The notes under the pieces: model-generated | What the model saw: only the letters and a program-made list of their open reading frames with translations | Database searches by the model: none | Told to the model about the DNA's origin: nothing | DNA from: Sphingomonas kaistensis | GTDB lineage: Bacteria; Pseudomonadota; Alphaproteobacteria; Sphingomonadales; Sphingomonadaceae | Length of the DNA stretch: 64,000 bases | Assembly (NCBI RefSeq): GCF_011927725.1 | Contig: NZ_JAATJC010000001.1 | Location: forward strand, 937,001 to 1,001,000 | Direction: 5' to 3' | Position numbers and translations under genes: made by a program | Shown here: positions 1 through 64,000 of the stretch, piece by piece | How positions within the stretch are numbered: position 1 is the first letter of the stretch | How the letters are laid out: every line of letters starts with the position of its first letter

Positions 1-1
1 G

Positions 2-334
2 GAGCCGATGAGCGGGCCCGAACTGACCCGCGCGATCCGCGAGCAGCTGGCCTTTGCCGAAGTGCCGGTGATGCTGATCGCCAGCCGGGCCGAGGCCGAT
101 CCGGCGGTCCGCGCCTTCGAAGCGGGGGCCGAGGACGTGATCCTCAAGCCCTTCCACTTCGAGGTGCTGGTCGCCCGGATCGAGCGCCGCCGCGCCGCCG
201 CCGAGCGTGTGGCGTCGATGCGCGCCGACATGAAGGCGATGGACGCCAGGGCCGCGATGAAGGCGATCGAGCTCGGCGAGCTCAAGGACCGGATGTATCA
301 GCTCGAAGCCGAGCGCCGCCGGGTCTCCGCCTAG
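2..334 (+). CDS. Response-regulator receiver protein, 5'-truncated by the window edge
   Basis: The reading frame is open from the first bases of the window, so the true start lies upstream. The visible part begins inside the receiver fold with the segment that follows the phosphoacceptor Asp (EPMSGPEL). It keeps the conserved Lys-Pro-Phe switch (ILKPF, about residue 48 from the ATG at 8). There is no DNA-binding or enzymatic domain after it, only an Ala/Arg/Met-rich helical tail of about 50 residues that may form a coiled coil. It therefore looks like a single-domain CheY-like protein with a helical extension. The phosphorylated Asp itself is not visible. Its stop codon overlaps the convergent galU stop. 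Confidence 0.75.
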   Translation, partial: EPMSGPELTRAIREQLAFAEVPVMLIASRAEADPAVRAFEAGAEDVILKPFHFEVLVARIERRRAAAERVASMRADMKAMDARAAMKAIELGELKDRMYQLEAERRRVSA

Positions 335-1212
335 AGCCCGGCCAGCGCCTCGCGCACCAGCGGGGCGAGGTCCTCGCGCTCCATCGCCAGCTTCAGCGTT
401 GCCAGCACATAGCCGGCGCGGTCGCCGCAATCGTGGCGCACCGCATCGACCTTGACCGCATGGAACGGCTGGGTGCCGATCAGCTTGGCCATTGCGTCGG
501 TCAGCTGGATCTCGCCGCCCGCGCCCGGCTCCTGCGCGTCGAGCAGATCCATCACCTCGGGCTGCAGGATGTAGCGGCCGATGACCCCCAGCCGTGACGG
601 CGCGACCTCGGGCCTGGGCTTCTCGACCAGTCCGAGCACCTCGGTGAGGTTGCCCTCGGACGTGCCGGGCGTGACGATGCCGTAGCTCGCGGTCTTCTCG
701 GCCGCGACTTCCTCGGCACAGACGATGTTGCCGCCGATTCGGTTATAGGCGTCGACCATCTGGCGCAGCGCGCCCGGCGTGCCCGCCATCAGGTCGTCGG
801 GAAGCAGCACCGCGAAGGGCTCGTCGCCGACCACATGGCGGGCGCACCACACCGCATGGCCAAGTCCGAGCGGCTGCTGCTGGCGGACGCTGATCAACTC
901 GCCATAATCGGCGCGGCTCAGCTCCAGCACTTCCAGGCTCTTGCCCTTGGCAGTCATCGTCGCCTCGAGCTCGAACGAGACGTCGAAATAATCGACCAGG
1001 CTCGACTTGCCGCGGCCGGTGACGAAGATCAGCTGCTCGATCCCCGCCTCGCGCGCCTCGTCCACCGCATATTGGATCAGCGGCCGGTCGATCACCGTCA
1101 GCATTTCCTTGGGCATGGTCTTGGTCGCGGGAAGCAGTCGGGTGCCGAGCCCGGCGACTGGGAAAACAGCCTTGCGGACGGGCTTGAAGGTCTGGCTCGG
1201 CGAAGGGCTCAT
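331..1212 (-). CDS. galU: UTP--glucose-1-phosphate uridylyltransferase
   Basis: GalU makes UDP-glucose from UTP and glucose-1-phosphate, the precursor for exopolysaccharide and LPS sugars. The protein is 293 residues, normal for the family. It carries the nucleotidyltransferase start FPVAGLGTRLLPATK (about residues 17-31), then KEML and the DRPLIQYAVDEA segment. The start at 1212 is supported by an AGGAG Shine-Dalgarno about 5 bases upstream. The ATG overlaps the stop of the LptM-like lipoprotein gene by 4 bases, so the two are probably translationally coupled. The 3' end overlaps the convergent receiver gene. Confidence 0.96.
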   Translation of the reverse strand: MSPSPSQTFKPVRKAVFPVAGLGTRLLPATKTMPKEMLTVIDRPLIQYAVDEAREAGIEQLIFVTGRGKSSLVDYFDVSFELEATMTAKGKSLEVLELSRADYGELISVRQQQPLGLGHAVWCARHVVGDEPFAVLLPDDLMAGTPGALRQMVDAYNRIGGNIVCAEEVAAEKTASYGIVTPGTSEGNLTEVLGLVEKPRPEVAPSRLGVIGRYILQPEVMDLLDAQEPGAGGEIQLTDAMAKLIGTQPFHAVKVDAVRHDCGDRAGYVLATLKLAMEREDLAPLVREALAGL

Positions 1213-1580
1213 CGGGGCTCCTGAACTCGTGTCTGGTTGTCGTTGGGCGTAGCGCTGCTGTCGCCCTCGGGTTCCGGGGCGGCCTCGGCCCCGCTCGGCG
1301 GCGGCAGGTCGAAGCGGTCGGGCCGGCGCGGTTCGGACCGGCGCAGGATCTCGTCGACGCGGACCGGGCGGGCGATCGCGGGCGGGGTCAGTAATTGTTC
1401 GGGGGTGGGGGTGACCACCGCCATCTTGGGCTTGACCGGAAGCGAGGCGCCGTCAGCCGGACGCAACTCCCCGGCGCGGCCGCAGGCAGCAAGGGCGAGC
1501 GCCAGCGCCACGGGCAGCAGCCCGCTGGACCTAAGCCCAAGCTTGCGGGATCGGCCGTTCGCGGCCAAGCGCCTGTCCAT
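1209..1580 (-). CDS. Small LptM-like lipoprotein
   Basis: The product is 123 residues. A basic N-terminus and a hydrophobic stretch (LLPVALALAL) end in the lipobox LAAC (Cys about 33), predicting a lipoprotein. The residues after the Cys follow a CGxxGxL pattern (CGRAGEL), as in LptM/YifL-type lipoproteins that assist LptD assembly. The rest is Pro/Arg-rich and low in complexity, including RVDEILRRSEPRRPDRFDLP. A purine-rich Shine-Dalgarno (GAGGAAGAGAG) precedes the start. The start codon overlaps the divergent thioredoxin start codon. The LptM assignment rests on the short motif and size only; a generic lipoprotein of unknown role is the alternative. Confidence 0.65.
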   Translation of the reverse strand: MDRRLAANGRSRKLGLRSSGLLPVALALALAACGRAGELRPADGASLPVKPKMAVVTPTPEQLLTPPAIARPVRVDEILRRSEPRRPDRFDLPPPSGAEAAPEPEGDSSATPNDNQTRVQEPR

Positions 1581-2130
1581 GCGTGCTCTCTTCCTCGCCG
1601 CGGCGCTGGCCGCGTTGCTGACTTCGGGCTGCGATAGGCAAGCCGGGTCCCAAAGTGAAGCCGGGGCGGAGCCCGCGGCCCAGCCAGGCGGTCCCGGCCT
1701 CGACCGGTCGCAAGCCGGCAAGGCGATGCCAGACCTCACCCTCAAGGATGGCGACGGGGAGGACACCAGCCTGTCCGCCGTCGCCGCCGGCAAGCCGCTG
1801 CTGGTCAACCTGTGGGCGACCTGGTGCGCGCCCTGCGTCAAGGAATTGCCGACCCTCGACGCGCTGGCCGGTCGCGGCGGCGTGCCGCAGGTCGTCGCAA
1901 TCAGCCAGGACACCGCCACCCCCGACAAGGTCCGGGCCTTTCTTGCCGACAAGAAGATCGGGCTCGAAGCCTATCAGGACAGCGAGATGGGCCTGTCGAG
2001 CGCGCTCGGCAGCCAGATCCTGCCGACCACGGTCCTCTATGGCTCCGACGGCAAGGAAATCTGGCGCTTCACCGGCGACCTCGACTGGACCGGCGCCAAG
2101 GCGGCCGACCTGCTCAAGGAAGCGCGCTAG
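1579..2130 (+). CDS. TlpA-family thioredoxin-like lipoprotein
   Basis: The product is 183 residues. The N-terminus (MRALFLAAALAALLTSGC) is a lipoprotein signal with Cys at about 18, so the protein should be membrane-anchored and face the periplasm. A thioredoxin fold follows with the redox motif WCAPC at about residues 82-86 and the cis-Pro segment ILPTTVLY. TlpA/ResA-type proteins reduce disulfides, often for cytochrome c or oxidase maturation; the substrate here is unknown. The chosen ATG shares two bases with the divergent lipoprotein start, and no good Shine-Dalgarno is visible. The stop overlaps the convergent phosphatase gene by 4 bases. Confidence 0.88.
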   Translation: MRALFLAAALAALLTSGCDRQAGSQSEAGAEPAAQPGGPGLDRSQAGKAMPDLTLKDGDGEDTSLSAVAAGKPLLVNLWATWCAPCVKELPTLDALAGRGGVPQVVAISQDTATPDKVRAFLADKKIGLEAYQDSEMGLSSALGSQILPTTVLYGSDGKEIWRFTGDLDWTGAKAADLLKEAR

Positions 2131-2606
2131 GGAAGCTTGCTCCGGACCGTGGTCCGCTGCGGACCGCTGATGTGCCAGATGTCGCCGAAGTCCGCGTGGA
2201 CCAAGGGCGCGGGGCGGGTGCCGCCGAGGCCGGCGACGATGTCGGGCACGGTGTTGCTGTGGCCGACCACCAGCACGGTGCCGGTCGATGCCAGCACCTG
2301 CGCGACCAGCGCCGGCGTGTCCTTGGGATCATAGGTCAGCACCGCCGGCTTGAACCGCGCGATGGTCGGCGCCGCAGTGGCGCGGGCGCGGTCGGTGTCG
2401 CTGACCAGCACCACCGTCGGCGGGTCCTTGGCCAGCCAGTCCGCCACCTTGTCGGCGTTGCGCAGTCCTTCGGCGGTCAATTGGGCGTTGGGCACGCCTT
2501 CGACCGTGTTGAGATGGCGCATGACGTAGATGTTGGGCACCGGCCTTGCCGGCACGGTGGCGCAGCCGGCCAGCGCCAGCATCAGCAGGGCGAGGAGCGC
2601 GCGCAT
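2127..2606 (-). CDS. Histidine phosphatase (phosphoglycerate mutase-like) lipoprotein
   Basis: The product is 159 residues. A lipoprotein signal peptide ([15 protein letters not shown]) anchors a small histidine-phosphatase domain. The catalytic Arg-His appears as VMRHLNT (about residues 28-34), and the second His lies in VVGHSNTVPDI (about 113-123). The family transfers phosphate through the first His; the substrate cannot be told from the sequence. The ATG overlaps the dapD stop by one base, making this the last gene of the HAD-dapD-phosphatase operon. The lipid anchor suggests a periplasmic role unlike that of its cytoplasmic neighbours. Confidence 0.88.
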   Translation of the reverse strand: MRALLALLMLALAGCATVPARPVPNIYVMRHLNTVEGVPNAQLTAEGLRNADKVADWLAKDPPTVVLVSDTDRARATAAPTIARFKPAVLTYDPKDTPALVAQVLASTGTVLVVGHSNTVPDIVAGLGGTRPAPLVHADFGDIWHISGPQRTTVRSKLP

Positions 2607-3427
2607 CAGTCCCTCAACAGCTCGTTGATCCCGGTCTTGGAGCGGGTCTTCTCGTCCACCGTCTTGACGATCACCGCGCAGGCGAGGCTCGGGCCGCCGT
2701 CCTTGCCCGGCAGGGTGCCCGGCACCACCACCGAATAGGCCGGCACCCGGCCATAGCTGATGGCGCCGCTGGCCCGATCGACGATCTTGGTCGACGCGCC
2801 AAGGAATACGCCCATGCTGATCACGCTGCCGCGCTCGACCACCACGCCTTCGGCGACCTCGCTGCGGGCACCGATGAAGCAATCGTCCTCGATGATCACC
2901 GGCCCGGCCTGCAGTGGCTCGAGCACGCCGCCGATCCCCGTCCCGCCCGAGATATGGACGTTCTTGCCGATCTGGGCGCAGCTGCCGACGGTCGCCCAGG
3001 TGTCGATCATCGTACCTTCGCCGACATAGGCGCCGAGGTTGACGAAGCTCGGCATCAGCACCGCGCCCGGCGCGATGTAGGCGCCGCGGCGGACAATCGC
3101 GCCCGGCACCACGCGGAAGCCGCGGGTGGCGAATTCCTGCGCGTCCCAGCCGGCGAACTTGCTCGGCACCTTGTCCCACCACTTCGCGCCGCCGGGGCCG
3201 CCCGGGATCGCTTCCATGGGATAGAGGCGGAAGCTCAGCAGGACCGCTTTCTTCAGCCACTGGTTGATGATCCAGCCGTCCGGGCCCGGCTCCGCGACCC
3301 GCTCCTGGCCGCTGTCGAGCAGCATCAGCGCCCGTGCAACCGCTTCGCTGACCTCGCCCGAGGTGTCGGGCCCGACCGTGTCGCGGGCTTCCCACGCGCT
3401 GTCGATGATGGCGGCAAGGTCGGTCAT
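2606..3427 (-). CDS. dapD: 2,3,4,5-tetrahydropyridine-2,6-dicarboxylate N-succinyltransferase
   Basis: DapD transfers a succinyl group from succinyl-CoA to tetrahydrodipicolinate, a step of the succinylase route to meso-diaminopimelate and lysine. The protein is 273 residues, the usual length. It has the N-terminal helical part ([18 protein letters not shown]) and a left-handed beta-helix of hexapeptide repeats, including [20 protein letters not shown], then [15 protein letters not shown] and the C-terminal NELLRD. Its start overlaps the upstream HAD gene as ATGA, and its stop overlaps the phosphatase start as TGATG, so all three appear to be co-translated. Confidence 0.97.
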
Positions 3428-4116
3428 TGGTCCTCCAGAAGCTCGTCCAGCCAGTCCGCGACGTCCGCGATGCGAAGGTCGACATGGCCCGGGTCGAAAT
3501 CGTGATTGCCACGCTCGGAGCCATTGTCCACCCACACGGTGGTCATCCCGAGCGCCTTTGCCGGGCGCAGGTTCTGCGCCATGTCCTCGACCATGCAGGC
3601 GGTCGCGGGGTCGATGCCGAACTGGCGGCACAGCAGTTCGTAGCCGTGCGCCTGCGGCTTGGGTCTGAGCTCGCAGGCGTGGATGTCGTGGAGATGCTCG
3701 AACTGGTCGCCGATCCCGATCCGCTCCAGCACCCGCCGGGCATAGGGCGCGTCGCCGTTGGTGAAGACGAACTTGCGCCCGGGAAGCCGCCCGAGGCCGG
3801 CCGCGAGGCGGTGGTTGGTGCCGACCCGGTCGAGCGCAATGTCGTGCACGTCGTCGAGGAAGTGGTGGGGATCGACCCCATGCTCCTTCATCAGCCCGGC
3901 AAGCGTGGTGCCGTGGGTGTGGAAATGATGCTTCTGGATCCGCTTCGCCTCGGCCGCCTCGACGCCCAGCAGGCGCTGGATGTAGGCGCCCATCCGCTCG
4001 TCGATCAACGCGAACAGGCCGGTGGAGGCCGGATACAGGCAATTGTCGAGGTCGAAGATCCACGTCTCGACCCGCTCGAACGGCGGCGGTAACCGGAAAG
4101 GGACTGCGGCTGCCAT
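3424..4116 (-). CDS. Pyrimidine 5'-nucleotidase, HAD superfamily
   Basis: The product is 230 residues. It has the HAD nucleophile motif [10 protein letters not shown] (about residues 19-28; the first Asp is the nucleophile), a helical cap, the motif II segment FVFTNGD and the motif III/IV region MVEDMAQNL. The pattern matches the SDT1/PHM8-like pyrimidine 5'-nucleotidases, which remove phosphate from UMP/CMP-type substrates; exact specificity is inferred. It is the first gene of the dapD operon and overlaps dapD by 4 bases (ATGA). The role of a nucleotidase in a lysine/peptidoglycan operon is unclear. Confidence 0.88.
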
Positions 4117-4227
4117 GATGCCTGCGCCGCTAGACCGGATCGCTTCGTCAGCAAAGCGAAAGGATTCTTCAACTATATCATGCTATTGAAATATTGAGCG
4201 AATCTAACGGTTTGTGAAAGGTTGCGG

Positions 4228-6525
4228 ATGGCGAAGGCGCTTGTTGGATCGGCTGCAACCCTGGCCCTGCTGAGCCTGTCCGCGTGCGGCGGCGGCGGCG
4301 GCGGACCGGTCGCTTCCACCCCGGCACCGCCGACCAGCACCGCGCCCGTGACTCCGACCCCGGCCCCGACCACCCCAGCGCCGGCCCCGACGGTCGCCGC
4401 GATCAACTACAACACCACCGAATATCAGCGCTCCAACGCCGCCACCTCGTCGGGTGCGATCGCCGCCTACCATGCCGGCGCCACCGGCAAGAACGTCAAG
4501 GTCGCGGTGATCGACAGCGGCATCAATCCCGACGTCGGCGAGTTCGCCGGGCGGATCGACGCCGCGAGCCGCGATGTCGCGGGCAGCCGCGGGCTGGGCG
4601 ACGATTCGGGCCATGGCTCCGCCGCCGCCGGGGTGATCGCCGCCAACCGCAACGGCAGCGGCACCCACGGTGTCGCCTTCGATTCGACCCTGCTGGTCTA
4701 TCGCGCCGACACCCCGGGCAGCTGCACCGACACCGAAGGCGATGGTTGCTCGTTCTCCGACTATAATATCGCGCGGGGCATGGACGCCGCGGTCGCGGCC
4801 GGGGCCAAGGTCGTCAATCTCAGCCTCGGCGGCTCGGCACCCGGAACCAGCCTCCTCAACTCGATGCGGGCCGCGGTGACCGCGGGCGTGGTGATCGTGA
4901 TCTCGGCCGGCAATGACGGCGACAAGCCCGAAGGCGTCGACGCCGACCCGTTCGCCGCCGTCCCCGCCAGCCGCTTCCCGACCCAGGTGATCGTCGCCGG
5001 CGCGCTCGGCACCATGACCAGCAGCGGAACGGTCGGGCTCGATCAATTGTCGAGCTTCAGCAATCGCGCGGGGATCGCCGCCAACAACTACCTTGGCGCG
5101 ATCGGCGCGGGGGTCCGCACCGTCGACCAGAACGGCAATGAAAGCCGGTGGAGCGGCACCAGCTTTTCCGCTCCGACCATAAGCGGCGCCGCGGCGCTGC
5201 TCGCCTCGGCCTTTCCCAACCTGTCGGGCGCGCAGATCGTCGATATCCTGTTCAAGAGCGCCGACGACCTCGGCGCGACCGGCACCGACAGCATCTTCGG
5301 CCGCGGCCGCCTGAACGTCACCCGGGCGATGCAGCCGATCGGAACGGTGTCACTGGCCGGCAGCAGCGAGGCCATTTCCAGCACCGGGTCGGACGCACCG
5401 GCCGCGGCGGGCGATGCGCCGGTCGGCACCGCGAGCATCGGTGCGGTGATCCTCGACGGCTATTCGCGCGCCTTCGCGGTCGACCTTGCCCGGACCATCC
5501 GAACCGCGCCGCGGACCGAGCCGCTTCACCGCGCGCTCGGCGGTACCCTCCGCGCCGGCGGGGCGGGGGCGGGGCCGCTCAGCATCATGATGACCGTCGC
5601 CGAACGCAGCGACGGCAAGGGCTATCTCCTCGGCCAGGCCGGCATCGGCCCCGAGGACCTGCGCAGGGCGCGGCTGGTGGCCGGGTCGGCGGTGGCGCGG
5701 ATCGACCGGAAGACCGCGGTGGCGTTCGGTTATGCCGAGGGCGCCAAGGCGATGGAGCGGCGCCTGTCGGGCGTGTCCAGCGGCTCATTCCTGATCGCCC
5801 GCGACGTTTCCGGCAATCCCGGCTTCGATGCCGAGCGCGGCAGCTCGATCGCGCTTCGCCGCGACCTCGGAAAGGCGGCGCTGACCATCAGCGGCGAGAC
5901 CGGCGAAGTGACCGGCGAGCAGCGCACCCTGGCGTTCGGCTCGCCCTATCGCTGGACCGCGTTCAGCCTCGACCGCAGCTTGGGCAGGCAATGGCTGTCG
6001 CTCGGCCTCGGCCGACTGGAGGAAGAGCGCAGCCTGCTTGGCGGGCGGATGGACGGCCTGCTCGGCGGCGGCGGCGCGGCGACCACCTTCCTCGATCTCG
6101 AGGCACGCCGCGACCTTGGCGCCGGATGGAGCGCGGGAATGACCGCGCGGCGCGGCTGGACCCGGTTCGCGGGCGGCAGCTTCACCACCGGCGCCTATGC
6201 GGTGGACGTCGCCGCAAGCGACCTGCTGGGCGACGGCGACCGCTTCGGAGTGCGCCTGTCGCAGCCGCTGCGGATCGATGGCGGCGGCTTCGCGATGAGC
6301 CTTCCGACCTCGTTCGATTATGCCGGCATGACCCCTGGCTACAGCATCGTCCGTTCGAGCATGGTCCCGCGCGGCCGCGAGCTGGACGCGGAGCTGAGCT
6401 ACGGCCGGCGCTGGCTCGGCAACGGCTGGGTCAGCGGTAACCTGTTCACCCGCCTGCAGCCCGACCACATCCGGGCCGCGGCGCCCGACACCGGCGCCGC
6501 CGTCAGATTTTCGCTCGGATTCTGA
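4228..6525 (+). CDS. S8 (subtilisin-like) serine protease with lipoprotein signal and autotransporter-like C-terminus
   Basis: The product is 765 residues. The N-terminus carries a lipobox (SLSAC, Cys 20) followed by six glycines and a Pro/Thr-rich linker to about residue 55. The subtilisin triad is intact: Asp96 in VAVIDSG, His129 in DSGHGSAAAG and Ser312 in SGTSFSAP. The C-terminal ~300 residues are beta-strand-like with alternating hydrophobics and end in Phe, as expected for an outer-membrane barrel. The family exports the protease to the cell surface. ATG 4228 is preferred over an in-frame TTG at 4222 because AAAGG lies 6 bases before the ATG. The upstream gap is unusually AT-rich and probably holds the promoter. 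Confidence 0.9.
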   Translation: MAKALVGSAATLALLSLSACGGGGGGPVASTPAPPTSTAPVTPTPAPTTPAPAPTVAAINYNTTEYQRSNAATSSGAIAAYHAGATGKNVKVAVIDSGINPDVGEFAGRIDAASRDVAGSRGLGDDSGHGSAAAGVIAANRNGSGTHGVAFDSTLLVYRADTPGSCTDTEGDGCSFSDYNIARGMDAAVAAGAKVVNLSLGGSAPGTSLLNSMRAAVTAGVVIVISAGNDGDKPEGVDADPFAAVPASRFPTQVIVAGALGTMTSSGTVGLDQLSSFSNRAGIAANNYLGAIGAGVRTVDQNGNESRWSGTSFSAPTISGAAALLASAFPNLSGAQIVDILFKSADDLGATGTDSIFGRGRLNVTRAMQPIGTVSLAGSSEAISSTGSDAPAAAGDAPVGTASIGAVILDGYSRAFAVDLARTIRTAPRTEPLHRALGGTLRAGGAGAGPLSIMMTVAERSDGKGYLLGQAGIGPEDLRRARLVAGSAVARIDRKTAVAFGYAEGAKAMERRLSGVSSGSFLIARDVSGNPGFDAERGSSIALRRDLGKAALTISGETGEVTGEQRTLAFGSPYRWTAFSLDRSLGRQWLSLGLGRLEEERSLLGGRMDGLLGGGGAATTFLDLEARRDLGAGWSAGMTARRGWTRFAGGSFTTGAYAVDVAASDLLGDGDRFGVRLSQPLRIDGGGFAMSLPTSFDYAGMTPGYSIVRSSMVPRGRELDAELSYGRRWLGNGWVSGNLFTRLQPDHIRAAAPDTGAAVRFSLGF

Positions 6526-6571
6526 GCGGCTTTAACGCGCCCGCAATGCTCGGCCGCTAGTTCTTGGTTCC

Positions 6572-6799
6572 ATGGACAGGGAGGCAAGCAGCGCCGCCGC
6601 CAAGCGCGAGCGGATCAAGGCGATCAGCCGGACGGTGCACAGCATCCCGGTCGAGGAAGGGGGCCAGTTGCGCCCGCCAAAGCCCGCGCCTGCACCCGAA
6701 CCGCCGACGCGCTCCTGGGCCGCGATCGCCGCGGGCGGGGTCGGCGTATTGTCGCTAGGCTTTCTTGCCGGCCTGCTCGCAAGCCGCCGCCGCGCCTGA
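6572..6799 (+). CDS. Small membrane-anchored protein of unknown function
   Basis: The product is 75 residues and no family is recognised. The N-terminal ~45 residues are charged and Pro-rich. A single hydrophobic segment (AAIAAGGVGVLSLGFLAGLL, about 50-69) is followed by a basic tail (ASRRRA). This suggests a C-terminal membrane anchor with positive residues kept in the cytoplasm. It lies between the S8 protease and a convergent small secreted protein. No strong Shine-Dalgarno is visible before the ATG. Confidence 0.6.
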   Translation: MDREASSAAAKRERIKAISRTVHSIPVEEGGQLRPPKPAPAPEPPTRSWAAIAAGGVGVLSLGFLAGLLASRRRA

Positions 6800-7144
6800 T
6801 TATCGCGCGGCGCGCACCGCGCTCCAGTTGAACAGGAAATTGCGATGCTCGGCCCAGGTCTGGCCGGTCGCCGTGGCGCCGGTCAGGCACACCGTGGAAT
6901 GATAGGGCCCAGCGCCATCGGTGGTGCGGAAGCTGGCGCAGAGCCGGCCACGATCCCGCTTCCACCGCCCGGCCTGGATCTCGCTGTTGTAGAAGCTGCC
7001 CTTGACCGTCCCATCGGCGGCGAGGGTAAGCTCCATCGGCTGGGTGTAGGGCTTGCCCGGTTCGCTCGACAGGTCGACCGTCCACTTGCCGTCGAGGGTG
7101 GCAGGGGCCTGCACGGCGGCGGCGAGGAGGAGGAGGCTGAACAT
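6800..7144 (-). CDS. Small secreted protein of unknown function
   Basis: The product is 114 residues. A short hydrophobic N-terminus (MFSLLLLAAAVQAPA) looks like a Sec signal peptide, probably cleaved near residue 14. The mature part resembles a small beta-rich domain (LDGKWTVDLS, ADGTVKGSFYNSEI) with two Cys that could form a disulfide in the periplasm. The pattern of a 'GKW' strand followed by 'DGTVKGSFYN' suggests a lipocalin-like or ligand-binding beta barrel, but no named family is recognised. Its start region overlaps no other gene and faces the PLP enzyme gene divergently. Confidence 0.65.
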   Translation of the reverse strand: MFSLLLLAAAVQAPATLDGKWTVDLSSEPGKPYTQPMELTLAADGTVKGSFYNSEIQAGRWKRDRGRLCASFRTTDGAGPYHSTVCLTGATATGQTWAEHRNFLFNWSAVRAAR

Positions 7145-7230
7145 GGCTCATCCTGTCAAGGCGGACGGGTCGACGCAATCCGTCACCGCCTCGCTGGCGC
7201 CGCTGGTCCACGTCGGCTAGGGGCCCGCTC

Positions 7231-8541
7231 ATGGAAAATGAAGCTGAGATGACCGGCGTCCCCGCACGCCGCCCGATGAAGAAGAGCCCGACCGCGATCG
7301 GCAACCACCAATTGTCGCCGGAGACGATGATGATGGGGTTCGGCTTCGATCCCGGCCTGTCCGAAGGCAGCCTCAAGCCGCCGATCTTCCTCACCTCGAC
7401 CTTCGTGTTCGACACCGCCGCCCACGGTAAGCGCTTCTTCGAAGGCATCACCGGCAAGCGTCCGGGCGGCGCCGAGGGCCTCGTCTATTCGCGCTTCAAC
7501 GGTCCCAACCAGGAAATCCTCGAAGGCCGCCTGCGCCTGTGGGAGGAAGCCGAGGAGGCGCTGACCTTCTCCAGCGGCATGTCGGCAATCGCCACCCTGC
7601 TGCTGACCTTCTGCCGGCCGGGCGACGTGATCGTCCATTCGGGCCCGCTTTACGCGGCGACCGAGACCCTGATCGCCAAGATCCTCGGCCAGTTCGGAAT
7701 CACCTGGCTCGACTTCCCGTCGGGCGCGACCGGCGAGGAGATCGCCGCGGTGGTCGAGGCCGCCAAGGCCAAGGGCCGGGTAGCGATGATCTACCTCGAA
7801 AGCCCGGCCAACCCGACCAACGCCCTGGTCGACGTCGAGGCGGTCCGCGCGGTGCGCGACTCGGCCTTCCCGGATGCCTCAGCGCGCCCGCCGATCGCGA
7901 TCGACAACACCTTCCTCGGCCCGCTGTGGGCCAAGCCGCTGGCCTCGGGCGCCGACATCAGCGTCTACAGCCTGACCAAATATGCCGGTGGCCATAGCGA
8001 CCTCGTCGCCGGCGGGCTGGTCGGGGCCAAGAAGTTCCTCGATCCGATCCGCATGATGCGCAACACCATCGGCACCATCCTCGACCCCAACACCGCGTGG
8101 ATGCTGTCGCGCAGCCTCGAGACGCTGGAGCTTCGGATGAGCCGGGCGGGCGAGAATGCCGCCAAGGTGTGCGAATACCTGCGCACTCACGACAAGGTCG
8201 AAAGCGTCGGCTACCTCGGCTTTCTCCAGGAAGGCACCCGCCAGGCCGACATCTACAAGCGCCACTGCACCGGCGCCGGCTCGACCTTCTCGCTCTACCT
8301 CAAGGGCGGTGAGAAGGAGGCCTTCGCCTTCCTCGACAACCTGACCATCGCCCACCTGGCGGTCAGCCTTGGCGGGACCGAGACGCTGGCCAGCGCGCCG
8401 GCGGCGATGACCCACCTCAGCGTGCCCGACGAGCGCAAACAGGCGCTCGGAATCACCGACAACCTCGTGCGGATCAGCATCGGGGTCGAGAATGCCGACG
8501 ACCTGATCGCCGACTTCGAGAACGCCCTGCTGGCGGTCTGA
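7231..8541 (+). CDS. Cystathionine gamma-synthase-family PLP enzyme
   Basis: This is a PLP-dependent enzyme of the Cys/Met metabolism family, about 436 residues. The PLP lysine lies in YSLTKYAGGHSDLVAG (around residue 250), with the substrate-loop segment VYSRFNGPNQEILE and the Asp of AIDNTFLGP contacting the cofactor ring. Members perform gamma-replacement or gamma-elimination in methionine and cysteine metabolism; which reaction applies cannot be decided here. AGGGG 7 bases before ATG 7231 supports that start. Relatives usually begin at the later MKKSP (7276), so an N-terminal extension of 15 residues is possible. A strong hairpin follows the stop. Confidence 0.9.
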   Translation: MENEAEMTGVPARRPMKKSPTAIGNHQLSPETMMMGFGFDPGLSEGSLKPPIFLTSTFVFDTAAHGKRFFEGITGKRPGGAEGLVYSRFNGPNQEILEGRLRLWEEAEEALTFSSGMSAIATLLLTFCRPGDVIVHSGPLYAATETLIAKILGQFGITWLDFPSGATGEEIAAVVEAAKAKGRVAMIYLESPANPTNALVDVEAVRAVRDSAFPDASARPPIAIDNTFLGPLWAKPLASGADISVYSLTKYAGGHSDLVAGGLVGAKKFLDPIRMMRNTIGTILDPNTAWMLSRSLETLELRMSRAGENAAKVCEYLRTHDKVESVGYLGFLQEGTRQADIYKRHCTGAGSTFSLYLKGGEKEAFAFLDNLTIAHLAVSLGGTETLASAPAAMTHLSVPDERKQALGITDNLVRISIGVENADDLIADFENALLAV

Positions 8542-8548
8542 GCGCCAA

Positions 8549-8588
8549 GGGGACCGGAACGGCAGCGCCGCTGGCCGGTTCGGTCCCC
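8549..8588 (+). terminator. GC-rich hairpin after the PLP gene, abutting the next start codon
   Basis: GGGGACCG at 8549-8556 pairs perfectly with CGGTCCCC at 8581-8588, and the inner part (GAACGGC with GGCCGGTTC) can extend the stem. There is no T-tract, so it is not a textbook intrinsic terminator. It ends one base before the ATG of the next gene and leaves no room for a Shine-Dalgarno. Confidence 0.5.
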
Positions 8589-9215
8589 ATGACCAGCACC
8601 AACAAGCTTCCAGCGCTCGGCCTCGCCCTCGCGCTCGCCGCCTGTCAGCAGCAGGCCCCCGACAATGCCGTCGCTCCGGCGGAGAATGCCGCCAGCGCCG
8701 CGTCCGACAGCGCGGCACCGGCCCCGCCGGCGCCCGCAGCGCCCCCGGCCGAACCGGCGACCGGCGACTCCACACCGGCGCCGGGCCCCGCCGGCAATGA
8801 GGCGGCCGCGCCCGCTCCGACCACGCCCCCGCTCACCGACCGCGCCGAGCGCAGTGAAACCGGCGCCCGCGCGCTGCTCCTCGATTTCGCCCGGGCGATC
8901 GAGCTCAAGCGCTTCAGCCAGGCCTATGCCCTGCTGTCGCCCGCCGACCGGAAGCGCTGGAGCCGCGCCGACTTCACCAACATCTTCAAGGATCTCGGCA
9001 AGATCATGGTCGCTGTCCCGACCGGCACTCTCGAAGGCGCGGCCGGCTCGCTCTACTATAGCGCGCCGGTCACGATCACGAGCACCGACAAGGATGGCCG
9101 TCCCGTCCGCATCGAGGGCGAAGCGGTCCTCCGCCGGGTCAACGACGTCGACGGCGCCACCCCGGCCCAGCTCCGCTGGCGCTTCGACAAGGTGACGCTC
9201 GACTGGACCCACTAG
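8589..9215 (+). CDS. Ala/Pro-rich lipoprotein of unknown function
   Basis: The product is 208 residues. A lipoprotein signal (LGLALALAAC, Cys about 19) is followed by ~70 residues of Ala/Pro/Glu low-complexity linker. A folded C-terminal domain of about 115 residues begins near RALLLDFARAIELKRFSQAYALL. That part looks alpha then beta and may be an NTF2- or SnoaL-like fold, judging from FSQAYALLSPADRKRW; this is only a guess. No catalytic motif is visible. The start is preceded directly by a GC hairpin and lacks a Shine-Dalgarno. Confidence 0.7.
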   Translation: MTSTNKLPALGLALALAACQQQAPDNAVAPAENAASAASDSAAPAPPAPAAPPAEPATGDSTPAPGPAGNEAAAPAPTTPPLTDRAERSETGARALLLDFARAIELKRFSQAYALLSPADRKRWSRADFTNIFKDLGKIMVAVPTGTLEGAAGSLYYSAPVTITSTDKDGRPVRIEGEAVLRRVNDVDGATPAQLRWRFDKVTLDWTH

Positions 9216-9218
9216 GGG

Positions 9219-10304
9219 TCAGGAGACCGGCGGCGGCCCGGCGCCTTTCTCCGCGGCGGGGATGATCCCGGTCGCGAGGATCCGCGCCAGGTCCGAGACA
9301 TGGCTCTCCTCCCGCGGGCGGGGCGAGGGGTCCGAGATCATCACCACCGTCAGGTCAAGGCTCGGCACGATGAACAGCATCTGCCCGCCATAGCCCCAGG
9401 CGAAATGCACCTCGCGGCCGCCGCTTTGCTGCGAGAACCAGCCATAGCCATAAGGATTGCCGCTCCACGGCGAGGTGGTCCGGGGCTTCCAGCTTTGCGC
9501 GACCCAGCCTTCGGGCAGGATGCGTTTGCCCTCCCACACGCCGTCCTGGCGATACAGCTCGCCCAAGCGGAGCAGCGCGCGGGGCGACATCAGCATGTCG
9601 TTGCCGCCGAAATAGATGCCCTGCGGATCGCGCGGCCATTGCGGCAGCGTGATGCCGAGCGGCTCGGCCAGCCACTCCTGTGCCAGCGCATGGGTACTGC
9701 GCCCCGACGCGCGGGTCAGGATCGCCGACAGCAGGTGCGACGAACCAGTGGAATAGAGCATCTCGCCGCCAGGATCGGCCGCGAACGGGCGGGACAAGGC
9801 GTAGCGCACCCAATTGGGGCTCGCGACCCAGGCCCCGTAATTCGGCCCCGAAGTCCGCCCAAGACCCGCCTGCATCGACAACAGGTGGCCGACCTCGACC
9901 TGCTCGATCCGCGGGTCCGCGCCTTGCGGGACGTCCGACCGCAGCAGCGGCGCGATTTTCTGCTCGGGTCCGGTCAGGACGCCGCGCCCGATCGCGATCC
10001 CGACCAGCGCCGACAGCACCGACTTGGACGCGGACTTGATGTTGACCGGCTGGTCTAGCCCCGGGCCGCGCAGGCGATATTCGGCCAGCGTCTCACCCTG
10101 TCGCGCGACGATCACCGAATGAAGCCGAGGGATGGCCTCGGCCTGTCGGCGGACTTCGGTCATCGCTGCTGGATCGAGCCCGCGAGTGGTGACCCTGGAC
10201 GAGCCTTCGCCCGGCGTTTGCGGCGCTAGCGGCGGACCCTGCGCCTCGGAACAACCACCTGACAGGAGGGAAAGGGTTACGAGAAGCGGCAGCCAGACTT
10301 TCAT
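9219..10304 (-). CDS. Serine hydrolase, beta-lactamase class C/penicillin-binding-protein-like lipoprotein
   Basis: About 361 residues from the chosen ATG. The N-terminus (MKVWLPLLVTLSLLSGGC) is a good lipoprotein signal. The catalytic SxxK is in KSASKSVLSALVG, with the Tyr motif as YSTGSSH and a WGYGGQ segment where KTG would be. The family (beta-lactamase, PF00144) covers esterases, D-aminopeptidases and class C beta-lactamases. The Tyr-Ser-Thr in place of YxN argues against a true beta-lactamase. Upstream in-frame ATGs at 10313 and 10334 are possible, but 10304 gives the most compact signal peptide and has a GGGG just before it. Confidence 0.85.
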   Translation of the reverse strand: MKVWLPLLVTLSLLSGGCSEAQGPPLAPQTPGEGSSRVTTRGLDPAAMTEVRRQAEAIPRLHSVIVARQGETLAEYRLRGPGLDQPVNIKSASKSVLSALVGIAIGRGVLTGPEQKIAPLLRSDVPQGADPRIEQVEVGHLLSMQAGLGRTSGPNYGAWVASPNWVRYALSRPFAADPGGEMLYSTGSSHLLSAILTRASGRSTHALAQEWLAEPLGITLPQWPRDPQGIYFGGNDMLMSPRALLRLGELYRQDGVWEGKRILPEGWVAQSWKPRTTSPWSGNPYGYGWFSQQSGGREVHFAWGYGGQMLFIVPSLDLTVVMISDPSPRPREESHVSDLARILATGIIPAAEKGAGPPPVS

Positions 10305-10355
10305 CGACCCCATGTAAGTCGGCGCCAACCCCATTTCAGGGTCCGATGGGCGGTA

Positions 10356-11024
10356 TCAGCCCCAGTCCTCGACCGCCCAGCCGCGATTGGTGGCCATCTC
10401 GCGGAGCTTGCCGTGGGGGTTCACCGCCACCGCCTCGTCGGCCCATTCGAACACCGGCGCGTCGGTGACGTGGTCGGAATAGAAGCGGACGTGGCCGTGT
10501 TTGCCGGTCAGGCCCGACCGCTCGACCCAGCCAGCGACCATCCGCATCTTGGCCTCGCCATAGCAATTCTCGCCGTCGATCCGGCACAGGACGCTGTCGT
10601 CGAGCCCGAGCAAGGTGTTGGTCCCGATGGTGTCGTCGAAACCGACCCGCTCGGCGATGGCGGCCGCGTAGAAGCGGTAGCTGGCGGTGGCCATCACCAC
10701 CCGTCGTCCCTCAGCCTTGTCGCGCGCGATCGCCTTGCGCGCGCCCGGGCGGATGTTGTGCGCGACCTGGGCCTCGGCGAAGCTGTCGACCAGTGGCTTC
10801 AGGTCAGCGGGCCGGATGCTCGGGCCCAGCAGCAGCTTGTGGTTGATCTCTTTCAGCCGCGCCCGGCTGATCAGCTTTGCGACATAGGCCAGCATCGACC
10901 CGACCACGACCGGCAGGAACAGCAGCCGCCACGGCGCCCGCCGCCTGGCACAATGCAGCAGGAAGCTGGTGTAGGTCGGGCGGCGGGTCACCGTCCGGTC
11001 CATGTCGTAGATCGCGAGGTCCAT
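10356..11024 (-). CDS. HAD-IB family phosphatase
   Basis: The product is 222 residues. The N-terminal HAD motif is IYDMDRTVT (about residues 5-13; the two Asp are catalytic). Motif II is VVMATASYRF, and the motif III/IV region is RFYSDHVTDAPVFEWAD. The subfamily resembles phosphoserine phosphatase SerB and includes lipid-phosphate phosphatases. A hydrophobic stretch (WRLLFLPVVVGSMLAYVAKL, about 32-51) in the cap suggests membrane association. It is the third gene of a cluster with a nucleotidyltransferase and a CDP-alcohol phosphotransferase, separated by 15 bases, so a phosphatase acting on a phosphorylated headgroup or lipid is a reasonable inference. Confidence 0.85.
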   Translation of the reverse strand: MDLAIYDMDRTVTRRPTYTSFLLHCARRRAPWRLLFLPVVVGSMLAYVAKLISRARLKEINHKLLLGPSIRPADLKPLVDSFAEAQVAHNIRPGARKAIARDKAEGRRVVMATASYRFYAAAIAERVGFDDTIGTNTLLGLDDSVLCRIDGENCYGEAKMRMVAGWVERSGLTGKHGHVRFYSDHVTDAPVFEWADEAVAVNPHGKLREMATNRGWAVEDWG

Positions 11025-11039
11025 CAGGCGCGGCTCTTG

Positions 11040-11828
11040 TCAGGCACGACCGGCGAGGATCTCGTTGACGAGCGTGTAGTCCGCCGCCTTGTCGACATCG
11101 ATCGCGGCGGTGGGATCGCTCAGCACGACGCCCTTGATGATGATGCCTAGGCTGCGGCTCAGCCCGCGCGCCGACTGGTGCAGATCGCGTACCCGCAGAA
11201 CCGCGCCGAGGAACAGCGGCAGGCCCATCTGCAACAGGACGCGCCAGCCCTTCTTGCGGTCCTGCTCGACCGCCCGCCACCGCTCGATCCCGATCCGCGC
11301 CTTGGGCGTGCGCAGCGCGAACAGGTTGGCGCCGCTGTAGCGCTCACGCCCGAACCGCAGCCAGGTCCGCTGCGCCTGCGGGAAACGGGTCAGCATGTTC
11401 GACCGGCTGACGAAGCCGACCGACACGTCGCAGCCGGCCGATCCGGCAATGAACTCCTCGACCATCTGCGGGGTCAGCAGGGCATGGTCGGCGGCGGTGA
11501 CCAGCAACGGAAAGCGGGTCGCGGGATCGGCGCAGATCCGCTGCAGGGTCGCGGCGATGGTCTCGTCCGACTGCTCGACCACGATCCGCGGGTCATCGGG
11601 CAGGACTTCTGAAATCCGCTCGATCTGCTGGGTCAGCACCCGGACCTGCGCCACGGCCTCGACCGCCAGGAGCGCGCGGATCGGGCGCAGCAGCATCGGT
11701 TCGCCGAGGATCGGAAGCAGCGGCTTATAGTCCACCTTGAGGCTCTGGGTCAGCGGGTCACCGCCCGGCCGGGCCCCGGCAAGCAGCAGGACGGTCCAGC
11801 CTTCGCCCGCGTCAACGGCCTTGCTCAC
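11040..11828 (-). CDS. MobA-like nucleotidyltransferase
   Basis: About 262 residues. It begins at GTG 11828, whose GTGA overlaps the stop of the upstream CDP-alcohol phosphotransferase by 4 bases; this overlap and the domain boundary decide the start. The nucleotide-binding N-terminus reads VLLLAGARPGGDPLTQ followed by KPLLPILGEPML, the GxxR...KPL arrangement of sugar- or alcohol-phosphate nucleotidyltransferases. A metal-binding Asp is likely in VTAADHALL. By family knowledge it should activate a phosphorylated alcohol or sugar with CTP or another NTP. Pairing with a CDP-alcohol phosphotransferase favours CTP. The substrate is unknown. Confidence 0.85.
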   Translation of the reverse strand: MSKAVDAGEGWTVLLLAGARPGGDPLTQSLKVDYKPLLPILGEPMLLRPIRALLAVEAVAQVRVLTQQIERISEVLPDDPRIVVEQSDETIAATLQRICADPATRFPLLVTAADHALLTPQMVEEFIAGSAGCDVSVGFVSRSNMLTRFPQAQRTWLRFGRERYSGANLFALRTPKARIGIERWRAVEQDRKKGWRVLLQMGLPLFLGAVLRVRDLHQSARGLSRSLGIIIKGVVLSDPTAAIDVDKAADYTLVNEILAGRA

Positions 11829-12934
11829 GGCCGGTCCAGCCAGCTGATGATCTTGCGCCCGCGCGCGGCGCGGCCCTCGGCCTGGGCAAGGCGGACCGAA
11901 TGGAAGATCAGGCTCAACACCGACCACAGGGCGACCAGCTCGATCCCGACGTCGGGGCGGGCGAACAGCAGGGCGGCGACCAGGATCACCATGTTGGGAT
12001 TGCGCCGCGCGGTGACCAGCCGGAAGCGGCTGTCGACCGCCTGCCAGACGTGGATGTGCATCCCGAAGCGCCACATGAACAGGCCCTCGATGATCCGCCC
12101 GATCACATAGGTACCGACGATCACCGCCAGGATTCCGCCCTTGTAGACTTCCTCCATCTGGTGCCCGGCGCTGCCCAGGCCATGCAGCCACGCCCACCAC
12201 CAGAAGGGCGGGTGGATGAGGTCGACCCCATGGTCGAGAAGGTCGCCCCACCTGGACGAGGTGCCGGTGCAGCGGGCGAGTTTCCCGTCCACCGTGTCGA
12301 GCACCATGAACACGAAGCCGGTCGCCGTCCCAAGCCAGTAATTGCCGTTCCAGAATGCCCAGAAGGCCAGCGCACAGAACAGCAGGCCGATCAGCGACAC
12401 CTGGTTGGGGGTCATCCCGACCTGCGCCGCCCAGCGGGTCAGCCAGAAGGCCGGCCGCCGCCACAGGTACAAGGTCAGGATGTCGGTCACGCCCTTGTAG
12501 GAGGCGTCGTACAGCGCATTCTCGGCGGCCAGCGTGCTTGCCGGATCGAGCGGCATGACGAACGGCCGCTCGCGCTTGCGCAGCAGCGAATAATTGAGGG
12601 TTGCGGTGCGCGCGTCGATCGGGGCCAGGCCGGCGGGATCGAAATCGGAAGGCGCGGTCCCCGCCTCGAGGTGCATCATCACCGCCTGGCCGTCCAGCAT
12701 CAGCGCCGACCCGGGCCGGTTCTTGAGCTCGGTCAGCCAGGCCGGGTCCCAGACATAGGCCATGTCGGCGACGATCCGCGACTTGGCCACGTCCTCGCTC
12801 TCGGCGGGGACCAGCCCGGCCTTGGCCGCGACCTGCTCGGCGCGCGCCCGGACGGTCCGCCCGAACAGGCGGATGTCGGGGTCGCCAAGCGCAACGAAGT
12901 GCACGGTCGGAGGGGAGGCGGGGGCGTCGGCCAT
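11825..12934 (-). CDS. CDP-alcohol phosphotransferase with N-terminal extra domain
   Basis: The product is 369 residues. The C-terminal half is a membrane CDP-alcohol phosphatidyltransferase domain with about six helices. The complete active-site signature is present (DTVDGKLAR ... GDLLDHGVD, about residues 214-238), so it should be catalytically active. The N-terminal ~140 residues form a soluble domain (VHFVALGDPDIRLFGRTVRARAEQ) that ordinary phospholipid synthases lack. A similar domain layout occurs in inositol-phosphate-type headgroup synthases, but this is inference. It is the first gene of the cluster, divergent from the mla-like operon across 172 bases. Confidence 0.87.
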   Translation of the reverse strand: MADAPASPPTVHFVALGDPDIRLFGRTVRARAEQVAAKAGLVPAESEDVAKSRIVADMAYVWDPAWLTELKNRPGSALMLDGQAVMMHLEAGTAPSDFDPAGLAPIDARTATLNYSLLRKRERPFVMPLDPASTLAAENALYDASYKGVTDILTLYLWRRPAFWLTRWAAQVGMTPNQVSLIGLLFCALAFWAFWNGNYWLGTATGFVFMVLDTVDGKLARCTGTSSRWGDLLDHGVDLIHPPFWWWAWLHGLGSAGHQMEEVYKGGILAVIVGTYVIGRIIEGLFMWRFGMHIHVWQAVDSRFRLVTARRNPNMVILVAALLFARPDVGIELVALWSVLSLIFHSVRLAQAEGRAARGRKIISWLDRP

Positions 12935-13106
12935 GATTGCGCCATCGGCAAAGCCGCAAAGTCTGGCAATAACAAGGCAGGAATTTGTCGACCGCCGTCG
13001 CAGTGCCTCGGCCGCCGCCGGCGATCGTGTTGCACCCGAAACGCTGTTTCTGCGTTAACCCCCCGATGCTTGCCGATCCCCTGCTTTCCGGGCATGTCCC
13101 CCTTTG

Positions 13107-14192
13107 ATGGCTTCGGCGGCGCTGCCCAGGACGGAATCCAATGTCTTCGCGCCCAATGGTGCGTTAACCATTGCCCGTGCCGGTTCGACCCAGCGTGAGC
13201 TCGATGCGATGGCCGACCCGATCGAGGTCGACCTGTCGGGGGTCGACCGGATCGACACCGTCGGCGCCTGGCTGATCCACCGTACCGTCCGCGACCGCCA
13301 GGCCAGCGTGACCGGTGCCAGCCCCGATGTCGCCAAGCTGCTCGAACAGGTCGCCGACGCCGACCGCCCGAGCGACGTCAAGCGCCCCAAGAAGGCCGGC
13401 GCCGTTAGCGAGCTTGGCGCGTGGACGCTCCAGTTCGGACGCACTTTTGCCGGACTGCTCGGCTTCTTCGGCGCAACGCTGATCGGGCTGTTCTCGGTCC
13501 TCACACACCCCAAGCGCTTCCGCTACAATGCGCTGGTCCAGCAATTCGACGTGGTCGGCGTCCGCGCGCTCGGAATCATCGGGTTGATGAGCTTCCTGAT
13601 CGGGATCGTCATTGGCCAGCAGGGTGCGGTCCAGCTCCAGCAGTTCGGGGCCGAGGTCTATACGATCAACCTGATCGGCCGGATTACCGTGCGCGAGCTT
13701 GGGCCCCTGATGACCGCGATCATGGTCGCTGGCCGCTCGGGCTCGGCCTTCGCCGCGCAGATCGGGACCATGAAGATCACCGAGGAAGTCGACGCGATGC
13801 GGACCATCGGCGTGTCGCCGGTGGAAGCCCTGGTCGTGCCGCGCATCCTTGCCACCATCTTCGTCATGCCCCTGCTCGCCTTCTGGGCGATGCTGACCGC
13901 GATCATCGGCGGCGGCGTGTTCTGCTGGATCGGCCTGGAGATTCCGCCGCTGACCTACATCCAGCGCATCTCCGAAGTGGTGCCCGCGACCGATCTGTGG
14001 GCAGGCCTGATCAAGGCGCCGGTGTTCGGCTTCATCATCGCGCTTGCAGGCTGCTTCCAGGGGATGCTGGTCGCCAACGACAGCGAACAGGTCGGCCTCA
14101 AGACCACTGCCGCAGTGGTCCAGTCGATCTTCCTGGTGATCGTCCTCGACGCCGTGTTCGCGGTGTTCTTCAGCTCGGTCGGGTGGATCTGA
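13107..14192 (+). CDS. mlaE: MlaE-family ABC permease with N-terminal STAS-like domain
   Basis: The product is 361 residues. The first ~105 residues look like a STAS/MlaB-type domain (IEVDLSGVDRIDTVGAWLIHRT). They are fused to an MlaE permease of five to six helices containing RELGPLMTAIMVAGRSGSA. MlaE proteins move phospholipids between inner and outer membranes with MlaF and MlaD. The ATG at 13107 is chosen over an in-frame TTG just before it. The stop overlaps the mlaF start as TGATG. The fusion explains the lack of a separate mlaB gene here. Confidence 0.93.
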   Translation: MASAALPRTESNVFAPNGALTIARAGSTQRELDAMADPIEVDLSGVDRIDTVGAWLIHRTVRDRQASVTGASPDVAKLLEQVADADRPSDVKRPKKAGAVSELGAWTLQFGRTFAGLLGFFGATLIGLFSVLTHPKRFRYNALVQQFDVVGVRALGIIGLMSFLIGIVIGQQGAVQLQQFGAEVYTINLIGRITVRELGPLMTAIMVAGRSGSAFAAQIGTMKITEEVDAMRTIGVSPVEALVVPRILATIFVMPLLAFWAMLTAIIGGGVFCWIGLEIPPLTYIQRISEVVPATDLWAGLIKAPVFGFIIALAGCFQGMLVANDSEQVGLKTTAAVVQSIFLVIVLDAVFAVFFSSVGWI

Positions 14193-14980
14193 TGCGCGGT
14201 TCGCCGATCCTTCCCGACGACGAGGATCCGATCATCAGCGTCCGCGGGCTCGAGAACCGCTTCGGCGACCAGATCGTCCACCAGGACCTCGACCTCGACG
14301 TCCGGCGGGGCGAGATCATCGGCGTGGTCGGCGGCTCGGGCACCGGCAAGTCGGTGCTGATGCGCTCGATCATCGGCCTCCAGCGCCCGACCGCCGGTTC
14401 GGTCGAGGTGCTCGGCGAGAATATGGTCGATCGGCCCGAGGACGAGGCCAAGAACATCCGCCGCCGGTGGGGCATCCTGTTCCAGAACGGCGCGCTGTTC
14501 TCGACCCTCACCGTGGCCGAGAACGTGCAGGTCCCGATCCGCGAATATTTCCCGCGCATCAAGCAGCCGCTGCTGGACGAGATCGCCGGCTACAAGATCG
14601 TCATGTCCGGCCTGCCCGAAAACGCTGGGGCCAAGTTCCCGAGCGAGCTGTCGGGCGGCATGCGCAAGCGCGCGGGGCTGGCTCGGGCGTTGGCGCTCGA
14701 CCCCGAACTGCTGTTCCTCGACGAGCCGACCGCAGGCCTCGACCCGATCGGCGCGCAGGCGTTCGACCAGTTGATCAAGGGCCTCCAGGAACGGCTCGAC
14801 CTGACCGTCTTCCTAATCACCCACGACCTCGACAGCCTGTACGCCATCTGCGACCGGGTCGCGGTGCTGGCCGACGGCAAGGTGGTCGCGGTCGACACGA
14901 TCAAGAACCTACTCACCCTCGATCACCCCTGGATCCAGGAATATTTCAACGGACCGCGCGGCCGCGCGGCAGCGGCATAG
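14192..14980 (+). CDS. mlaF: MlaF-type ABC transporter ATP-binding protein
   Basis: The product is 262 residues. It has Walker A GGSGTGKSVL, the signature LSGGMRKRAG, Walker B ELLFLDEPTAGLDP and the H-loop FLITHDLDSL. The LSGGM...R form and fit with an MlaE permease identify the lipid-transport subfamily. It powers retrograde or anterograde phospholipid movement through the MlaE/MlaD complex at the inner membrane. The ATG overlaps the mlaE stop by one base, so translation is coupled. The C-terminus ends in a short Arg/Ala tail. Confidence 0.95.
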   Translation: MRGSPILPDDEDPIISVRGLENRFGDQIVHQDLDLDVRRGEIIGVVGGSGTGKSVLMRSIIGLQRPTAGSVEVLGENMVDRPEDEAKNIRRRWGILFQNGALFSTLTVAENVQVPIREYFPRIKQPLLDEIAGYKIVMSGLPENAGAKFPSELSGGMRKRAGLARALALDPELLFLDEPTAGLDPIGAQAFDQLIKGLQERLDLTVFLITHDLDSLYAICDRVAVLADGKVVAVDTIKNLLTLDHPWIQEYFNGPRGRAAAA

Positions 14981-14989
14981 CGAGCAGCC

Positions 14990-15943
14990 ATGGAAACCCG
15001 ATCAAATCAGGTGCTGGTTGGCACCGTCGTCCTGGTCCTCCTGGTCGGCCTGCTGTTCTTCGCGGTGTGGATCGCCGGGTTGAACACCGAGAAGCGCAAG
15101 TGCTTCGACATCTATTTCAGCCAGGGCGTCGGAGGCCTCAACCGCGGCTCCAACGTCAGCTTCTCCGGCGTTCCGGTCGGCCAGATCACCCGCGTCTCCC
15201 TGCTTCCCGAACGCCCGGAATTCGTCTGGGTGCGGATCGAGGTCGAGGATTCGACCCCGGTGCTGCAGGGCACCACGGCGCAGATCAAGGGCGTCGGCTT
15301 CACCGGCGTCAGCGAGATCCAGCTCGACGGCGCGGTCAAGGGCGCCCGCCCGCTGACCCAGCTCGGCCCGCAGGGCTGCCCGGTGGTGCCAAGCTCGGCC
15401 GGCGGCCTCGGCGCGCTGCTTAATTCGGCGCCTGAACTGCTGGAGCGGATCCAGCGCCTGACCGAACGCCTCACCGAACTGCTCAGCGACCGCAACCAGA
15501 ACGCGATCTCCGACATCCTCGAGAATGTCGACAAGACCACCCGCGTCCTCGCCGAGCGGTCGCCCGAGATGGCCGACACGCTGGCCGACGCCCGGATCGC
15601 CGCGCGCAACGCCGGAATCGCGGCCGACCGGGTCGCTAAGCTTGCCGAAAGCTCCGAGCAGATGATCTCGCAGGACGTCCGCCCGGCGACCCAGGACCTG
15701 CGCAAGTCGATGGAATCAATCCAGCAGACCACCGCCAACATCGATGCCTTGGTCAGCGATGCGCGGCCCGGCGTCCAGAACCTGACCAAGTCGACCCTGC
15801 CCGAGGTCAACCGCCTGGTCCGCGACCTGCGCGACCTCACGTCCAGCCTCGAAGGCGTGTCGAGCCGGCTCGACCAGGGCGGAGTCACCGGCATCCTTGG
15901 CGCGCCCAAGCTCCCCGATCACAACCCCGGAAAGTCCCGCTGA
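14990..15943 (+). CDS. mlaD: MlaD-family substrate-binding protein
   Basis: The product is 317 residues. One N-terminal transmembrane helix (VLVGTVVLVLLVGLLFFAVW, about 8-27) anchors a periplasmic MCE domain (YFSQGVGGLNRGSNVSFSGV onward). A long predicted coiled coil covers about 150-280 (repeats of LTERLTELLSDR, then VDKTTRVLAERS). MCE domains form hexameric rings that carry lipids; the coiled coil could extend across the periplasm. It lies 9 bases after mlaF and its stop overlaps the next lipoprotein gene as TGATG. Confidence 0.94.
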   Translation: METRSNQVLVGTVVLVLLVGLLFFAVWIAGLNTEKRKCFDIYFSQGVGGLNRGSNVSFSGVPVGQITRVSLLPERPEFVWVRIEVEDSTPVLQGTTAQIKGVGFTGVSEIQLDGAVKGARPLTQLGPQGCPVVPSSAGGLGALLNSAPELLERIQRLTERLTELLSDRNQNAISDILENVDKTTRVLAERSPEMADTLADARIAARNAGIAADRVAKLAESSEQMISQDVRPATQDLRKSMESIQQTTANIDALVSDARPGVQNLTKSTLPEVNRLVRDLRDLTSSLEGVSSRLDQGGVTGILGAPKLPDHNPGKSR

Positions 15944-16515
15944 TGCGCTTGCTCCCCCTTGCCGCGGCGCTTGCGCTGCCCCTGACGCTGTCGGCCTGCT
16001 TCGGCGGCAAGACCCCGTCGAGCCTGCTGACGCTGACCCCCGCCACGCCCAGCGCGACGTTCGAGCGCACCGCCGCCGCCAGCGAGGCGGTCAGCATCGA
16101 ACTGCCGATCGCCAGCCGCGATATCCGCCAGGTGCGCGTGCCCGTGCTGGAGACGGCGGGGCAGGTCACCTACGTCAAGGACCTGCAATATATCGAAACC
16201 CCCGACCGCCTGTTTCAGCAATTGCTGAGCGAGACGGTGAAGCGGGTCACCGGCCGCGTGGTGATCGATCCGCGCCAGGCCGGGATCGACCCCGGCACCC
16301 GCGTGTCGGGCGTGCTCCAGCGGTTCGGCGTCGACAGCGCCACCGGCCAGGTGATCGTGACCTACGACGCCACCGCCACCCGCGGCGCGACGGTGCAAAG
16401 CCGCCGCTTCACCGCCACCGCGCCCGCCGACGGCACCGCCGCGAGCGTGGGTCCGGCGATCAACGTCGCCGCCAACGACGTTGCCAACCAGGTCGCGCGC
16501 TGGATCGGCGGCTGA
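15943..16515 (+). CDS. ABC-type transport auxiliary lipoprotein (PqiC/DUF330-like)
   Basis: The product is 190 residues. A lipoprotein signal (ALALPLTLSAC, Cys about 19) precedes a domain of the ABC-transport auxiliary lipoprotein type, with VSIELPIASRDIRQVRVPVL and a later YVKDLQYIETPDRLFQQLL. These proteins sit on the outer membrane and complete MCE lipid-transport systems. It is the last gene of the four-gene mla-like operon and overlaps mlaD by one base. A perfect 8-bp GC hairpin follows. Confidence 0.88.
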   Translation: MRLLPLAAALALPLTLSACFGGKTPSSLLTLTPATPSATFERTAAASEAVSIELPIASRDIRQVRVPVLETAGQVTYVKDLQYIETPDRLFQQLLSETVKRVTGRVVIDPRQAGIDPGTRVSGVLQRFGVDSATGQVIVTYDATATRGATVQSRRFTATAPADGTAASVGPAINVAANDVANQVARWIGG

Positions 16516-16520
16516 TCCCC

Positions 16521-16540
16521 GTCCCGGCGCCGGCCGGGAC
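16521..16540. terminator. Perfect 8-bp hairpin between convergent mla operon and pepN
   Basis: GTCCCGGC at 16521-16528 pairs with GCCGGGAC at 16533-16540 around a 4-base loop, in the 33-base gap between convergent genes. It could end transcription in both directions, although no T-tract follows on either side. Confidence 0.5.
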
Positions 16541-16548
16541 GACGATCC

Positions 16549-19152
16549 TTATCCCAGGCTCTTGCTGGCCAGCTCGAAGACGTCCTTGCTGAGCCCCGGC
16601 TCGGCCAGGATCCGCTGCAGCGCGCCGCGCATCCTTGCCGCGCGGCCTTCCTCGATCTTGCGCCAGCGGCCGAGCGGGGCGACGAACCGCGCCGCGGTCT
16701 GCGGATTGAGCTTGTCGGCGGCGACGATGACGTCGGCCAGCCAGTCGTAGCCGCGGCCGTCGGCGCGGTGGAACGCGCTTGGCGTCCCCGCGAAGCTGCC
16801 GGCAAGCGCGCGCAGGCGATTGGGATTGGCCATGGTGAAGGCGGGATGCGCCTGCAGCCGCTCGACCGCGTTCAGCGTCGCCTCGCCCGGAATCGAGGCC
16901 TGCACCGCGAACCACTTGTCGATGACCAGCGGATCATCCTCGAAGCGGGCATAAAAATCGTCCAGCGCCGCCGTCGCCGCGTCGGGACCAAGCATCGCAA
17001 GCACCATCAGCGCCGACTGCCGCTCGGTCATCGTGCGCGCTTCGTCATACTGACGCTGCGCCAGCTCCGCGCCGAATTGCGGGTCGCCGGCCGACAGCAA
17101 GGCCAATGTCGCGGCGCGCAGCCGGCGCAGGCCCTTGTCGGCGCCCGACAGGCTGGCCGGATCGGCCGCACTGGCCGCGGTGTAAGCGCGGGAGAGTTCG
17201 TCCCTCAGTCCGGTGCCAAGCGCCCGCCGCACTTCTTCGCGGACCTGGTGCACGCGCGCCGGGTCGGCCCGGTCGAGCTTGTCGATCAGCAGGCTTTCCG
17301 ATGGCAGGGCGATCGCATCGGCCTTGAACGCGGGGTCGAGCGACTGGCTGCGCAGCGTCGCGCCGACCGCGGCGAGGATCGCATCGGTGGCGACCGGCCC
17401 GCCGGCGGTGATCGCCGCCAAGAGGTCGCGGGTCATCAGCTCCTGTCCGGCCTCGTACCGCGCGAAGCTGTCATTGTCGCCCGCCGCCAGCGCCTCGATC
17501 TCGCCTTGCCGGCGCTCCGCAGCGACGATCACCGGGGCTGAAAAGCCGCGATTGATCGACAGGAAGGCGGGCTCGTCCACGCCCTCGAACGTCTCGACCT
17601 GCTCGGCCCCGTTGAGCAACACAAGCCGCTCGGGCACGATCTCGCGCCCGCTCTCCGCGCCGATGAGCGCGACCTTGAGCGGGATCGCCATCGGCTGCTT
17701 GGCCGGCTGTCCGGGGGTCGCGGGGATGTCCTGCGCCAGGTGCAGGGCGGCGCCGGTCGCACCCTGCTCCAGCCGGGCGCGAACGGTCGGGGTTCCGGCC
17801 TGCGAATACCACAAGCGGAACTGCGACAGGTCGGCCCCGCTCGCTTCCTCCATGCAGGCCACGAAGTCCTCGCAGGTGACCGCCTGCCCGTCGTGCCGCT
17901 CGAAATAGAGGTCGGTGCCTTGGCGATAGGCTTCGGCGCCCAGGATCGTCCGCATCATGCGGATCACCTCGGCGCCCTTGTTGTACACCGTCGCGGTGTA
18001 GAAGTTGGCGATCTCCAGGTAGCTGTCGGGCCGGATCGGGTGGGCGAGGGGCCCTGCGTCCTCGGGGAACTGCGCCGCGCGCAAGGTCCGCACCTGGTCG
18101 ATCCGCTGGACCGCCTCGCTCCCCATGTCCTCGCTGAACCCCTGGTCGCGGAACACCGTCAGCCCTTCCTTGAGGCTGAGCTGGAACCAGTCGCGGCAGG
18201 TGACGCGATTGCCCGACCAGTTGTGGAAATATTCGTGCGCGACCACTGCCGCTACCGCGTCGATGTCGCCGTCGCTGGCGGTTTCGGGGTCGGCCAGCAC
18301 GTAGCGCGTATTGAAGATGTTGAGGCCCTTGTTCTCCATCGCCCCGAAATTGAAATCGCTGACCGCGACGATGTTGAACCGGTCGAGGTCATATTCGCGC
18401 CCGTAGGTGCGCTCGTCCCACGCCATGCTGTCCTTCAGCGCCTGCATCGCCAGCCTGGTCTTGGGCAGGTCGGCTTCGCGGACCCAGATGCCGAGATCGA
18501 CCGCGCGCCCGCTCATCGTGGTGAAGCTGTCGCGGTTGCATTGCAGGTCGCCGGCGACGATCGCGAACAGGTAGCAGGGCTTGGGGAAGGGATCCTCCCA
18601 CAGCTCGAAATGGCGCCCGTCGCCGCATTCGCCCTGTTCAAGGGGGTTGCCGTTCGCCAGCAGCACCGGGAAGCGGGTCCGGTCGGCCTCCAGCCGAACC
18701 CGGTAGCGGCTCAGCACGTCGGGCCGGTCGGGGAAGAAGGTGATCCGGCGGAAGCCCTCGGCCTCGCACTGGGTGCAGAGGATCCCGCCCGAAGCGTAGA
18801 GCCCCATCAGCTGGCTGTTCTTCTCCGGCGCGATGGCGACCTCGGTTTCGACCGTTGCGGCGTCCCCTTCGAGATCGACCACCAGCCGCCCGTCCTCGAA
18901 CCGCGGCTCGCTTGGCTTCCCGTCGACCCGCAGCGAGAGAAGCTCCAGCTCCTCGCCGTCGAGGCGCAGCGGGCGGTCGTGCCCGCCGTTACGAGTGACG
19001 CTCAGCCGCGCCGTCACCACCGTTCGCGCCGGGTCCAGCGCAAACGCCAGCTCGACCTCCGGCACCAGCCAGTCGGGCGCCTGATAATCCTCGCGGCGGA
19101 TGGCGGTCGGGGCGGCGGCGGGAGCGTCGAGCGACGCGCGTATATCGAGCAT
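16549..19152 (-). CDS. pepN: Aminopeptidase N (M1 family)
   Basis: The product is 867 residues from the chosen ATG, the usual length of bacterial PepN. It has the GAMEN exopeptidase motif at about 270-274, the zinc motif HEYFH at about 306-310 and the third ligand Glu 19 residues later (LSLKEG, about 329). The C-terminal helical domain extends to LASKSLG. It removes N-terminal residues from peptides in the cytoplasm. An in-frame extension to 19281 exists, but it lacks conserved sequence and reaches into the divergent M48 gene's start region, so MLDIRASLDA is preferred. Confidence 0.95.
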   Translation of the reverse strand: MLDIRASLDAPAAAPTAIRREDYQAPDWLVPEVELAFALDPARTVVTARLSVTRNGGHDRPLRLDGEELELLSLRVDGKPSEPRFEDGRLVVDLEGDAATVETEVAIAPEKNSQLMGLYASGGILCTQCEAEGFRRITFFPDRPDVLSRYRVRLEADRTRFPVLLANGNPLEQGECGDGRHFELWEDPFPKPCYLFAIVAGDLQCNRDSFTTMSGRAVDLGIWVREADLPKTRLAMQALKDSMAWDERTYGREYDLDRFNIVAVSDFNFGAMENKGLNIFNTRYVLADPETASDGDIDAVAAVVAHEYFHNWSGNRVTCRDWFQLSLKEGLTVFRDQGFSEDMGSEAVQRIDQVRTLRAAQFPEDAGPLAHPIRPDSYLEIANFYTATVYNKGAEVIRMMRTILGAEAYRQGTDLYFERHDGQAVTCEDFVACMEEASGADLSQFRLWYSQAGTPTVRARLEQGATGAALHLAQDIPATPGQPAKQPMAIPLKVALIGAESGREIVPERLVLLNGAEQVETFEGVDEPAFLSINRGFSAPVIVAAERRQGEIEALAAGDNDSFARYEAGQELMTRDLLAAITAGGPVATDAILAAVGATLRSQSLDPAFKADAIALPSESLLIDKLDRADPARVHQVREEVRRALGTGLRDELSRAYTAASAADPASLSGADKGLRRLRAATLALLSAGDPQFGAELAQRQYDEARTMTERQSALMVLAMLGPDAATAALDDFYARFEDDPLVIDKWFAVQASIPGEATLNAVERLQAHPAFTMANPNRLRALAGSFAGTPSAFHRADGRGYDWLADVIVAADKLNPQTAARFVAPLGRWRKIEEGRAARMRGALQRILAEPGLSKDVFELASKSLG

Positions 19153-19273
19153 GGCCACGGACTTAGTCGCGGTGTTCGGAAGCGACAATCCTTGCGCTCG
19201 TCGGTCCGTCGAAGCGGTCTGGCGAACCGTCGCGGCCCCGCTAAGCTCGGCTCCACAGGGGGAAAACGAGCTT

Positions 19274-20536
19274 ATGATCACGACGATGCTGGCCGCGAGC
19301 GCCGCAGACGCGTTCGATGTCGACGCGGCGACGCGCGCCTATCTCGCGATGGTGCAGGGGCCCGCCAGGCTTCGCTCCGACGCTTATTTCGAGGGCGGCT
19401 ACTGGCTGATCCTGTGGGGGGCACTCATCAGCATCGCGGTGAACTGGGCGCTGCTGCATTTCGGCTGGTCGGCGCGGTGGAGCGCCTGGGCCGCCCGCCG
19501 CGTGCGCCGCCCCTCGCTTCGCACCATGCTTTACTGGCTGCCCTACACCTTCGCGACCGGCCTGATCCTGCTGCCGTGGACCATCTACACCGATTACTGG
19601 CGCGAGCATCAATATGCGATGTCGAACCTGACCTTCGGCGCGTGGAGCGGGGAGCAGCTGACCGACCTCCTCATCAACCTGGTGGTCGGCGCGCTCGCGA
19701 TTGCCGCCATCTATGCCGTGATCCGCCGCGCCCCGCGCAGCTGGTGGCTGTGGGGCACCGCGGTCACCGTCGCCTTCCTGACCTTCGGCGCACTGCTTGC
19801 GCCGGTGTTCATCTCGCCCCTGTTCAACACCTACACGCCGATGGCCGAGAGCCCGCTGCGCGAGGAGATCCTGGCCATGGCGCGGGCCAACAACGTGCCT
19901 GCGGACAATGTCTACGTGTTCGATGCTTCCAAGCAGACCGACCGCATTTCGGCCAATGTCAGCGGCCTCGGACCGACCATTCGCATCAGCCTCAACGACA
20001 ACCTGCTGGGCCGGACCGCACCCGAAGAGGTCAAGGCGGTGATGGGGCACGAACTTGGTCATTACGTCCTGAACCACGTGTGGAAGCTGATCGGCGGGTT
20101 CGGGCTGATCTTCCTGTTCGTGTTTCTGTTCGCCTGGGCCGCGGCGCCGCGCCTGCTTGCCCGCTACGGCCGCCGCTGGAGCGTGCGCGAGGTCGCCGAT
20201 CCGGCCTCGCTGCCGCTGCTGGTCATCCTGTTCAGCGTCGGAATGTTCTTTGCGACCCCGCTCACCCACTCGATCATCCGCATCCACGAGGTGGAAGCCG
20301 ACGCCTTCGGTCTCGACGCCGCGCGCGAGCCCGACGGCTTCGCCCATGTCGCGATGCGCTTGTCCGAATATCGCAAGCTTGAGCCCGGGCACCTGGAGGA
20401 GCTGATCTTCTTCGACCATCCGTCGGGCGCCAACCGGGCGCGGATGTCGATGGAATGGAAGGCCCGCCACCTTGCCGAGCTGCCGCCCGAAAAGCGCGTC
20501 CTCCAGCGACCCGCGCCGCTGCCGGTCAAGGACTAG
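19274..20536 (+). CDS. M48-family membrane metallopeptidase (Ste24-like)
   Basis: The product is 420 residues with several transmembrane helices (about 43-63, 85-105, 132-150, 158-180 and two near 268-340). The zinc motif HELGH lies at about 259-263, and the third ligand is in EVEADAFGLD. The layout matches CAAX prenyl protease 1/Ste24-type enzymes, which in bacteria take part in membrane protein quality control. ATG 19274 is used; another in-frame ATG at 19286 is possible. The stop overlaps that of the convergent EamA transporter. Confidence 0.92.
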   Translation: MITTMLAASAADAFDVDAATRAYLAMVQGPARLRSDAYFEGGYWLILWGALISIAVNWALLHFGWSARWSAWAARRVRRPSLRTMLYWLPYTFATGLILLPWTIYTDYWREHQYAMSNLTFGAWSGEQLTDLLINLVVGALAIAAIYAVIRRAPRSWWLWGTAVTVAFLTFGALLAPVFISPLFNTYTPMAESPLREEILAMARANNVPADNVYVFDASKQTDRISANVSGLGPTIRISLNDNLLGRTAPEEVKAVMGHELGHYVLNHVWKLIGGFGLIFLFVFLFAWAAAPRLLARYGRRWSVREVADPASLPLLVILFSVGMFFATPLTHSIIRIHEVEADAFGLDAAREPDGFAHVAMRLSEYRKLEPGHLEELIFFDHPSGANRARMSMEWKARHLAELPPEKRVLQRPAPLPVKD

Positions 20537-21456
20537 TCGGCGAGCGGCACCGGCTCGGCCTCGCGGCGGCTGGTCAGCGCCCACACCATGCCGGCCATCG
20601 CCAGCACCGCTCCGGCGGCGGCCAGGGTGGTCCAGCGATAGCCTTCGAACACGGTCGACAGCGCCATCGCGATGATCGGCACGATCACGCTCGAATAGGC
20701 CGCGCGACCGGCGCCGATGGTGCGGATGATCGGCATGTACAGGCTGAACGCCAGCGCCGAGGCGAATAGCGCAAGATAGGCGAGTCCGAGCCAGTAGCCG
20801 GGCCGCGGGTCGAACACCGGCGGTCCGCTGACCGCCAGCGCGAACAGCGCGTCGAACGCCGCGCCGAAGATCATCCCCCAGGTCAGCATGGTCGGCAGCG
20901 GCACCGCCTTGGCCTTGTCGGTCGTCTGCAGCACGTTGGAGACGCTCGCCCCCATCACGCCAAGCAAGGTCAGCCCGATGCCCAGCAGCACTTCGTCCAA
21001 CGGCGCGCGTGCGCTCTGCACCTCGTTCCAGAACAACAGCGCAATGCCGCCGATCGCAGGAATCGCGGACAGGATGAAGGCGCGGGTCGGCTTGTGCCCG
21101 GTCCACGCCCACGCCAGCAGGCTGTTGGGGATCAGGAGAAGCGCGAACACGCAGGCGACCAGCCCGCTCGTGATGTGATGCTCGGCCAGATAGACCGCAT
21201 TGAAATTCACGCAGAATTGGCAAAAGCCGAACAGCGCCGCGACCTTCCATGCGTCCGGAGGGAGCTTCAGCGGACTTCCCTGCCAGCGGGTGTAGGCCGC
21301 CATCGCGGCCGCCGCGATGATGAAGCGATAGGTCACCGACCAATGCGCCGGGACGACGCCCAGCTGATCGCGAATGACGATCCAGGTCGATCCCCAGATC
21401 AGCGTGATGATGCAGAAGAAGACAAGGACGGTGCCCTTGCTGAGCGGTGCGCTCAC
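20533..21456 (-). CDS. EamA/DMT-family transporter
   Basis: The product is 307 residues with about ten hydrophobic helices arranged as two EamA repeats. The first repeat starts VLVFFCIITLIWGSTWIVIR; the second lies near DEVLLGIGLTLLGVMGASVS. This is a small-metabolite exporter of the drug/metabolite superfamily; the substrate is unknown. The ATG overlaps the threonine aldolase stop (ATGA), so the two are cotranslated. Coupling to a threonine/allo-threonine-cleaving enzyme makes an amino-acid exporter plausible but unproven. Confidence 0.9.
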   Translation of the reverse strand: MSAPLSKGTVLVFFCIITLIWGSTWIVIRDQLGVVPAHWSVTYRFIIAAAAMAAYTRWQGSPLKLPPDAWKVAALFGFCQFCVNFNAVYLAEHHITSGLVACVFALLLIPNSLLAWAWTGHKPTRAFILSAIPAIGGIALLFWNEVQSARAPLDEVLLGIGLTLLGVMGASVSNVLQTTDKAKAVPLPTMLTWGMIFGAAFDALFALAVSGPPVFDPRPGYWLGLAYLALFASALAFSLYMPIIRTIGAGRAAYSSVIVPIIAMALSTVFEGYRWTTLAAAGAVLAMAGMVWALTSRREAEPVPLAD

Positions 21457-22454
21457 AGCCCTTCGATCGCGCGGGCCAGAGTTTCGACGGCGGCCATGTC
21501 CTGGTTCCAGCTGGTCACCAGCCGCGCTTCGCCGACGCCCCAGTCGTAGAAATCGAAGCCCTGCGCCCGGAGTGCCGCCGCTTCCGCCGCGCTGACCTTG
21601 AGGAACACTTCATTGGCTTCGACCGGATAGACCAGCCGCTGGCCCGCCGCTTCGGCCAGCCGCCGCGCCGCGGCGTTGGCGGCCCGGGCATTGGCCAGCC
21701 AGACGTCGTCTTCGACCATCGCGAGCAGCTGCGCGGCGAGGTAACGGCCCTTGCTCAGCAGGTGCCCCGACCGCTTGCGGAGGCGCCTGATGCCGTCGGC
21801 GAGGCCAGGATCGAACAGCACCAGCGCCTCGGCCGACAGCCCGCCATTCTTGACGAAGCCAAAGCTCAGCGCATCGACGCCCGCGCGCCAGGTCAGGTCG
21901 GCGACGCTGGCCCCGGTCGATGCCACCGCATTGCCGAACCGCGCCCCGTCGAGATGGAAGCCAAGTCCGTGGCTCTTGGCCCAGGCCCCCAGCGCGGCCG
22001 TCTCCGCCGCCGAATAGGTCAGGCCATATTCGGTCGCATTGGTGATCGACAGGGCATCGGCCTGGACCTGGTGGACGTCGGGCCGGATCCGGCTGCGCGC
22101 GTCTTCCAGAGCATCCACCGTCAGCTTGGCGCCCGGCCCGTCGACCAGCAGCAGCTTGGCCCCGCCGGTGAAGAATTCGGGCGCCCCGGCCTCGTCGACC
22201 TGGATGTGCGCTTCGCGGTGGCACAGCACGCCGCCAAATGGCGGGACCAGCCCGGCCAGCGCCAGGCAGTTGGCGGCGGTGCCGGTGGTCACCCACAAGA
22301 CGGCGACCTCGCGCTCGAACAGCGCCGAAAAGGTCGCGTCCAGCCGGTTGCTCCAGGCATCGCCGTCATAAGCGGTGTCGAGCCGGTCGGCCTCGGCCAT
22401 GGCCTTGAACACGGCCGGATGAACCGCCGCGGCATTGTCGGAGAAGAAGCGCAT
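21453..22454 (-). CDS. Low-specificity L-threonine aldolase / beta-eliminating PLP enzyme
   Basis: The product is 333 residues from ATG 22454, preferred over 22490 because AAGGG lies about 7 bases before it and MRFFSDNAA is the normal family start. It is a fold-type I PLP enzyme of the threonine aldolase/tryptophanase-like family (PF01212). Features are the Gly-rich loop WVTTGTAANCLAL, the cofactor Asp in FHLDGARFGNAV and the Schiff-base Lys in SFGFVKNGGL. It cleaves L-threonine to glycine and acetaldehyde. It is coupled to the EamA transporter downstream. Confidence 0.9.
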   Translation of the reverse strand: MRFFSDNAAAVHPAVFKAMAEADRLDTAYDGDAWSNRLDATFSALFEREVAVLWVTTGTAANCLALAGLVPPFGGVLCHREAHIQVDEAGAPEFFTGGAKLLLVDGPGAKLTVDALEDARSRIRPDVHQVQADALSITNATEYGLTYSAAETAALGAWAKSHGLGFHLDGARFGNAVASTGASVADLTWRAGVDALSFGFVKNGGLSAEALVLFDPGLADGIRRLRKRSGHLLSKGRYLAAQLLAMVEDDVWLANARAANAAARRLAEAAGQRLVYPVEANEVFLKVSAAEAAALRAQGFDFYDWGVGEARLVTSWNQDMAAVETLARAIEGL

Positions 22455-22510
22455 GAGTTTGCCCTTAGCCACCCGCGGGCCGCGCTCCAATGGCCTTGGC
22501 CCCGAGCACG

Positions 22511-22547
22511 AAAAAGGCGGCGCCGGACCCCTGACCGGCGCCGCCTT
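22511..22547 (-). terminator. Rho-independent terminator of the outer-membrane protein gene
   Basis: On the minus strand an 11-bp perfect stem (GGCGGCGCCGG with CCGGCGCCGCC, 8-base loop) is followed by five T residues. It lies 26 bases after the stop of the 22573-23238 gene. This is the best textbook intrinsic terminator seen in the window. Confidence 0.85.
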
Positions 22548-22572
22548 CCATCAGGCCAGCAGGCCTATCGCC

Positions 22573-23238
22573 TTAGAAGCGATAGCCGAGGCCGAGCTGG
22601 AGGATCGGGTAGACCTTGAAGTTGTCGATATCTTCTTCGATCTCGCGCCGCTCGTTGGCGAGCTGGGTCTGGAATGCCGCGTTGGTGGAGATCGGGCCGG
22701 TCGCGGTCAGGCTGCGGACCTTGGGCTTGCCCTGGAACATGGCGCCCGCGTCGATGCCGAAATAGACGCCACTGCCGACACCGCCGCCGTAGCCCAGCGT
22801 CAGGGTCGGGGCGACCTTCCTGGCCCGCACTTCACCGCTCAGCGTGCCGATCTGCGCGCCGGTGTAGGTGACATCGCCGACTTCGACGCTGGTGGTCGCC
22901 GCCGGGGTGGCAGTCAGTTCGACCCGGTTCTTGCCGGCGCGGACGCCGCCCGAGAGACGGAACCCGCCGCCGCCCGGATAGAAATCGAGGCTGCCGCCGA
23001 ACGAGCGAAGCTTGAGGTCGCCATCATATTCGATGCCGTCCGAATCGACCCCGCGGCTGAGGCTGAAGAGGGTGGCGCTGCCGCGAACACCGAAGTTGGT
23101 CGACCGCCAGCCGATTTCCGGCCCGATGCCAAGCGTGCCGCCGGTCACTCCGACGCTGGCCGCACTCGACCTGGTCTGGGCCAGCGCAGGCGACGCAACA
23201 AAGGCAACGGCGCAGGCCGCTACGAGAACATGACGCAT
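22573..23238 (-). CDS. Outer-membrane beta-barrel protein
   Basis: The product is 221 residues. A signal peptide (MRHVLVAACAVAFVASPALA) is followed by short amphipathic strands. It ends in a barrel-closing YRF, with Phe as the last residue (LQLGLGYRF). It is glycine- and serine-rich, typical of small porin-like or OmpA-like barrels. The function is unknown. A GGGGGGAAG Shine-Dalgarno lies about 6 bases before the ATG. The intrinsic terminator at 22511-22547 ends the transcript. Confidence 0.82.
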   Translation of the reverse strand: MRHVLVAACAVAFVASPALAQTRSSAASVGVTGGTLGIGPEIGWRSTNFGVRGSATLFSLSRGVDSDGIEYDGDLKLRSFGGSLDFYPGGGGFRLSGGVRAGKNRVELTATPAATTSVEVGDVTYTGAQIGTLSGEVRARKVAPTLTLGYGGGVGSGVYFGIDAGAMFQGKPKVRSLTATGPISTNAAFQTQLANERREIEEDIDNFKVYPILQLGLGYRF

Positions 23239-23299
23239 AAAAATTCTTCCCCCCGGGAAAGCATCACGGCCTTACTGGCCGCAATTGCTTACCTATGTT

Positions 23300-23330
23300 G
23301 CTGATCTAAATTGATCAAGCCTCGGTTTTT
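23300..23330 (-). promoter_or_regulatory. Possible promoter of the outer-membrane protein gene with a TGATC palindrome
   Basis: On the minus strand TTGATC is followed 17 bases later by TAGGTA, an acceptable -35/-10 pair. TGATC and GATCA (plus-strand 23302-23306 and 23313-23317) form a small inverted repeat across the -35 region that might bind a regulator. The evidence is sequence appearance only. Confidence 0.35.
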
Positions 23331-23389
23331 CGCGTTTCCGCCTGGCCCCGGGCGGGGGTCCCGTGGGTCGGTTCTGAGAGGGGGAAGAA

Positions 23390-23464
<75 letters not shown>

Positions 23465-23484
23465 ACTGTCCGGAGACGGGCGGG

Positions 23485-23514
23485 CCTATGGCGGTGCCGC
23501 CCATGAGGTGTCAA
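23485..23514 (-). promoter_or_regulatory. Promoter of tRNA-Thr(GGT)
   Basis: On the minus strand a perfect -35 TTGACA (plus coordinates 23509-23514) is followed after 18 bases by CATAGG (23485-23490). The predicted transcription start falls about 13 bases before the tRNA. The other two tRNA genes in the window have similar -10 elements. Confidence 0.7.
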
Positions 23515-23523
23515 GGAAAAGGA

Positions 23524-23667
23524 ATGGCAAACAAGGATAAAGACGCAAGACTCGCCGCCGCGTTGCGCGAGAACCTCAGAAAGCGGAAGGCCGCCGGCGC
23601 CCCGGCGAAGCCCGATTTCGATGCACCGGCGCCAAGCGACGAAGGCCGAGGGGACCGGCCGGACTGA
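23524..23667 (+). CDS. Small basic protein, 47 residues
   Basis: The product is 47 residues and lysine/arginine-rich at the N-terminus (MANKDKDARLAAALRENLRKRK), then acidic and Pro-rich. The purine-rich AAGGAAAAGGA immediately before the ATG is a strong ribosome-binding site. The overall shape, a short amphipathic basic helix with a disordered tail, suggests binding to RNA, DNA or ribosomes, but no family is recognised with certainty. It is divergent from tRNA-Thr(GGT), whose promoter partly overlaps its 5' region. Confidence 0.6.
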   Translation: MANKDKDARLAAALRENLRKRKAAGAPAKPDFDAPAPSDEGRGDRPD

Positions 23668-23753
23668 CCGCCGTTACGGCTTGCCGGGCCAGCGCCGGGA
23701 AGATCGGGCTCTTGGCAACGAGGGACGCGAGCGGCCTCGTCTCCCACGCCGTC

Positions 23754-25667
23754 TCAGCCCGCCGGATTATGCTTGTGGAGGAAGGCCTCGAGCCGACCCA
23801 GGTAATCGGCCAGGTCGCCTTCTCCCTCCAGGTCGTGGCCCGACTTGGCGTAGAAGACAGAAGTGACTTCGGCGCGCCCGCCCTGCAGCGCCTGAACGAT
23901 CGCCCGGCCCTGACGCACCGGGACCACCTCGTCCTTTTCGCCATGGCCGATCAGGACCGGCACCTTGAGCCGCGCCGCTTGCTGCAACGGTGACACGGTG
24001 GCGAGATCGACTTTTTGCTCACCGGCCACCTTGGTCCGCCATTCGCGGAAATAGCGGGTCGCGGTGAAGCTTTTGCGGTTGGCCTTGAGCTGCGCGTCGA
24101 GGTCGGTGACCCCGGCCAGGCTGGCGGCGCAGCGATAGCGCTCCGGGTTGCGGATCGCGCCCCACAGCGCGGCATAGCCACCATAGGAGGCCCCGACGAT
24201 GCACACCCGCTTGGGATCGGCGACGCCCGTCTTGATCAGGTGATCGAGCCCGTCGTCGAGGTCGTCCTGCATCGCCCGGCCCCATTGGCCATAGCCCTTC
24301 TCGACGAAGCTCTTGCCGTAGCCGGTCGAGCCCCGAAACTGCGGCTGGAAGACCGCATAGCCGCGGCTCGCTATAAACTGGACAAAGGTGTCATATTCCC
24401 AGCTGTCGCGGATGAACGGCCCGCCGTGGGGCATCACGATGGTGGGAAGCAGCTTTCCCGGCTTGCCCTTGGGCAGGGTCAGATAGGCCGGAATGCCGAG
24501 GCCGTCGCGGGCCGCGTAGCGCAGGTGGGTCGTCGCGGACAATTGCGCGGGATCGATCCGCGCAAGGGGCGCATAGACCGGGTTCATCTTCCGCGTCGTC
24601 TGGTCGAGCAGGAAATAGGCTCCAGGATCGGAAGCACTGCTGGAGAAGATCAGCAGCTTCGCCTTGTCGCGCGAGCGGGAGACGATCTCGTTGACCGTGG
24701 TGGGCAAGGCCCTGTCGATCCTGGCTTGGGTCTGCTTGAGGTCGGGATCGAGCCACACGAAACGCTTGCGGTCATTCTCATACTCGATTCCGGAGATGTC
24801 GCCCGACCAGCGGTCGCCCCAGACGCCGGTGACGTCGACCTCGGGATCCTCGAAGATCGCCTCGCCAATGCTGCCGGACGTGAAGTCGTAGCGGTACACG
24901 CCGAAGCGGCCGGTCCGCTCGTTGGTGATGATGGTGCCGGTCCCCGCCCGGCCGAAGGTGAAGCGGTCGACGCTGGAATCAGAATTCTTGTCGAACTTGC
25001 CCTTGATGGTCCGCAGAGGTTCACCCGCCTTGTCGCGATAGAACAGCTTCCACGCCCGGTTGTCATAGGCGAAGCCGGCGCGGACGACGCCGTCGCTGTC
25101 GGCATACCAGTCCCAGACATCGGGACGCGGCTTCTCCACCAGGGTCGCCTTGCCGGTGGCGAGGTCCACCCGCTTCACGGCAGGCGTGTCGAAGATGGTG
25201 TCCTGGCTCGCCACCAGGGCGGTCTGGCCGTCCGGATCGGTGTACAGGACGTCGCCGCCAAGCACGCCCTGGTTGGCGGGGTCGGCGACCCGGCTTTGCC
25301 CGGTGTCGATGTCGACCACGATCAACCGGGTGAACGGATAGACCTGGTCGAACAGCTTCTCATATTTGCGGACTCGAAGCAGCAGGCGGTTCGCACCGGC
25401 CCAGCTGATCGAGGTGACGTCGGACTTGCCGAGCGGAAGGGCGCGCGGCGGCTTGCTCGGGTTGGTCGCGTCGAAGATCAGGATGCGGCTGGTGTCCCCC
25501 TGCCACGACCGGGCGGCGAGCAGCTTGCCGTCCGCGGAAAGCCGGGCGCCGGTGGCAACGGGCGGTTCGGCGAAATCGGCGATCGAGGGGCGTGACGCGG
25601 GCTGTGCAGCCAGGCCCTCACTGGCAAGGAGCAGGCCGAGAACGGTCGCCTGCAGGACGCTACGCAT
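23754..25667 (-). CDS. S9 family peptidase (acylaminoacyl/dipeptidyl-peptidase-like)
   Basis: The product is 637 residues. A signal peptide (VLGLLLASEGLAAQPA) precedes a beta-propeller half (about 30-370). The C-terminal alpha/beta hydrolase domain has the nucleophile Ser in VGASYGGYAALWG, Asp in HGEKDEVVPV and His in KSGHDLEGE. S9 members cleave short peptides; with the signal sequence this one should work in the periplasm. GGGGGATC just before the ATG supports the start. It is a single-gene unit; about 318 gene-free bases lie upstream. Confidence 0.92.
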   Translation of the reverse strand: MRSVLQATVLGLLLASEGLAAQPASRPSIADFAEPPVATGARLSADGKLLAARSWQGDTSRILIFDATNPSKPPRALPLGKSDVTSISWAGANRLLLRVRKYEKLFDQVYPFTRLIVVDIDTGQSRVADPANQGVLGGDVLYTDPDGQTALVASQDTIFDTPAVKRVDLATGKATLVEKPRPDVWDWYADSDGVVRAGFAYDNRAWKLFYRDKAGEPLRTIKGKFDKNSDSSVDRFTFGRAGTGTIITNERTGRFGVYRYDFTSGSIGEAIFEDPEVDVTGVWGDRWSGDISGIEYENDRKRFVWLDPDLKQTQARIDRALPTTVNEIVSRSRDKAKLLIFSSSASDPGAYFLLDQTTRKMNPVYAPLARIDPAQLSATTHLRYAARDGLGIPAYLTLPKGKPGKLLPTIVMPHGGPFIRDSWEYDTFVQFIASRGYAVFQPQFRGSTGYGKSFVEKGYGQWGRAMQDDLDDGLDHLIKTGVADPKRVCIVGASYGGYAALWGAIRNPERYRCAASLAGVTDLDAQLKANRKSFTATRYFREWRTKVAGEQKVDLATVSPLQQAARLKVPVLIGHGEKDEVVPVRQGRAIVQALQGGRAEVTSVFYAKSGHDLEGEGDLADYLGRLEAFLHKHNPAG

Positions 25668-25985
25668 GACATGATCCCCCTGTACTCGGCGGCAGACTGC
25701 AACGCGCCGCCGGGAAAGGAAAGCCCTTCCAGATCAATCCGATGTGGCCCTTCGGAGTTAAGGAACGACGAAGATCAGACGCACCGCCGCCGGGGTCCGC
25801 CAAGAGGCGGAAAGCGGCCGCCTCGGGCTGGGCACCTGCGCATGAAGCGGGGATCGTTCACAAGGGAAGCGGCCAGGATCGGAGCCAATTCACCCAACCG
25901 CACTCTCCTTTGCGTGACGGTGCCCGGTTGACCACGTCCGCAACGGGGGTGCGCCCCACTCATTGCGCAATGGCCTGGCCGGCCT
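25668..25985. other. 318-base intergenic region between divergent genes
   Basis: This stretch separates the S9 peptidase start from a divergent lipoprotein gene. It holds the S9 Shine-Dalgarno and presumably both promoters, but I see no convincing -35/-10 pair. Minor features are a short hairpin (GGAAAGG / CCCTTCC, near 25716-25730) and a GGGGTGCGCCCC palindrome near 25945. I see no tRNA, repeat copy or coding signal in it. Confidence 0.4.
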
Positions 25986-26588
25986 ATGGTCGCGAGGGTG
26001 AGAACATCGCTCCTTCTGCTCCCGCTGATCCTTGCCGGATGCACACACGTGTCGACCCCGGCCACGCCGCAGGACAGCTTCTTCGCGCAACTCAGCGAGA
26101 TGTGCGGCAAGGCTTTCGAGGGGCGGATCGTCAGTCCCGCGGTCAGCGCGGACGCCAGCTTCGCGGGCAAGAAGCTCGTCATGCACGTCAGGGAGTGTTC
26201 AAGCGAGACGCTCCGCATTCCGTTTCATGTCGGAGAGGACCGATCGCGAACCTGGGTGATGACCCGCATCGCCAACGGGCTCCGGCTCAAGCATGATCAC
26301 CGACACGAGGATGGAAGCCCGTCCGAGCAGACCCAGTACGGCGGCGACACGGTGGATCCTGGATCGTCCAACCGCCAGCAGTTCCCGGCAGATGCCTTCT
26401 CTAAGGAGATGTTCGTCCGCGGGAATATCCCGCAGTCGGCGACGAACGTCTGGGCGATGGAGGTCTGGCAGAAAAGGCTTTTCGCCTACGAATTGCGACG
26501 CCCCGGCCGCCATTTTCGGGTCGAGTTCGACCTTGCGCGCCCCATCCCAACACCGCCGCCGCCTTGGGGAGCGGGCCGCCCCCGTTGA
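25986..26588 (+). CDS. Lipoprotein of unknown function
   Basis: The product is 200 residues. A short basic N-terminus and LLLLPLILAGC give a lipoprotein signal (Cys about 19). The mature protein contains three further Cys (EMCGKAF, VRECSSE), a His/Asp-rich segment (LKHDHRHEDGSPSEQ) and a Pro-rich tail. The His/Asp cluster might bind a metal, but no family is recognised. Its position next to a mercury-transport gene segment is suggestive only. A GTG at 25998 is an alternative start. Confidence 0.65.
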   Translation: MVARVRTSLLLLPLILAGCTHVSTPATPQDSFFAQLSEMCGKAFEGRIVSPAVSADASFAGKKLVMHVRECSSETLRIPFHVGEDRSRTWVMTRIANGLRLKHDHRHEDGSPSEQTQYGGDTVDPGSSNRQQFPADAFSKEMFVRGNIPQSATNVWAMEVWQKRLFAYELRRPGRHFRVEFDLARPIPTPPPPWGAGRPR

Positions 26589-26609
26589 TTGAGCAACAAG
26601 CTGTGTGGG

Positions 26610-26639
26610 AATGTCTGCAATGGGTGGAAAGCAGACATT
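26610..26639. repeat. Short palindromic intergenic repeat, copy 1
   Basis: AATGTCTGC at 26610-26618 and GCAGACATT at 26631-26639 form a perfect 9-bp inverted repeat around a 12-base loop (AATGGGTGGAAA). A related element with the same arm and a similar loop lies at 27682-27707. The two bracket the VOC/merT/GDCCxxC segment. Its function is unknown; it may be a repeat-type (REP/MITE-like) element or a terminator-like hairpin. Confidence 0.65.
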
Positions 26640-26642
26640 TCG

Positions 26643-26999
26643 TCAGTTTTGGATGAGGCGAACGAGCGTTCCGTCTAGATCGACCATGTAGGCGATGGTT
26701 TTACCGCTATCTTCTTCGGTTGGCGGATGAAGGCGAGGCCACCCCCAACACTGCTCTGGCAATCCAGCAGCTTTGCAGATTTCGTAGAGTTCTTGCATGT
26801 CATCTAGACGCAGGCAGCAGCTAAAGTTGCCCGTTGCAGGGTCCAGATCCGGATGAGGAAAGAACTCCAGCGTCGAGCCGCCGCGCTTCAGGATCATCCA
26901 CCCGTCGTCACGCCAGCCCTCGTCGAAACCTAGCTTCCGATAGAACTGCGATGTCGCTTCGAAGTCCCGGCTCGGCAGGTTCGGCGTCGCGTGATCCAT
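26643..26999 (-). CDS. VOC (glyoxalase/bleomycin-resistance-like) protein
   Basis: The product is 118 residues with the two-module beta-alpha-beta-beta-beta VOC fold: MDHATPNLPSRDFEATSQFYRKLGF, then FEFFPHP-like strands and the final YMVDLDGTLVRLIQN. It resembles bleomycin-binding proteins more than glyoxalase I. No complete metal-ligand set is obvious, which fits a sequestering rather than catalytic role. An AGGGAGA Shine-Dalgarno precedes the ATG. Base composition is visibly less GC-rich than that of neighbouring genes, suggesting transfer. Confidence 0.85.
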   Translation of the reverse strand: MDHATPNLPSRDFEATSQFYRKLGFDEGWRDDGWMILKRGGSTLEFFPHPDLDPATGNFSCCLRLDDMQELYEICKAAGLPEQCWGWPRLHPPTEEDSGKTIAYMVDLDGTLVRLIQN

Positions 27000-27100
27000 C
27001 TAGCGGTCTCCCTGAGTAGCATAACGCCCGCTCCTCCTTGATCGCAATGGGGGCGACTGTCGACGTTGCTCAAGCCTACCCTGACATCTAGAGCAGCGGC

Positions 27101-27457
27101 ATGAAGTTCTCGGAAACAACTTTCGCTGCGATTGCGGCGGCAACCGGCCTTGGAGCTACAACCGCAGGCGCGGCATGCTGCGTGCTTCCGTTGATGCTCG
27201 CCGGTGTCGGCGTCGGCGCGGGCGCCTTGACGCCGATGGTGCCATTCCATTGGCCACTGTCGGTCATCGCTCTTGTTGCGGTCGCGACTGGATGGTTTCT
27301 TTATCTGCGCCGCCGTCGGGCATGTGCCGTGGGCGTTGATTGCGCGCCTCCATCGAAAACGACGTTTCTGCTTTTGATAGTGGCCTCGCTTCTCGTGGTC
27401 ATTGCAGCGGCGTGGCCGTTCATTGAAGCGCCGCTCACGAAAGTAGTTGGCACATGA
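27101..27457 (+). CDS. merT: MerT-like mercuric transport protein
   Basis: The product is 118 residues with three hydrophobic helices, as in MerT. The first helix contains the adjacent Cys pair GAACCVLPLML (about residues 25-26) that accepts Hg(II). A second Cys pair region lies in RACAVGVDCAPP between helices two and three. MerT carries mercuric ion across the inner membrane, normally to MerA reductase. Here there is no merR, merP or merA in the window. The stop overlaps the next gene as ATGA, so the two genes are coupled. Confidence 0.85.
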   Translation: MKFSETTFAAIAAATGLGATTAGAACCVLPLMLAGVGVGAGALTPMVPFHWPLSVIALVAVATGWFLYLRRRRACAVGVDCAPPSKTTFLLLIVASLLVVIAAAWPFIEAPLTKVVGT

Positions 27458-27681
27458 CTCTTCTAGCATCGACACTCACCTGCCCTGAATGTGGGGGAGC
27501 TTCCACCGACGAGATGCCCACCGACGCTTGTCAGTTTTTCTACGATTGCAAGCATTGCAGCGCCGTCCTTCGCCCACTCAAGGGCGATTGCTGCGTTTAC
27601 TGCTCATACGGTGACGTTCCATGCCCGCCCATACAGGAAGCACGGGAGACCGGGGTTGCAGGCTGCTGCTCACCTTCCTGA
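27454..27681 (+). CDS. GDCCxxC-motif protein
   Basis: The product is 75 residues and very Cys-rich (11 Cys), with the signature LKGDCCVYCSYGDVPCPP at about 43-60 and pairs CPEC and CKHC before it. These resemble zinc- or mercury-binding knuckles. The family is known by its GDCCxxC motif and often travels with mercury-resistance genes, where a metal-binding role is suspected but not proven. It starts inside the merT stop codon, so it is translationally coupled to the transporter. Confidence 0.85.
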   Translation: MTLLASTLTCPECGGASTDEMPTDACQFFYDCKHCSAVLRPLKGDCCVYCSYGDVPCPPIQEARETGVAGCCSPS

Positions 27682-27707
27682 TGTCCGCTTCGGGTCGTAA
27701 GCAGACA
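27682..27707. repeat. Short palindromic intergenic repeat, copy 2
   Basis: TGTCCGC (27682-27688) and GCAGACA (27701-27707) form a 7-bp stem with one G-T type mismatch, around a 12-base loop (TTCGGGTCGTAA). Arm spacing, the GCAGACA arm and the GGGTxG loop core match copy 1 at 26610-26639. It lies immediately after the GDCCxxC stop. Confidence 0.55.
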
Positions 27708-27732
27708 CTCGCGACCGCCCCTTGGCCACCAT

Positions 27733-29520
27733 TCAAAGCGGTGCGCATTGCTCCTCGAGCCACGCGCGCTCCTCGGCGCCCAGCCCCGGCCCGATCCGTC
27801 GCACCACTTCCGCGTGATAGTCGTTCAACCACTGGACTTCGCGGTCGCTGAGCAGCGCGCGATCGATCAGGCGGCGGTCGATCGGGGCGAAGGTCAGCGT
27901 TTCGAAGCCGAGCAGTTCCTTGTCGGCGCCCGCCACCTCGACCGGCACCACCAGCACCAGATTCTCGATCCGGATGCCGTATTCGCCTTCCTTGTAATAG
28001 CCGGGCTCGTTGGACAGGATCATGCCCGCCTGCAGCGGTTCGTCGCCGCCGGCATAGGCACCGCCGACCGGCGCGATCCGCTGCGGGCCTTCGTGGACCG
28101 ACAGGAAGCTGCCGACGCCGTGGCCGGTGCCATGCGCGTAATCGAGGCCCGCTTCCCACAACGGCCGCCGGGCGAAGCTGTCGAGCTGGCCGCCCCGCGT
28201 GCCCTTCGGGAACACCGCCGAGTCGATCGCGATATGGCCCTGCAGCACGCGGGTGAAGCGGTCGCGCATTTCCGGCGTCGGCTCGCCCACCGCGACGGTG
28301 CGGGTGATGTCGGTGGTGCCGTCCTCATACTGCCCGCCCGAATCGATCAGGTAGAGCGAGCCCGGCGCGAACGGGACGTTGCTCTTCTCGGTCGAATGAT
28401 AGTGCGGGCTGGCGGCGTTGGCGCCGAACGCCGAGATGCTGTCGAACGACAGGTCCTTGAGCGTCGGATCCTCGCGGCGGATTTCCTCCAGCCGGGCCGA
28501 GGCCTTGAGTTCGTCGAGCTCACCCTGGTGCGCGTCGACCCATTTCAGGAACTTCACCATCACCGCGCCGTCGCGGGTCTGGGCGGCGCGGTGGCCGGCG
28601 ACCTCGGTTTCGTTCTTGGTCGCGCGGGGCAGGACGGTCGGATCGCGCAGGGCGATGATGGTGGCGCCGGCCTTTTCCAGCGCTTCGCCGATCGCTGCCA
28701 CCGACCGCTCGGGATCGACCGCCACGGTCTTGCCGCCAAGCTCGCCCAGCTTCGCCTCGAACTCCGCCCGCTCGTGCAGCCGGACCCCGTTGCCGAGGTG
28801 CTGGCGAAGCTCGGCGGTGACCTTCTCGCCCTCGACGAACAGGTCTGCGGTGCCGTCGCCGTGGACCAGCGCGAAGGCGAGGCCGACCGGCGTGCGCGAC
28901 ACGTCGGACCCGCGCAGGTTGAAGGTCCAGGCGATCGAATCGAGCGCGGCCAGCACCGCTGCGTCGGCGCCCTGTTCGCCCAGCCAGTCGGCCACCGCCT
29001 GGCGCTTGTCGGCGCTCGACCGCCCCGCCAGCCGCTCGGGATGCACGACCAGCGCCGCCTTGCTGCGTTCGGGCCGGTCGCTCCACACCGCGTCAATCGG
29101 ATTGGTCGTCACCGCCACCAGCTCGGCACCCTTGGCCGCCAGCGCCTCGCGGGTGCGGGCGACCCAGTCCCGGCGGTGCAGCCACGGGTCGTAGCCGATC
29201 CGCGCGCCTGCCGGGGCATGAGCCTTGAGCCAGTCGGTCACATTGCTTTCGGGCACCGATTCGAACGACCAGTCCGCCCCGTCGACCTGCTGGCGCACCT
29301 GCAAGGTGTAGCGTCCGTCGGTGAAGGTCGCCGCCTTGTCGGCGAGCACCGCAGCCGATCCGGCCGACCCCTCGAACCCGGTCAGCCAGGCCAAACGGTG
29401 CGCATAGCTGCCGACATATTCGCTCATATGCTCGTCGGTCAGCGGCACGACGAACCCGTCGAGGCCCTGGGCGGCGAGCTGCTGGCGGAGGGCGGCGAGG
29501 CGGTCTGAATGGTTGCTCAT
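27733..29520 (-). CDS. pepP: Aminopeptidase P family protein (Xaa-Pro aminopeptidase)
   Basis: The product is 595 residues, the long three-domain form (creatinase-N, middle and pita-bread catalytic domain) found in eukaryotic-type aminopeptidase P rather than the ~440-residue E. coli PepP. The dimetal ligands are visible: Asp in YLIDSGGQYEDGTTDITRTV, His in HGTGHGVGSFLSVHEGP, Glu in LSNEPGYY and Glu in GIRIENLVLV. It removes N-terminal residues ahead of proline. Its gene is divergent from oligopeptidase B, so two peptidases may share this region. Confidence 0.94.
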   Translation of the reverse strand: MSNHSDRLAALRQQLAAQGLDGFVVPLTDEHMSEYVGSYAHRLAWLTGFEGSAGSAAVLADKAATFTDGRYTLQVRQQVDGADWSFESVPESNVTDWLKAHAPAGARIGYDPWLHRRDWVARTREALAAKGAELVAVTTNPIDAVWSDRPERSKAALVVHPERLAGRSSADKRQAVADWLGEQGADAAVLAALDSIAWTFNLRGSDVSRTPVGLAFALVHGDGTADLFVEGEKVTAELRQHLGNGVRLHERAEFEAKLGELGGKTVAVDPERSVAAIGEALEKAGATIIALRDPTVLPRATKNETEVAGHRAAQTRDGAVMVKFLKWVDAHQGELDELKASARLEEIRREDPTLKDLSFDSISAFGANAASPHYHSTEKSNVPFAPGSLYLIDSGGQYEDGTTDITRTVAVGEPTPEMRDRFTRVLQGHIAIDSAVFPKGTRGGQLDSFARRPLWEAGLDYAHGTGHGVGSFLSVHEGPQRIAPVGGAYAGGDEPLQAGMILSNEPGYYKEGEYGIRIENLVLVVPVEVAGADKELLGFETLTFAPIDRRLIDRALLSDREVQWLNDYHAEVVRRIGPGLGAEERAWLEEQCAPL

Positions 29521-29624
29521 GCCCGCCCCTCTAGCGCGGGCCGAGGGGTGGACGAAAGCTCCTCCCTTGCGCCATCGCTGCAGCCCCCCAAATCCCCTCC
29601 TCCTGCTTTTTCCCGAAAGACCCG

Positions 29625-31685
29625 ATGCCCGATCCCCAGCCCCCTCGCGCCGAGCAGCGCCCGACCACCTTCGAACGCCACGGAATCACCGTCATCGACG
29701 ATTATGCCTGGCTGCGCGACGCGGGCTATCCGACGGTCGAGGACAAGGCGGTGCTCGGCTATCTCGAGGCCGAAAATGCCTTCTTCGAAGCGTGGAAGAA
29801 GCCGCACGAGCAGCTGATCGAGACCCTGTTCGAGGAGATGAAAGGCCGCCAGAAGGAGGACGACCGCTCGGTTCCGGTCAAGGACCGCGACTATCTCTAC
29901 TGGTGGGCATTCGAGCCCGGCGCCCAATATCGCCAATGGTTTCGCAAGCCCGTGTCCGGCGGCCCCGACCAGCTGATCTACGACGAGGTTAAGGAAGCCG
30001 AGGGCAAGGAATATTTCCGTCTCGGCGCGCTTGAGGTCAGCCCCGACGGGCGCCTTGCCGCGGTGCTTGCGGACGACAGCGGATCCGAACGCTTCACCCT
30101 GCGCATCCGCGACCTTGCCACCGGCGCGGACCTCGAAACCGTGACCGAGGTCGGCATCGGCGCCCCGGTGTGGAGCGCGGACGGCAGCGCGGTGCTGTTC
30201 ACCGAGGTCAACGACCAGTGGCGCAGCTTCCGCGCGCGCTACCACCGCCTGGGCGACGACATCGCCAACGACCGCACCCTGTACGAGGAAACCGAGGACA
30301 AGGGCTTCTCGGTCGGCCTGTCCAAGAGCCAGGACGAAAGCCTGATCTTCCTCTCGGCCGGCGATAACCGCACCACCGAAATCCGCTTCGTCCCCGCCGC
30401 CGATCCGCTGGCCGAACAGATCCTCATCAGCCCGCGCCGCGAGAACCGCCTCTACGAAGCCGACGCCGCGCATGGCAAGCTGTGGATCCTCACCAATGAC
30501 GAGCATATCAATTTCCGCATCGTCTCCGCCGACCCCGCCGCGCCGGGCGAGTGGCACGAGGTCGTTGCCGGCTCCGACAACGTCTACCTGCGCGGGGCGA
30601 CCGCCTTCCGCGACCACCTCGTCGTCACCAGCCGCCTCGACGGCCTCGACCAGCTGACCCTGCGCGATTACGCCACCGGCGAGACCACCCGCATCCCCTT
30701 TGCCGAGGCGAGCTACACCGCCGGCCTTGCCAGCAATCCCGAATTTGCCCCCGCCGCCTATCGCCTGGTCTACAGTTCGATGGTCACTCCGGGCACTGTG
30801 TTCGACTACCACCCGGCCAGCGGCACGCTTGAAACCCTCAAGGTGACCGAGATCCCGTCGGGCTACGACCCCTCGCACTATGTCACCGAGCGGCTGATGG
30901 TACCCGCCCGCGACGGCAAGCAGGTCCCGGTCAGCGTCGTCTACAAGAAAGGCTACCGGAAGGACGGCAGCCAGCCGCTCTTTCTCTACGCCTATGGCGC
31001 CTACGGCTATGCCATCCCGCCCAGCTTCTCCTCGACCCGCCTCAGCCTGCTCGACCGCGGTTTCGCCTACGCCATCGCCCACATCCGCGGCGGCGATGAC
31101 CTAGGGTATGGCTGGTACCTCGACGGCACCGCCACCAACCGCTGGAACACCTTTCACGATTTCGTCGACGCCGCGAAGGGCCTCACTGCCGCCGGCTTCG
31201 CGCGCCCCGGCCGCATCGCGATCCAGGGCGGCTCGGCGGGTGGCAAGCTGATGGGGGTGGTGGCCAACACCGACCCCGGCCTGTGGGGCGCGGTGATCGC
31301 AGACGTGCCGTTCGTCGACGTCGTCAACACCATGATCGACGACAGCCTTCCGCTGACCCCGGGCGAATGGCCGGTGTGGGGCAATCCGATCACCGACCCG
31401 GACGCCTTCAAGCTGCTGCTGAGCTACTCGCCCTACGACAACGTCAAGGCGCAGGCCTATCCGCCGATGCTGGTCACCGCCGGGCTCAACGATCCGCGCG
31501 TCACCTATTGGGAGCCCGCCAAGTGGGTCGCCCGCCTGCGCAGCGCGAAGACCGACGACAATCTGCTCCTGCTCAAGACCAACATGGGTGCCGGCCACGG
31601 CGGCAAGTCGGGCCGCTGGGATTCCTTGCGCGAAACCGCCGAGGACCAGGCCTTCGTCCTCACCCAGATGGGCGTCGCCGAATGA
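29625..31685 (+). CDS. ptrB: Oligopeptidase B (S9A family)
   Basis: The product is 686 residues, the standard length. An N-terminal seven-blade propeller filters substrates by size. The hydrolase domain has the nucleophile Ser in IQGGSAGGKLMG, Asp in LNDPRVTYWEPAKW and His in GAGHGGKSGR. The enzyme cuts short peptides after Arg or Lys. It has no signal peptide and should be cytoplasmic. The stop overlaps the next gene as ATGA, starting a five-gene coupled run. Confidence 0.94.
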   Translation: MPDPQPPRAEQRPTTFERHGITVIDDYAWLRDAGYPTVEDKAVLGYLEAENAFFEAWKKPHEQLIETLFEEMKGRQKEDDRSVPVKDRDYLYWWAFEPGAQYRQWFRKPVSGGPDQLIYDEVKEAEGKEYFRLGALEVSPDGRLAAVLADDSGSERFTLRIRDLATGADLETVTEVGIGAPVWSADGSAVLFTEVNDQWRSFRARYHRLGDDIANDRTLYEETEDKGFSVGLSKSQDESLIFLSAGDNRTTEIRFVPAADPLAEQILISPRRENRLYEADAAHGKLWILTNDEHINFRIVSADPAAPGEWHEVVAGSDNVYLRGATAFRDHLVVTSRLDGLDQLTLRDYATGETTRIPFAEASYTAGLASNPEFAPAAYRLVYSSMVTPGTVFDYHPASGTLETLKVTEIPSGYDPSHYVTERLMVPARDGKQVPVSVVYKKGYRKDGSQPLFLYAYGAYGYAIPPSFSSTRLSLLDRGFAYAIAHIRGGDDLGYGWYLDGTATNRWNTFHDFVDAAKGLTAAGFARPGRIAIQGGSAGGKLMGVVANTDPGLWGAVIADVPFVDVVNTMIDDSLPLTPGEWPVWGNPITDPDAFKLLLSYSPYDNVKAQAYPPMLVTAGLNDPRVTYWEPAKWVARLRSAKTDDNLLLLKTNMGAGHGGKSGRWDSLRETAEDQAFVLTQMGVAE

Positions 31686-33058
31686 TCCTGGCCGCGGCGG
31701 CGGCGCTTGCAGCCGCCGCTTCCTCCGACGCTCCGGCGGACGTCAGCGTGACCCGCCGCGGCGATGGCGGGTTCGAGGCGATCTACACCCTTCCGCGCGC
31801 CGCGCCGGCCTGGGGCTTCTTCCGCTCCTCGCTCGCCGCCGAGGATCGCCAGCCGTGGCGCCCGCGCAGCTGGACGGTGCTGACGCCGGGCGTGCGGCTC
31901 GAACGGCGCGGTGCCTATGATGCGCTGGTGGCGACGGACGGCGGTCCGGTCCCGCGCACCGTGCGGGTCCGGGTCGCGCCCTACACCAGCGAATTGCTCA
32001 GCGACTATGTCCCTGCGCTCCGCCTTGGCGAGGATGGGATCGCCCTGTTCGACGGCCAGTTCTCGCTCTTCTCGGTCGCGACGCCCGCCGCGCTGGCCCG
32101 GCTCGGCCCCGATCCCGAGGCGGGCCCGATCATCGATACCAGCACCCGCGTCCGCTTCCGCGGCGGCGGCGCGTCGCAGCTCAGGCTGGCGGGCGACACC
32201 GCCGGCTACCGGCGAGGCAACAGCGCCGGCACCTACGGCCTGTTCGGCGTGCCCGGCGCGGTCGAGCAGGGCGGCATGGCCACCGTGGTCGATCCGCAGA
32301 TGCCGGCCTGGCTGGCCGCCGACATCCGCACGTTCACCCCGCGCCTGCTCGACCATTATCGCAAGCTGCTCGGCTCCCCCGGTGACCTCCGCCCGACCGT
32401 GCTTGCAAGCTGGGCCGGGGCCGACAAGCAGGGGGCAAGCCTCAACGGCGGGGTGCTCAAGGGGCTGGTCCTGATGCGCATCTCGGGCGCCGCCGCGACC
32501 CGGCCGTCGCCGCCGCTGCGCACGCTCGCCCATCGCTACATCGCGCACGAAAGCGCGCATTTCTGGCTCGGCCAGATGGTCACCTACGACAAGGCGGCCG
32601 ACAATTGGATCGTGGAAGGCGGCGCGGACCTGCTGGCGATCCGCGCGCTCGGCGCCACCGAGCCTGGCTACGACATGCGCGCAGCCCTGCAGAAATCGCT
32701 TACCGATTGCCTCGCCGCCTCGAAGCTGGGTGGCCTTTCTTCCGCGGCGCAGCGGCAGGACTTCCAGGTCAAATATGATTGCGGCGCCATTCTCTCGCTG
32801 GTCGCCGAAAAGGTGGCGGGCGGCGATTTTCCCGCCTTCGTCCGCCGCTTGATTGCCGCCAACGCAGGCGACGGCGCCGTCTCAACGGAGGAATGGCTCG
32901 CTTTGCTCGAAAGCCATGCCGCGGGCCGCAACCTGGCCACGCGCATCCGCCCGTTGCTCAACCAGGCCCAGCCCACCGCGCGCGGCTGGACGGAATTGCT
33001 GACCGCCGCCGGCATCCGCTATCGACTGCGGCCAGACCAGACGCCGGAGCTCCTGTGA
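31682..33058 (+). CDS. M1-like gluzincin metalloprotease domain protein
   Basis: The product is 458 residues. A short hydrophobic, Ala-rich N-terminus (ILAAAAALAAAASSDA) looks like a signal peptide. The zinc motif HESAH lies at residues 289-293, and Glu312 follows after exactly 18 residues, the HExxH-x18-E arrangement of M1-type gluzincins. The rest of the protein is not like PepN, and no GAMEN motif is seen. It is probably a periplasmic peptidase or a non-aminopeptidase relative. It overlaps oligopeptidase B upstream (ATGA) and the thioesterase downstream (GTGA). Confidence 0.8.
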   Translation: MILAAAAALAAAASSDAPADVSVTRRGDGGFEAIYTLPRAAPAWGFFRSSLAAEDRQPWRPRSWTVLTPGVRLERRGAYDALVATDGGPVPRTVRVRVAPYTSELLSDYVPALRLGEDGIALFDGQFSLFSVATPAALARLGPDPEAGPIIDTSTRVRFRGGGASQLRLAGDTAGYRRGNSAGTYGLFGVPGAVEQGGMATVVDPQMPAWLAADIRTFTPRLLDHYRKLLGSPGDLRPTVLASWAGADKQGASLNGGVLKGLVLMRISGAAATRPSPPLRTLAHRYIAHESAHFWLGQMVTYDKAADNWIVEGGADLLAIRALGATEPGYDMRAALQKSLTDCLAASKLGGLSSAAQRQDFQVKYDCGAILSLVAEKVAGGDFPAFVRRLIAANAGDGAVSTEEWLALLESHAAGRNLATRIRPLLNQAQPTARGWTELLTAAGIRYRLRPDQTPELL

Positions 33059-33459
33059 CCAACCCCAGCTTCACCCTCACGCTGACCGCCGAGCCCGAGC
33101 ACATCGACGAGCTAGGCCACGTCAACAATGCGGTGTGGGTGCAGTGGATCCAGACCGTCGCCACCAGCCATTGGTATGCCACCGCGCCCGAACAATATCG
33201 CGACGCCTACATCTGGGTCGTGATCCGGCACGAGATCGACTACCTCCGTCCGGCGCTGGTCGGTGACACCGTGACCGGCCGGACCTGGGTCGACGAGGCC
33301 CCGCGCGGCGCCCGCTTCGACCGCTTCATGGAATTCACTTCAGCTGAGGGAAAGGTGCTGGTGAAAGCCCGCACGACCTGGGCGATGCTCGACAAGGCCA
33401 CCGGCCGCCCGCAGCGCATCACGACCGAGATCGTGGCGCCTTTCCTCGCGCCGGCGTAG
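33055..33459 (+). CDS. Acyl-CoA thioesterase, hotdog fold (4HBT)
   Basis: The product is 134 residues starting at GTG 33055; the GTGA overlap with the previous stop and the family start TNPSFTLTLT decide this. The hotdog signature is HIDELGHVNNAVWVQWIQ at about 18-35, with the catalytic Asp and the helix it begins. It resembles the YbgC/4HBT group, which hydrolyses acyl-CoA thioesters. The chain length it uses is unknown. It is third in the coupled run. Confidence 0.9.
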   Translation: MTNPSFTLTLTAEPEHIDELGHVNNAVWVQWIQTVATSHWYATAPEQYRDAYIWVVIRHEIDYLRPALVGDTVTGRTWVDEAPRGARFDRFMEFTSAEGKVLVKARTTWAMLDKATGRPQRITTEIVAPFLAPA

Positions 33460-33468
33460 GAGGGGCAG

Positions 33469-34110
33469 ATGCCAAGGATCGTCCTTCACGACTATTTCCG
33501 CTCCTCCGCCAGCTATCGGGTCCGGATCGCGCTCAACCTCAAGGGCCTCGCCTACGATCAGCATCCCGTCAGCCTGGTTGCGGGCGAACAGCAGTCGCCC
33601 GAATATAAGGCACTCAACCCGCAGGGCTTCGTGCCGATGGTCGAGATCGACGGGGAGCGCGTCACGCAAAGCCTCGCCATCTTCGATCGCCTCGATGCGC
33701 TGGTCGAAGAGCCGCCGTTCGTGCCGTCGGACCCGCCCGGCCGGGCTCATGTCCTCGCGCTGGCGCTGACGGTCGCCTGCGACATCCATCCGCTCAACAA
33801 CCTGCGCGTGCTGCGTTACCTCAAGACCGAGCTTGGCCAGCCGCAGGAAGCCGTCGACGCCTGGTACCGCCACTGGGTCGTCGAAGGTCTGGCCGCGCTG
33901 GAAGCGCTCGCCGCTCCGCAGGCCGGCACCTTCCTCTATGGCGACCAGCTCAGCATGGCCGACATCTGCCTCGTGCCGCAGCTCTACAACGGGCGCCGCT
34001 TCGACGTGCCGATGGACGCCTATCCGACCCTGCTTCGCGCCGAGGCCGCGACCCTTGCGCTTGCCCCGGTCGAAGCCGCCCATCCCGATCGCCAGGAGAC
34101 TGCCCAGTGA
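33469..34110 (+). CDS. maiA: Maleylacetoacetate isomerase (zeta-class glutathione S-transferase)
   Basis: The product is 213 residues. The N-terminal thioredoxin-like domain has the zeta-class active-site signature YFRSSASYRVRIALN at about 7-21, followed by NPQGFVPMVE. The C-terminal helical domain includes YGDQLSMADICLVPQLYN. MaiA isomerises maleylacetoacetate to fumarylacetoacetate in tyrosine breakdown with glutathione; no other genes of that pathway are nearby, so a general GST role is an alternative. An AGGAGGGG Shine-Dalgarno precedes the ATG. The stop overlaps the next gene (GTGA). Confidence 0.9.
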   Translation: MPRIVLHDYFRSSASYRVRIALNLKGLAYDQHPVSLVAGEQQSPEYKALNPQGFVPMVEIDGERVTQSLAIFDRLDALVEEPPFVPSDPPGRAHVLALALTVACDIHPLNNLRVLRYLKTELGQPQEAVDAWYRHWVVEGLAALEALAAPQAGTFLYGDQLSMADICLVPQLYNGRRFDVPMDAYPTLLRAEAATLALAPVEAAHPDRQETAQ

Positions 34111-34922
34111 ACCGCGTCGACAATGTCACCGCCGGCATGGACCAGCTTCGCGCCCTGCAGGACGTCGCCATCCCCAGCCTGGAGGGCAAGGTCAGCGAGG
34201 AAGAGTGGAAGCTACGTGTCGACCTCGCCGCCGCCTACCGGCTGATCGCGCATTACGGCTGGGACGATCTCATCTTCACCCACATGAGCGTCCGGGTGCC
34301 GGGGCCGGAGCATCATTTCCTCCTCAACCCCTACAATCTGATGTTCGAGGAAGTGACCGCCTCGTCGCTGGTCAAGGTCGACATGGCTGGCAATCCGGTC
34401 GATCCCACCCCGTTCATCACCAACCCGGCCGGCTTCACCATCCACTCGGCGGTGCACATGAGCCGCGAGGACGCCAACGCCGTCATCCACCTCCACACGC
34501 CCCACGGCCAGGCGGTTGCGGCGCACTCCGATGGCCTCCTTCCGCTGACCCAGACCGCGATGCTGGTCCGCGGCGACCTCGCCTTCCACGACTATGAAGG
34601 CGTCGCCACCGATCATGACGAGCGTGAGCGGATCGTCGCCGACCTTGGCACCAGGAACGCCATGCTGCTGCGCAACCACGGCACGCTGAGCGTCGGCACC
34701 ACCGTCGGAGAGGCATTCATCCGTATCTACTTCCTCGAGCGCGCCTGCCAAGCCCAGATCATGGCGCTGAGCGCCGGCGAGGCGATCAATCATCCGCCCC
34801 AGGGCACGCCCGAGATCGCCGCCGAACAAGGCGCCCAGGGCCTCAAGCTCGCCGCGCAATTCCTCGCCTGGCCGGCCCTCCTTCGGAAAGCCTATCGTCT
34901 CGACCCCCACTTCGCGACTTGA
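34107..34922 (+). CDS. Class II aldolase/adducin family protein
   Basis: The product is 271 residues from GTG 34107, which overlaps the maiA stop and has AGGAGA at a proper distance. It has the class II aldolase fold: YGWDDLIFTHMSVRVPG, then the zinc His pair in VIHLHTPHG and a later His in LLRNHGTLSVG. Many relatives lie near degradation genes and act on sugar phosphates, but bacterial adducin-like members without known activity are also common. It closes the coupled run. Confidence 0.88.
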   Translation: MNRVDNVTAGMDQLRALQDVAIPSLEGKVSEEEWKLRVDLAAAYRLIAHYGWDDLIFTHMSVRVPGPEHHFLLNPYNLMFEEVTASSLVKVDMAGNPVDPTPFITNPAGFTIHSAVHMSREDANAVIHLHTPHGQAVAAHSDGLLPLTQTAMLVRGDLAFHDYEGVATDHDERERIVADLGTRNAMLLRNHGTLSVGTTVGEAFIRIYFLERACQAQIMALSAGEAINHPPQGTPEIAAEQGAQGLKLAAQFLAWPALLRKAYRLDPHFAT

Positions 34923-34946
34923 GCCGCCGCCCCCACCCTGTTAGGG
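34919..34946 (+). promoter_or_regulatory. Probable promoter of tRNA-Thr(CGT)
   Basis: TTGAGC at 34919-34924 (overlapping the aldolase stop) and TTAGGG at 34941-34946 are 16 bases apart and lie just upstream of the tRNA. The pattern is close to the -35/-10 of the other tRNA-Thr gene in this window. Confidence 0.5.
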
Positions 34947-34956
34947 CGCCCGCGCT

Positions 34957-35032
34957 GCCGCTTTAGCTCAGTTGGTAGAGCACCTCATTCGTAATGAGGG
35001 GGTCACAGGTTCGAGTCCTGTAAGCGGCACCA
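34957..35032 (+). tRNA. tRNA-Thr (anticodon CGT)
   Basis: This is a 76-base cloverleaf with encoded CCA. The acceptor stem GCCGCTT/AAGCGGC is perfect, the D stem is GCTC/GAGC, the anticodon stem CCTCA/TGAGG, and the loop TTCGTAA gives anticodon CGT (Thr codon ACG). The T arm is ACAGG TTCGAGT CCTGT. Confidence 0.97.
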
Positions 35033-35129
35033 CTTCCGGTCTTTACCGGTTTGTAATCAGCACATACAGTCATCCCCAATAGCAGTGTTGCGGCAGCTTG
35101 CCGCTGTGCTTGAAGAGGGGGACAGAATC

Positions 35130-37541
35130 ATGGCTTTCGGGATCGGTAGGGCGCGCTGCAGGCTCGCGGCTGAGGTGGCTCTTGGCGCGATCGCGGTGCT
35201 CGGATGCGCCGGCACTGCGGCTGCTCAGGATGCGGCTGCTCCAGCAGCGCCGACGGAAGTCCAGCCGGCTGACGACGGGATCGAGGAAGTGGTGGTCACC
35301 GCCCGCCGCCGCGACGAGAACCTCCAGGACACCCCGATCGCCATCTCCGCCTTCAGCGCCCAGGTGCTCGAGGACCGCCAGGTGCTCCAGACCCAGGACC
35401 TCGAGCGGATCACGCCCAGCCTCCAGTTCAAGCCCGCCGGCCAGCTGTCGGGCAATTCGGCTTCATCCGTGGTCTTCATTCGCGGCGTCGGCCAGGTCGA
35501 TCCCACCGCGGCGGTGGATCCGGGGGTCGGGATCTATCTCGACGAGGTCTATCTCGGCCGTGCGGTCGGCGGCGCGATCGACTTTGGCGACATTGCCGGC
35601 GTCGAAGTCCTGCGCGGGCCGCAAGGCACCCTGTTCGGCCGCAACACCATCGGCGGCGCGATCCTGGTCCGCACCCGCGAGCCCGAAGTCGGCTCATTCA
35701 GCGGTCGCGGACGCCTGCGCCTCGGCGGCGACGATCTCGCCGAGGGCTTCCTTGCGCTCAACCTGCCGATAGCGAGCACCATGGCCGCCCGCGTCGCCGG
35801 CGGCTTCCGCAAGCGCGACGGCTATGTGATCCGCGCCTTCGACGGCAAGGACCTCGGCAACGAGAATGGCTATTCGCTCAACGGCGCCTTTAAGTGGGAG
35901 CCGTCGGCCGCGTTCAAGACCTTCCTGCGTGCCGATTATTCCAAGCGGGAGGAGAATGGCGCCCCGTTCGTGTTCGCCGGCATCAACGAGCAGGCGCCGG
36001 TCGCGGCCATCGCCAGCGTCGCCGCAGGCTGCCCGGGCGCGACCATCCCGTTCGCCCCCATCGCGCCGGGCAACCCGCGCTTCGGTGCGCCCAACGTGCC
36101 GCTGATCAACGACGTGCGCTGCGCCAACGACTTCCAGGCCCGCGGCGACTTCGTGAACGGCGGCAACGCGCCGGTGATGAGCATGTCGGAAGTGTGGGGC
36201 GTCGCCAACACCGCTACGCTGCGCCTGTCCGACGCGCTGCTGGCCAAGTCGATCACCGCCTATCGCAAGACCGATTCGCGCGGGGTGCGCGACGCCGACA
36301 ACACGCCGCTGACCCTGATCACCACCGACGTCGGTTCCGAATCGAAGCAGTTCAGCCAGGAAGTCCAGCTACAGGCGGACTTCGGTACGGTGTCGGGCAT
36401 CGTCGGCGGCTATTATTTCCGCGAAACGACGGACGAGCGCGCGACGGTGTTCCTTGCCTTCCCGCCCTCGCCGCCGGTGATCACCTCGCTGCTGGCCGGA
36501 GGCCCGGGAAGCCGCGACCTCCAGGTGTCGCGCCTCCGGACCAATTCGCTCGCGGCGTTCGGCGAGCTGACCTGGGCGCCGATCGAGCGGCTCGAGGTGA
36601 CCGGCGGCCTGCGCTACACCACCGATCGCAAATTCTACCAGGGCACGGTGCTCAACCTGTTCCCGGCGACCCAGCCCGATCCCAACCCGCTGCCGACGCT
36701 GGCGACCACGCAGGGCGGACCACTTTTCATTTTCAACACGCCCAACCGCCGCAAGTTCTCGGCGCTGACCGGTTCGGCCAGCGTGCAATACCGCTGGAGC
36801 GACGCGCTCAGCACCTATCTGTCCTATGCGCGCAGCTTCAAGTCGGGCGGCTTCAACACCCGCTACAATGCCGCCACGCCCAACAACCTGCCGGTGCCGT
36901 TCGCCGATGAAAAGGTGACGAGTTATGAGGCGGGGGTGAAGACCAATATCGGTCGCTTGCGGTTCAACGTCGCGGCGTTCAGCGCCAATTACGACGACAT
37001 CCAGCTGATCTTCCGCCAGGGCGTGGTGCCGCTGCTGTTCAACGCCGGCAAGGCGCGGATCCGCGGGCTGGAGGCGGAGGCCAACTACCGCACCAGCTTC
37101 GGCCTCTCCTTCGATGCCGGGCTCAGCCTGCTCGACGACAAGATCAAGAGCATCACCCCGATCCCGGGCGCGACCGCCACCGTCACCCCCAACGACGACC
37201 TGCCGTTCACGCCCGATGTCCAGGCCAATTTCGGCGTCGCCTATCGCTTCAACCTGCCCAACGGCATGTCGCTGACCCCGCGCTTCGACGGCAGCTACAC
37301 GTCCAAGCTGACCTTCATCACCGGCAGCATCCCGCTGATCGAGGAGAATGGCTATTTCGTCGGCAACGGCTCGCTGGCGCTGAAGCTCAAGGGCGGGATG
37401 GAACTGAGCGCGGGCGTCACCAACATTTTCGACGAGCGCTACCTCATCCAGGGCAATGCCTCGCTTGCGACGCTGGGCTATGCCGAGCGCATCTTCGCCC
37501 GCCCGCGCAGCTGGTTCGTCCAGCTTTCGAGCTCGTTCTGA
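35130..37541 (+). CDS. TonB-dependent receptor
   Basis: The product is about 803 residues. A signal peptide (LAAEVALGAIAVLGCAGTAAAQ) is followed by a TonB-box/plug start with EEVVVTARRRDENLQDTPIAI, typical of sphingomonad receptors. The plug continues to VLRGPQGTLFGRNTIGGAILV, and the barrel extends to the C-terminal WFVQLSSSF with terminal Phe. It imports a siderophore, vitamin, sugar or other ligand across the outer membrane using TonB energy; the ligand is unknown. ATG 35130 is chosen over 35085 because a GAAGAGGGGGA Shine-Dalgarno lies upstream and it gives a compact signal peptide. No dedicated transport or regulator genes are adjacent. Confidence 0.94.
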   Translation: MAFGIGRARCRLAAEVALGAIAVLGCAGTAAAQDAAAPAAPTEVQPADDGIEEVVVTARRRDENLQDTPIAISAFSAQVLEDRQVLQTQDLERITPSLQFKPAGQLSGNSASSVVFIRGVGQVDPTAAVDPGVGIYLDEVYLGRAVGGAIDFGDIAGVEVLRGPQGTLFGRNTIGGAILVRTREPEVGSFSGRGRLRLGGDDLAEGFLALNLPIASTMAARVAGGFRKRDGYVIRAFDGKDLGNENGYSLNGAFKWEPSAAFKTFLRADYSKREENGAPFVFAGINEQAPVAAIASVAAGCPGATIPFAPIAPGNPRFGAPNVPLINDVRCANDFQARGDFVNGGNAPVMSMSEVWGVANTATLRLSDALLAKSITAYRKTDSRGVRDADNTPLTLITTDVGSESKQFSQEVQLQADFGTVSGIVGGYYFRETTDERATVFLAFPPSPPVITSLLAGGPGSRDLQVSRLRTNSLAAFGELTWAPIERLEVTGGLRYTTDRKFYQGTVLNLFPATQPDPNPLPTLATTQGGPLFIFNTPNRRKFSALTGSASVQYRWSDALSTYLSYARSFKSGGFNTRYNAATPNNLPVPFADEKVTSYEAGVKTNIGRLRFNVAAFSANYDDIQLIFRQGVVPLLFNAGKARIRGLEAEANYRTSFGLSFDAGLSLLDDKIKSITPIPGATATVTPNDDLPFTPDVQANFGVAYRFNLPNGMSLTPRFDGSYTSKLTFITGSIPLIEENGYFVGNGSLALKLKGGMELSAGVTNIFDERYLIQGNASLATLGYAERIFARPRSWFVQLSSSF

Positions 37542-37546
37542 GGCCG

Positions 37547-37588
37547 GCTCACCGGCGCTCTAGCTTGCGAGCGCGAGCGCCGGTGAGC
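37547..37588. terminator. 14-bp perfect inverted repeat overlapping the end of the LLM oxidoreductase gene
   Basis: GCTCACCGGCGCTC (37547-37560) and GAGCGCCGGTGAGC (37575-37588) are perfectly complementary around a 14-base loop. It sits 6 bases after the TonB receptor stop and covers the last codons of the convergent oxidoreductase. It probably terminates the receptor transcript and perhaps both. Confidence 0.6.
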
Positions 37589-38561
37589 GGACCGCTTCTG
37601 CAAGCAGTTCGAACGAACGGATGCGCGCCTGCTGGTCGAAGATCTGCGAGGTCACGATCAACTCGTCCGCGCCGGTCTTCGCCACGAAGTCGTCGACCTG
37701 GGCGCGGGCCGTCGCCGGACTGCCGATGGCCGAGCAGGACAGCACGCCGTCGAGCATCTCGCGGAAGTGCGGCGGCAGGCTGTCGGCGAAGCCGACGCGC
37801 GGCGGCGGCAACTGCATCGGTCGGCCGGTGCGCAGCGCCACGAACGCCTGCTGGACCGAAGTCGCAAGGAGCTGCCCTTCCTCGTCACTGTCGGCGACGA
37901 AGGCGTTGAAGCCGAGCATGACGTGCGGCTTGTCCAGCTGGTCCGATGGCGTGAAGCGGTCGCGATAAAGAGCGATCGCCTGCATCATCATCTGCGGCGC
38001 GAAGTGCGAGGCGAAGGCGAAGGGAAGCCCGAGCATCGCCGCAAGCTCGGCTCCGAACAGGCTCGACCCGAGGATGGTCACGGGAATGTCGAGGCCCTCG
38101 CCCGGGATCGCCCGGACGGCGCCGCCTTCGCCGCGGAAATAGCCCATCAGTTCCACCACATCGCGCGGAAACTGGTTCTGGTCGGACGTCATGCTGCGCC
38201 GCATGGCATAGGCCGCCGCCTGATCGGTCCCCGGCGCGCGGCCGAGCCCGAGGTCGATCCGGCCCGGATAAAGGGAGGCGAGCGTGCCGAACTGTTCGGC
38301 GACGATCAGCGGAGCATGGTTGGGAAGCATGATCCCGCCCGACCCGATCCGGATGGTCGAGGTGCGCGACCCGACATAGGCCAGCGCGACGGCGGTGGCG
38401 GCGCTGGCGATGCCCGGCATCGAGTGATGCTCGGCCATCCAGTAGCGATGGTAGCCGAGCCGCTCGCCCGCCTGCGCCAGATCGCCGGCCTGGCGCAATG
38501 CAGCGCCAGCGTTGCTGCCTTCGGTGATCGGTGCGAGATCGAGAATGGAAAGTATCGGCAT
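37560..38561 (-). CDS. LLM-class flavin-dependent oxidoreductase
   Basis: The product is 333 residues with the luciferase-like alpha/beta barrel: [24 protein letters not shown], then [24 protein letters not shown] and [17 protein letters not shown]. It uses FMNH2 or F420 to oxidise an unknown substrate. In family terms it is close to MsnO8-like oxidoreductases. The stop region is embedded in a strong inverted repeat that also serves the convergent TonB receptor. It is a single-gene unit. Confidence 0.93.
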
Positions 38562-38599
38562 TGTCCCCAGATGGCGCGAGGGGCCGCCGATTCAATGGC

Positions 38600-39928
38600 C
38601 TAGGCGGCTCCAGTACCCGGCGTCAGCGCCTCGGCGACCAGCCTGCGGACATCGACCCTTGCCTTGAACCGCGCGCCGAGAAGCGCGGTGCCGCTGATCT
38701 TGCGCTGGACAAACAACAGGTCGGCCGGGGGCAGGTGCCAGCTCGCCTTGTCGGCGGCGATGGCGAGGCCTTCCTCGCGCAGGATGCCAAGGAAGGCGCG
38801 GTCGCCGAAGTCGAACAGGCCGGGCTTGTCGAGCTCGGCCAGCACCACCGCCACCATCCTCTCGAGCGCGGCGGCATGGCGGTCGGCCACCGCCTGGCCG
38901 ATGAAGCCGGCGGCGACCGCGCCATGCGCCACCGCCGGTGCATCGCCGGCCAGCGCCGCGGCCAGCAGCGTGCGATAGCCCTGGGCGATGGCGGGCGGCA
39001 CGTCCTGCGCGGCGCCGAAGTCGAGCAACGCGATCCGGCCGTCGTCGAGCAATCGGTAGTTGGCGTAATTGGGGTCGGTCTGCATCACCCCGAAGTCGAA
39101 TACTTCGCGCAGGACGAGGGTGACGATGCGCGTCATCGCGAGGTCGCGGACGTCCTGCGGCGCGTCGTCGAGGGTTTCGATCGGGCGGCTTTCGACAAAG
39201 CTCATCGCGAGGACGCGGGGCGTGGTGAAGGTGTCGTCGAGAGTCGGCACGACGAATTCGGGCGCGTCGCCGAGCAGCCTGCCGTAGCGGCGCAGCTGCT
39301 GGCCCTCGCGCACGTAGTCGGCCTCGCGCGCGAGCTGTGCCTTGGCCTCGGCAAGCAGCGGGCCGATGTCGAGCTCGGCCGGGAGCAACCCCGATACGCG
39401 CAGCAGCGCAGCGACATTGTCGACATCGGCATCGATGCTCTCGGCGACGCCCGGATACTGGACCTTGATCGCCAGCACGCGGCCGTCGTGGGTTTCGGCG
39501 CGGTGCACCTGACCGATCGAGGCGGCGGCGATGGGATGGGCCTGGAAACGCTTGAACCGGCGCCGCCAGTCCTTGCCCCATTCGGCTTCGAGCACCTTGG
39601 ACAATTGCTGCGGCGGCATGTGGAAAGCGTTGCTGCGCAGCCGGGCGAGGATGTCGGAAAGCTCGGGCGGGAGGAAATCGCCGCTGTCGAGGCTGATCAT
39701 CTGGCCAAGCTTCATCGCCGCGCCGCGCAGGTGGGCGAGCCGGTCGGCAAGACGGGTCAGGTTGGCCGGGGTCAGCAGCAGGTCGCGGCTGCTCGGCCGT
39801 TCGCCGGCGGCAAGCCGCCGCGCGCCTTCGGCCAGCATGCCGCCGGCAACGCCTCCGGCCAGTCGCCCGAACTGTCCGGCACGGGCGAGGCGTCCGCGCG
39901 GAACGGCCCGGCCTTCGTCCCCGCTCAC
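38600..39928 (-). CDS. ABC1/AarF (UbiB-like) atypical kinase
   Basis: About 442 residues from GTG 39928, which overlaps the DCC gene stop as GTGA. Longer in-frame starts upstream give only Pro/Ala-rich sequence and are rejected. It has the ABC1 Lys-x-Gly-Gln signature RGAAMKLGQMISLD, the Ala-rich loop (AAASIGQVHRA), the invariant Lys in VLAIKVQYPG and the metal Asp in LLDFGAAQD. UbiB-type proteins support ubiquinone synthesis and lipid handling through ATPase activity. The overlap with a thiol-disulfide DCC protein suggests a joint membrane redox or lipid role. Confidence 0.92.
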   Translation of the reverse strand: MSGDEGRAVPRGRLARAGQFGRLAGGVAGGMLAEGARRLAAGERPSSRDLLLTPANLTRLADRLAHLRGAAMKLGQMISLDSGDFLPPELSDILARLRSNAFHMPPQQLSKVLEAEWGKDWRRRFKRFQAHPIAAASIGQVHRAETHDGRVLAIKVQYPGVAESIDADVDNVAALLRVSGLLPAELDIGPLLAEAKAQLAREADYVREGQQLRRYGRLLGDAPEFVVPTLDDTFTTPRVLAMSFVESRPIETLDDAPQDVRDLAMTRIVTLVLREVFDFGVMQTDPNYANYRLLDDGRIALLDFGAAQDVPPAIAQGYRTLLAAALAGDAPAVAHGAVAAGFIGQAVADRHAAALERMVAVVLAELDKPGLFDFGDRAFLGILREEGLAIAADKASWHLPPADLLFVQRKISGTALLGARFKARVDVRRLVAEALTPGTGAA

Positions 39929-40269
39929 CGGGCGAGCCGGCGCTGGAGGGCAGGGCGGATCCGCAGGAAGCCGCGATAGGCAAGCTCGAGCAGCGCCAGC
40001 AGCGGGGGAAAGCGTGCCGCTTCGCCGAGCGGGCGGAGCATCGGAATGGCGCGCCACATGGCGGCGAAGGCGGCGGCCCCGCTCAGCATTCGGTCGCCTT
40101 CGCGGGCATGGAAACGGGCGAGCAGCGCGGCCCGGTCGGCGGGGCAGTCGGTTGCCGCTCCATCAGCCACATCGACGAAGTCGATCCGCGAGCGCCGGTC
40201 GAGCCGCCGCATCAGCGCGATTTCGCGCCGGCAAAGCGGACACCCGCCATCGAACCACACCGTCACCAT
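39925..40269 (-). CDS. Thiol-disulfide oxidoreductase DCC family protein (DUF393)
   Basis: The product is 114 residues. The DCC signature WFDGGCPLCRREIALMRR is at about 5-22 with the CPLC redox pair. The C-terminal half is hydrophobic (FPPLLALLELAYRGFLRI). The family is predicted to act on disulfides, but its function is not established. It overlaps the ABC1 kinase start by 4 bases, so the two form one unit. Confidence 0.92.
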   Translation of the reverse strand: MVTVWFDGGCPLCRREIALMRRLDRRSRIDFVDVADGAATDCPADRAALLARFHAREGDRMLSGAAAFAAMWRAIPMLRPLGEAARFPPLLALLELAYRGFLRIRPALQRRLAR

Positions 40270-40302
40270 GCAGCGGATATAGGGACGGGGGCGGCGACAA
40301 GT

Positions 40303-40327
40303 ACCCGGCCTAGAGGCCGTGCCGGGT
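40303..40327 (-). terminator. GC hairpin downstream of the sensor kinase/receiver operon
   Basis: ACCCGGC (40303-40309) and GCCGGGT (40321-40327) form a 7-bp perfect stem with an 11-base loop, a few bases past the receiver gene stop on the minus strand. No T-tract follows. Confidence 0.4.
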
Positions 40328-40332
40328 CGCGA

Positions 40333-40689
40333 TCAGGGCTGGAGCAACTGGTCGAGCGCGCGCGACAGCTGGCTGCGGCTGTAGGGCTTGGCGATGACAA
40401 TGGTTTCCTCGGTCCAGTCGACCCCGCCTTCGGCATAGCCGGTCGCGAACAGGAACGGGATTCCGCGATCCCGCAGCAGGTCGGCGACCGGGTAGCTGCG
40501 CTGTTCGTTGAGATTGACGTCGAGCACCGCGACGTCGAACTGTTCGGAGCCCGCGAGGTCGAGCGCCTCGGCGAGCCGGAAGGCCGGGCCGACCACTTCG
40601 AACCCAAGCTCCAGCACCATGTCCTCGAGCGCGAAGGCGATCACCGGCTCGTCCTCGACCAGCAGGATGCGGAGGGGCGGGTCAGCCAT
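40333..40689 (-). CDS. Single-domain response regulator
   Basis: The product is 118 residues, only a receiver domain. The acidic pair is in ILLVEDEPVIAF, the phosphoacceptor Asp in VAVLDVNLNEQ, and the switch Lys in IVIAKPYSRSQL. There is no output domain, so it should act by protein contact, as in general-stress or HWE phosphorelays. The start at 40689 is chosen because MADPPLR follows the family pattern. It overlaps the kinase stop by 8 bases, so kinase and receiver are one two-component unit. Confidence 0.92.
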   Translation of the reverse strand: MADPPLRILLVEDEPVIAFALEDMVLELGFEVVGPAFRLAEALDLAGSEQFDVAVLDVNLNEQRSYPVADLLRDRGIPFLFATGYAEGGVDWTEETIVIAKPYSRSQLSRALDQLLQP

Positions 40690-43015
40690 GGGCCGGCATC
40701 GGCGCATCGACGTCGCAACGGACCCCGTCCGGTTCGTAGTGGATCCGGACCGAACCGCCCAGTTCGGCGGCGAGACCGCGTTCGATCATCCGGGTGCCGA
40801 AGCCGCGCTTGGTCGGCTGAGCGACCGGCGGGCCGCCCGATTCCTTCCAGCTGAGCTTCAGCCGGTCGCCGTCATCCTCCCAGCGGATCGCGACCTCGCC
40901 GCCGTCCTGGCTGAGGCTGCCATATTTGGTGGCGTTGGTGGCCAGCTCGTGGATCGCCATGGCGAGGCTGACCGACGCCTTGGGCGAGAGCATGAGATCG
41001 GGGCCGTCGAGCGTCAGCCGCTCGTCGTCGGAGAAGACCGCGGTGAAGGTGTCGCAGATGAGCCGGCGCAGCGGCACCGCTTCCCATTTCTCCTGGGTCA
41101 GGATGCCATGCGCCGCCGACAGGGCGCCGAGGCGGCCTTCGAAGCGGGTGAGCTGGGCCGCCGCGGGATCGTCGCCGCGGAAGGTCTGCTGGGCGATGCT
41201 CTGGATGATCGCGAGCAGGTTCTTGGCGCGGTGGCTGAGCTCGTTGATCAGCAGCTGCTGGTGCGCCTCGGCTTTCTTGCGGCCGGTGATGTCCTGCAGC
41301 GCGACGATCGCGATTCCCGCCTTTCCGTCGTCGTCGAGAATAGGGGTCGCCTGCGCTAGCAGGGTGATGACCCGCCCGTCCGGTCGCCGGTACCTGATCT
41401 CCTCGTTGGTGACGGTTTCCCCCTCCTTGGTTGCGCGATAAAGCGCGTAACGCTCGGCCGGGAGGGGCCTGCCCTGGTGGTCGATGCCGCCGTATCGATC
41501 GTAGGTTTCGGCACCCTCCGAAAGTGCCGGATGTCCCAGCATCTCTTCAAGCGCCTGGTTGTAGAGAAAGATCTCGCCCGAAGGCACTCTCGCGATCGCA
41601 ACGCCGACCGGCATCTGGTCGATGATCGCGCGCAGTTGCTCTTCGCTTCGACGGACCCGTTCGACGCTTTCACGCCGTTCGTCGACGTCGATCACCGAGC
41701 CGACATAGCCCATGAAGTTGCCCGAACCGTCGAAGCGTGGCGCGGCGGCGTCGATGCACCAGCGATAGCTTCCGTCAGGGCGGCGGATCCGGAAGTCGAC
41801 CTCGTAGCCCTGCTGGCGGTCGTTGGCGGTAAGGAACGCCCGCTCGGCTTCCGGGCGGTCATCTTCATGGACCGCATTCAGCCAGCCGAAGCCTTCGCCC
41901 TCATGCTCCTTCTGACCGGTGAAATCGTACCAGGTGCGGTTGAGATAGGTGCAATAGCCGGTTTCGTCGGTGACCCACAGCATGACCGGAGTGTGATCGG
42001 CGATGTTGCGGAAGCGATCCTCGCTTTCGCGCAGAATGGCTTCGGACCGGACCCGGACGATGTGCGCCCAGCTGCGCTCGGTGGCTTCGGCGACCAGCGC
42101 CAGCTCGTCCTCGCTCCAGACGCGCGGCACGTTCTGGTGCACCGCCATCATCGCGGCGAGCTTGCCGGCGCGGACATAGGGCATGCAGATGGTGGCCTGG
42201 ATTCCGATCGACAGGAACTTGGCGCCCTCGTCCTCGCCAAGCTGCCCGCGCACGTCGCGGATGATCAGCGGGGTGCCGCCGTGCATCGCCTTCGCCGCGG
42301 TCTCGCCGAACGTGTCGAGGCTGTAGCTGCCGACGATGCTCTGCGCTCCCTCGGCCGCCCAGTCGCCGCGAATGGTGAAGGCGTTCTCGTCGATCTCCAT
42401 GTCGGCATAGGCGACCACCGACGCTTTCATGTGCTGGCCGAGCAGGCGGGCGGTCACCGCCATGATCTCGTCCGGGGCGGCAAGGTCGCCGATCGCCTGC
42501 GACAGGCGGTCGAACAGGTCGAGCCGCTCGGCCCGGGCCTGGAGCGCGCGCTCCGCGGCGACCCGGGTCGTGGTGTCGATCACGATGGCGAGGACGCCCG
42601 CGGGCTTGCCGTCGTCGCCGAGCACCGGCGAGTAATCGAGGTTCATCGACACGTTTTCGGGACGGCCGTGCCGATAGAGCACCAGCTCCTGGTCGCGGAA
42701 CGACAAGGTGCCGCCGGCCAGCCCGACCTTCATCACATGGTCGTTGAAGTCGGCCACCTCGGGCCAGCCCTCGCGCACTCGGCTTCCGAGCAGCTCCGGG
42801 TGGCGGCCGCCGGCGAACACCGAATAGCCGTCGTTGTAGAGCATGATCCCCTCGTCGCCCCACAGCATCACCATCGGGACGGGCGAGCGCAGCAGCAGGC
42901 CGGTCGCGGCCTTGAGGCTCTGCGGCCAGCGCTCCACCGGCCCCAGCGAGGAGGACCAGTCACGGGACTTGATAAGGGCGCCACATTCGCCGCCGCCGTC
43001 GAGGAACGCTGGCAT
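40682..43015 (-). CDS. HWE-family sensor histidine kinase with PAS and GAF domains
   Basis: The product is 777 residues from ATG 43015 (an upstream in-frame TTG at 43024 is less likely). Domain order is a PAS domain (about 40-160), GAF domain (about 180-335), PAS (about 345-465), PAS (about 475-590) and HWE kinase core. The phosphorylated His lies in INELSHRAKNLLAIIQ, the N-box in ELATNATKYGSL, and the family's WxE in LSWKES. HWE kinases are common in alphaproteobacteria and often sense light or redox; no flavin-binding Cys motif is recognised in the PAS domains here. No transmembrane helix is seen, so it is a cytoplasmic sensor. Confidence 0.93.
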   Translation of the reverse strand: MPAFLDGGGECGALIKSRDWSSSLGPVERWPQSLKAATGLLLRSPVPMVMLWGDEGIMLYNDGYSVFAGGRHPELLGSRVREGWPEVADFNDHVMKVGLAGGTLSFRDQELVLYRHGRPENVSMNLDYSPVLGDDGKPAGVLAIVIDTTTRVAAERALQARAERLDLFDRLSQAIGDLAAPDEIMAVTARLLGQHMKASVVAYADMEIDENAFTIRGDWAAEGAQSIVGSYSLDTFGETAAKAMHGGTPLIIRDVRGQLGEDEGAKFLSIGIQATICMPYVRAGKLAAMMAVHQNVPRVWSEDELALVAEATERSWAHIVRVRSEAILRESEDRFRNIADHTPVMLWVTDETGYCTYLNRTWYDFTGQKEHEGEGFGWLNAVHEDDRPEAERAFLTANDRQQGYEVDFRIRRPDGSYRWCIDAAAPRFDGSGNFMGYVGSVIDVDERRESVERVRRSEEQLRAIIDQMPVGVAIARVPSGEIFLYNQALEEMLGHPALSEGAETYDRYGGIDHQGRPLPAERYALYRATKEGETVTNEEIRYRRPDGRVITLLAQATPILDDDGKAGIAIVALQDITGRKKAEAHQQLLINELSHRAKNLLAIIQSIAQQTFRGDDPAAAQLTRFEGRLGALSAAHGILTQEKWEAVPLRRLICDTFTAVFSDDERLTLDGPDLMLSPKASVSLAMAIHELATNATKYGSLSQDGGEVAIRWEDDGDRLKLSWKESGGPPVAQPTKRGFGTRMIERGLAAELGGSVRIHYEPDGVRCDVDAPMPAHG

Positions 43016-43096
43016 ACCAGGCAATCGCTAGCGGAGCGGAGGCCCGGCGGAAAGAGCGCCTTTTGTAACGGGTGACAGATCGGCTAGGCGAGGGGG

Positions 43097-43620
43097 ATGC
43101 CGTGCTACCGCCTCCTCGATGTCGGTCCGACGCTTGGACCCGGAAGCTGGGTCGCGCCCAGCGCCACCTGATCGGCGACGTCCGCCTCGGCGCGCGGGCC
43201 AGCGTGTGGTTCGGAGCGGTCATCCGGGCCGACAACACGCCAATTCTGGTCGGCGAGGAAAGCAACATCCAGGACGGCGCGGTCTGCCACAGCGATCCCC
43301 ATGCGCCGCTGACGGTCGGGCGGCGAGTCACGGTCGGCCATCAGGCGATCCTCCACGGCTGCACCGTGGGTGACGGCGCGCTGATCGGAATGGGCGCCAG
43401 GGTGCTGAACGACGCCATCATCGGCGCGCGCTGCATCGTGGGTGCCGGTGCGCTGGTTCCCGAGGGCAAGAGCTATGAGGAGGGCCACCTGCTGGTCGGC
43501 GTGCCGGCCCGGATCGTCCGCCCGCTGACCGAAGGCGAACTGCAGATGCTGGAAGGAAGCGCGCTGCATTATGCGGAAAAGGCGGCGCTCTACGGGCGGG
43601 AACTGCGGTTACAGGCCTGA
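43097..43620 (+). pseudogene. Gamma-carbonic anhydrase-family gene with an apparent single-base frameshift
   Basis: Read from ATG 43097, the first frame gives a normal family N-terminus ending GSWVAPSAT, then stops at TGA 43169-43171. A second frame, offset by one base (CTG at 43168-43170), continues with LIGDVRLGARASVWFGAVIRAD and the hexapeptide-repeat body. That body includes the metal-binding region VGHQAILHGCTVG and runs to 43620. Reusing base 43168 in both frames means one C is missing from the CCACCTG stretch. Without correction, a protein from an alternative start at 43072 has an aberrant N-terminus. It could be a real inactivating mutation or a sequencing or assembly error. Otherwise this would be a ~175-residue gamma-CA/YrdA-like protein. 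Confidence 0.85.
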
Positions 43621-43659
43621 CACTTGAGCGGGGCGCCGGGCCGTCCCAGATTGCCTTTC

Positions 43660-44352
43660 ATGATCAACATCCGCCCCTTCGCATCGCTGGGTCACGCCGA
43701 TCACGGCTGGCTCGACGCCCGCCACCATTTCTCCTTCGCCAATTACCATGACCCGAGCCGCATGGGCTGGGGACGAATTCGCGTTTGGAACGACGACAAG
43801 ATCGCCGGCAAGTCGGGCTTCCCGCCGCACCCGCACCGCGACATGGAGATCGTCACTTACGTCCGGACGGGCGCGATCACCCACCAGGACAGCCTCGGCA
43901 ACAAGGGCCGGACGGGTGCCGGCGACGTCCAGGTGATGAGCGCGGGGAGCGGGGTAGTCCACGCCGAATATAATCTCGAGGACGAGGACACGACGCTGTT
44001 TCAGATCTGGATCGAGACCGACCGGCCGAATGCCAGCCCGGGCTGGGGCGCCATGCCCTTCCCGCGCGAGGCGCGCGACGGGGCTTTCCAGCTGCTTGCG
44101 AGCGGCGAGCCGGGCGACGGCGCGCTGACCATCAACGCCGATGCCCGGATCATGGGCGCGACACTGAAGGGCGGCAGCCGGATCGAGCTCGAGGCCGATC
44201 CCGCGCGGCACCTGTACCTTGTCCCTTCGGCGCCGGTACGCATCAACGGCGTCGCGGCCGGGGCTCGTGATGGCGTTGCGATCACCGGCGAGGCCAGCTT
44301 GACGATCGAGGGCGACGAGGACGCCGAGCTGGTGCTGGTCAACGCCCGCTGA
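43660..44352 (+). CDS. Pirin family protein
   Basis: About 230 residues from ATG 43660, preferred over an in-frame TTG at 43624 because MINIRPF is the usual start. Two cupin domains; the first has the metal ligands in FPPHPHRDMEIVTYV and GSGVVHAEYN (His, His, His, Glu pattern). Bacterial pirins bind Fe or other metals, and some act as quercetin 2,3-dioxygenases or interact with redox enzymes; the role here is unknown. It follows the frameshifted carbonic anhydrase gene by 39 bases. Confidence 0.92.
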   Translation: MINIRPFASLGHADHGWLDARHHFSFANYHDPSRMGWGRIRVWNDDKIAGKSGFPPHPHRDMEIVTYVRTGAITHQDSLGNKGRTGAGDVQVMSAGSGVVHAEYNLEDEDTTLFQIWIETDRPNASPGWGAMPFPREARDGAFQLLASGEPGDGALTINADARIMGATLKGGSRIELEADPARHLYLVPSAPVRINGVAAGARDGVAITGEASLTIEGDEDAELVLVNAR

Positions 44353-44439
44353 CCGGGCAGGAGCTTGCGGCTGGCGCGGTGCTGGGCCAAGGGGGCGGGC
44401 AATCCCTCCTTCAGCATCGACCAGCTAGCGCCTGACCAC

Positions 44440-45753
44440 GTGACGCGTCATTTCCCCATCCTCCTTGCCGGCCTGGTGCTTGGCTTCCCGGCGCCGCTTG
44501 CGGCCCAGACCAGCACCGCGCCGGCCAATGTCGTCGTGCCCGCGCCCCCTCCGCGCGAGGGAACGGTCGGCCCCGAGCAGCTGCGCGACTTCGCGCTTCC
44601 CGGGACCCGGGAGCCGAGCGCCCCGGCTGCCGAGCAGCCGCGGCCCGCCCCTGCACCGGCGCAGCGCACGCCGCCTCCGCCGGTGTCCCGCACGACTCCG
44701 CAGGCAACCGAGCGGAGCGAGCCCCAGACGAGCCGTCCGGCGACGCAGGACGAGGCACCGACGAGGGCCGCGGAGCCGCGCCCTGCGCCCGCCGCAACTG
44801 CCCCCACGGTCGGGCAGGCCCCGGTGTCCCTGGCGCCGGTGCCGCTGCCCGTCCCCGCGGCGGAGACGGGCGAAGCCTTACCGCCGATCACCATTACCCA
44901 GTCGGGCACGCAGACGTCCTCGATGCTTCCGGGCTGGTGGCCTTGGCTGCTGGTCGCGATCCTCGGCGGGGTCGGCCTTGCCCTGGTCAGGCGCCAGCGT
45001 CGCCGGCCGGCGCTTGCAGGCTATGCCGAGGACGAGTTCGAGCGGGTCGCCGCGGAGCCGGTCCAGCCGCCGCCGCTGCCGCGCGCTCCGGCAAGCCCGC
45101 CGCGCCCGGCGCCCGCTCCACCACCGCCCGCCCCGCCAGTTGCCGAGGCGCCGGCCTTGCCCAGCGGCCTCGTCACCACGCGGCTTCGCGGGCCGGAAAC
45201 CCGGCAACCTGCCGTCGTTCCGCCGCCACCGGCCGGCGGCGTCATCAGCACGCGCCTGCGGGCCTGGATCGATATCGACCTGACCGTTCGCGAAATCCTG
45301 TTCGATGGCGAGGAAGCGGTCCTGCGGGTCGACCTAATCGTCGTCAACGCCGGGTCCGCTGCGGCGCGGGACATCGGCCTGGAAGCGGTCACGACCAACG
45401 GGGGTGAGAACCAGGCGGCCGAGCTCGGCGACTTTTTCGAGCGGCCGGCCGCGACGCGCGCTGCCCTGGCCGAGCTTGGACCGCTCAGCGACACCATGAT
45501 CAGCCACGAGCTGAGGATGCCGCGCGCCGCGATCCGGGCGTATGAGGTGCAGGGCAAGCCGATGTTCGTGCCGGTGATCGCGATCACCGCCGCCTACCGT
45601 ATCGGGTCTGGCGAGGGCCGTACGGGCGCCGCCTTCCTGGTCGGACGGACCGTTCCGGGGTCGGAAAAACTGGCGCCGCTGCTGCTTCCACCGGGTCCGG
45701 GGCGCCTGCTCGGGCTGGGCGTCAGGCGGCTCGACGAGGCTGTTCGGCGCTGA
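44440..45753 (+). CDS. Proline-rich membrane protein of unknown function
   Basis: About 437 residues from GTG 44440. A signal-like N-terminus (FPILLAGLVLGFPAPLAAQ) is followed by ~125 residues of Pro/Ala-rich linker. A transmembrane segment (MLPGWWPWLLVAILGGVGLA, about 162-181) has Arg-rich flanks, then another Pro-rich region. A folded C-terminal ~155-residue beta-rich domain begins at ISTRLRAWIDIDLTVRE. This architecture could link the periplasmic and cytoplasmic sides, but no family is recognised. An earlier TTG at 44365 would remove the signal peptide, so GTG 44440 is preferred. Confidence 0.7.
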   Translation: MTRHFPILLAGLVLGFPAPLAAQTSTAPANVVVPAPPPREGTVGPEQLRDFALPGTREPSAPAAEQPRPAPAPAQRTPPPPVSRTTPQATERSEPQTSRPATQDEAPTRAAEPRPAPAATAPTVGQAPVSLAPVPLPVPAAETGEALPPITITQSGTQTSSMLPGWWPWLLVAILGGVGLALVRRQRRRPALAGYAEDEFERVAAEPVQPPPLPRAPASPPRPAPAPPPPAPPVAEAPALPSGLVTTRLRGPETRQPAVVPPPPAGGVISTRLRAWIDIDLTVREILFDGEEAVLRVDLIVVNAGSAAARDIGLEAVTTNGGENQAAELGDFFERPAATRAALAELGPLSDTMISHELRMPRAAIRAYEVQGKPMFVPVIAITAAYRIGSGEGRTGAAFLVGRTVPGSEKLAPLLLPPGPGRLLGLGVRRLDEAVRR

Positions 45754-45759
45754 CGGGCG

Positions 45760-45788
45760 TTGACAGCCACTCCCCCGGGCGGCATTGG
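45760..45788 (+). promoter_or_regulatory. Probable promoter of tRNA-Tyr
   Basis: A perfect -35 TTGACA at 45760-45765 is followed after 17 bases by CATTGG at 45783-45788, similar to the CATAGG of the tRNA-Thr(GGT) promoter. The tRNA begins 18 bases later. Confidence 0.6.
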
Positions 45789-45806
45789 CGCCCGGCCTGA
45801 CCTCGT

Positions 45807-45892
45807 GGAGAGGTGGCCGAGTGGTTAAAGGCAGCAGACTGTAAATCTGCCCGCGCAAGCGTACGCTGGTTCGAATCCAGCCCTCTCCACCA
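45807..45892 (+). tRNA. tRNA-Tyr (anticodon GTA)
   Basis: An 86-base class II tRNA with encoded CCA. The acceptor stem GGAGAGG/CCTCTCC is perfect, the anticodon loop CTGTAAA gives GTA (Tyr), and there is a long variable arm (CCGCGCAAGCGTACGC) and a T arm TGG TTCGAAT CCA. Confidence 0.97.
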
Positions 45893-46092
45893 TTTTCCTG
45901 CTGAGCCGATGGGCGGCGACATGCCGCGCCATCCGCCGCGGTTCCGCCCGTTGATTCGACGTACTCCCAGATGCCGGCACAGCGCCGAACGCCCGAGCGC
46001 GGCCAGAGGGCCGTTCGATTCAGTAAATGTTAGCCGTAAATCAAGGTGTTTTCACCCTAACGGCCATGCTTAGTTTCTGTTACCGTCCAAGG

Positions 46093-46752
46093 ATGATCTC
46101 GACTTCTTCTGCAAGTTGCGGATCGGCGGATGGTGTTGAGCCGGTCGGGGGATCGGGCTCTTCGAGTGCGGCCGAGCAGGCCAGGGACCGTTGCGCTCGC
46201 TTGAGCGTCGGTCAGCTCGAAGTGCTCCGCCTCGTCAACCTTCATCTCAATTCCAAGGAGATTGCCGCGCAACTCGGCATCTCCAGTCACACCGTCGATC
46301 AGCGAGTGCGCGGTGCCATCCGCGCTCTCGGCGTTGCGCGCCGAAGCGAGGCCGCTCGGCTTGTCGATCTGTCCGACAAGGCCGGTGCATTCGCCGTCGC
46401 ACCGCCCATTGCCCCCTCCGCCGACGAGGCGCAGGCATATCAGCGATTGATACATCAAGCGCCGCACATCGACGCCGGTTCGGACCAAGGCCAGTCAAAG
46501 GGGGCGGTCAGTTCTCAGATTCGGCACGCTGATCGCACAAGGGGGACCGGGACGGGGCGTCTCGAAACCGAGCAGAGCGCGCTCTACTTCCGGTCCTCCT
46601 TGTTACCTTGGTCGACTTCGCAACAGGTCAGCAATACCTGGGGCGTGGGACAAAGGCTGGCGACGATCGTGGCGATCGCGATCCTGTCCAGCTTCTCGGC
46701 GGGCATGCTGCTGGCGGGGCTGGAAAGCCTGTCCCGGCTGCTTCTCCGCTAG
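46093..46752 (+). CDS. LuxR-type HTH regulator with C-terminal membrane anchor
   Basis: About 219 residues from ATG 46093; an earlier in-frame ATG at 46066 is possible. After a Ser-rich N-terminus, a LuxR/GerE HTH (LSVGQLEVLRLVNLHLNSKEIAAQLGISSHTVDQ region) lies at about 37-95. A long linker follows, then a C-terminal transmembrane helix (TIVAIAILSSFSAGMLLAGL). A DNA-binding domain tethered by a C-terminal helix is unusual for LuxR-type proteins. It may respond to membrane stress or be released by proteolysis. It is a single gene; a small palindrome lies upstream. Confidence 0.82.
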   Translation: MISTSSASCGSADGVEPVGGSGSSSAAEQARDRCARLSVGQLEVLRLVNLHLNSKEIAAQLGISSHTVDQRVRGAIRALGVARRSEAARLVDLSDKAGAFAVAPPIAPSADEAQAYQRLIHQAPHIDAGSDQGQSKGAVSSQIRHADRTRGTGTGRLETEQSALYFRSSLLPWSTSQQVSNTWGVGQRLATIVAIAILSSFSAGMLLAGLESLSRLLLR

Positions 46753-46822
46753 GCGGTCCCGGCCTCTATATTGTTGGTAAAACAGGCAATCCGGGGGTCG
46801 GCGCTCCCGGTAAGGAGAGTTC

Positions 46823-47167
46823 ATGCGCAAGCAGCTTATCGAACAGACCGCATTGAACGTCGCCCAGCAGGTCCGGGCGGTCGAGGACAGCATCGAAGCC
46901 GCTCTGATCGAGCTGGCGGAGCTTCAAAACCGCATGATCCGGGCACGTTCGGTGGCCGGCGTCGGAATCGCCACCGGCCATGACGCGCTGGAGCAGATCG
47001 TCGTCTCCCTGCAGGGGCTGATCAGTGCCCGCGGCGGCATGGCGCATTGCCATGCGGCGCTGAGGACCGCCAAGCAGCAGGTCCCGGGGCTGCGCACCGT
47101 GTCGTTCGGCGACGGCCAGGACTGCCCGCCGCTGCCGCAGGTGGCGACCCTGAAGGTGGTCGCCTGA
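46823..47167 (+). CDS. Small helical protein of unknown function
   Basis: The product is 114 residues. A strong Shine-Dalgarno (TAAGGAGAG) lies about 4 bases before the ATG. The sequence is mostly amphipathic helix (ALNVAQQVRAVEDSIEAALIE), with MAHCHAALRTAKQQV near the middle and DCPPLP near the end. The length and strong RBS argue it is expressed. No family is recognised with confidence. Confidence 0.7.
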   Translation: MRKQLIEQTALNVAQQVRAVEDSIEAALIELAELQNRMIRARSVAGVGIATGHDALEQIVVSLQGLISARGGMAHCHAALRTAKQQVPGLRTVSFGDGQDCPPLPQVATLKVVA

Positions 47168-47247
47168 CACCTGCCTCCCTTCTTCCACGGGGCGTCGCCG
47201 GTCTGTTGTCCGGCGGCGCCCTGTCCCTTGTCCGGGATCGCTGAGCG

Positions 47248-47697
47248 ATGCGGGTCGCCTTCTTCTACCTCCTGCTGTTCGTGCTCGTCGCCGTAAGCTT
47301 CTGGCGCGGCCGGACCGACGAGCGTGTCGCTGCCGGGGTGTGCGTCGGCGGAACCCTGCTGACGGTGTTCGTGGGCAACAAGCTGGCGATCGACCATTCC
47401 TATTTCGATCTCGCCGCCTTCGGGGTCGACGTGCTGGTGCTTGCGGCGTTTCTCGCCATCGCCCTGCGCTCCGACCGCTTCTGGCCGCTGTGGGTCGCCG
47501 GGCTGCAGCTCACCACCACCAGCGTGCATTTCTTGATGATCCTGTCCCCCCGGCTGCCCGGCGGCATCTTCGGTGCGGCGCTGGCCTTCTGGTCGTATCC
47601 GATCCTGTTCCTGATCGGCATCGGAGCCTGGCGCACGCCGTGGATCGAGCGCTGGCGGGCTGCGCCGGACATTGCCTCGCGGCAGGCGATCACCTAG
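47248..47697 (+). CDS. Four-helix membrane protein upstream of phoR
   Basis: The product is 149 residues with four hydrophobic segments (VAFFYLLLFVLVAVSFW at 3-19, then about 30-47, 55-72 and 117-134). The last cytoplasmic stretch is Arg-rich (RTPWIERWRAAPD). No family is recognised. It ends 11 bases before phoR, so it is probably in the same operon. Because phoR lacks membrane helices, this protein is a candidate membrane partner or anchor for the kinase. Confidence 0.7.
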   Translation: MRVAFFYLLLFVLVAVSFWRGRTDERVAAGVCVGGTLLTVFVGNKLAIDHSYFDLAAFGVDVLVLAAFLAIALRSDRFWPLWVAGLQLTTTSVHFLMILSPRLPGGIFGAALAFWSYPILFLIGIGAWRTPWIERWRAAPDIASRQAIT

Positions 47698-47708
47698 CCA
47701 TCCGGGCC

Positions 47709-48710
47709 ATGCCGGTCCCGTCGCTCGTGCTTGCGCTGCTTGATGCGCTGGAGGAGCCGGCACTGCTTGTCGAGCGCGAGCGGACCCAGGCCGCCAACCG
47801 CGCCGCGAGCGATCTTCTTGGCGCAGGGCTGGTCGGACAGGACGTCCGTTTTGCCATTCGCCAGCCCCATGCGCTCGACGCCATCCTGCGGGGCCGTCCC
47901 GGCAGTTTCGAGGTGGTCGGCATCGGCGGCATCGACCGCAGCTTCGAGGTGGTGCTGACCGCGCTCGCCGACGGGCTGCTGCTGGTCAGGCTGGTCGATC
48001 GATCGGCCCGCCGTGCGGCGGAAAAGGCGCAGGTCGATTTTGTTGCCAACGCCAGCCACGAACTGCGCACGCCGCTTGCCGCAGTGCTCGGCTTTTCGGA
48101 GACATTGGCCGACGAAGTACCCCTGCCGGAAGAAATCCGGCGCCGCTTCGGTGCGCAGATCCATAGCCAGGCCGAGCGGATGATGGTGATCATCCGCGAC
48201 CTGATGAGCCTGTCGCGGATCGCCGCCGACCGGTTCAGCGCGCCGAGCGAGACGCTGTCGCTCGGCGCGATCATCGGCGAGGCGGTGACCGCGGCGGCAC
48301 CGCTGGCCGAAAGCCGGGCGTGCCGAATCGAGGTCGCGGTGGAGGATGGGGGCGCGGCAGTGCGCGGCGACGGGGCGCAGCTTCGCCAGTTGCTCGACAA
48401 TCTCATCGGCAATGCGGTGCGCTACGGCTGCCCGGGCGAGGGCGGCGTTATTCGAATCGGGCTTGCCGAGCAGGGCGAATGGCTGCGGCTCTCGGTCCGC
48501 GACTGGGGCGAGGGGGTGAGCGCAAGGCACCTGCCGCGCCTGACCGAGCGATTCTATCGCGTCGACGCCGCCCGAAGCCGCGACGGCGGCGGGACCGGGC
48601 TCGGCCTCGCGATCGTCGCCCAGATCGTCGAGCGGCACCGCGGACTGCTCCAGATCCGCAGTCGGCCGGGGGAAGGAACCGAGGTCGAGGTGCGGCTTCC
48701 CCGCGCCTGA
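47709..48710 (+). CDS. phoR: Phosphate-regulon sensor histidine kinase PhoR
   Basis: The product is 333 residues from ATG 47709. A PAS-like N-terminal domain (about 8-95) is followed by DHp with the phosphorylated His in VANASHELRTPLAAVLGFSE and the catalytic domain with N-box LLDNLIGNAVRYG, G1 DWGEGV and G2 GGTGLGLAIV. Position before pstSCAB-phoU-phoB identifies it as PhoR. It senses phosphate status through PstSCAB/PhoU and controls PhoB. Unlike typical PhoR, no transmembrane helix is visible in this reading frame. The Pho box lies 11 bases after its stop. Confidence 0.9.
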   Translation: MPVPSLVLALLDALEEPALLVERERTQAANRAASDLLGAGLVGQDVRFAIRQPHALDAILRGRPGSFEVVGIGGIDRSFEVVLTALADGLLLVRLVDRSARRAAEKAQVDFVANASHELRTPLAAVLGFSETLADEVPLPEEIRRRFGAQIHSQAERMMVIIRDLMSLSRIAADRFSAPSETLSLGAIIGEAVTAAAPLAESRACRIEVAVEDGGAAVRGDGAQLRQLLDNLIGNAVRYGCPGEGGVIRIGLAEQGEWLRLSVRDWGEGVSARHLPRLTERFYRVDAARSRDGGGTGLGLAIVAQIVERHRGLLQIRSRPGEGTEVEVRLPRA

Positions 48711-48721
48711 ATCCCGGGGCC

Positions 48722-48750
48722 TTGTCATAAGCCTGTAACCTGCCGGTCAC
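48722..48750 (+). promoter_or_regulatory. Pho box (three PhoB-binding half-sites)
   Basis: Three 7-base repeats, TTGTCAT (48722-48728), CTGTAAC (48733-48739) and CGGTCAC (48744-48750), are each separated by exactly 4 bases, the 11-base spacing of PhoB sites. They sit in the short gap between phoR and pstS, so the pst operon should be induced by PhoB under phosphate limitation. Confidence 0.85.
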
Positions 48751-48819
48751 ATGGGCTGCGGGACGGCGGGGCAAGAGGCGCCGGGCCGGGCGGTTCCGCC
48801 CACGGGAGACAAGAAGACA

Positions 48820-49851
48820 ATGAGCAAGTTCTGGCTGGCAGTGCCGCTCGCACTCGGGCTGAGCGCCTGCGGTGGCGGGTCCAACAACGCCGCGTCGCAG
48901 CTGAAGATCGTCGGTTCCTCGACCGTCTATCCGTTCACCACCGCGGTCGCCGAGGCGTTCCAGAAGGCCAATGCCGGGACCAGCGTGATCGTCGAATCGA
49001 CCGGCACGGGCTCGGGCATCAAGCTGTTCTGCGAGGGCGTCGGGCAGAAATTCCCGGACATGGTCAACGCCTCGCGGCCGATGAAGAAGAGCGAGTATGA
49101 CGCCTGCAACGCCGCCGGCGCCAAGCAGGTGATCGAGGTGCCGATCGGGATCGACGGGCTGACCCTGATCGAGTCGAACGAGGCCGCCCCGCTCAAGGTG
49201 ACGCTGGCCGACATCTATGCCGCGGTCGCCGCCAACCCTTATGGCAAGGGTCCGAACAAGGCGCAGACCTGGAAGGACGTCAATCCGGCGCTTCCCGCGA
49301 TCAAGATCCGCGTGATGGGCCCGCCGCCGACCAGCGGCACCCGCGACAGCTTCGCCGAACTGATGCTGACCAAGGGCTGCGAGAGCGATCCGGCGATGAA
49401 GGCGCTCAAGGCCAGCGACGAGGCCAAGCACAAGGACCTGTGCACCAAGATCCGCGAGGACGGCGTGTTCGTCGAAGCGGGCGAGAATGACAATCTGCTG
49501 GTCCAGAAGGTCGAGGCCGACCCCGGCACCATCGGCGTGCTCGGGTACAGCTTCCTTTCGGCGAATGCCGACAAGATCCGGCCGGTGGAAATCAACGGCG
49601 TGCTGCCGACCGAGGCGACGATCCAGGACCTCACCTATCCGGGTGCCCGCAAGCTCTACATCTACGTCAAGGGTGAGCATGCGGCGGTGAAGCCGGCGAT
49701 CAAGGGCTTCCTGGCGCAGTTTGCCAAGGAATGGAGCACCGGCGGCCTGCTCGAGAAGCGCGGCCTCGTGCCGTTCGTCGGGGCCGACGCGCAAAAGGCC
49801 AATGCGGCCGCGACGGGGCTTACCCCGCTCGACGCGTCGACCCTCAAGTAA
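48820..49851 (+). CDS. pstS: Phosphate ABC transporter substrate-binding protein
   Basis: About 343 residues. A lipoprotein signal (FWLAVPLALGLSAC) is followed by the PstS fold with the phosphate-binding loop IVGSSTVYPFT, the STGTGSGIK loop and the GTRDSFAELM region. It binds periplasmic phosphate with high affinity and delivers it to PstCA. ATG 48820 is preferred over 48751 because GGGAGA lies upstream and it gives the correct signal peptide. First structural gene after the Pho box. Confidence 0.95.
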   Translation: MSKFWLAVPLALGLSACGGGSNNAASQLKIVGSSTVYPFTTAVAEAFQKANAGTSVIVESTGTGSGIKLFCEGVGQKFPDMVNASRPMKKSEYDACNAAGAKQVIEVPIGIDGLTLIESNEAAPLKVTLADIYAAVAANPYGKGPNKAQTWKDVNPALPAIKIRVMGPPPTSGTRDSFAELMLTKGCESDPAMKALKASDEAKHKDLCTKIREDGVFVEAGENDNLLVQKVEADPGTIGVLGYSFLSANADKIRPVEINGVLPTEATIQDLTYPGARKLYIYVKGEHAAVKPAIKGFLAQFAKEWSTGGLLEKRGLVPFVGADAQKANAAATGLTPLDASTLK

Positions 49852-49872
49852 GCGGATCGGCGCACCACCGCC

Positions 49873-51267
49873 ATGAGCCTCGCTGTCGGCCTTCTCCTCG
49901 TCCTGGGCGTCGCCGCCGCCGCTTTCGTGCTGGCGCGCGGGCGGGCGACCGCGCTGCGCGTCGGCGGCGGGGCAGGGCGGCAGCGGCTCAACAGCCTGCC
50001 CTTCTACCACGGCGCCTACGCCTTCCTGTGGGCGGTCATTCCGGCGCTGCTGTTCCTCGCTTGCTGGGCGCCGATCCAGCAGGCGCTGATCACCGACGCG
50101 GTGATGGCGAGCCCGGCCGGGCAGCAACTGCCCGACTTCGACCTCGCCCGCGATTCGATCCTGTCCGAAGCGCAGGCCGTGGCGAGCGGGGCGTCCGACA
50201 TCGCCTTCAACCCGCAGGCGCAGGCGCTGGTGCCGGTCTTCGCGAGCGCGACCACCCGCTTCAGCCTGATCGGCGGCGGCTTCGCGCTGCTGCTTGCGCT
50301 GGCCGGGGCGGGCTGGGCCTTTTCGCGGATCGGGGTCGACCTCAGGGCCCGGGCGGGGGTCGAGAAATGGCTGATGGGGCTGCTGGTCGCGGCCTCCATG
50401 ATCGCGATCCTGACCACCTTCGGGATCGTCCTGTCGCTGTTGTTCGAGACGATGCGCTTCTTCCAGAAGGTGCCGGCGGCGGACTTCCTGTTCGGCACCA
50501 GCTGGTCACCGCAGGTCGCTATCCGCGCCGACCAGGCGGGATCGTCGGGCGCGTTCGGATCGGTGCCCTTGTTCTGGGGGACCATTTTCATCGGCGCGAT
50601 CATCGCCATGATCGTCGCCATCCCGCTGGGACTGATGAGCGCGATCTTCCTGACGCAATATGCCCACGCCAAGTTGCGCAAGGTGCTGAAGCCGCTGCTC
50701 GAGATCCTCGCCGGCGTGCCGACGGTGGTCTACGGCTATTTCGCCGCGCTGACCGTCGCCCCGCTGGTCCGCGACCTCGGCCTCGGGATCGGGATCAGCA
50801 ACGCGTCCAGCGAGAGCGCGCTTGCCGCGGGCCTGGTGATGGGCGTGATGATCATTCCGTTCGTCAGCTCGATGGCCGACGACAGCATCGCCGCAGTGCC
50901 GCAGGCGATGCGCGACGGCAGCCTGGCGCTGGGCGCGACGCGGTCGGAAACCATCCGCAAGGTGATCCTGCCCGCAGCGCTTCCAGGCGTGGTCGGCGGC
51001 GTATTGCTGGCGGTCAGCCGGGCGATCGGCGAGACCATGATCGTGGTGATGGCGGCGGGCCTGTCCGCCAACCTCACCGCCAATCCGTTCAACAGCGTGA
51101 CCACCGTCACCACCCAGATCGTCCAGCTGCTGACCGGCGACCAGGAATTCGACAGCCCCAAGACCCTGGCCGCGTTCGCGCTGGGGCTGGTGCTGTTCCT
51201 GGTGACCCTGGTCCTCAACCTCATCGCGCTGCGGGTCGTCCGCAAGTATCGGGAAGCGTATGAATAA
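49873..51267 (+). CDS. pstC: Phosphate ABC transporter permease PstC
   Basis: The product is 464 residues. It has an N-terminal extension of ~170 residues with two extra hydrophobic segments and a periplasmic stretch, then the permease core with EILAGVPTVVYGYFAALTVAP and the EAA-type loop (SLALGATRSETIRKVILPAA). Such long PstC proteins are known in alphaproteobacteria. It forms the phosphate channel with PstA. The stop overlaps pstA by 8 bases. Confidence 0.95.
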   Translation: MSLAVGLLLVLGVAAAAFVLARGRATALRVGGGAGRQRLNSLPFYHGAYAFLWAVIPALLFLACWAPIQQALITDAVMASPAGQQLPDFDLARDSILSEAQAVASGASDIAFNPQAQALVPVFASATTRFSLIGGGFALLLALAGAGWAFSRIGVDLRARAGVEKWLMGLLVAASMIAILTTFGIVLSLLFETMRFFQKVPAADFLFGTSWSPQVAIRADQAGSSGAFGSVPLFWGTIFIGAIIAMIVAIPLGLMSAIFLTQYAHAKLRKVLKPLLEILAGVPTVVYGYFAALTVAPLVRDLGLGIGISNASSESALAAGLVMGVMIIPFVSSMADDSIAAVPQAMRDGSLALGATRSETIRKVILPAALPGVVGGVLLAVSRAIGETMIVVMAAGLSANLTANPFNSVTTVTTQIVQLLTGDQEFDSPKTLAAFALGLVLFLVTLVLNLIALRVVRKYREAYE

Positions 51268-52153
51268 GCCGTCCAACCGCTGGTCGAGCGAGGCGATGAC
51301 CCGCCGGGTCGGCCGCCGCTACGCCGCCGAGCGCCGGTTCAAGGCGCTGGGCCTGGTCGCGGTGCTGGTCAGCCTCGCCTTTCTTGCCTTCCTGCTGGTC
51401 ACCATGACCGTGCGCGGGATCGGCGGGTTCAGCGAAACCTTCCTGACCGCCAGCGATGCGACCGACCCGGAAATGGTCGGCGTGTGGGGCGCGCTGAAGG
51501 GCTCGTTCCTGACGATCACCGTGACCATGGCGCTGGCCTTTCCAGTCGGCGTGCTGGCGGCGGTCTACCTCGAGGAATTCGCCAAGCGGAACCGCTGGAA
51601 CGATTTCATCGAAGTCAGCATCAACAACCTTGCAGCGGTGCCGTCGATCATCTTCGGCCTGCTGGGCCTCGCGGTGTTCCTCAACACGCTGCAGCTGCCG
51701 CGGTCGGCCGCACTGGTCGGGGGCCTGACTCTGGCGCTGATGACCATGCCGGTGATCGTGATCGCCGGGCGCAACGCGATCAAGGCGGTGCCGCCCTCGA
51801 TCCGCGATGCCGCGCTGGGGGTGGGGGCGTCGAAGATGCAGGTGGTATTCCACCATGTCCTGCCGCTGGCGCTGCCGGGCATTCTGACCGGCACCATCAT
51901 CGGCATGGCCCGCGCGCTGGGCGAGACGGCGCCCCTGCTGATGATCGGCATGCGCGCCTTCATCGCCACCCCGCCCGGCACGCTGGTCGACCCGGCGACG
52001 GTGCTTCCGGTGCAGATCTTCCTGTGGTCCGACGAGGTCGATCGCGCGTTCGTCGAGAAGACCAGCGCGGCGATCATCGTGCTTCTGCTGTTCATGCTGC
52101 TGATGAACGGCCTCGCCATCTATCTTCGCAACCGCTTCGAGCGCCGCTGGTAA
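51260..52153 (+). CDS. pstA: Phosphate ABC transporter permease PstA
   Basis: The product is 297 residues, about the length of E. coli PstA and without the long N-terminal extension seen in some alphaproteobacterial PstA proteins. The permease signature is NNLAAVPSIIFGLLGLAVFL with the EAA loop (ALGVGASKMQVVFHHVLPLA). Pairs with PstC. Starts 8 bases inside pstC, so the two are coupled. Confidence 0.95.
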   Translation: MNKPSNRWSSEAMTRRVGRRYAAERRFKALGLVAVLVSLAFLAFLLVTMTVRGIGGFSETFLTASDATDPEMVGVWGALKGSFLTITVTMALAFPVGVLAAVYLEEFAKRNRWNDFIEVSINNLAAVPSIIFGLLGLAVFLNTLQLPRSAALVGGLTLALMTMPVIVIAGRNAIKAVPPSIRDAALGVGASKMQVVFHHVLPLALPGILTGTIIGMARALGETAPLLMIGMRAFIATPPGTLVDPATVLPVQIFLWSDEVDRAFVEKTSAAIIVLLLFMLLMNGLAIYLRNRFERRW

Positions 52154-52165
52154 GGCCGCCTGACA

Positions 52166-53101
52166 ATGAACGACGAAAAAGAACCCATCCTGACCAATTC
52201 GACGGTGCCCTTTCCGTCGACCGCGATCGCGCGCGAGGCGGCGGAGAAGGACGTGCTGGCGCCCGATCTTCCCCGCGAGGCGCAGCCGCCGGTCGCCGCC
52301 GAGGCCGGTCGCACGATCGTCCCGAACGAGGCCGACATCGCCACCACCCCCAAGATGCGGGCCGAGGACGTGCGCGTCTTCTACGGTGAAAAGGAAGCGC
52401 TGAAGGGCGTGTCGATCGAGGTCCACGACGACAAGGTCACCGCCTTCATCGGGCCGTCGGGCTGCGGCAAATCGACCTTCCTGCGCTGCCTCAACCGGAT
52501 GAACGACACCATCGCGGGCGCGCGGGTGACCGGCACCATCACGCTGGACGGCGAAGACATCACCGCGCCGGAAATGGACGTTGTCCAGCTACGGGCGCGC
52601 GTGGGTATGGTGTTCCAGAAGCCCAATCCCTTCCCCAAGTCGATCTTCGAGAATGTCGCCTACGGGCCGCGCATCCACGGGCTGGCCGACGGCAAGGACG
52701 AACTGGAAGCGATCGTCGAGAAGAGCCTGCGCCGCGCGGGCCTGTGGGACGAGGTCAAGGACCGGCTGGCCGAGAGCGGCACGGCGCTGTCGGGCGGCCA
52801 GCAGCAGCGGCTGTGCATCGCCCGCGCCATTGCGGTCGATCCCGAGGTGATCCTGATGGACGAGCCTTGCTCGGCGCTCGACCCGATCGCCACCGCCAAG
52901 ATCGAGGAGCTGATCCACGAACTGCGCGGGCGCTACGCCATCGCGATCGTCACCCACAACATGCAGCAGGCGGCGCGGGTCAGCCAGCGGACCGCCTTTT
53001 TCCACCTCGGTGAACTGATCGAATACGGCAAGACCAAAGAGATCTTCACCAACCCGCGCGAGCAGCGCACCCAGGACTACATCACCGGCCGCTACGGCTG
53101 A
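52166..53101 (+). CDS. pstB: Phosphate ABC transporter ATP-binding protein PstB
   Basis: The product is 311 residues. It has Walker [20 protein letters not shown], the signature [14 protein letters not shown], Walker [14 protein letters not shown] and H-loop [11 protein letters not shown]. The core begins at about residue 64 ([18 protein letters not shown]). The first 63 residues are an Ala/Pro/Glu-rich extension not found in typical ~255-residue PstB. An internal ATG at 52355 would give the short form but has no Shine-Dalgarno. PstB powers phosphate import and takes part in PhoR control. Confidence 0.94.
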
Positions 53102-53115
53102 GAAGGACGGACAAC

Positions 53116-53811
53116 GTGGCTAGCCAAGGACATACGCTCAAGGCGTTCGACGAGGATCTGGACCGGCTGCGCGCGCTCATCACCGAGATGGGCGGTCGCG
53201 CCGAACATGCGATCATCGAGGCGATGCGCTGCCTTTCCGAGCGCGACGGCGACGCCGCGCTGAAGGTGATCGAGGACGACAAGAGGATCGACGCGCTGGA
53301 GGCCGAGACCGAGCGCCGGGTGATCCAGCTGATCGCGCTTCGCGCGCCGATGGCGGGCGACCTGCGCGACGTGGTCGCGGCGCTCAAGATTTCGGGCGTG
53401 GTCGAGCGGATCGGCGATTATGCCAAGAACATCGCCAAGCGCGTGCCCCTGCTGGAGGATGCCGGCAAGATCGAGCCGCTGTCGCTGCTGCCGGAAATGG
53501 CGCGGATCGCGGTGCAGATGGTGCATGACGTGTTGAACGCCTTCGTCCAGCGCGATGCCGAGGCGGCGATCCGGGTGTGCGAGCGCGACAGGGCGGTGGA
53601 CGATTTCTACGACAGCGTCTTCCGCACGCTCCTCACGCACATGATGGAGAACCCGCACAAGATCGGGCAGTCGGCGCACCTTTTGTTCGTCGCCAAGAAC
53701 CTCGAGCGGGTCGGCGACCATGCGACCAACATCGCCGAAATGGTCTATTACGCCGCGACCGGGCAGCAGATGGCCGACCGGGTCAAGGGTGCCGAGGGGC
53801 TGTCGGTCTGA
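53116..53811 (+). CDS. phoU: Phosphate-signalling complex protein PhoU
   Basis: The product is 231 residues from GTG 53116, with AAGGACGG at the proper distance. Two helical PhoU repeats start near LKAFDEDLDRLRALITEMGG and MARIAVQMVHDVLNAFVQRD. Each has Glu/Asp-rich metal-binding helices such as VVERIGDYAKNIAKR and LERVGDHATNIAEM. PhoU links PstSCAB to PhoR and represses the regulon when phosphate is plentiful. The stop overlaps phoB (TGATG). Confidence 0.96.
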   Translation: MASQGHTLKAFDEDLDRLRALITEMGGRAEHAIIEAMRCLSERDGDAALKVIEDDKRIDALEAETERRVIQLIALRAPMAGDLRDVVAALKISGVVERIGDYAKNIAKRVPLLEDAGKIEPLSLLPEMARIAVQMVHDVLNAFVQRDAEAAIRVCERDRAVDDFYDSVFRTLLTHMMENPHKIGQSAHLLFVAKNLERVGDHATNIAEMVYYAATGQQMADRVKGAEGLSV

Positions 53812-54503
53812 TGGCCAACCGGGGACGGCTGCTGCTGGTCGAGGACGACCGTTCGCTTGCGGAACTCCTCACCTTTCACTTCGAGCGGGAGGGCTATGCC
53901 GTCACCCGCACCGGCGATGGCGAAGAAGCCTTGCTGCTGGCCGAGGAGATCCGGCCCGACCTGATGATCCTCGACTGGATGATCGAGGGGATCAGCGGGA
54001 TCGAGGTGTGCCGGCGGCTGCGGCGGCGGCCGAGCACCGCCAACCTGCCGATCCTGATGCTGACCGCGCGCGGCGAGGAGGACGACCGGGTGCGGGGCCT
54101 GGAAACCGGCGCCGACGATTACATCACCAAGCCGTTCAGCCCCAAGGAACTGGTCGCGCGCGCCGCCGCCGTGCTTCGGCGGGTACGGCCGGCGCTGGCC
54201 GCCGAGACGCTGGACTATGCCGGGCTGGAGATGGACCTCACCGCCCACCGCGTGAAGCGCGACGGCAAGACGCTGTCGCTGGGGCCGACCGAATATCGCC
54301 TGCTGCGGCACTTCCTGGAGAATGCCGGGCGGGTCTTCTCGCGCCAGCAATTGCTGGAAACCGTGTGGCCGCACAGCGAGGAGATCGAGCTGCGCACGGT
54401 CGATGTCCACATCCGCCGGCTTCGGCTTGCACTGGGCGAACCGGACCTGATCCGGACGGTGCGCAGCGCGGGCTATGCGCTGGACGCGGAAGGCACCGCC
54501 TGA
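53811..54503 (+). CDS. phoB: Phosphate-regulon response regulator PhoB
   Basis: The product is 230 residues. Receiver domain: acidic pair in LLLVEDDRSLAE, Asp in LMILDWMIEG and switch Lys in YITKPFSPKEL. OmpR/PhoB winged-helix domain: LSLGPTEYRLLRHFLENAG to VDVHIRRLRLALG. It is the target of PhoR and should bind the Pho box before pstS. It is the last gene of the locus and starts within the phoU stop codon. PhoR first and PhoB last is a common alphaproteobacterial order. Confidence 0.96.
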   Translation: MANRGRLLLVEDDRSLAELLTFHFEREGYAVTRTGDGEEALLLAEEIRPDLMILDWMIEGISGIEVCRRLRRRPSTANLPILMLTARGEEDDRVRGLETGADDYITKPFSPKELVARAAAVLRRVRPALAAETLDYAGLEMDLTAHRVKRDGKTLSLGPTEYRLLRHFLENAGRVFSRQQLLETVWPHSEEIELRTVDVHIRRLRLALGEPDLIRTVRSAGYALDAEGTA

Positions 54504-54506
54504 ACC

Positions 54507-54836
54507 TCAGGCCGCGACCAGCGCGACCAGGCTGGCGGTGACGCTGAGCAGGACGATGATGATGATCAGCGCGGTTTTCGTGCCGCGCGCCTTCGACTCC
54601 GCCACCGCCGCTTCGTCCAGCCAGTAGCGTCCTGCGCCGGCCGAGCGCACGTGCCCGCGCTTGACCATCGCGGCGAGCAGCTTGTCGGTGCCCTTGGCGG
54701 AAAGGTCGAGCGGAATGGCGGTGCGCGCGCTGGTCGCACGGGCTTTCTTCAGCGGACCGGTGATGTGGGCGTCGCTCAGCGCCTGCTGCTGCGCGGCGAC
54801 GGCGATCAGGGCGGCGTTGATTGCGGGATTGGCCAT
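54507..54836 (-). CDS. Small protein with C-terminal membrane helix, unknown function
   Basis: About 109 residues from ATG 54836 (MANPAINAALIAVA). The N-terminal part is charged and helical (IPLDLSAKGTDKLLAAMVKRG, then a YWLDEAAVAESKARG segment). A C-terminal hydrophobic helix (TALIIIIVLLSVTASLVALV) would anchor it in the membrane, with most of the protein in the cytoplasm. The mid-part resembles a winged-helix fragment, but this is weak. It is convergent with phoB, ending 3 bases from its stop, and divergent from ku. Confidence 0.65.
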   Translation of the reverse strand: MANPAINAALIAVAAQQQALSDAHITGPLKKARATSARTAIPLDLSAKGTDKLLAAMVKRGHVRSAGAGRYWLDEAAVAESKARGTKTALIIIIVLLSVTASLVALVAA

Positions 54837-54910
54837 CGCGCCATGGTAACGGAACCGCGCGCCTCCCCCAAGCGATTCAGGCACGAAACGATCTTCAGGA
54901 GATTGATGCC

Positions 54911-55810
54911 ATGGCCGCTCGTCCCAGCTGGCGCGGACAGATACGCCTCGCGCTCGTCTCGATCCCGGTCGAGATATATCCGGCGTCCAAGTCGGGTGCG
55001 AGCATCTCCTTTCACCAGATCCACGAGCCGAGCGGCAAGCGGATCAAATATGAAAAGGTCGCGCCGGGTGTCGGACCGGTCAGCGCCGACGACATCGTGA
55101 AAGGGTTCGAGATCTCAAAGGGCGAATATGTCCTGCTGGAGCCCGAGGAGATCGAGAGCGTCAAGCTGGAGAGCCGCAAGACGCTGGAGCTGGCGCAGTT
55201 CGTCGACGCCGACGAGATCGACGCGCTCTACTACGAAAAGCCCTATTTCGTGGTCCCGGCTGACGACCTGGCGGAGGAGGCCTTCATCGTGCTGCGCGAG
55301 GCGCTTCGCCGGGCGCGCAAGGTGGGGATCGGGCAGCTGGCGATGCGCGGGCAGGAATATGTCGTCGCGATCAAGCCGTGCGGGCGCGGCATCCTGATGG
55401 AAACGCTGCGCTATGCCGACGAGCTCAACAAGGCATCGAGCTACTTTCGCGATATCGAGGACAGCGAGCCGGATGCCGACCTGCTGGAGCTGGCGACAAC
55501 GCTGATCGACAAGAAGACCGGCAAGTTCGACGCCGGCGAATTCCACAACCGCTATGTCGATGCGCTGAAGGGGCTGATCGAGGAGAAGCGCAAGAAGAAG
55601 GGCGGCGGGCTGGTCATCCAGGATGCCGGCGACAAGGAGCCGCCCAAGAAGAGCAATGTGGTCGACCTGATGGCGGCGCTGAAGAAGAGCCTTGGCGAGA
55701 GCAACGACAATGCTGCGGCGCCGGCCAAAGCGAAGAAGCCGGTGGCAAAGAAGGCAACCGCACCGCGCAAGCCGGCGACGCCGCGCAAGGCCGCCGGGAG
55801 CAAGAGGTAG
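54911..55810 (+). CDS. ku: Non-homologous end joining protein Ku
   Basis: The product is 299 residues, normal for bacterial Ku. The Ku core starts SWRGQIRLALVSIPVEIYPA and includes FHQIHEPSGKRIKYEKVAPG and DDLAEEAFIVLREALRRARK. The C-terminal ~35 residues are Lys/Ala/Pro repeats (KKPVAKKATAPRKPATPRK), the basic tail that threads on DNA ends and helps LigD. It binds double-strand breaks. An AGGAG Shine-Dalgarno lies 9 bases before the ATG. LigD follows 6 bases downstream. Confidence 0.96.
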   Translation: MAARPSWRGQIRLALVSIPVEIYPASKSGASISFHQIHEPSGKRIKYEKVAPGVGPVSADDIVKGFEISKGEYVLLEPEEIESVKLESRKTLELAQFVDADEIDALYYEKPYFVVPADDLAEEAFIVLREALRRARKVGIGQLAMRGQEYVVAIKPCGRGILMETLRYADELNKASSYFRDIEDSEPDADLLELATTLIDKKTGKFDAGEFHNRYVDALKGLIEEKRKKKGGGLVIQDAGDKEPPKKSNVVDLMAALKKSLGESNDNAAAPAKAKKPVAKKATAPRKPATPRKAAGSKR

Positions 55811-55816
55811 GCCGCC

Positions 55817-58324
55817 GTGGCGCGCGCGCCTGCCCGCAAAGGCCTCGATATCGAGACTTACAACGCCAAGCGTGACTTCAAGAAAACCAGCGAGCCCAAA
55901 GGGCGCAAGCTGAAGGGCAAGGGCGACAGCTTCGTCGTCCAGAAGCATGACGCGTCGCGGCTGCACTGGGACTTTCGGCTGGAGCTGGACGGGGTGCTGA
56001 AGAGCTGGGCGGTGCCCAAGGGCCCGAGCCTGGATCCGGCGGTGAACCGGCTGGCGATGCGGACCGAGGATCATCCGCTCGACTATGGGACGTTTGAGGG
56101 AATCATCCCGGCCGGCGAATATGGCGGCGGGACGGTGATGCTGTGGGACCGCGGGCGATGGATTCCGCATCCCGACAAGGACCCGCGCAAGACCATCGAG
56201 GAAGGGCATCTGCACTTCACGCTCGAGGGTGAGCGGATGCGCGGGGAGTGGGTGATGTTCCGGATGAAGGGCAAGCCGGGCGAAAAGGGCGAGGCCTGGA
56301 TGCTCAAGAAAGTGAGCGACGAGGCCGCCGCACCGGATGCCGGCGAGGCGCTGGTCGAGGGGTGCCTGACCAGCGTGGAGAGCGGGCGGAGCATGGCCGA
56401 GATCGCTGGGGGCGAGAACGTGTGGGAAAGCAACAAGGGCGGCAGGAAGGGTGGCCGGACCAAGCGCAAGGTCGTGCCCCCGCCGGCCTTCCTGGAGCCG
56501 CAACTGGCGACGCTGGCCGATCATCCGCCAACCGGAAGCGGGTGGATCCACGAGTATAAATATGACGGCTACCGCCTGCTGCTGAGCACCGGCGAGGGGA
56601 CCGCGGTGGCGTGGACCCGCAACGGCAAGGACTGGTCGGACTATTTCCCTGAACTGGCCGAGGCCGCGGCGGCGAGCCTTCCGGCCGGGTGCCTGATCGA
56701 CGGCGAAGCAGTGGCGCTGGACGAGCAGGGCAAACCCAGTTTCGGGCTGCTGCAATCGACGGTGAAGGGCGGCAAGGGGCAGAAGCGGCCCGACCTTGCC
56801 TTCTACGCCTTCGACCTGCTGGTCGACCGCGGCGAGGACCTTCGCAAGCTGAGCAACCTGGAGCGCAAGGAGCGGCTGGCGGCGCTGATGAAGGGCGTGC
56901 CGGGGCCGCTCGTCTTTGGCGACCATGTGATCGGCAAGGGCGAGCAATTGTTCGAGAAGATCTGCGCCGACGGAGGCGAGGGGATCATCTCGAAGAAGGC
57001 AGATGCGCCCTATCGCGGGGTTCGCACGAAATGCTGGCTGAAGGTGAAGTGCATCGCCCGGCAGGAGTTCGTGATCGTCGGCTGGCAGGCGAGCGACAAA
57101 AGGCGGGGGTTTCGCTCGCTGCACCTTGGCGTGAACCAGGACGGTGCGCTTCGCTATGTCGGCAAGGTGGGAACGGGGTTCGACACCGCGACCCTGGAGA
57201 GCCTGTCCGAGCGGATGGCAAAGCTGAAGGTGGACAAGCCGGCGCTTGAGGTGCCGCGGACGGCATTGCGCGGATCGACCTGGATCAAGCCCGAACTGGT
57301 GGCGGAGATCGCCTACACCGAGTTCACGAGCGACGGCATCCTGCGCCACCCGAGCTTCCTTGGCCTGCGCGAGGACAAGGGGGCGAAACAGGTGGTGCTG
57401 GAAACGCCGGTCGAGGCGCCGAAGAAGAAAATGCGCGGGGCCGAGCTGCGCACCGCCGCCGATTACAAGCTGCGGCTGACCAGCCCGGACAAGGTGATCT
57501 TTCCCGAGGATGGCCTGACCAAGGGCGAGCTTGCGAATTATTATGCGGCGGTCGCCGACCTGCTGCTGATCGACCTGAAGCAGCGGCCGATGACGCTGAT
57601 CCGCTGTCCGTCGGGGCGCGCCAAGAAATGCTTTTTCCAGAAGCACGACACCGGGTCGATGGGAGATCATGTGCTGCACGTGCCGGTGAAGGAAGGCGAC
57701 GGCGGCACCGAGGATTATCTCTACGTCGAGGAGGCGAGCGGTGCACTGGAAGCGGTGCAGATGAACACGATCGAGTTCCACGGTTGGGGAAGCCGGATCG
57801 ATCCGCTGGAGAAGCCCGACCGGCTGGTGTTCGACCTCGATCCCGACGAGGGGCTTGGGTTCGACCGGGTGAAAACGGCGGCGGTGCGGCTGCGCGAGCT
57901 GCTGGCCGACCTTGGGCTGGAGACATTCCCGTTGCTGTCGGGCGGCAAGGGCATCCACGTCATCGCCCCGCTGGACCAGAAGGCCGAGTGGCCGGCGGTG
58001 AAGAGCTTTGCCGAACGGTTCAGCCGGGCAATCGCCGAGGCTGAACCGGAAACGTTCACCGCGAACATCCGGAAGAACCAGCGCAAGGGGCGCATCTTCC
58101 TGGACTGGCTGCGCAACCAGCGCGGCAGCACCGCGGTGATGCCCTATTCGGCGCGGGCCCGCGAAGGAGCGCCGGTGGCGGCGCCGGTGTCGTGGGAGGA
58201 ACTGGACGGGATCGACAGCGCGAACCGCTTCACCATTCGCGACGCCGAACTGCTGCTGGAACGGGCGGCTAGCAAGGGGCTGAAGGGATGGGGACAGGCC
58301 AAGCAGACGCTGCCGGATCTGTGA
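55817..58324 (+). CDS. ligD: ATP-dependent DNA ligase LigD (multifunctional NHEJ ligase)
   Basis: The product is 835 residues from GTG 55817. Domain order is 3'-phosphoesterase (about 35-190; HDASRLHWDFRLE with metal ligands His44, His50, Asp52), ATP-dependent ligase (about 225-535; catalytic Lys248 in EYKYDGYRL) and polymerase/primase (about 560-835; VFDLDPDEGLGFDRVK). With Ku it trims, fills and seals broken DNA ends. It lies in one operon with ku. Start and N-terminus (ARAPARKGLDIETYNAKRDF) match the family. Confidence 0.96.
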   Translation: MARAPARKGLDIETYNAKRDFKKTSEPKGRKLKGKGDSFVVQKHDASRLHWDFRLELDGVLKSWAVPKGPSLDPAVNRLAMRTEDHPLDYGTFEGIIPAGEYGGGTVMLWDRGRWIPHPDKDPRKTIEEGHLHFTLEGERMRGEWVMFRMKGKPGEKGEAWMLKKVSDEAAAPDAGEALVEGCLTSVESGRSMAEIAGGENVWESNKGGRKGGRTKRKVVPPPAFLEPQLATLADHPPTGSGWIHEYKYDGYRLLLSTGEGTAVAWTRNGKDWSDYFPELAEAAAASLPAGCLIDGEAVALDEQGKPSFGLLQSTVKGGKGQKRPDLAFYAFDLLVDRGEDLRKLSNLERKERLAALMKGVPGPLVFGDHVIGKGEQLFEKICADGGEGIISKKADAPYRGVRTKCWLKVKCIARQEFVIVGWQASDKRRGFRSLHLGVNQDGALRYVGKVGTGFDTATLESLSERMAKLKVDKPALEVPRTALRGSTWIKPELVAEIAYTEFTSDGILRHPSFLGLREDKGAKQVVLETPVEAPKKKMRGAELRTAADYKLRLTSPDKVIFPEDGLTKGELANYYAAVADLLLIDLKQRPMTLIRCPSGRAKKCFFQKHDTGSMGDHVLHVPVKEGDGGTEDYLYVEEASGALEAVQMNTIEFHGWGSRIDPLEKPDRLVFDLDPDEGLGFDRVKTAAVRLRELLADLGLETFPLLSGGKGIHVIAPLDQKAEWPAVKSFAERFSRAIAEAEPETFTANIRKNQRKGRIFLDWLRNQRGSTAVMPYSARAREGAPVAAPVSWEELDGIDSANRFTIRDAELLLERAASKGLKGWGQAKQTLPDL

Positions 58325-58417
58325 TGCGTCCATGGAGATGGAGATGATCGAGGGGTGCTGCTTCCTGCCAAAGTGGCGGCCTGCGGCGAGGCGGTCTTTC
58401 ACGGCGATGAGCGGAGG

Positions 58418-58693
58418 ATGGAACCTTCACGCCCCGCGAAGCGATATGCCGGTGTGCAGACACTTCGCAGCATCCTCGGCGCGCTCGCCATCGTTTCCGT
58501 CATCTTCGGCGTCCCCGTCGCCGCCACCTTGCTGGCGGGCCAATTCGGATTGTCGTTCCGACTGGTCGGTTGGCTTACCCTGCTGTCGATGATCGTGCTG
58601 ACGTTCCAGGCGCGATCGATCATCGGTCGCCTGCTGGTCGGAGAGCGCAAGTTTTCCCCGGCGCTGGTTCGCCGCCGCAACCGCCTGAGGTAA
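58418..58693 (+). CDS. Small two-helix membrane protein of unknown function
   Basis: About 91 residues from ATG 58418; a GTG at 58355 in frame would add 21 residues. Two hydrophobic helices (ILGALAIVSVIFGVPVAATL and VGWLTLLSMIVLTFQARSI) and a basic C-terminus (VRRRNRLR). It begins 94 bases after ligD and may share its transcript, but no functional link is evident. Confidence 0.5.
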   Translation: MEPSRPAKRYAGVQTLRSILGALAIVSVIFGVPVAATLLAGQFGLSFRLVGWLTLLSMIVLTFQARSIIGRLLVGERKFSPALVRRRNRLR

Positions 58694-58757
58694 GGCCGAA
58701 CAACCGCCTCGCCCGTGCGAGGTGCGGGCGATCCCCAATCATCACTGGAATTGCGAT

Positions 58758-59162
58758 CTACCGCCGGCGTGCTTCGAGCGCGATCCCGGCGAGATTCTGC
58801 GCGCGCGGTATCCAGCGGATGCGGCGGGGCGATGCGATGGCAGCGACTTCGTGAAAACCGGCGAGCCGATCGCGAGCGGCTGCGGAGCGGCAAGGAGCGG
58901 CTCCGGTCGCCTGAGCGATGATGTTGCGGCTGTCGCCGAGCAGGTCGAAGGACGGCACGCCGAGTTTATGGGCCACTTCGAGCGCCTTGAGGAGGGCGCT
59001 CCATTCGGCGTCGCCGTTCGAGCCTGTTCCCAGATCGTCGAAGAAGTAGGCAATGCCGCGCGCGACCAACGCGACTTCGATTCGGCCGGGATTGGGACGG
59101 GCGCCACCATCGAAAAAGACTTTCAGGGGCGACAGGGGGCGGGTGGTTGCCGGAACGGGCAT
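58758..59162 (-). CDS. RNase H-like protein (ribonuclease HI / reverse-transcriptase-like family)
   Basis: The product is 134 residues. It has the RNase H start VFFDGGARPNPGRIEVALVA with the first catalytic Asp, then Glu in DAEWSALLKAL and Asp in DLLGDSRNIIAQA. The usual fourth acidic residue near the C-terminus is replaced (NLAGIALE instead of Asn-x-x-Ala-Asp). Canonical enzymes cut RNA of RNA:DNA hybrids; with three of four carboxylates visible, activity is uncertain. It is divergent from the terminase genes. Confidence 0.78.
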   Translation of the reverse strand: MPVPATTRPLSPLKVFFDGGARPNPGRIEVALVARGIAYFFDDLGTGSNGDAEWSALLKALEVAHKLGVPSFDLLGDSRNIIAQATGAAPCRSAAARDRLAGFHEVAAIASPRRIRWIPRAQNLAGIALEARRR

Positions 59163-59211
59163 GGCACGAGTGTAGGCGCGCTCGCCAGTTGGGGCGAGGC
59201 CGCTTCCGACT

Positions 59212-59240
59212 TTGACAAAACTAACCTTATCGGTTAAGAG
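59212..59240 (+). promoter_or_regulatory. Promoter with overlapping palindrome before the terminase genes
   Basis: TTGACA at 59212-59217 is followed, 17 bases later, by TAAGAG (59235-59240), a weak -10. Between them TAACC (59222-59226) and GGTTA (59232-59236) form an inverted repeat with a 5-base centre, placed where a repressor could block RNA polymerase. The RNase H-like gene starts on the other side, so the site could act in either direction. Confidence 0.5.
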
Positions 59241-59270
59241 CTAGGGATCAAATTTACATGGGTCGGGTTC

Positions 59271-59792
59271 ATGGGTATCGTCGGGGGCAGCAGGTGCGAA
59301 GTCCAGCAGCGCGGGGAGCGGAAGAACGAATTCGGGCTTGAGCGGCAGCAGGACTTCCTGTCGCTGTTCGCCCAGACCTGCAACATCCGAAGCTCGGCCC
59401 GCAAGGTCGGGGTGGCGGAGTCGACCATCTTCAAGCGGCGGCGCGACGACGCCGAATTTCGCGTTGCCTTCGCCGCCGCGCAGGACCACGCCACCGCCTT
59501 GCTGAAGTCCGAACTGGTTCGCCGCGGGCTGGAGCTGTTGCGCGCGGCGACGCCGAAGCAGGCGGACGGGGCGGCGCTGGCGGGAATGGATGCCAAGTTG
59601 CTGCTGTCGCTGGTCGCCCAGCACGAGTGCAACGTCGGGCGCGAGCTTGGCGACCAGAAGCCCAAGCGGTCGGACGCCAACGAGGCGGCGGCGCGGCTGC
59701 AGGCGCTGCTGGTGCGGATGCGGCTGGAGCGCAAGCGCGAGGAGGAGCAGCGGCGGCTCGAGCGACTGGAGCGGCTCGAGCGGAAGCGCTGA
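59271..59792 (+). CDS. Terminase small-subunit-like DNA-binding protein
   Basis: The product is 173 residues. An HTH-like segment (CNIRSSARKVGVAESTIFKRR) near residues 38-58 fits the DNA-binding domain of terminase small subunits. The C-terminal part is charged and coiled-coil-like (MRLERKREEEQRRLERLERL). It lies one base before the large-subunit gene, the usual order. Such small subunits select the packaging site in phages and gene transfer agents. Identification rests mainly on the HTH and context. Confidence 0.7.
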   Translation: MGIVGGSRCEVQQRGERKNEFGLERQQDFLSLFAQTCNIRSSARKVGVAESTIFKRRRDDAEFRVAFAAAQDHATALLKSELVRRGLELLRAATPKQADGAALAGMDAKLLLSLVAQHECNVGRELGDQKPKRSDANEAAARLQALLVRMRLERKREEEQRRLERLERLERKR

Positions 59793-59793
59793 G

Positions 59794-61125
59794 ATGAGCG
59801 AACTGGCATGCCCGCGTGCGGTGCTGCGGGAGGTCGCCAACGCGCCCAAGTGGCTGCGCGACAAATTGCCGATCGAGCAATTGTCCAAGGCCGACCAGCG
59901 CGGGCTGGCCTGGGCCTGGGCCTCGTTCGAGCGCCACGCGCAGGCCCCACCGCGGGGCGATTGGGCGGTGTGGCTGCTGCAGGCCGGACGCGGGTTCGGC
60001 AAGACCCGGGTCGGGGCGGAATGGGTGCTTGCGCAGGCCCGCGCCCACCCCGGCTGCCGGATCGCGCTGGTCGGGGCGACGATCGACGAGGCGCGGCGGG
60101 TGATGGTCGACGGGGAGAGCGGCATCATGGCCTGCGCGCCGCCCGACGAGGAACCGCGCTGGATCGCCAGCCGCAACGAGCTGCGGTTCAAGTCGGGCGC
60201 CGTGGCGACCTTGTACAGCGGCGCCAATGGCGATGGCCTGCGCGGGCCGCAGCATCAGTTCGCCTGGGCCGACGAACTGGGAAAGTGGAGCGATGCGGCG
60301 GAGGCCTGGAGCAACCTCCAGCTCGGGCTGCGTCTTGGCGACCAGCCGCGATCGGTGGTGACCACCACGCCGGGCAATGACGCGCTGCTGGTGGAGATCG
60401 CCGAACAAGCGGGGACGGTGGTGACGCGGGGGCGGACCGCCGACAATCTCGACCTGCCGGAGGGGTGGCGGGTGCGGATGGAGGCGCTGTACCGGGGGAC
60501 GCGGCTGGGCCTGCGCGAGCTGGACGGGGAGCTGACCGGCGAGGCCGATCACGCGCTGTGGACCCGCGACATGGTCGAGCGGACGCGGGTTCGGGGTGAC
60601 GATTGGGGCCAGCCGGTGCGGGTGGTGGTGGGGGTCGATCCGCCCGCCACGAGCAGCGGCGACGCCTGCGGGATCGTGGTCTGCGGCAAGGTCGCCGACG
60701 GGCGCCTGCTGGTGCTTGCCGACCTCAGCTGCCGGGGGCTGTCACCGGCGGGCTGGGCCGGTCGGGTCGCCGATGCCGCGGCGGTTTGGGGGGCCGACAG
60801 GGTGGTTGCGGAAGCCAATAACGGCGGCGACATGGTGCTCCAGGTGCTGGCCCAGGCCGATTTCCACCTGCCGGTGCGCAAGGTCCATGCAGCGGTCGGC
60901 AAGGCGGCGCGGGCGGAGCCGATGGCGATGCTGTTTGAGAACGGCAAGGCGGGACTTGCGGGACGCTTCGCCGAGCTGGAGAACGAGCTCTGCCACCTGA
61001 CCACCGGCGGCTACGAGGGACCCGGATCGCCCGACCGCGCCGACGCCATGGTGTGGGCGCTGCACGAGTTGAGCGGCGGCGATCGCCGGGCCCGACCCGG
61101 GGTGCGCAGCTTCGCCAGCGGCTAG
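59794..61125 (+). CDS. Terminase large subunit, gene-transfer-agent/phage type
   Basis: The product is 443 residues. The ATPase has Walker A LQAGRGFGKTRVGAEW, Walker B FAWADELGKW and a coupling motif near VVTTTPGND. The nuclease part has the metal Asp in VVGVDPPATSSGD and a later Asp in GSPDRADAMVWAL. It packages DNA into capsids. Resemblance to the GTA large terminase is inferred from overall size and these motifs. No portal, protease or capsid gene follows; the next gene is convergent gshA, which overlaps its stop. Confidence 0.88.
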   Translation: MSELACPRAVLREVANAPKWLRDKLPIEQLSKADQRGLAWAWASFERHAQAPPRGDWAVWLLQAGRGFGKTRVGAEWVLAQARAHPGCRIALVGATIDEARRVMVDGESGIMACAPPDEEPRWIASRNELRFKSGAVATLYSGANGDGLRGPQHQFAWADELGKWSDAAEAWSNLQLGLRLGDQPRSVVTTTPGNDALLVEIAEQAGTVVTRGRTADNLDLPEGWRVRMEALYRGTRLGLRELDGELTGEADHALWTRDMVERTRVRGDDWGQPVRVVVGVDPPATSSGDACGIVVCGKVADGRLLVLADLSCRGLSPAGWAGRVADAAAVWGADRVVAEANNGGDMVLQVLAQADFHLPVRKVHAAVGKAARAEPMAMLFENGKAGLAGRFAELENELCHLTTGGYEGPGSPDRADAMVWALHELSGGDRRARPGVRSFASG

Positions 61126-62492
61126 AAACTCAGTTCGTCATAGACCTTCGACACATCGCCGTTCCACTCGCCATTGTACCAGGCGAGCAGGCGGTCGGCC
61201 GGCGTGATCCCGGTGGCGATCACGTCGCGCAGGGGGTCGAGGAAGCCGCCTTCGTTGGTGCCGCCCCCGTCGAGGCAGGCGCGGGCGGAAAGTCCGGCGG
61301 CCGCGATGTCGAGGACCCGGGCGCCAAGGTCGCGCACCGTGCCGCCGCCGGGGACGGGCGCTTCGAGCGCCTGGGCCGGGACGGCGGCGCGAAGGGCCTC
61401 GCGCTCCTCGATGGTCCAGCCTTTGACGAGGTCCCAGGCGGCGTCGAGCGCGGTCTGGTCGTAGAGCAGGCCGACCCACAAGGCGGGAAGCGCACAGATT
61501 CGGCCCCAGCGCCCGCCATCGGCGCCGCGCATTTCAAGGAAGCTCTTGAGGCGGACTTCGGGGAAGGCGGTGGACAGGTGGTCGGTCCAGTCGGCGATGG
61601 TGGGCTTTTCGCCGGGAAGCTGGGGCAGCTTGCCGTCGAGGAAGGCGCGGAAGCTTTCGCCGGCGCAGTCGATGTAGCGCCCGTCGCGCATCACGAAATA
61701 CATCGGCACGTCGAGCGCGTAGTCGCAGTAGCTTTCGTAGCCGAAGCCGTCCTCGAACACCTGCGGCAGCATACCGGTGCGGTGGGGGTCGGTGTCGGTC
61801 CAGATGTGGCTGCGGAAGGACTTGAAGCCGTTTGGCTTGCCTTCGGTCAGCGGGGAGTTGGCGAACAGCGCGGTGGCAAGCGGTTGGAGAGCCAGGCCGA
61901 CGCGGAACTTCTTCACCATATCGGCTTCGGAGCTGTAGTCGAGATTGACCTGGATGGTACAGGTCCGGAGCATCATGTCGAGCCCGAGCGACCCCACGCG
62001 CGGCATGTGCCGGAGCATGATGGCATAGCGGCCCTTGGGCATGATCGGCAATTCGGCGCGGGTCTTGTCGGGCCACATTCCGAGGCCGAGGAAGCCGAGC
62101 CCGAGGCGGTCGCCGATCGCTTTCACCTGCTCGAGGTGGCGGCCGGCTTCGGCGCAGGTGTCGTGAAGGGTGGCGAGCGGTGCGCCGGACAGTTCGAGCT
62201 GGCCGGCGGGTTCGAGGCTGATGGTGCCGTCGGCGCCTGCCAGCGCGATGACCTTTCCGTCCTCGAGGATCGGGGTCCAGCCGAACTCGGTCAGGCCAAT
62301 CAGCAGGTCGCGGATCCCGCCGGGCTCGTCCCACGAGGGGGCGCGGTGGTCGGCGAGGCGATAGACGAACTTCTCGTGCTCGGTGCCGATGCGCCAGTCG
62401 GCCTTGGGCTTCTCGCCGCCGCTGAACACCGACAAGAGGTCGGCGCGGCCCTCGATCAGGGGGCTGTCGCTAAGGTCGGTGCGCGTGGTCAT
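61122..62492 (-). CDS. gshA: Glutamate--cysteine ligase
   Basis: The product is 456 residues. It is of the plant/alphaproteobacterial class (GshA2-like), with the substrate-binding part IGTEHEKFVYRLADHRAPSW, then LSGAPLATLHDTCAEAGRHL and MLRTCTIQVNLDYSSEADM. It joins glutamate and cysteine as the first step of glutathione synthesis, matching the GST-type protein in the window. It lies 9 bases after rsmE on the same strand, so the two may be cotranscribed. Confidence 0.93.
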   Translation of the reverse strand: MTTRTDLSDSPLIEGRADLLSVFSGGEKPKADWRIGTEHEKFVYRLADHRAPSWDEPGGIRDLLIGLTEFGWTPILEDGKVIALAGADGTISLEPAGQLELSGAPLATLHDTCAEAGRHLEQVKAIGDRLGLGFLGLGMWPDKTRAELPIMPKGRYAIMLRHMPRVGSLGLDMMLRTCTIQVNLDYSSEADMVKKFRVGLALQPLATALFANSPLTEGKPNGFKSFRSHIWTDTDPHRTGMLPQVFEDGFGYESYCDYALDVPMYFVMRDGRYIDCAGESFRAFLDGKLPQLPGEKPTIADWTDHLSTAFPEVRLKSFLEMRGADGGRWGRICALPALWVGLLYDQTALDAAWDLVKGWTIEEREALRAAVPAQALEAPVPGGGTVRDLGARVLDIAAAGLSARACLDGGGTNEGGFLDPLRDVIATGITPADRLLAWYNGEWNGDVSKVYDELSF

Positions 62493-62501
62493 GGGTCGCC
62501 G

Positions 62502-63233
62502 TTAGCGCCAATCCCCGGCCGCCGCCATATACAGGCTTAGGGCCGCCAGCGCGGCGGTTTCGGCGCGCAGGGTGCGCGGGCCGAGGCCGATCCCGGAGGC
62601 GCCGGCGGCAAGGATGCGGTCGCGCTCTTCGGGGGTGAAGCCGCCTTCGGGGCCGATCAGGATTGTGGCCGGGCCGGGCTGCGCGGCGGACGCGAGCGGA
62701 ACTCCGCCGGTTTCGTCGGCGAACAGGATGGCGCCGGGAGGCGCGGTCAGCAGGGCATCGAGCTTGAGCGGGGCGAGCAGTTCGGGAAGGCGGGTGCGGC
62801 CGCATTGCTCGGCGGCTTCGATCGCGATGGCGAGCAGGCGCTCGGGATTGAGGCGCTCTACCACGGTGCGGTGGGTGATCACCGGCTGGAGGCGGGCGAC
62901 GCCGAGCTCGGTCGCTTTTTCGACCAGCCATTCGAGCGGCGCGCGCTTGACCGGGGCGAAGGCGAGGGTGAGGTCGGGCAGCGTTTCGGGCGGGCGGGTC
63001 TGCCGCTGGACCCGAAGCACCAGCTTCTTCTTGTGCGCGGCCTCGATGACCGCCTGCCATTCGCCGCTCTGCCCGTCGAACAGCAGCAGTTCGGCGCCTT
63101 CGCCGAGGCGCAGGACGTTGGCGAGATAATGGGCGGGCTTGTCCTGGAGCAGCACGGCAAGGTCGGGGCCGAGCGGCTGGTCGATGAACAGGCGGGGCAG
63201 GCTGCGCGGGGGCCAAGCGGGGGTGGCGGGCAT
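62502..63233 (-). CDS. rsmE: 16S rRNA (uracil1498-N3)-methyltransferase
   Basis: The product is 243 residues. An N-terminal PUA-like domain (LPRLFIDQPLGPDLAVLLQD) is followed by a SPOUT knot with ATILIGPEGGFTPEERD and the trefoil end LGPRTLRAETAALAALSL. It methylates U1498 of 16S rRNA. Upstream of gshA on the same strand with a 9-base gap. Confidence 0.96.
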   Translation of the reverse strand: MPATPAWPPRSLPRLFIDQPLGPDLAVLLQDKPAHYLANVLRLGEGAELLLFDGQSGEWQAVIEAAHKKKLVLRVQRQTRPPETLPDLTLAFAPVKRAPLEWLVEKATELGVARLQPVITHRTVVERLNPERLLAIAIEAAEQCGRTRLPELLAPLKLDALLTAPPGAILFADETGGVPLASAAQPGPATILIGPEGGFTPEERDRILAAGASGIGLGPRTLRAETAALAALSLYMAAAGDWR

Positions 63234-63310
63234 GGGTCGAGCTTTCGGGGGTCAGAAATGCTTCATCGCATCGGTGGCGGGTCCCAGCAAGCCGGAGGCG
63301 TGATGCGGCG

Positions 63311-64000
63311 CTAGGCCGGCAGCTGGTCGAGATCGTGGAGGCGGCGCCCGCGGGTTTCGCGGCCGGCCCAGGCGATCATTCCGGCCGACAGCAGGGTCGG
63401 GACCAGCAACGCTCCGGCGGCGCCGATCAGGGTCGGGATGAAACCGCCGAGCGCGGCCAGCTGCACCGCGACCCCGCCGAACTTGCTGCTTCCCGCGACC
63501 AGGCCGGTGGCGCGCCCGCGGACCCGGGTCGGGTAATTTTCGGCGGTGTAGGGCAGGAGGGCGGCGATGGTGCCGTTGGTGCCGACGATCAGGGTCGCGA
63601 TCACCGCCACCAGCAGCGGCTCCCAGCTCAGCACCGGGGCCGGAAGCAGCGCGCCGACCAGGCCCAGGGTGGTCAGGATGATGGTGGCGACCACCGTCCA
63701 CTTGCTGCTGACCCTTGTGTAGGTGAAGGCGGCGATGGCGATGGTCGGAAGCGCGATCAGCGAGGATTTGGCGAGGAGGCCACTGGCGATCGCCGCGCTG
63801 TAGCCGCGGGCCTGGAGGTCGGAGGGAAGCCACAGGAGCAGGCCGAAGTTGACGAAGCTCCAGCACAGCGCAGCGACGACCAGGGCGGTGGTCAGCGCGG
63901 CATTGCCGAGGGCGGGCTTGTGCGGGGTGTCGGCGGGGGCGTGGGCGACGGGCCTCAGCCCGAAGCGCCGTTCCATCTGCTGCAGCTCGGCGGTGCGCTT
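63311..64000 (-). CDS. MFS transporter, N-terminal part outside the window
   Basis: The frame runs open to the window edge, so only the C-terminal ~230 residues are visible. They contain six hydrophobic segments (for example AALTTALVVAALCWSFVNFG, then ATLIVGTNGTIAALLPYTAENYPTRVRGRATGL and a final GALLVPTLLSAGMIAWAGRETRG). The motif ENYPTRVRGRATGL is the MFS loop after helix 10 in sugar/metabolite:H+ symporters. It ends in a short polar tail LHDLDQLPA. The substrate is unknown. Confidence 0.9.
   Translation of the reverse strand, partial: KRTAELQQMERRFGLRPVAHAPADTPHKPALGNAALTTALVVAALCWSFVNFGLLLWLPSDLQARGYSAAIASGLLAKSSLIALPTIAIAAFTYTRVSSKWTVVATIILTTLGLVGALLPAPVLSWEPLLVAVIATLIVGTNGTIAALLPYTAENYPTRVRGRATGLVAGSSKFGGVAVQLAALGGFIPTLIGAAGALLVPTLLSAGMIAWAGRETRGRRLHDLDQLPA

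Follow-up and report, generated by a model that had tools for sequence, protein, structure and literature searches.

The 1,096-bp segment bounded by two palindromes in the Sphingomonas kaistensis window analysed here (a stretch of 64,000 nucleotides, positions 937001-1001000 of C1 in the 2.85-Mb single-contig genome G000) is very probably a gene cassette of an integron-like Sphingomonas system, of which the recombinase would most likely be a small tyrosine recombinase, termed the mini-integrase. The initial annotation of the window had noted a less GC-rich segment bracketed by a palindromic repeat that might have mobilised it; this observation is correct, and the case was understated. It is the repeat system, rather than the cargo, that is the unusual part. 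The features are listed in Table 1.

Table 1. Features of the cassette locus and of related loci (plain numbers are window positions; other locations carry their contig or locus handle)
Feature	Location	Strand	Size and basis
Left-hand flanking gene, outside cassette	25986..26588	+	200 aa; no family
Mobile gene cassette with both terminal sites	26611..27706	+	segment common to several species
Left recombination site (predicted)	26612..26637	+	26 bp, TGTCTGCAATGGGTGGAAAGCAGACA; outer half would be resident, inner half cassette
Bleomycin-binding-protein (BLMT/Ble-type VOC) relative	26643..26999	-	118 aa; NCBIfam, PDB, plasmid BLMT likeness
Divergent intergenic stretch ble/merT	27000..27100	.	gene coordinates
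MerT-like membrane protein	27101..27457	+	118 aa; NF010314, PF02411 weak matches
GDCCVxC-domain small Cys-rich protein	27454..27681	+	75 aa; NF041374 103.9 bits, cut-off 40
Right recombination site (predicted)	27682..27707	+	26 bp, TGTCCGCTTCGGGTCGTAAGCAGACA; inner half would be cassette, outer half resident
M24 aminopeptidase, right-hand flank, outside cassette	27733..29520	-	PF00557/PF16189/PF16188
Candidate tyrosine recombinase (mini-integrase)	G000 C1:428641-429261		207 aa
Second mer set	L188:9697-13630 = G000:C1:1419696-1423629
Second set, merT	L188:11350-11802
Second set, GDCCVxC gene	L188:~11126-11410
Second set, MerR-like gene	L188:11835-12242
Second set, MerA-like gene	L188:12290-13630
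Adjacent ble/merT relatives	G012:C1:241758-242687
Adjacent ble/merT relatives	G019:C1:805968-806929
Adjacent ble/merT relatives	G057:C1:1809621-1810581
Adjacent ble/merT relatives	G006:C2:85587-86630
Site doublet	L029:6169-6230
Site doublet	L029:12881-12943
Site doublet	L037:6198-6259
Site doublet	L036:9987-10049

The segment contains, in order, a 26-bp palindrome, a ble-type VOC gene, merT, a GDCCVxC gene and a second palindrome. Both palindromes are imperfect and lie in direct orientation to one another; with one base added at each end, the site is 28 bp long and has an 11-6-11 layout. They were the only matches in the 64-kb window (≤3 mismatches) to a pattern derived from the two copies themselves, and 100 shuffles gave 0; two such palindromes per 64 kb is far beyond chance. 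The whole G000 genome had 20 copies and the reversed pattern none, a comparison that is independent of the derivation of the pattern from the window copies. The start codon (ATG) of the GDCCVxC gene overlaps the stop of merT and its own stop codon abuts the right site, while the divergent stretch between ble and merT presumably holds the promoters of both. The lower GC was confirmed: the segment had a GC content of 0.586, compared with 0.680 for the window, below every other 1,096-bp stretch sampled at 100-bp steps, and GC3 was 0.59-0.66 in its genes and 0.79-0.89 in four neighbouring genes. The left-hand flanking gene had no Pfam or NCBIfam match (E ≤ 0.01), and an Rfam scan of window positions 25900-28300 gave nothing at the gathering threshold. 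The M24 aminopeptidase gene on the right was present in 68 of the 71 genomes of the genus (E ≤ 1e-100) and served as the anchor for locating the empty site.

The 1,096-bp unit occurred in three genomes, each of a different species (G000, G016, and G020), at loci unrelated to one another. Window positions 26611-27706 were 99.54% identical to the G016 copy and 99.36% identical to the G020 copy over 1,096 bp, at non-orthologous loci. When 6 kb of the window was compared by blastn with these two loci, with approximately 0.8 kb or more on each side, a single match per locus was obtained that ended at the outer edges of the palindromes, and no match was detected outside them (E ≤ 1e-5). The interior differed at 2 positions in G016 and 1 in G020, the remaining differences lying within the palindromes; the MerT and VOC proteins were 99% and 100% identical, respectively. 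The M24 protein, which in these genomes sits elsewhere than the cassette copy, was 88% (G016) and 81% (G020) identical. At the level of sequence, these alignments establish that the unit is mobile and where its exact boundaries lie. Conservation of the genes in place was not found, the cassette being at different loci in G016 and G020, and the earlier suggestion that the repeats had moved the segment is strongly supported, to the base. Four more site-ended segments were present at non-orthologous loci, two in the G016/G020 comparison, one within G016 and one within G013, and all five mobile cassettes lay between direct sites. The two ends of a 1,049-bp shared segment lay 47-49 bp and about 450 bp from a site. 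A 3.3-kb stretch (L034:2643-5936 in G000, L156:1-3294 in G020) was 99.9% identical in two genomes with M24 proteins of 81% identity and had no bounding sites; it is probably a separate recent transfer.

The differences within the palindromes were not evenly placed. In the window cassette, each site differed only in its outer half (the left half of the left site, the right half of the right one), with no change in the inner halves or in the central GGGT. Seven pairwise comparisons of five cassettes, three of them of one and the same cassette, gave 33 outer-half and 4 inner-half differences in the sites, and 3 of the inner-half ones came from the most diverged pair (G016/G020, 93.5%). This concentration places the crossover zone in the central GGGT; with a crossover there, the outer halves would be the two halves of a pre-existing site. 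Joined together, they matched a lone palindrome beside the M24 gene of G020 at 27 of 28 bases; the G020 flank beyond this palindrome was not common with the left flank of the window. A comparison with relatives for an empty site holding one repeat had been proposed in the initial annotation; its outcome was positive, with one palindrome at the corresponding place in G020. Among the 30 M24 loci examined, G020 had one site, G000 two with the cassette between them, and G045 five, two of them degenerate and the others at 26, 336, and 925 bp from the gene end; in each of these three genomes they start 6-26 bp from the M24 gene end. No site was near the gene at the other 27 loci (26 without G068, which had three opposite-direction sites more than 500 bp away). 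The G045 locus (L041) carries, 26-925 bp downstream of the M24 gene, a site array with other DNA between the sites at the same chromosomal place. Judged from these comparisons, the segment almost certainly moved by a central crossover at a resident palindromic site.

Genome searches showed that the site (≤3 mismatches) was present in 60 of the 71 genomes of the genus, the reversed control giving 0-2 per genome; among 16 genomes from elsewhere in the order, three had copies (1, 1, and 13). Conservation around 326 sites, scanned over 60 bases to each side, dropped to background approximately 4 bases beyond the 26-mer, about 34 bases being covered. Neighbouring pairs 150-2,500 bp apart in the fetched stretches were direct in 191 of 217 cases, diverging in 21 and converging in 5; since the stretches were picked for having sites, these pair counts and the unit counts below do not describe whole genomes. 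G000 alone had 7 direct, 1 diverging and 3 converging pairs (4 of 11 inverted), with converging neighbours at L030:3735-5824 and L034:2478-3920, and inverted pairs away from the hub are not explained by a simple direct-repeat cassette model. In a second count, made on slightly different loci by the gap between sites, 188 direct units had a median length of 541.5 bp, and 166 of them had an open frame by simple scoring (57 on the site strand, 109 on the opposite strand). The 126 unit proteins scanned (123 from these frames and the three of the window) matched 74 Pfam families; among the 25 families listed by members, only alpha/beta hydrolase had more than one (4). Long one-direction arrays were also seen, e.g. 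G013:C2:150749-159884, in a genome without a class-A or class-B integrase, as defined below (E ≤ 1e-10), and without a serine recombinase (E ≤ 1e-8).

Two kinds of half-site appeared to be present. At position 14 (counted from 0), sites followed by a cassette had G in 130 cases and C in 45, and sites with none within 1.5 kb had G in 36 and C in 77 (p ~1e-12, a value made optimistic by related, non-independent sites); with a 2.5-kb limit the G/C counts were 144/52 and 16/46. We read this bias as a distinction between cassette-type and resident-type half-sites. Mutual complementarity of the circle halves was weak and not significant (0.678, compared with 0.663 when permuted; p = 0.053). Doublets of 62-63 bp, with two sites approximately 10 bp apart, were also observed; the first site of doublets had C in 27 cases and G in 2, and in the four doublets of Table 1 the first site had C and the second G. 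They are perhaps an empty cassette or a composite site.

The mini-integrase gene of G000 lies 123 bp from a site. Relatives were divided into class A (63-81%; 20 loci in 18 genomes, G000 included) and class B (54-60%; 20 loci), which formed separate clades with support of 100/99. At class-A loci, the nearest sites were 1-1,158 bp from the gene and occurred on both sides in 17 of 20 loci; the nearest site pointed outward on the left at all 19 loci with a left-hand site and on the right at all 18 with a right-hand site, irrespective of the gene strand. Within 10 kb, 89 of 98 left-hand and 85 of 86 right-hand sites pointed outward, and 8 of the 9 left-hand exceptions came from one locus (L174 in G059), where 8 of 11 left sites pointed inward. 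As sequence features, the arrays and the central position of the integrase in them are thereby established. At 17 of the 20 class-B loci there was no site within 1 kb of the gene; two of the others (G047) lay between inward-pointing sites and one (G014) between direct sites. In several genomes, mer genes lie near a class-B integrase (see below). The 18 of 71 genomes in which class A was found all had sites, and the 11 genomes lacking sites had no class A. Forty-two site-bearing genomes, including G013 with 70 sites, had no intact class-A gene (matches at E ≤ 1e-10), so that the enzyme is not always at hand; these may represent remnants, partial genomes or genomes fed from outside. Fragments of such integrases were present in G007, G009, and G019, among others.

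In the eight class-A proteins aligned, R58, H155, R158, H181, and Y190 were invariant; we take these to be the catalytic R, HxxR, H, and Y of tyrosine recombinases. A structure model of the Sphingomonas member at L205 (mean pLDDT 82) gave XerA, XerH, and Cre as best matches, and from its length and this model the mini-integrase would lack most of the Xer/Cre N-terminal core-binding domain. The class-A protein scanned scored 51.6 bits (cut-off 220) with NF040815, named 'site-specific tyrosine recombinase/integron integrase', and had no match to the integron integrase models TIGR02249/NF011946 (E ≤ 0.01); the class-B protein scanned scored 26 bits (cut-off 265) with TIGR02249. Weak matches below cut-off were obtained with NF007371 and NF007370 (FimB/FimE type). 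The position and orientation data point to the class-A mini-integrase as the likely mover of the cassettes. A serine recombinase as the necessary mover was rejected, G013 (70 sites) and G019 (46 sites) having no PF00239 match (E ≤ 1e-8). A serine recombinase gene (G000:C1:419015-419467, in L030; open frame of 593 aa) lies between two distant sites of the array region in G000.

In the mechanism proposed, the unit would travel as a circle bearing one 26-28-bp palindromic site, and the circle would insert by site-specific recombination at the GGGT centre of a site already resident at another chromosomal place. Both junctions so formed would combine a resident half with a cassette half, and the unit would be left between two direct sites. 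The recombinase would most likely be the ~200-residue mini-integrase of G000, relatives of which are central to outward-pointing cassette arrays in other Sphingomonas; with the window cassette 0.53 Mb away, its action would have been in trans. What we infer from the data above is that the intermediate is circular, which enzyme is the recombinase, and what selects for the cargo.

By homology, the product of the VOC gene is related to the BLMT/Tn5 bleomycin-binding protein: it was approximately 62% identical to plasmid BLMT copies, matched the bleomycin resistance protein 1ewj in PDB at E 3.6e-43, and scored 175.8 bits with NCBIfam ble_BLMT (curated cut-off 210, not reached) and 160.5 bits with Ble-MBL (cut-off 250). 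The MerT-like protein missed both curated cut-offs, with 34.2 bits for NF010314 (cut-off 150) and 25 for PF02411 (cut-off 32.9). Its translation has a Cys pair at 26-27 and Cys at 75 and 81, which correspond to the first-helix pair and the two loop Cys of MerT (Tn501 MerT positions). The GDCCVxC protein is a clear family member of the Cys form, with no in-frame TGA ahead of the stop. The whole cassette was absent from plasmids (0 of 72,556 records with ≥80% coverage), and the best 10 of 2,021 plasmid matches were to the ble gene alone. Relatives of ble and merT, 42-82% identical to those of the window, are adjacent in other genomes too (Table 1), and the ble-mer link may therefore be older than the window cassette.

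Stand-alone metal handling by MerT and a Cys-rich partner, on a repeat-mobilised segment lacking merA and merR, had been the main point of the initial annotation. This is a claim on the cargo and is compatible with a cassette; the four expected Cys of the MerT-like protein and its coupled Cys-rich partner speak for it, and the mobilisation was confirmed. The absence of merA and merR holds at this place; the genome, however, has a second merT and GDCCVxC pair at 1.42 Mb, together with a MerR-like and a MerA-like gene and beside a class-B mini-integrase, so 'stand-alone' is not established. The MerA-like protein of this set, a flavoprotein reductase, scored 315.7 bits with a curated MerA cut-off of 454.45; TIGR02053 was used, a search by PF07992 being too broad, and none of the 5 hits in G000 reached its cut-off. 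A class-B integrase within 4 kb of a merT relative was also observed in G020, G012, and G006. With the VOC gene being a bleomycin-binding-protein relative and the pair recurring with a MerR-like gene and a reductase, a stand-alone mercury system as the main point is unsupported, and we regard this reading as doubtful. Within such sets, the merT/GDCCVxC pair would take up and retain a thiophilic metal ion, probably Hg(II), and the pair in the cassette may borrow the regulator and reductase of the 1.42-Mb locus.

As to the mover, host XerC/XerD could act on the cassettes as they do on Acinetobacter plasmid dif modules, the mini-integrase being frequent cargo. The dif-like 11-6-11 layout, the presence of at least one tyrosine recombinase in all 71 genomes of the genus and the inversion, known from dif modules, of some neighbours (26 of 217 pairs; 4 of 11 in G000) agree with this, as does G013, which has no serine recombinase (E ≤ 1e-8) and, with its 70 sites, only 3 tyrosine recombinases (E ≤ 1e-12), two of them strong and about Xer length (306 and 330 aa). 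The site sequence, however, is unlike the dif consensus; the arrays extend to both sides from the mini-integrase at their centre, and 11 genomes are site-free although Xer is expected everywhere. Moreover, 191 of 217 pairs and all five mobile cassettes are direct, whereas dif modules are inverse (PMC13141974). We consider movement by XerC/XerD unlikely. Passively spread REP- or MITE-like repeats, with RecA recombination on transferred DNA swapping the segment between them, would also explain why short hairpins number in the tens in a genome and why the crossover falls inside the repeat; 26 bp, however, is very short for RecA, the arrays are mostly in one direction with ~0.5-kb spacing and flip direction at the integrase, and near-identical cassettes occur at unrelated loci with nothing else in common, which makes this very improbable. 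Still less credible is the reading that the segment belongs to an ordinary integron or CALIN whose attC sites went unrecognised. It would fit the small size and varied cargo of the cassettes, the palindromic sites, the integrase beside the array and the weak NF040815 match with 'integron integrase' in its name, but the class-A integrase had no TIGR02249/NF011946 match (E ≤ 0.01) and the arrays extend both ways. The attC site is ~57-141 nt long, bipartite with R and L boxes, and cut near one end; the ~34 conserved bases with a central crossover do not reach this length, conservation ending ~4 bases beyond the 26-mer (326 sites), although 62-bp doublets do exist.

Mini-integrase relatives are not confined to Sphingomonas. 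A class-A profile scan of named genomes gave at least 586 confirmed relatives, of which 80 were kept, 3 of them from Sphingomonas. At the 76 non-Sphingomonas loci of ≥4 kb, repeats around the gene stood out in three, the other 73 having at most 5, by a fuzzy 24-mer count; the shuffled controls, run over a smaller number of words than the test itself, gave ≤4. Dyella sp. OK004 (L231, 1336-18710) had 19 copies of a palindrome close to that of Sphingomonas, of which 17 shared a direction on one side of the gene and 2 were inverted on the other side; the unclassified proteobacterial MAG B37T1B8 (L213) had 10, and Massilia aurea (L207) 11 in mixed directions, both with palindromes of a different sequence. 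Scanning the 80 loci (3 Sphingomonas) with the Sphingomonas consensus gave 138 matches, compared with 21 for the reversed one; by this consensus the Dyella array is directed towards the integrase, a geometry unlike that in Sphingomonas. With the 11-6-11 rule, L231 and L213 were the top non-Sphingomonas loci, and 4 unoriented copies were counted at L239; the fuzzy 24-mer count added L207. A test for inverted pairs failed at most class-A loci as well and is therefore insensitive.

We conclude that the candidate recombinase and the site are unlike IntI/attC and XerCD/dif. It is reasonably likely that they represent a second natural gene-cassette platform independent of integrons, with a ~200-residue recombinase, a 28-bp palindrome of two half-types, circular, mostly one-gene cassettes and arrays growing outward on both sides, which would be common in Sphingomonas and occur with its own palindromes in other Proteobacteria, e.g. 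Dyella. No description of this cassette system was found in the available portions of the open-licence PMC literature. If the proposal is correct, cassette capture arose more than once, and integron searches would be missing the movement of a large accessory-gene pool that includes resistance-type genes like the ble relative. With a site this short and well defined, the claim can be put to a direct laboratory test.

Integrons are the textbook route by which bacteria collect and shuffle single genes. They likewise have small palindrome-bounded units with very diverse cargo in arrays adjoining a tyrosine recombinase, insertion into a resident site giving chimeric sites, and two kinds of half-site. 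In the Sphingomonas system, by contrast, the recombinase has ~200 aa and falls outside the IntI models, the site has 26-28 bp with a mid-site crossover, arrays extend from the integrase to either side, the chromosome carries many scattered sites, and cassette genes lie on either strand (57 same, 109 opposite). The FimB/FimE invertases are ~200-aa tyrosine recombinases without a full core-binding domain that invert one promoter segment. Their similar size and the weak NF007371/NF007370 matches below cut-off are points of likeness, whereas the Sphingomonas system has many cassettes in arrays that would move between loci. As to the cargo, BLMT/Tn5 Ble and Ble-MBL have the 118-aa VOC fold in common with the window protein (~62% identity to BLMT), which differs in staying below the curated cut-offs and in being encoded by one of three genes of a chromosomal cassette.

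The dif (pdif) modules of Acinetobacter, moved by XerC/XerD, have in common with the cassettes a 28-bp 11-6-11 site, accessory genes between sites and tyrosine recombinase chemistry. The terminal pdif sites of a module are in inverse orientation (PMC13141974); Sphingomonas pairs are mostly direct, as are the window sites. The Sphingomonas system also differs from these modules in its own integrase at the hub, its chromosomal arrays and its site sequence (PMC13141974, PMC6449649). Simple tyrosine recombinases have been divided into Xer, integron-like, IntKX, Rit, TnpA, and other subgroups, and in the available portion of that paper gene-cassette movement is described for the integron-like subgroup only (PMC8138268). 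The mini-integrase has the catalytic fold and residues in common with these subgroups as they appear there (PMC8138268).
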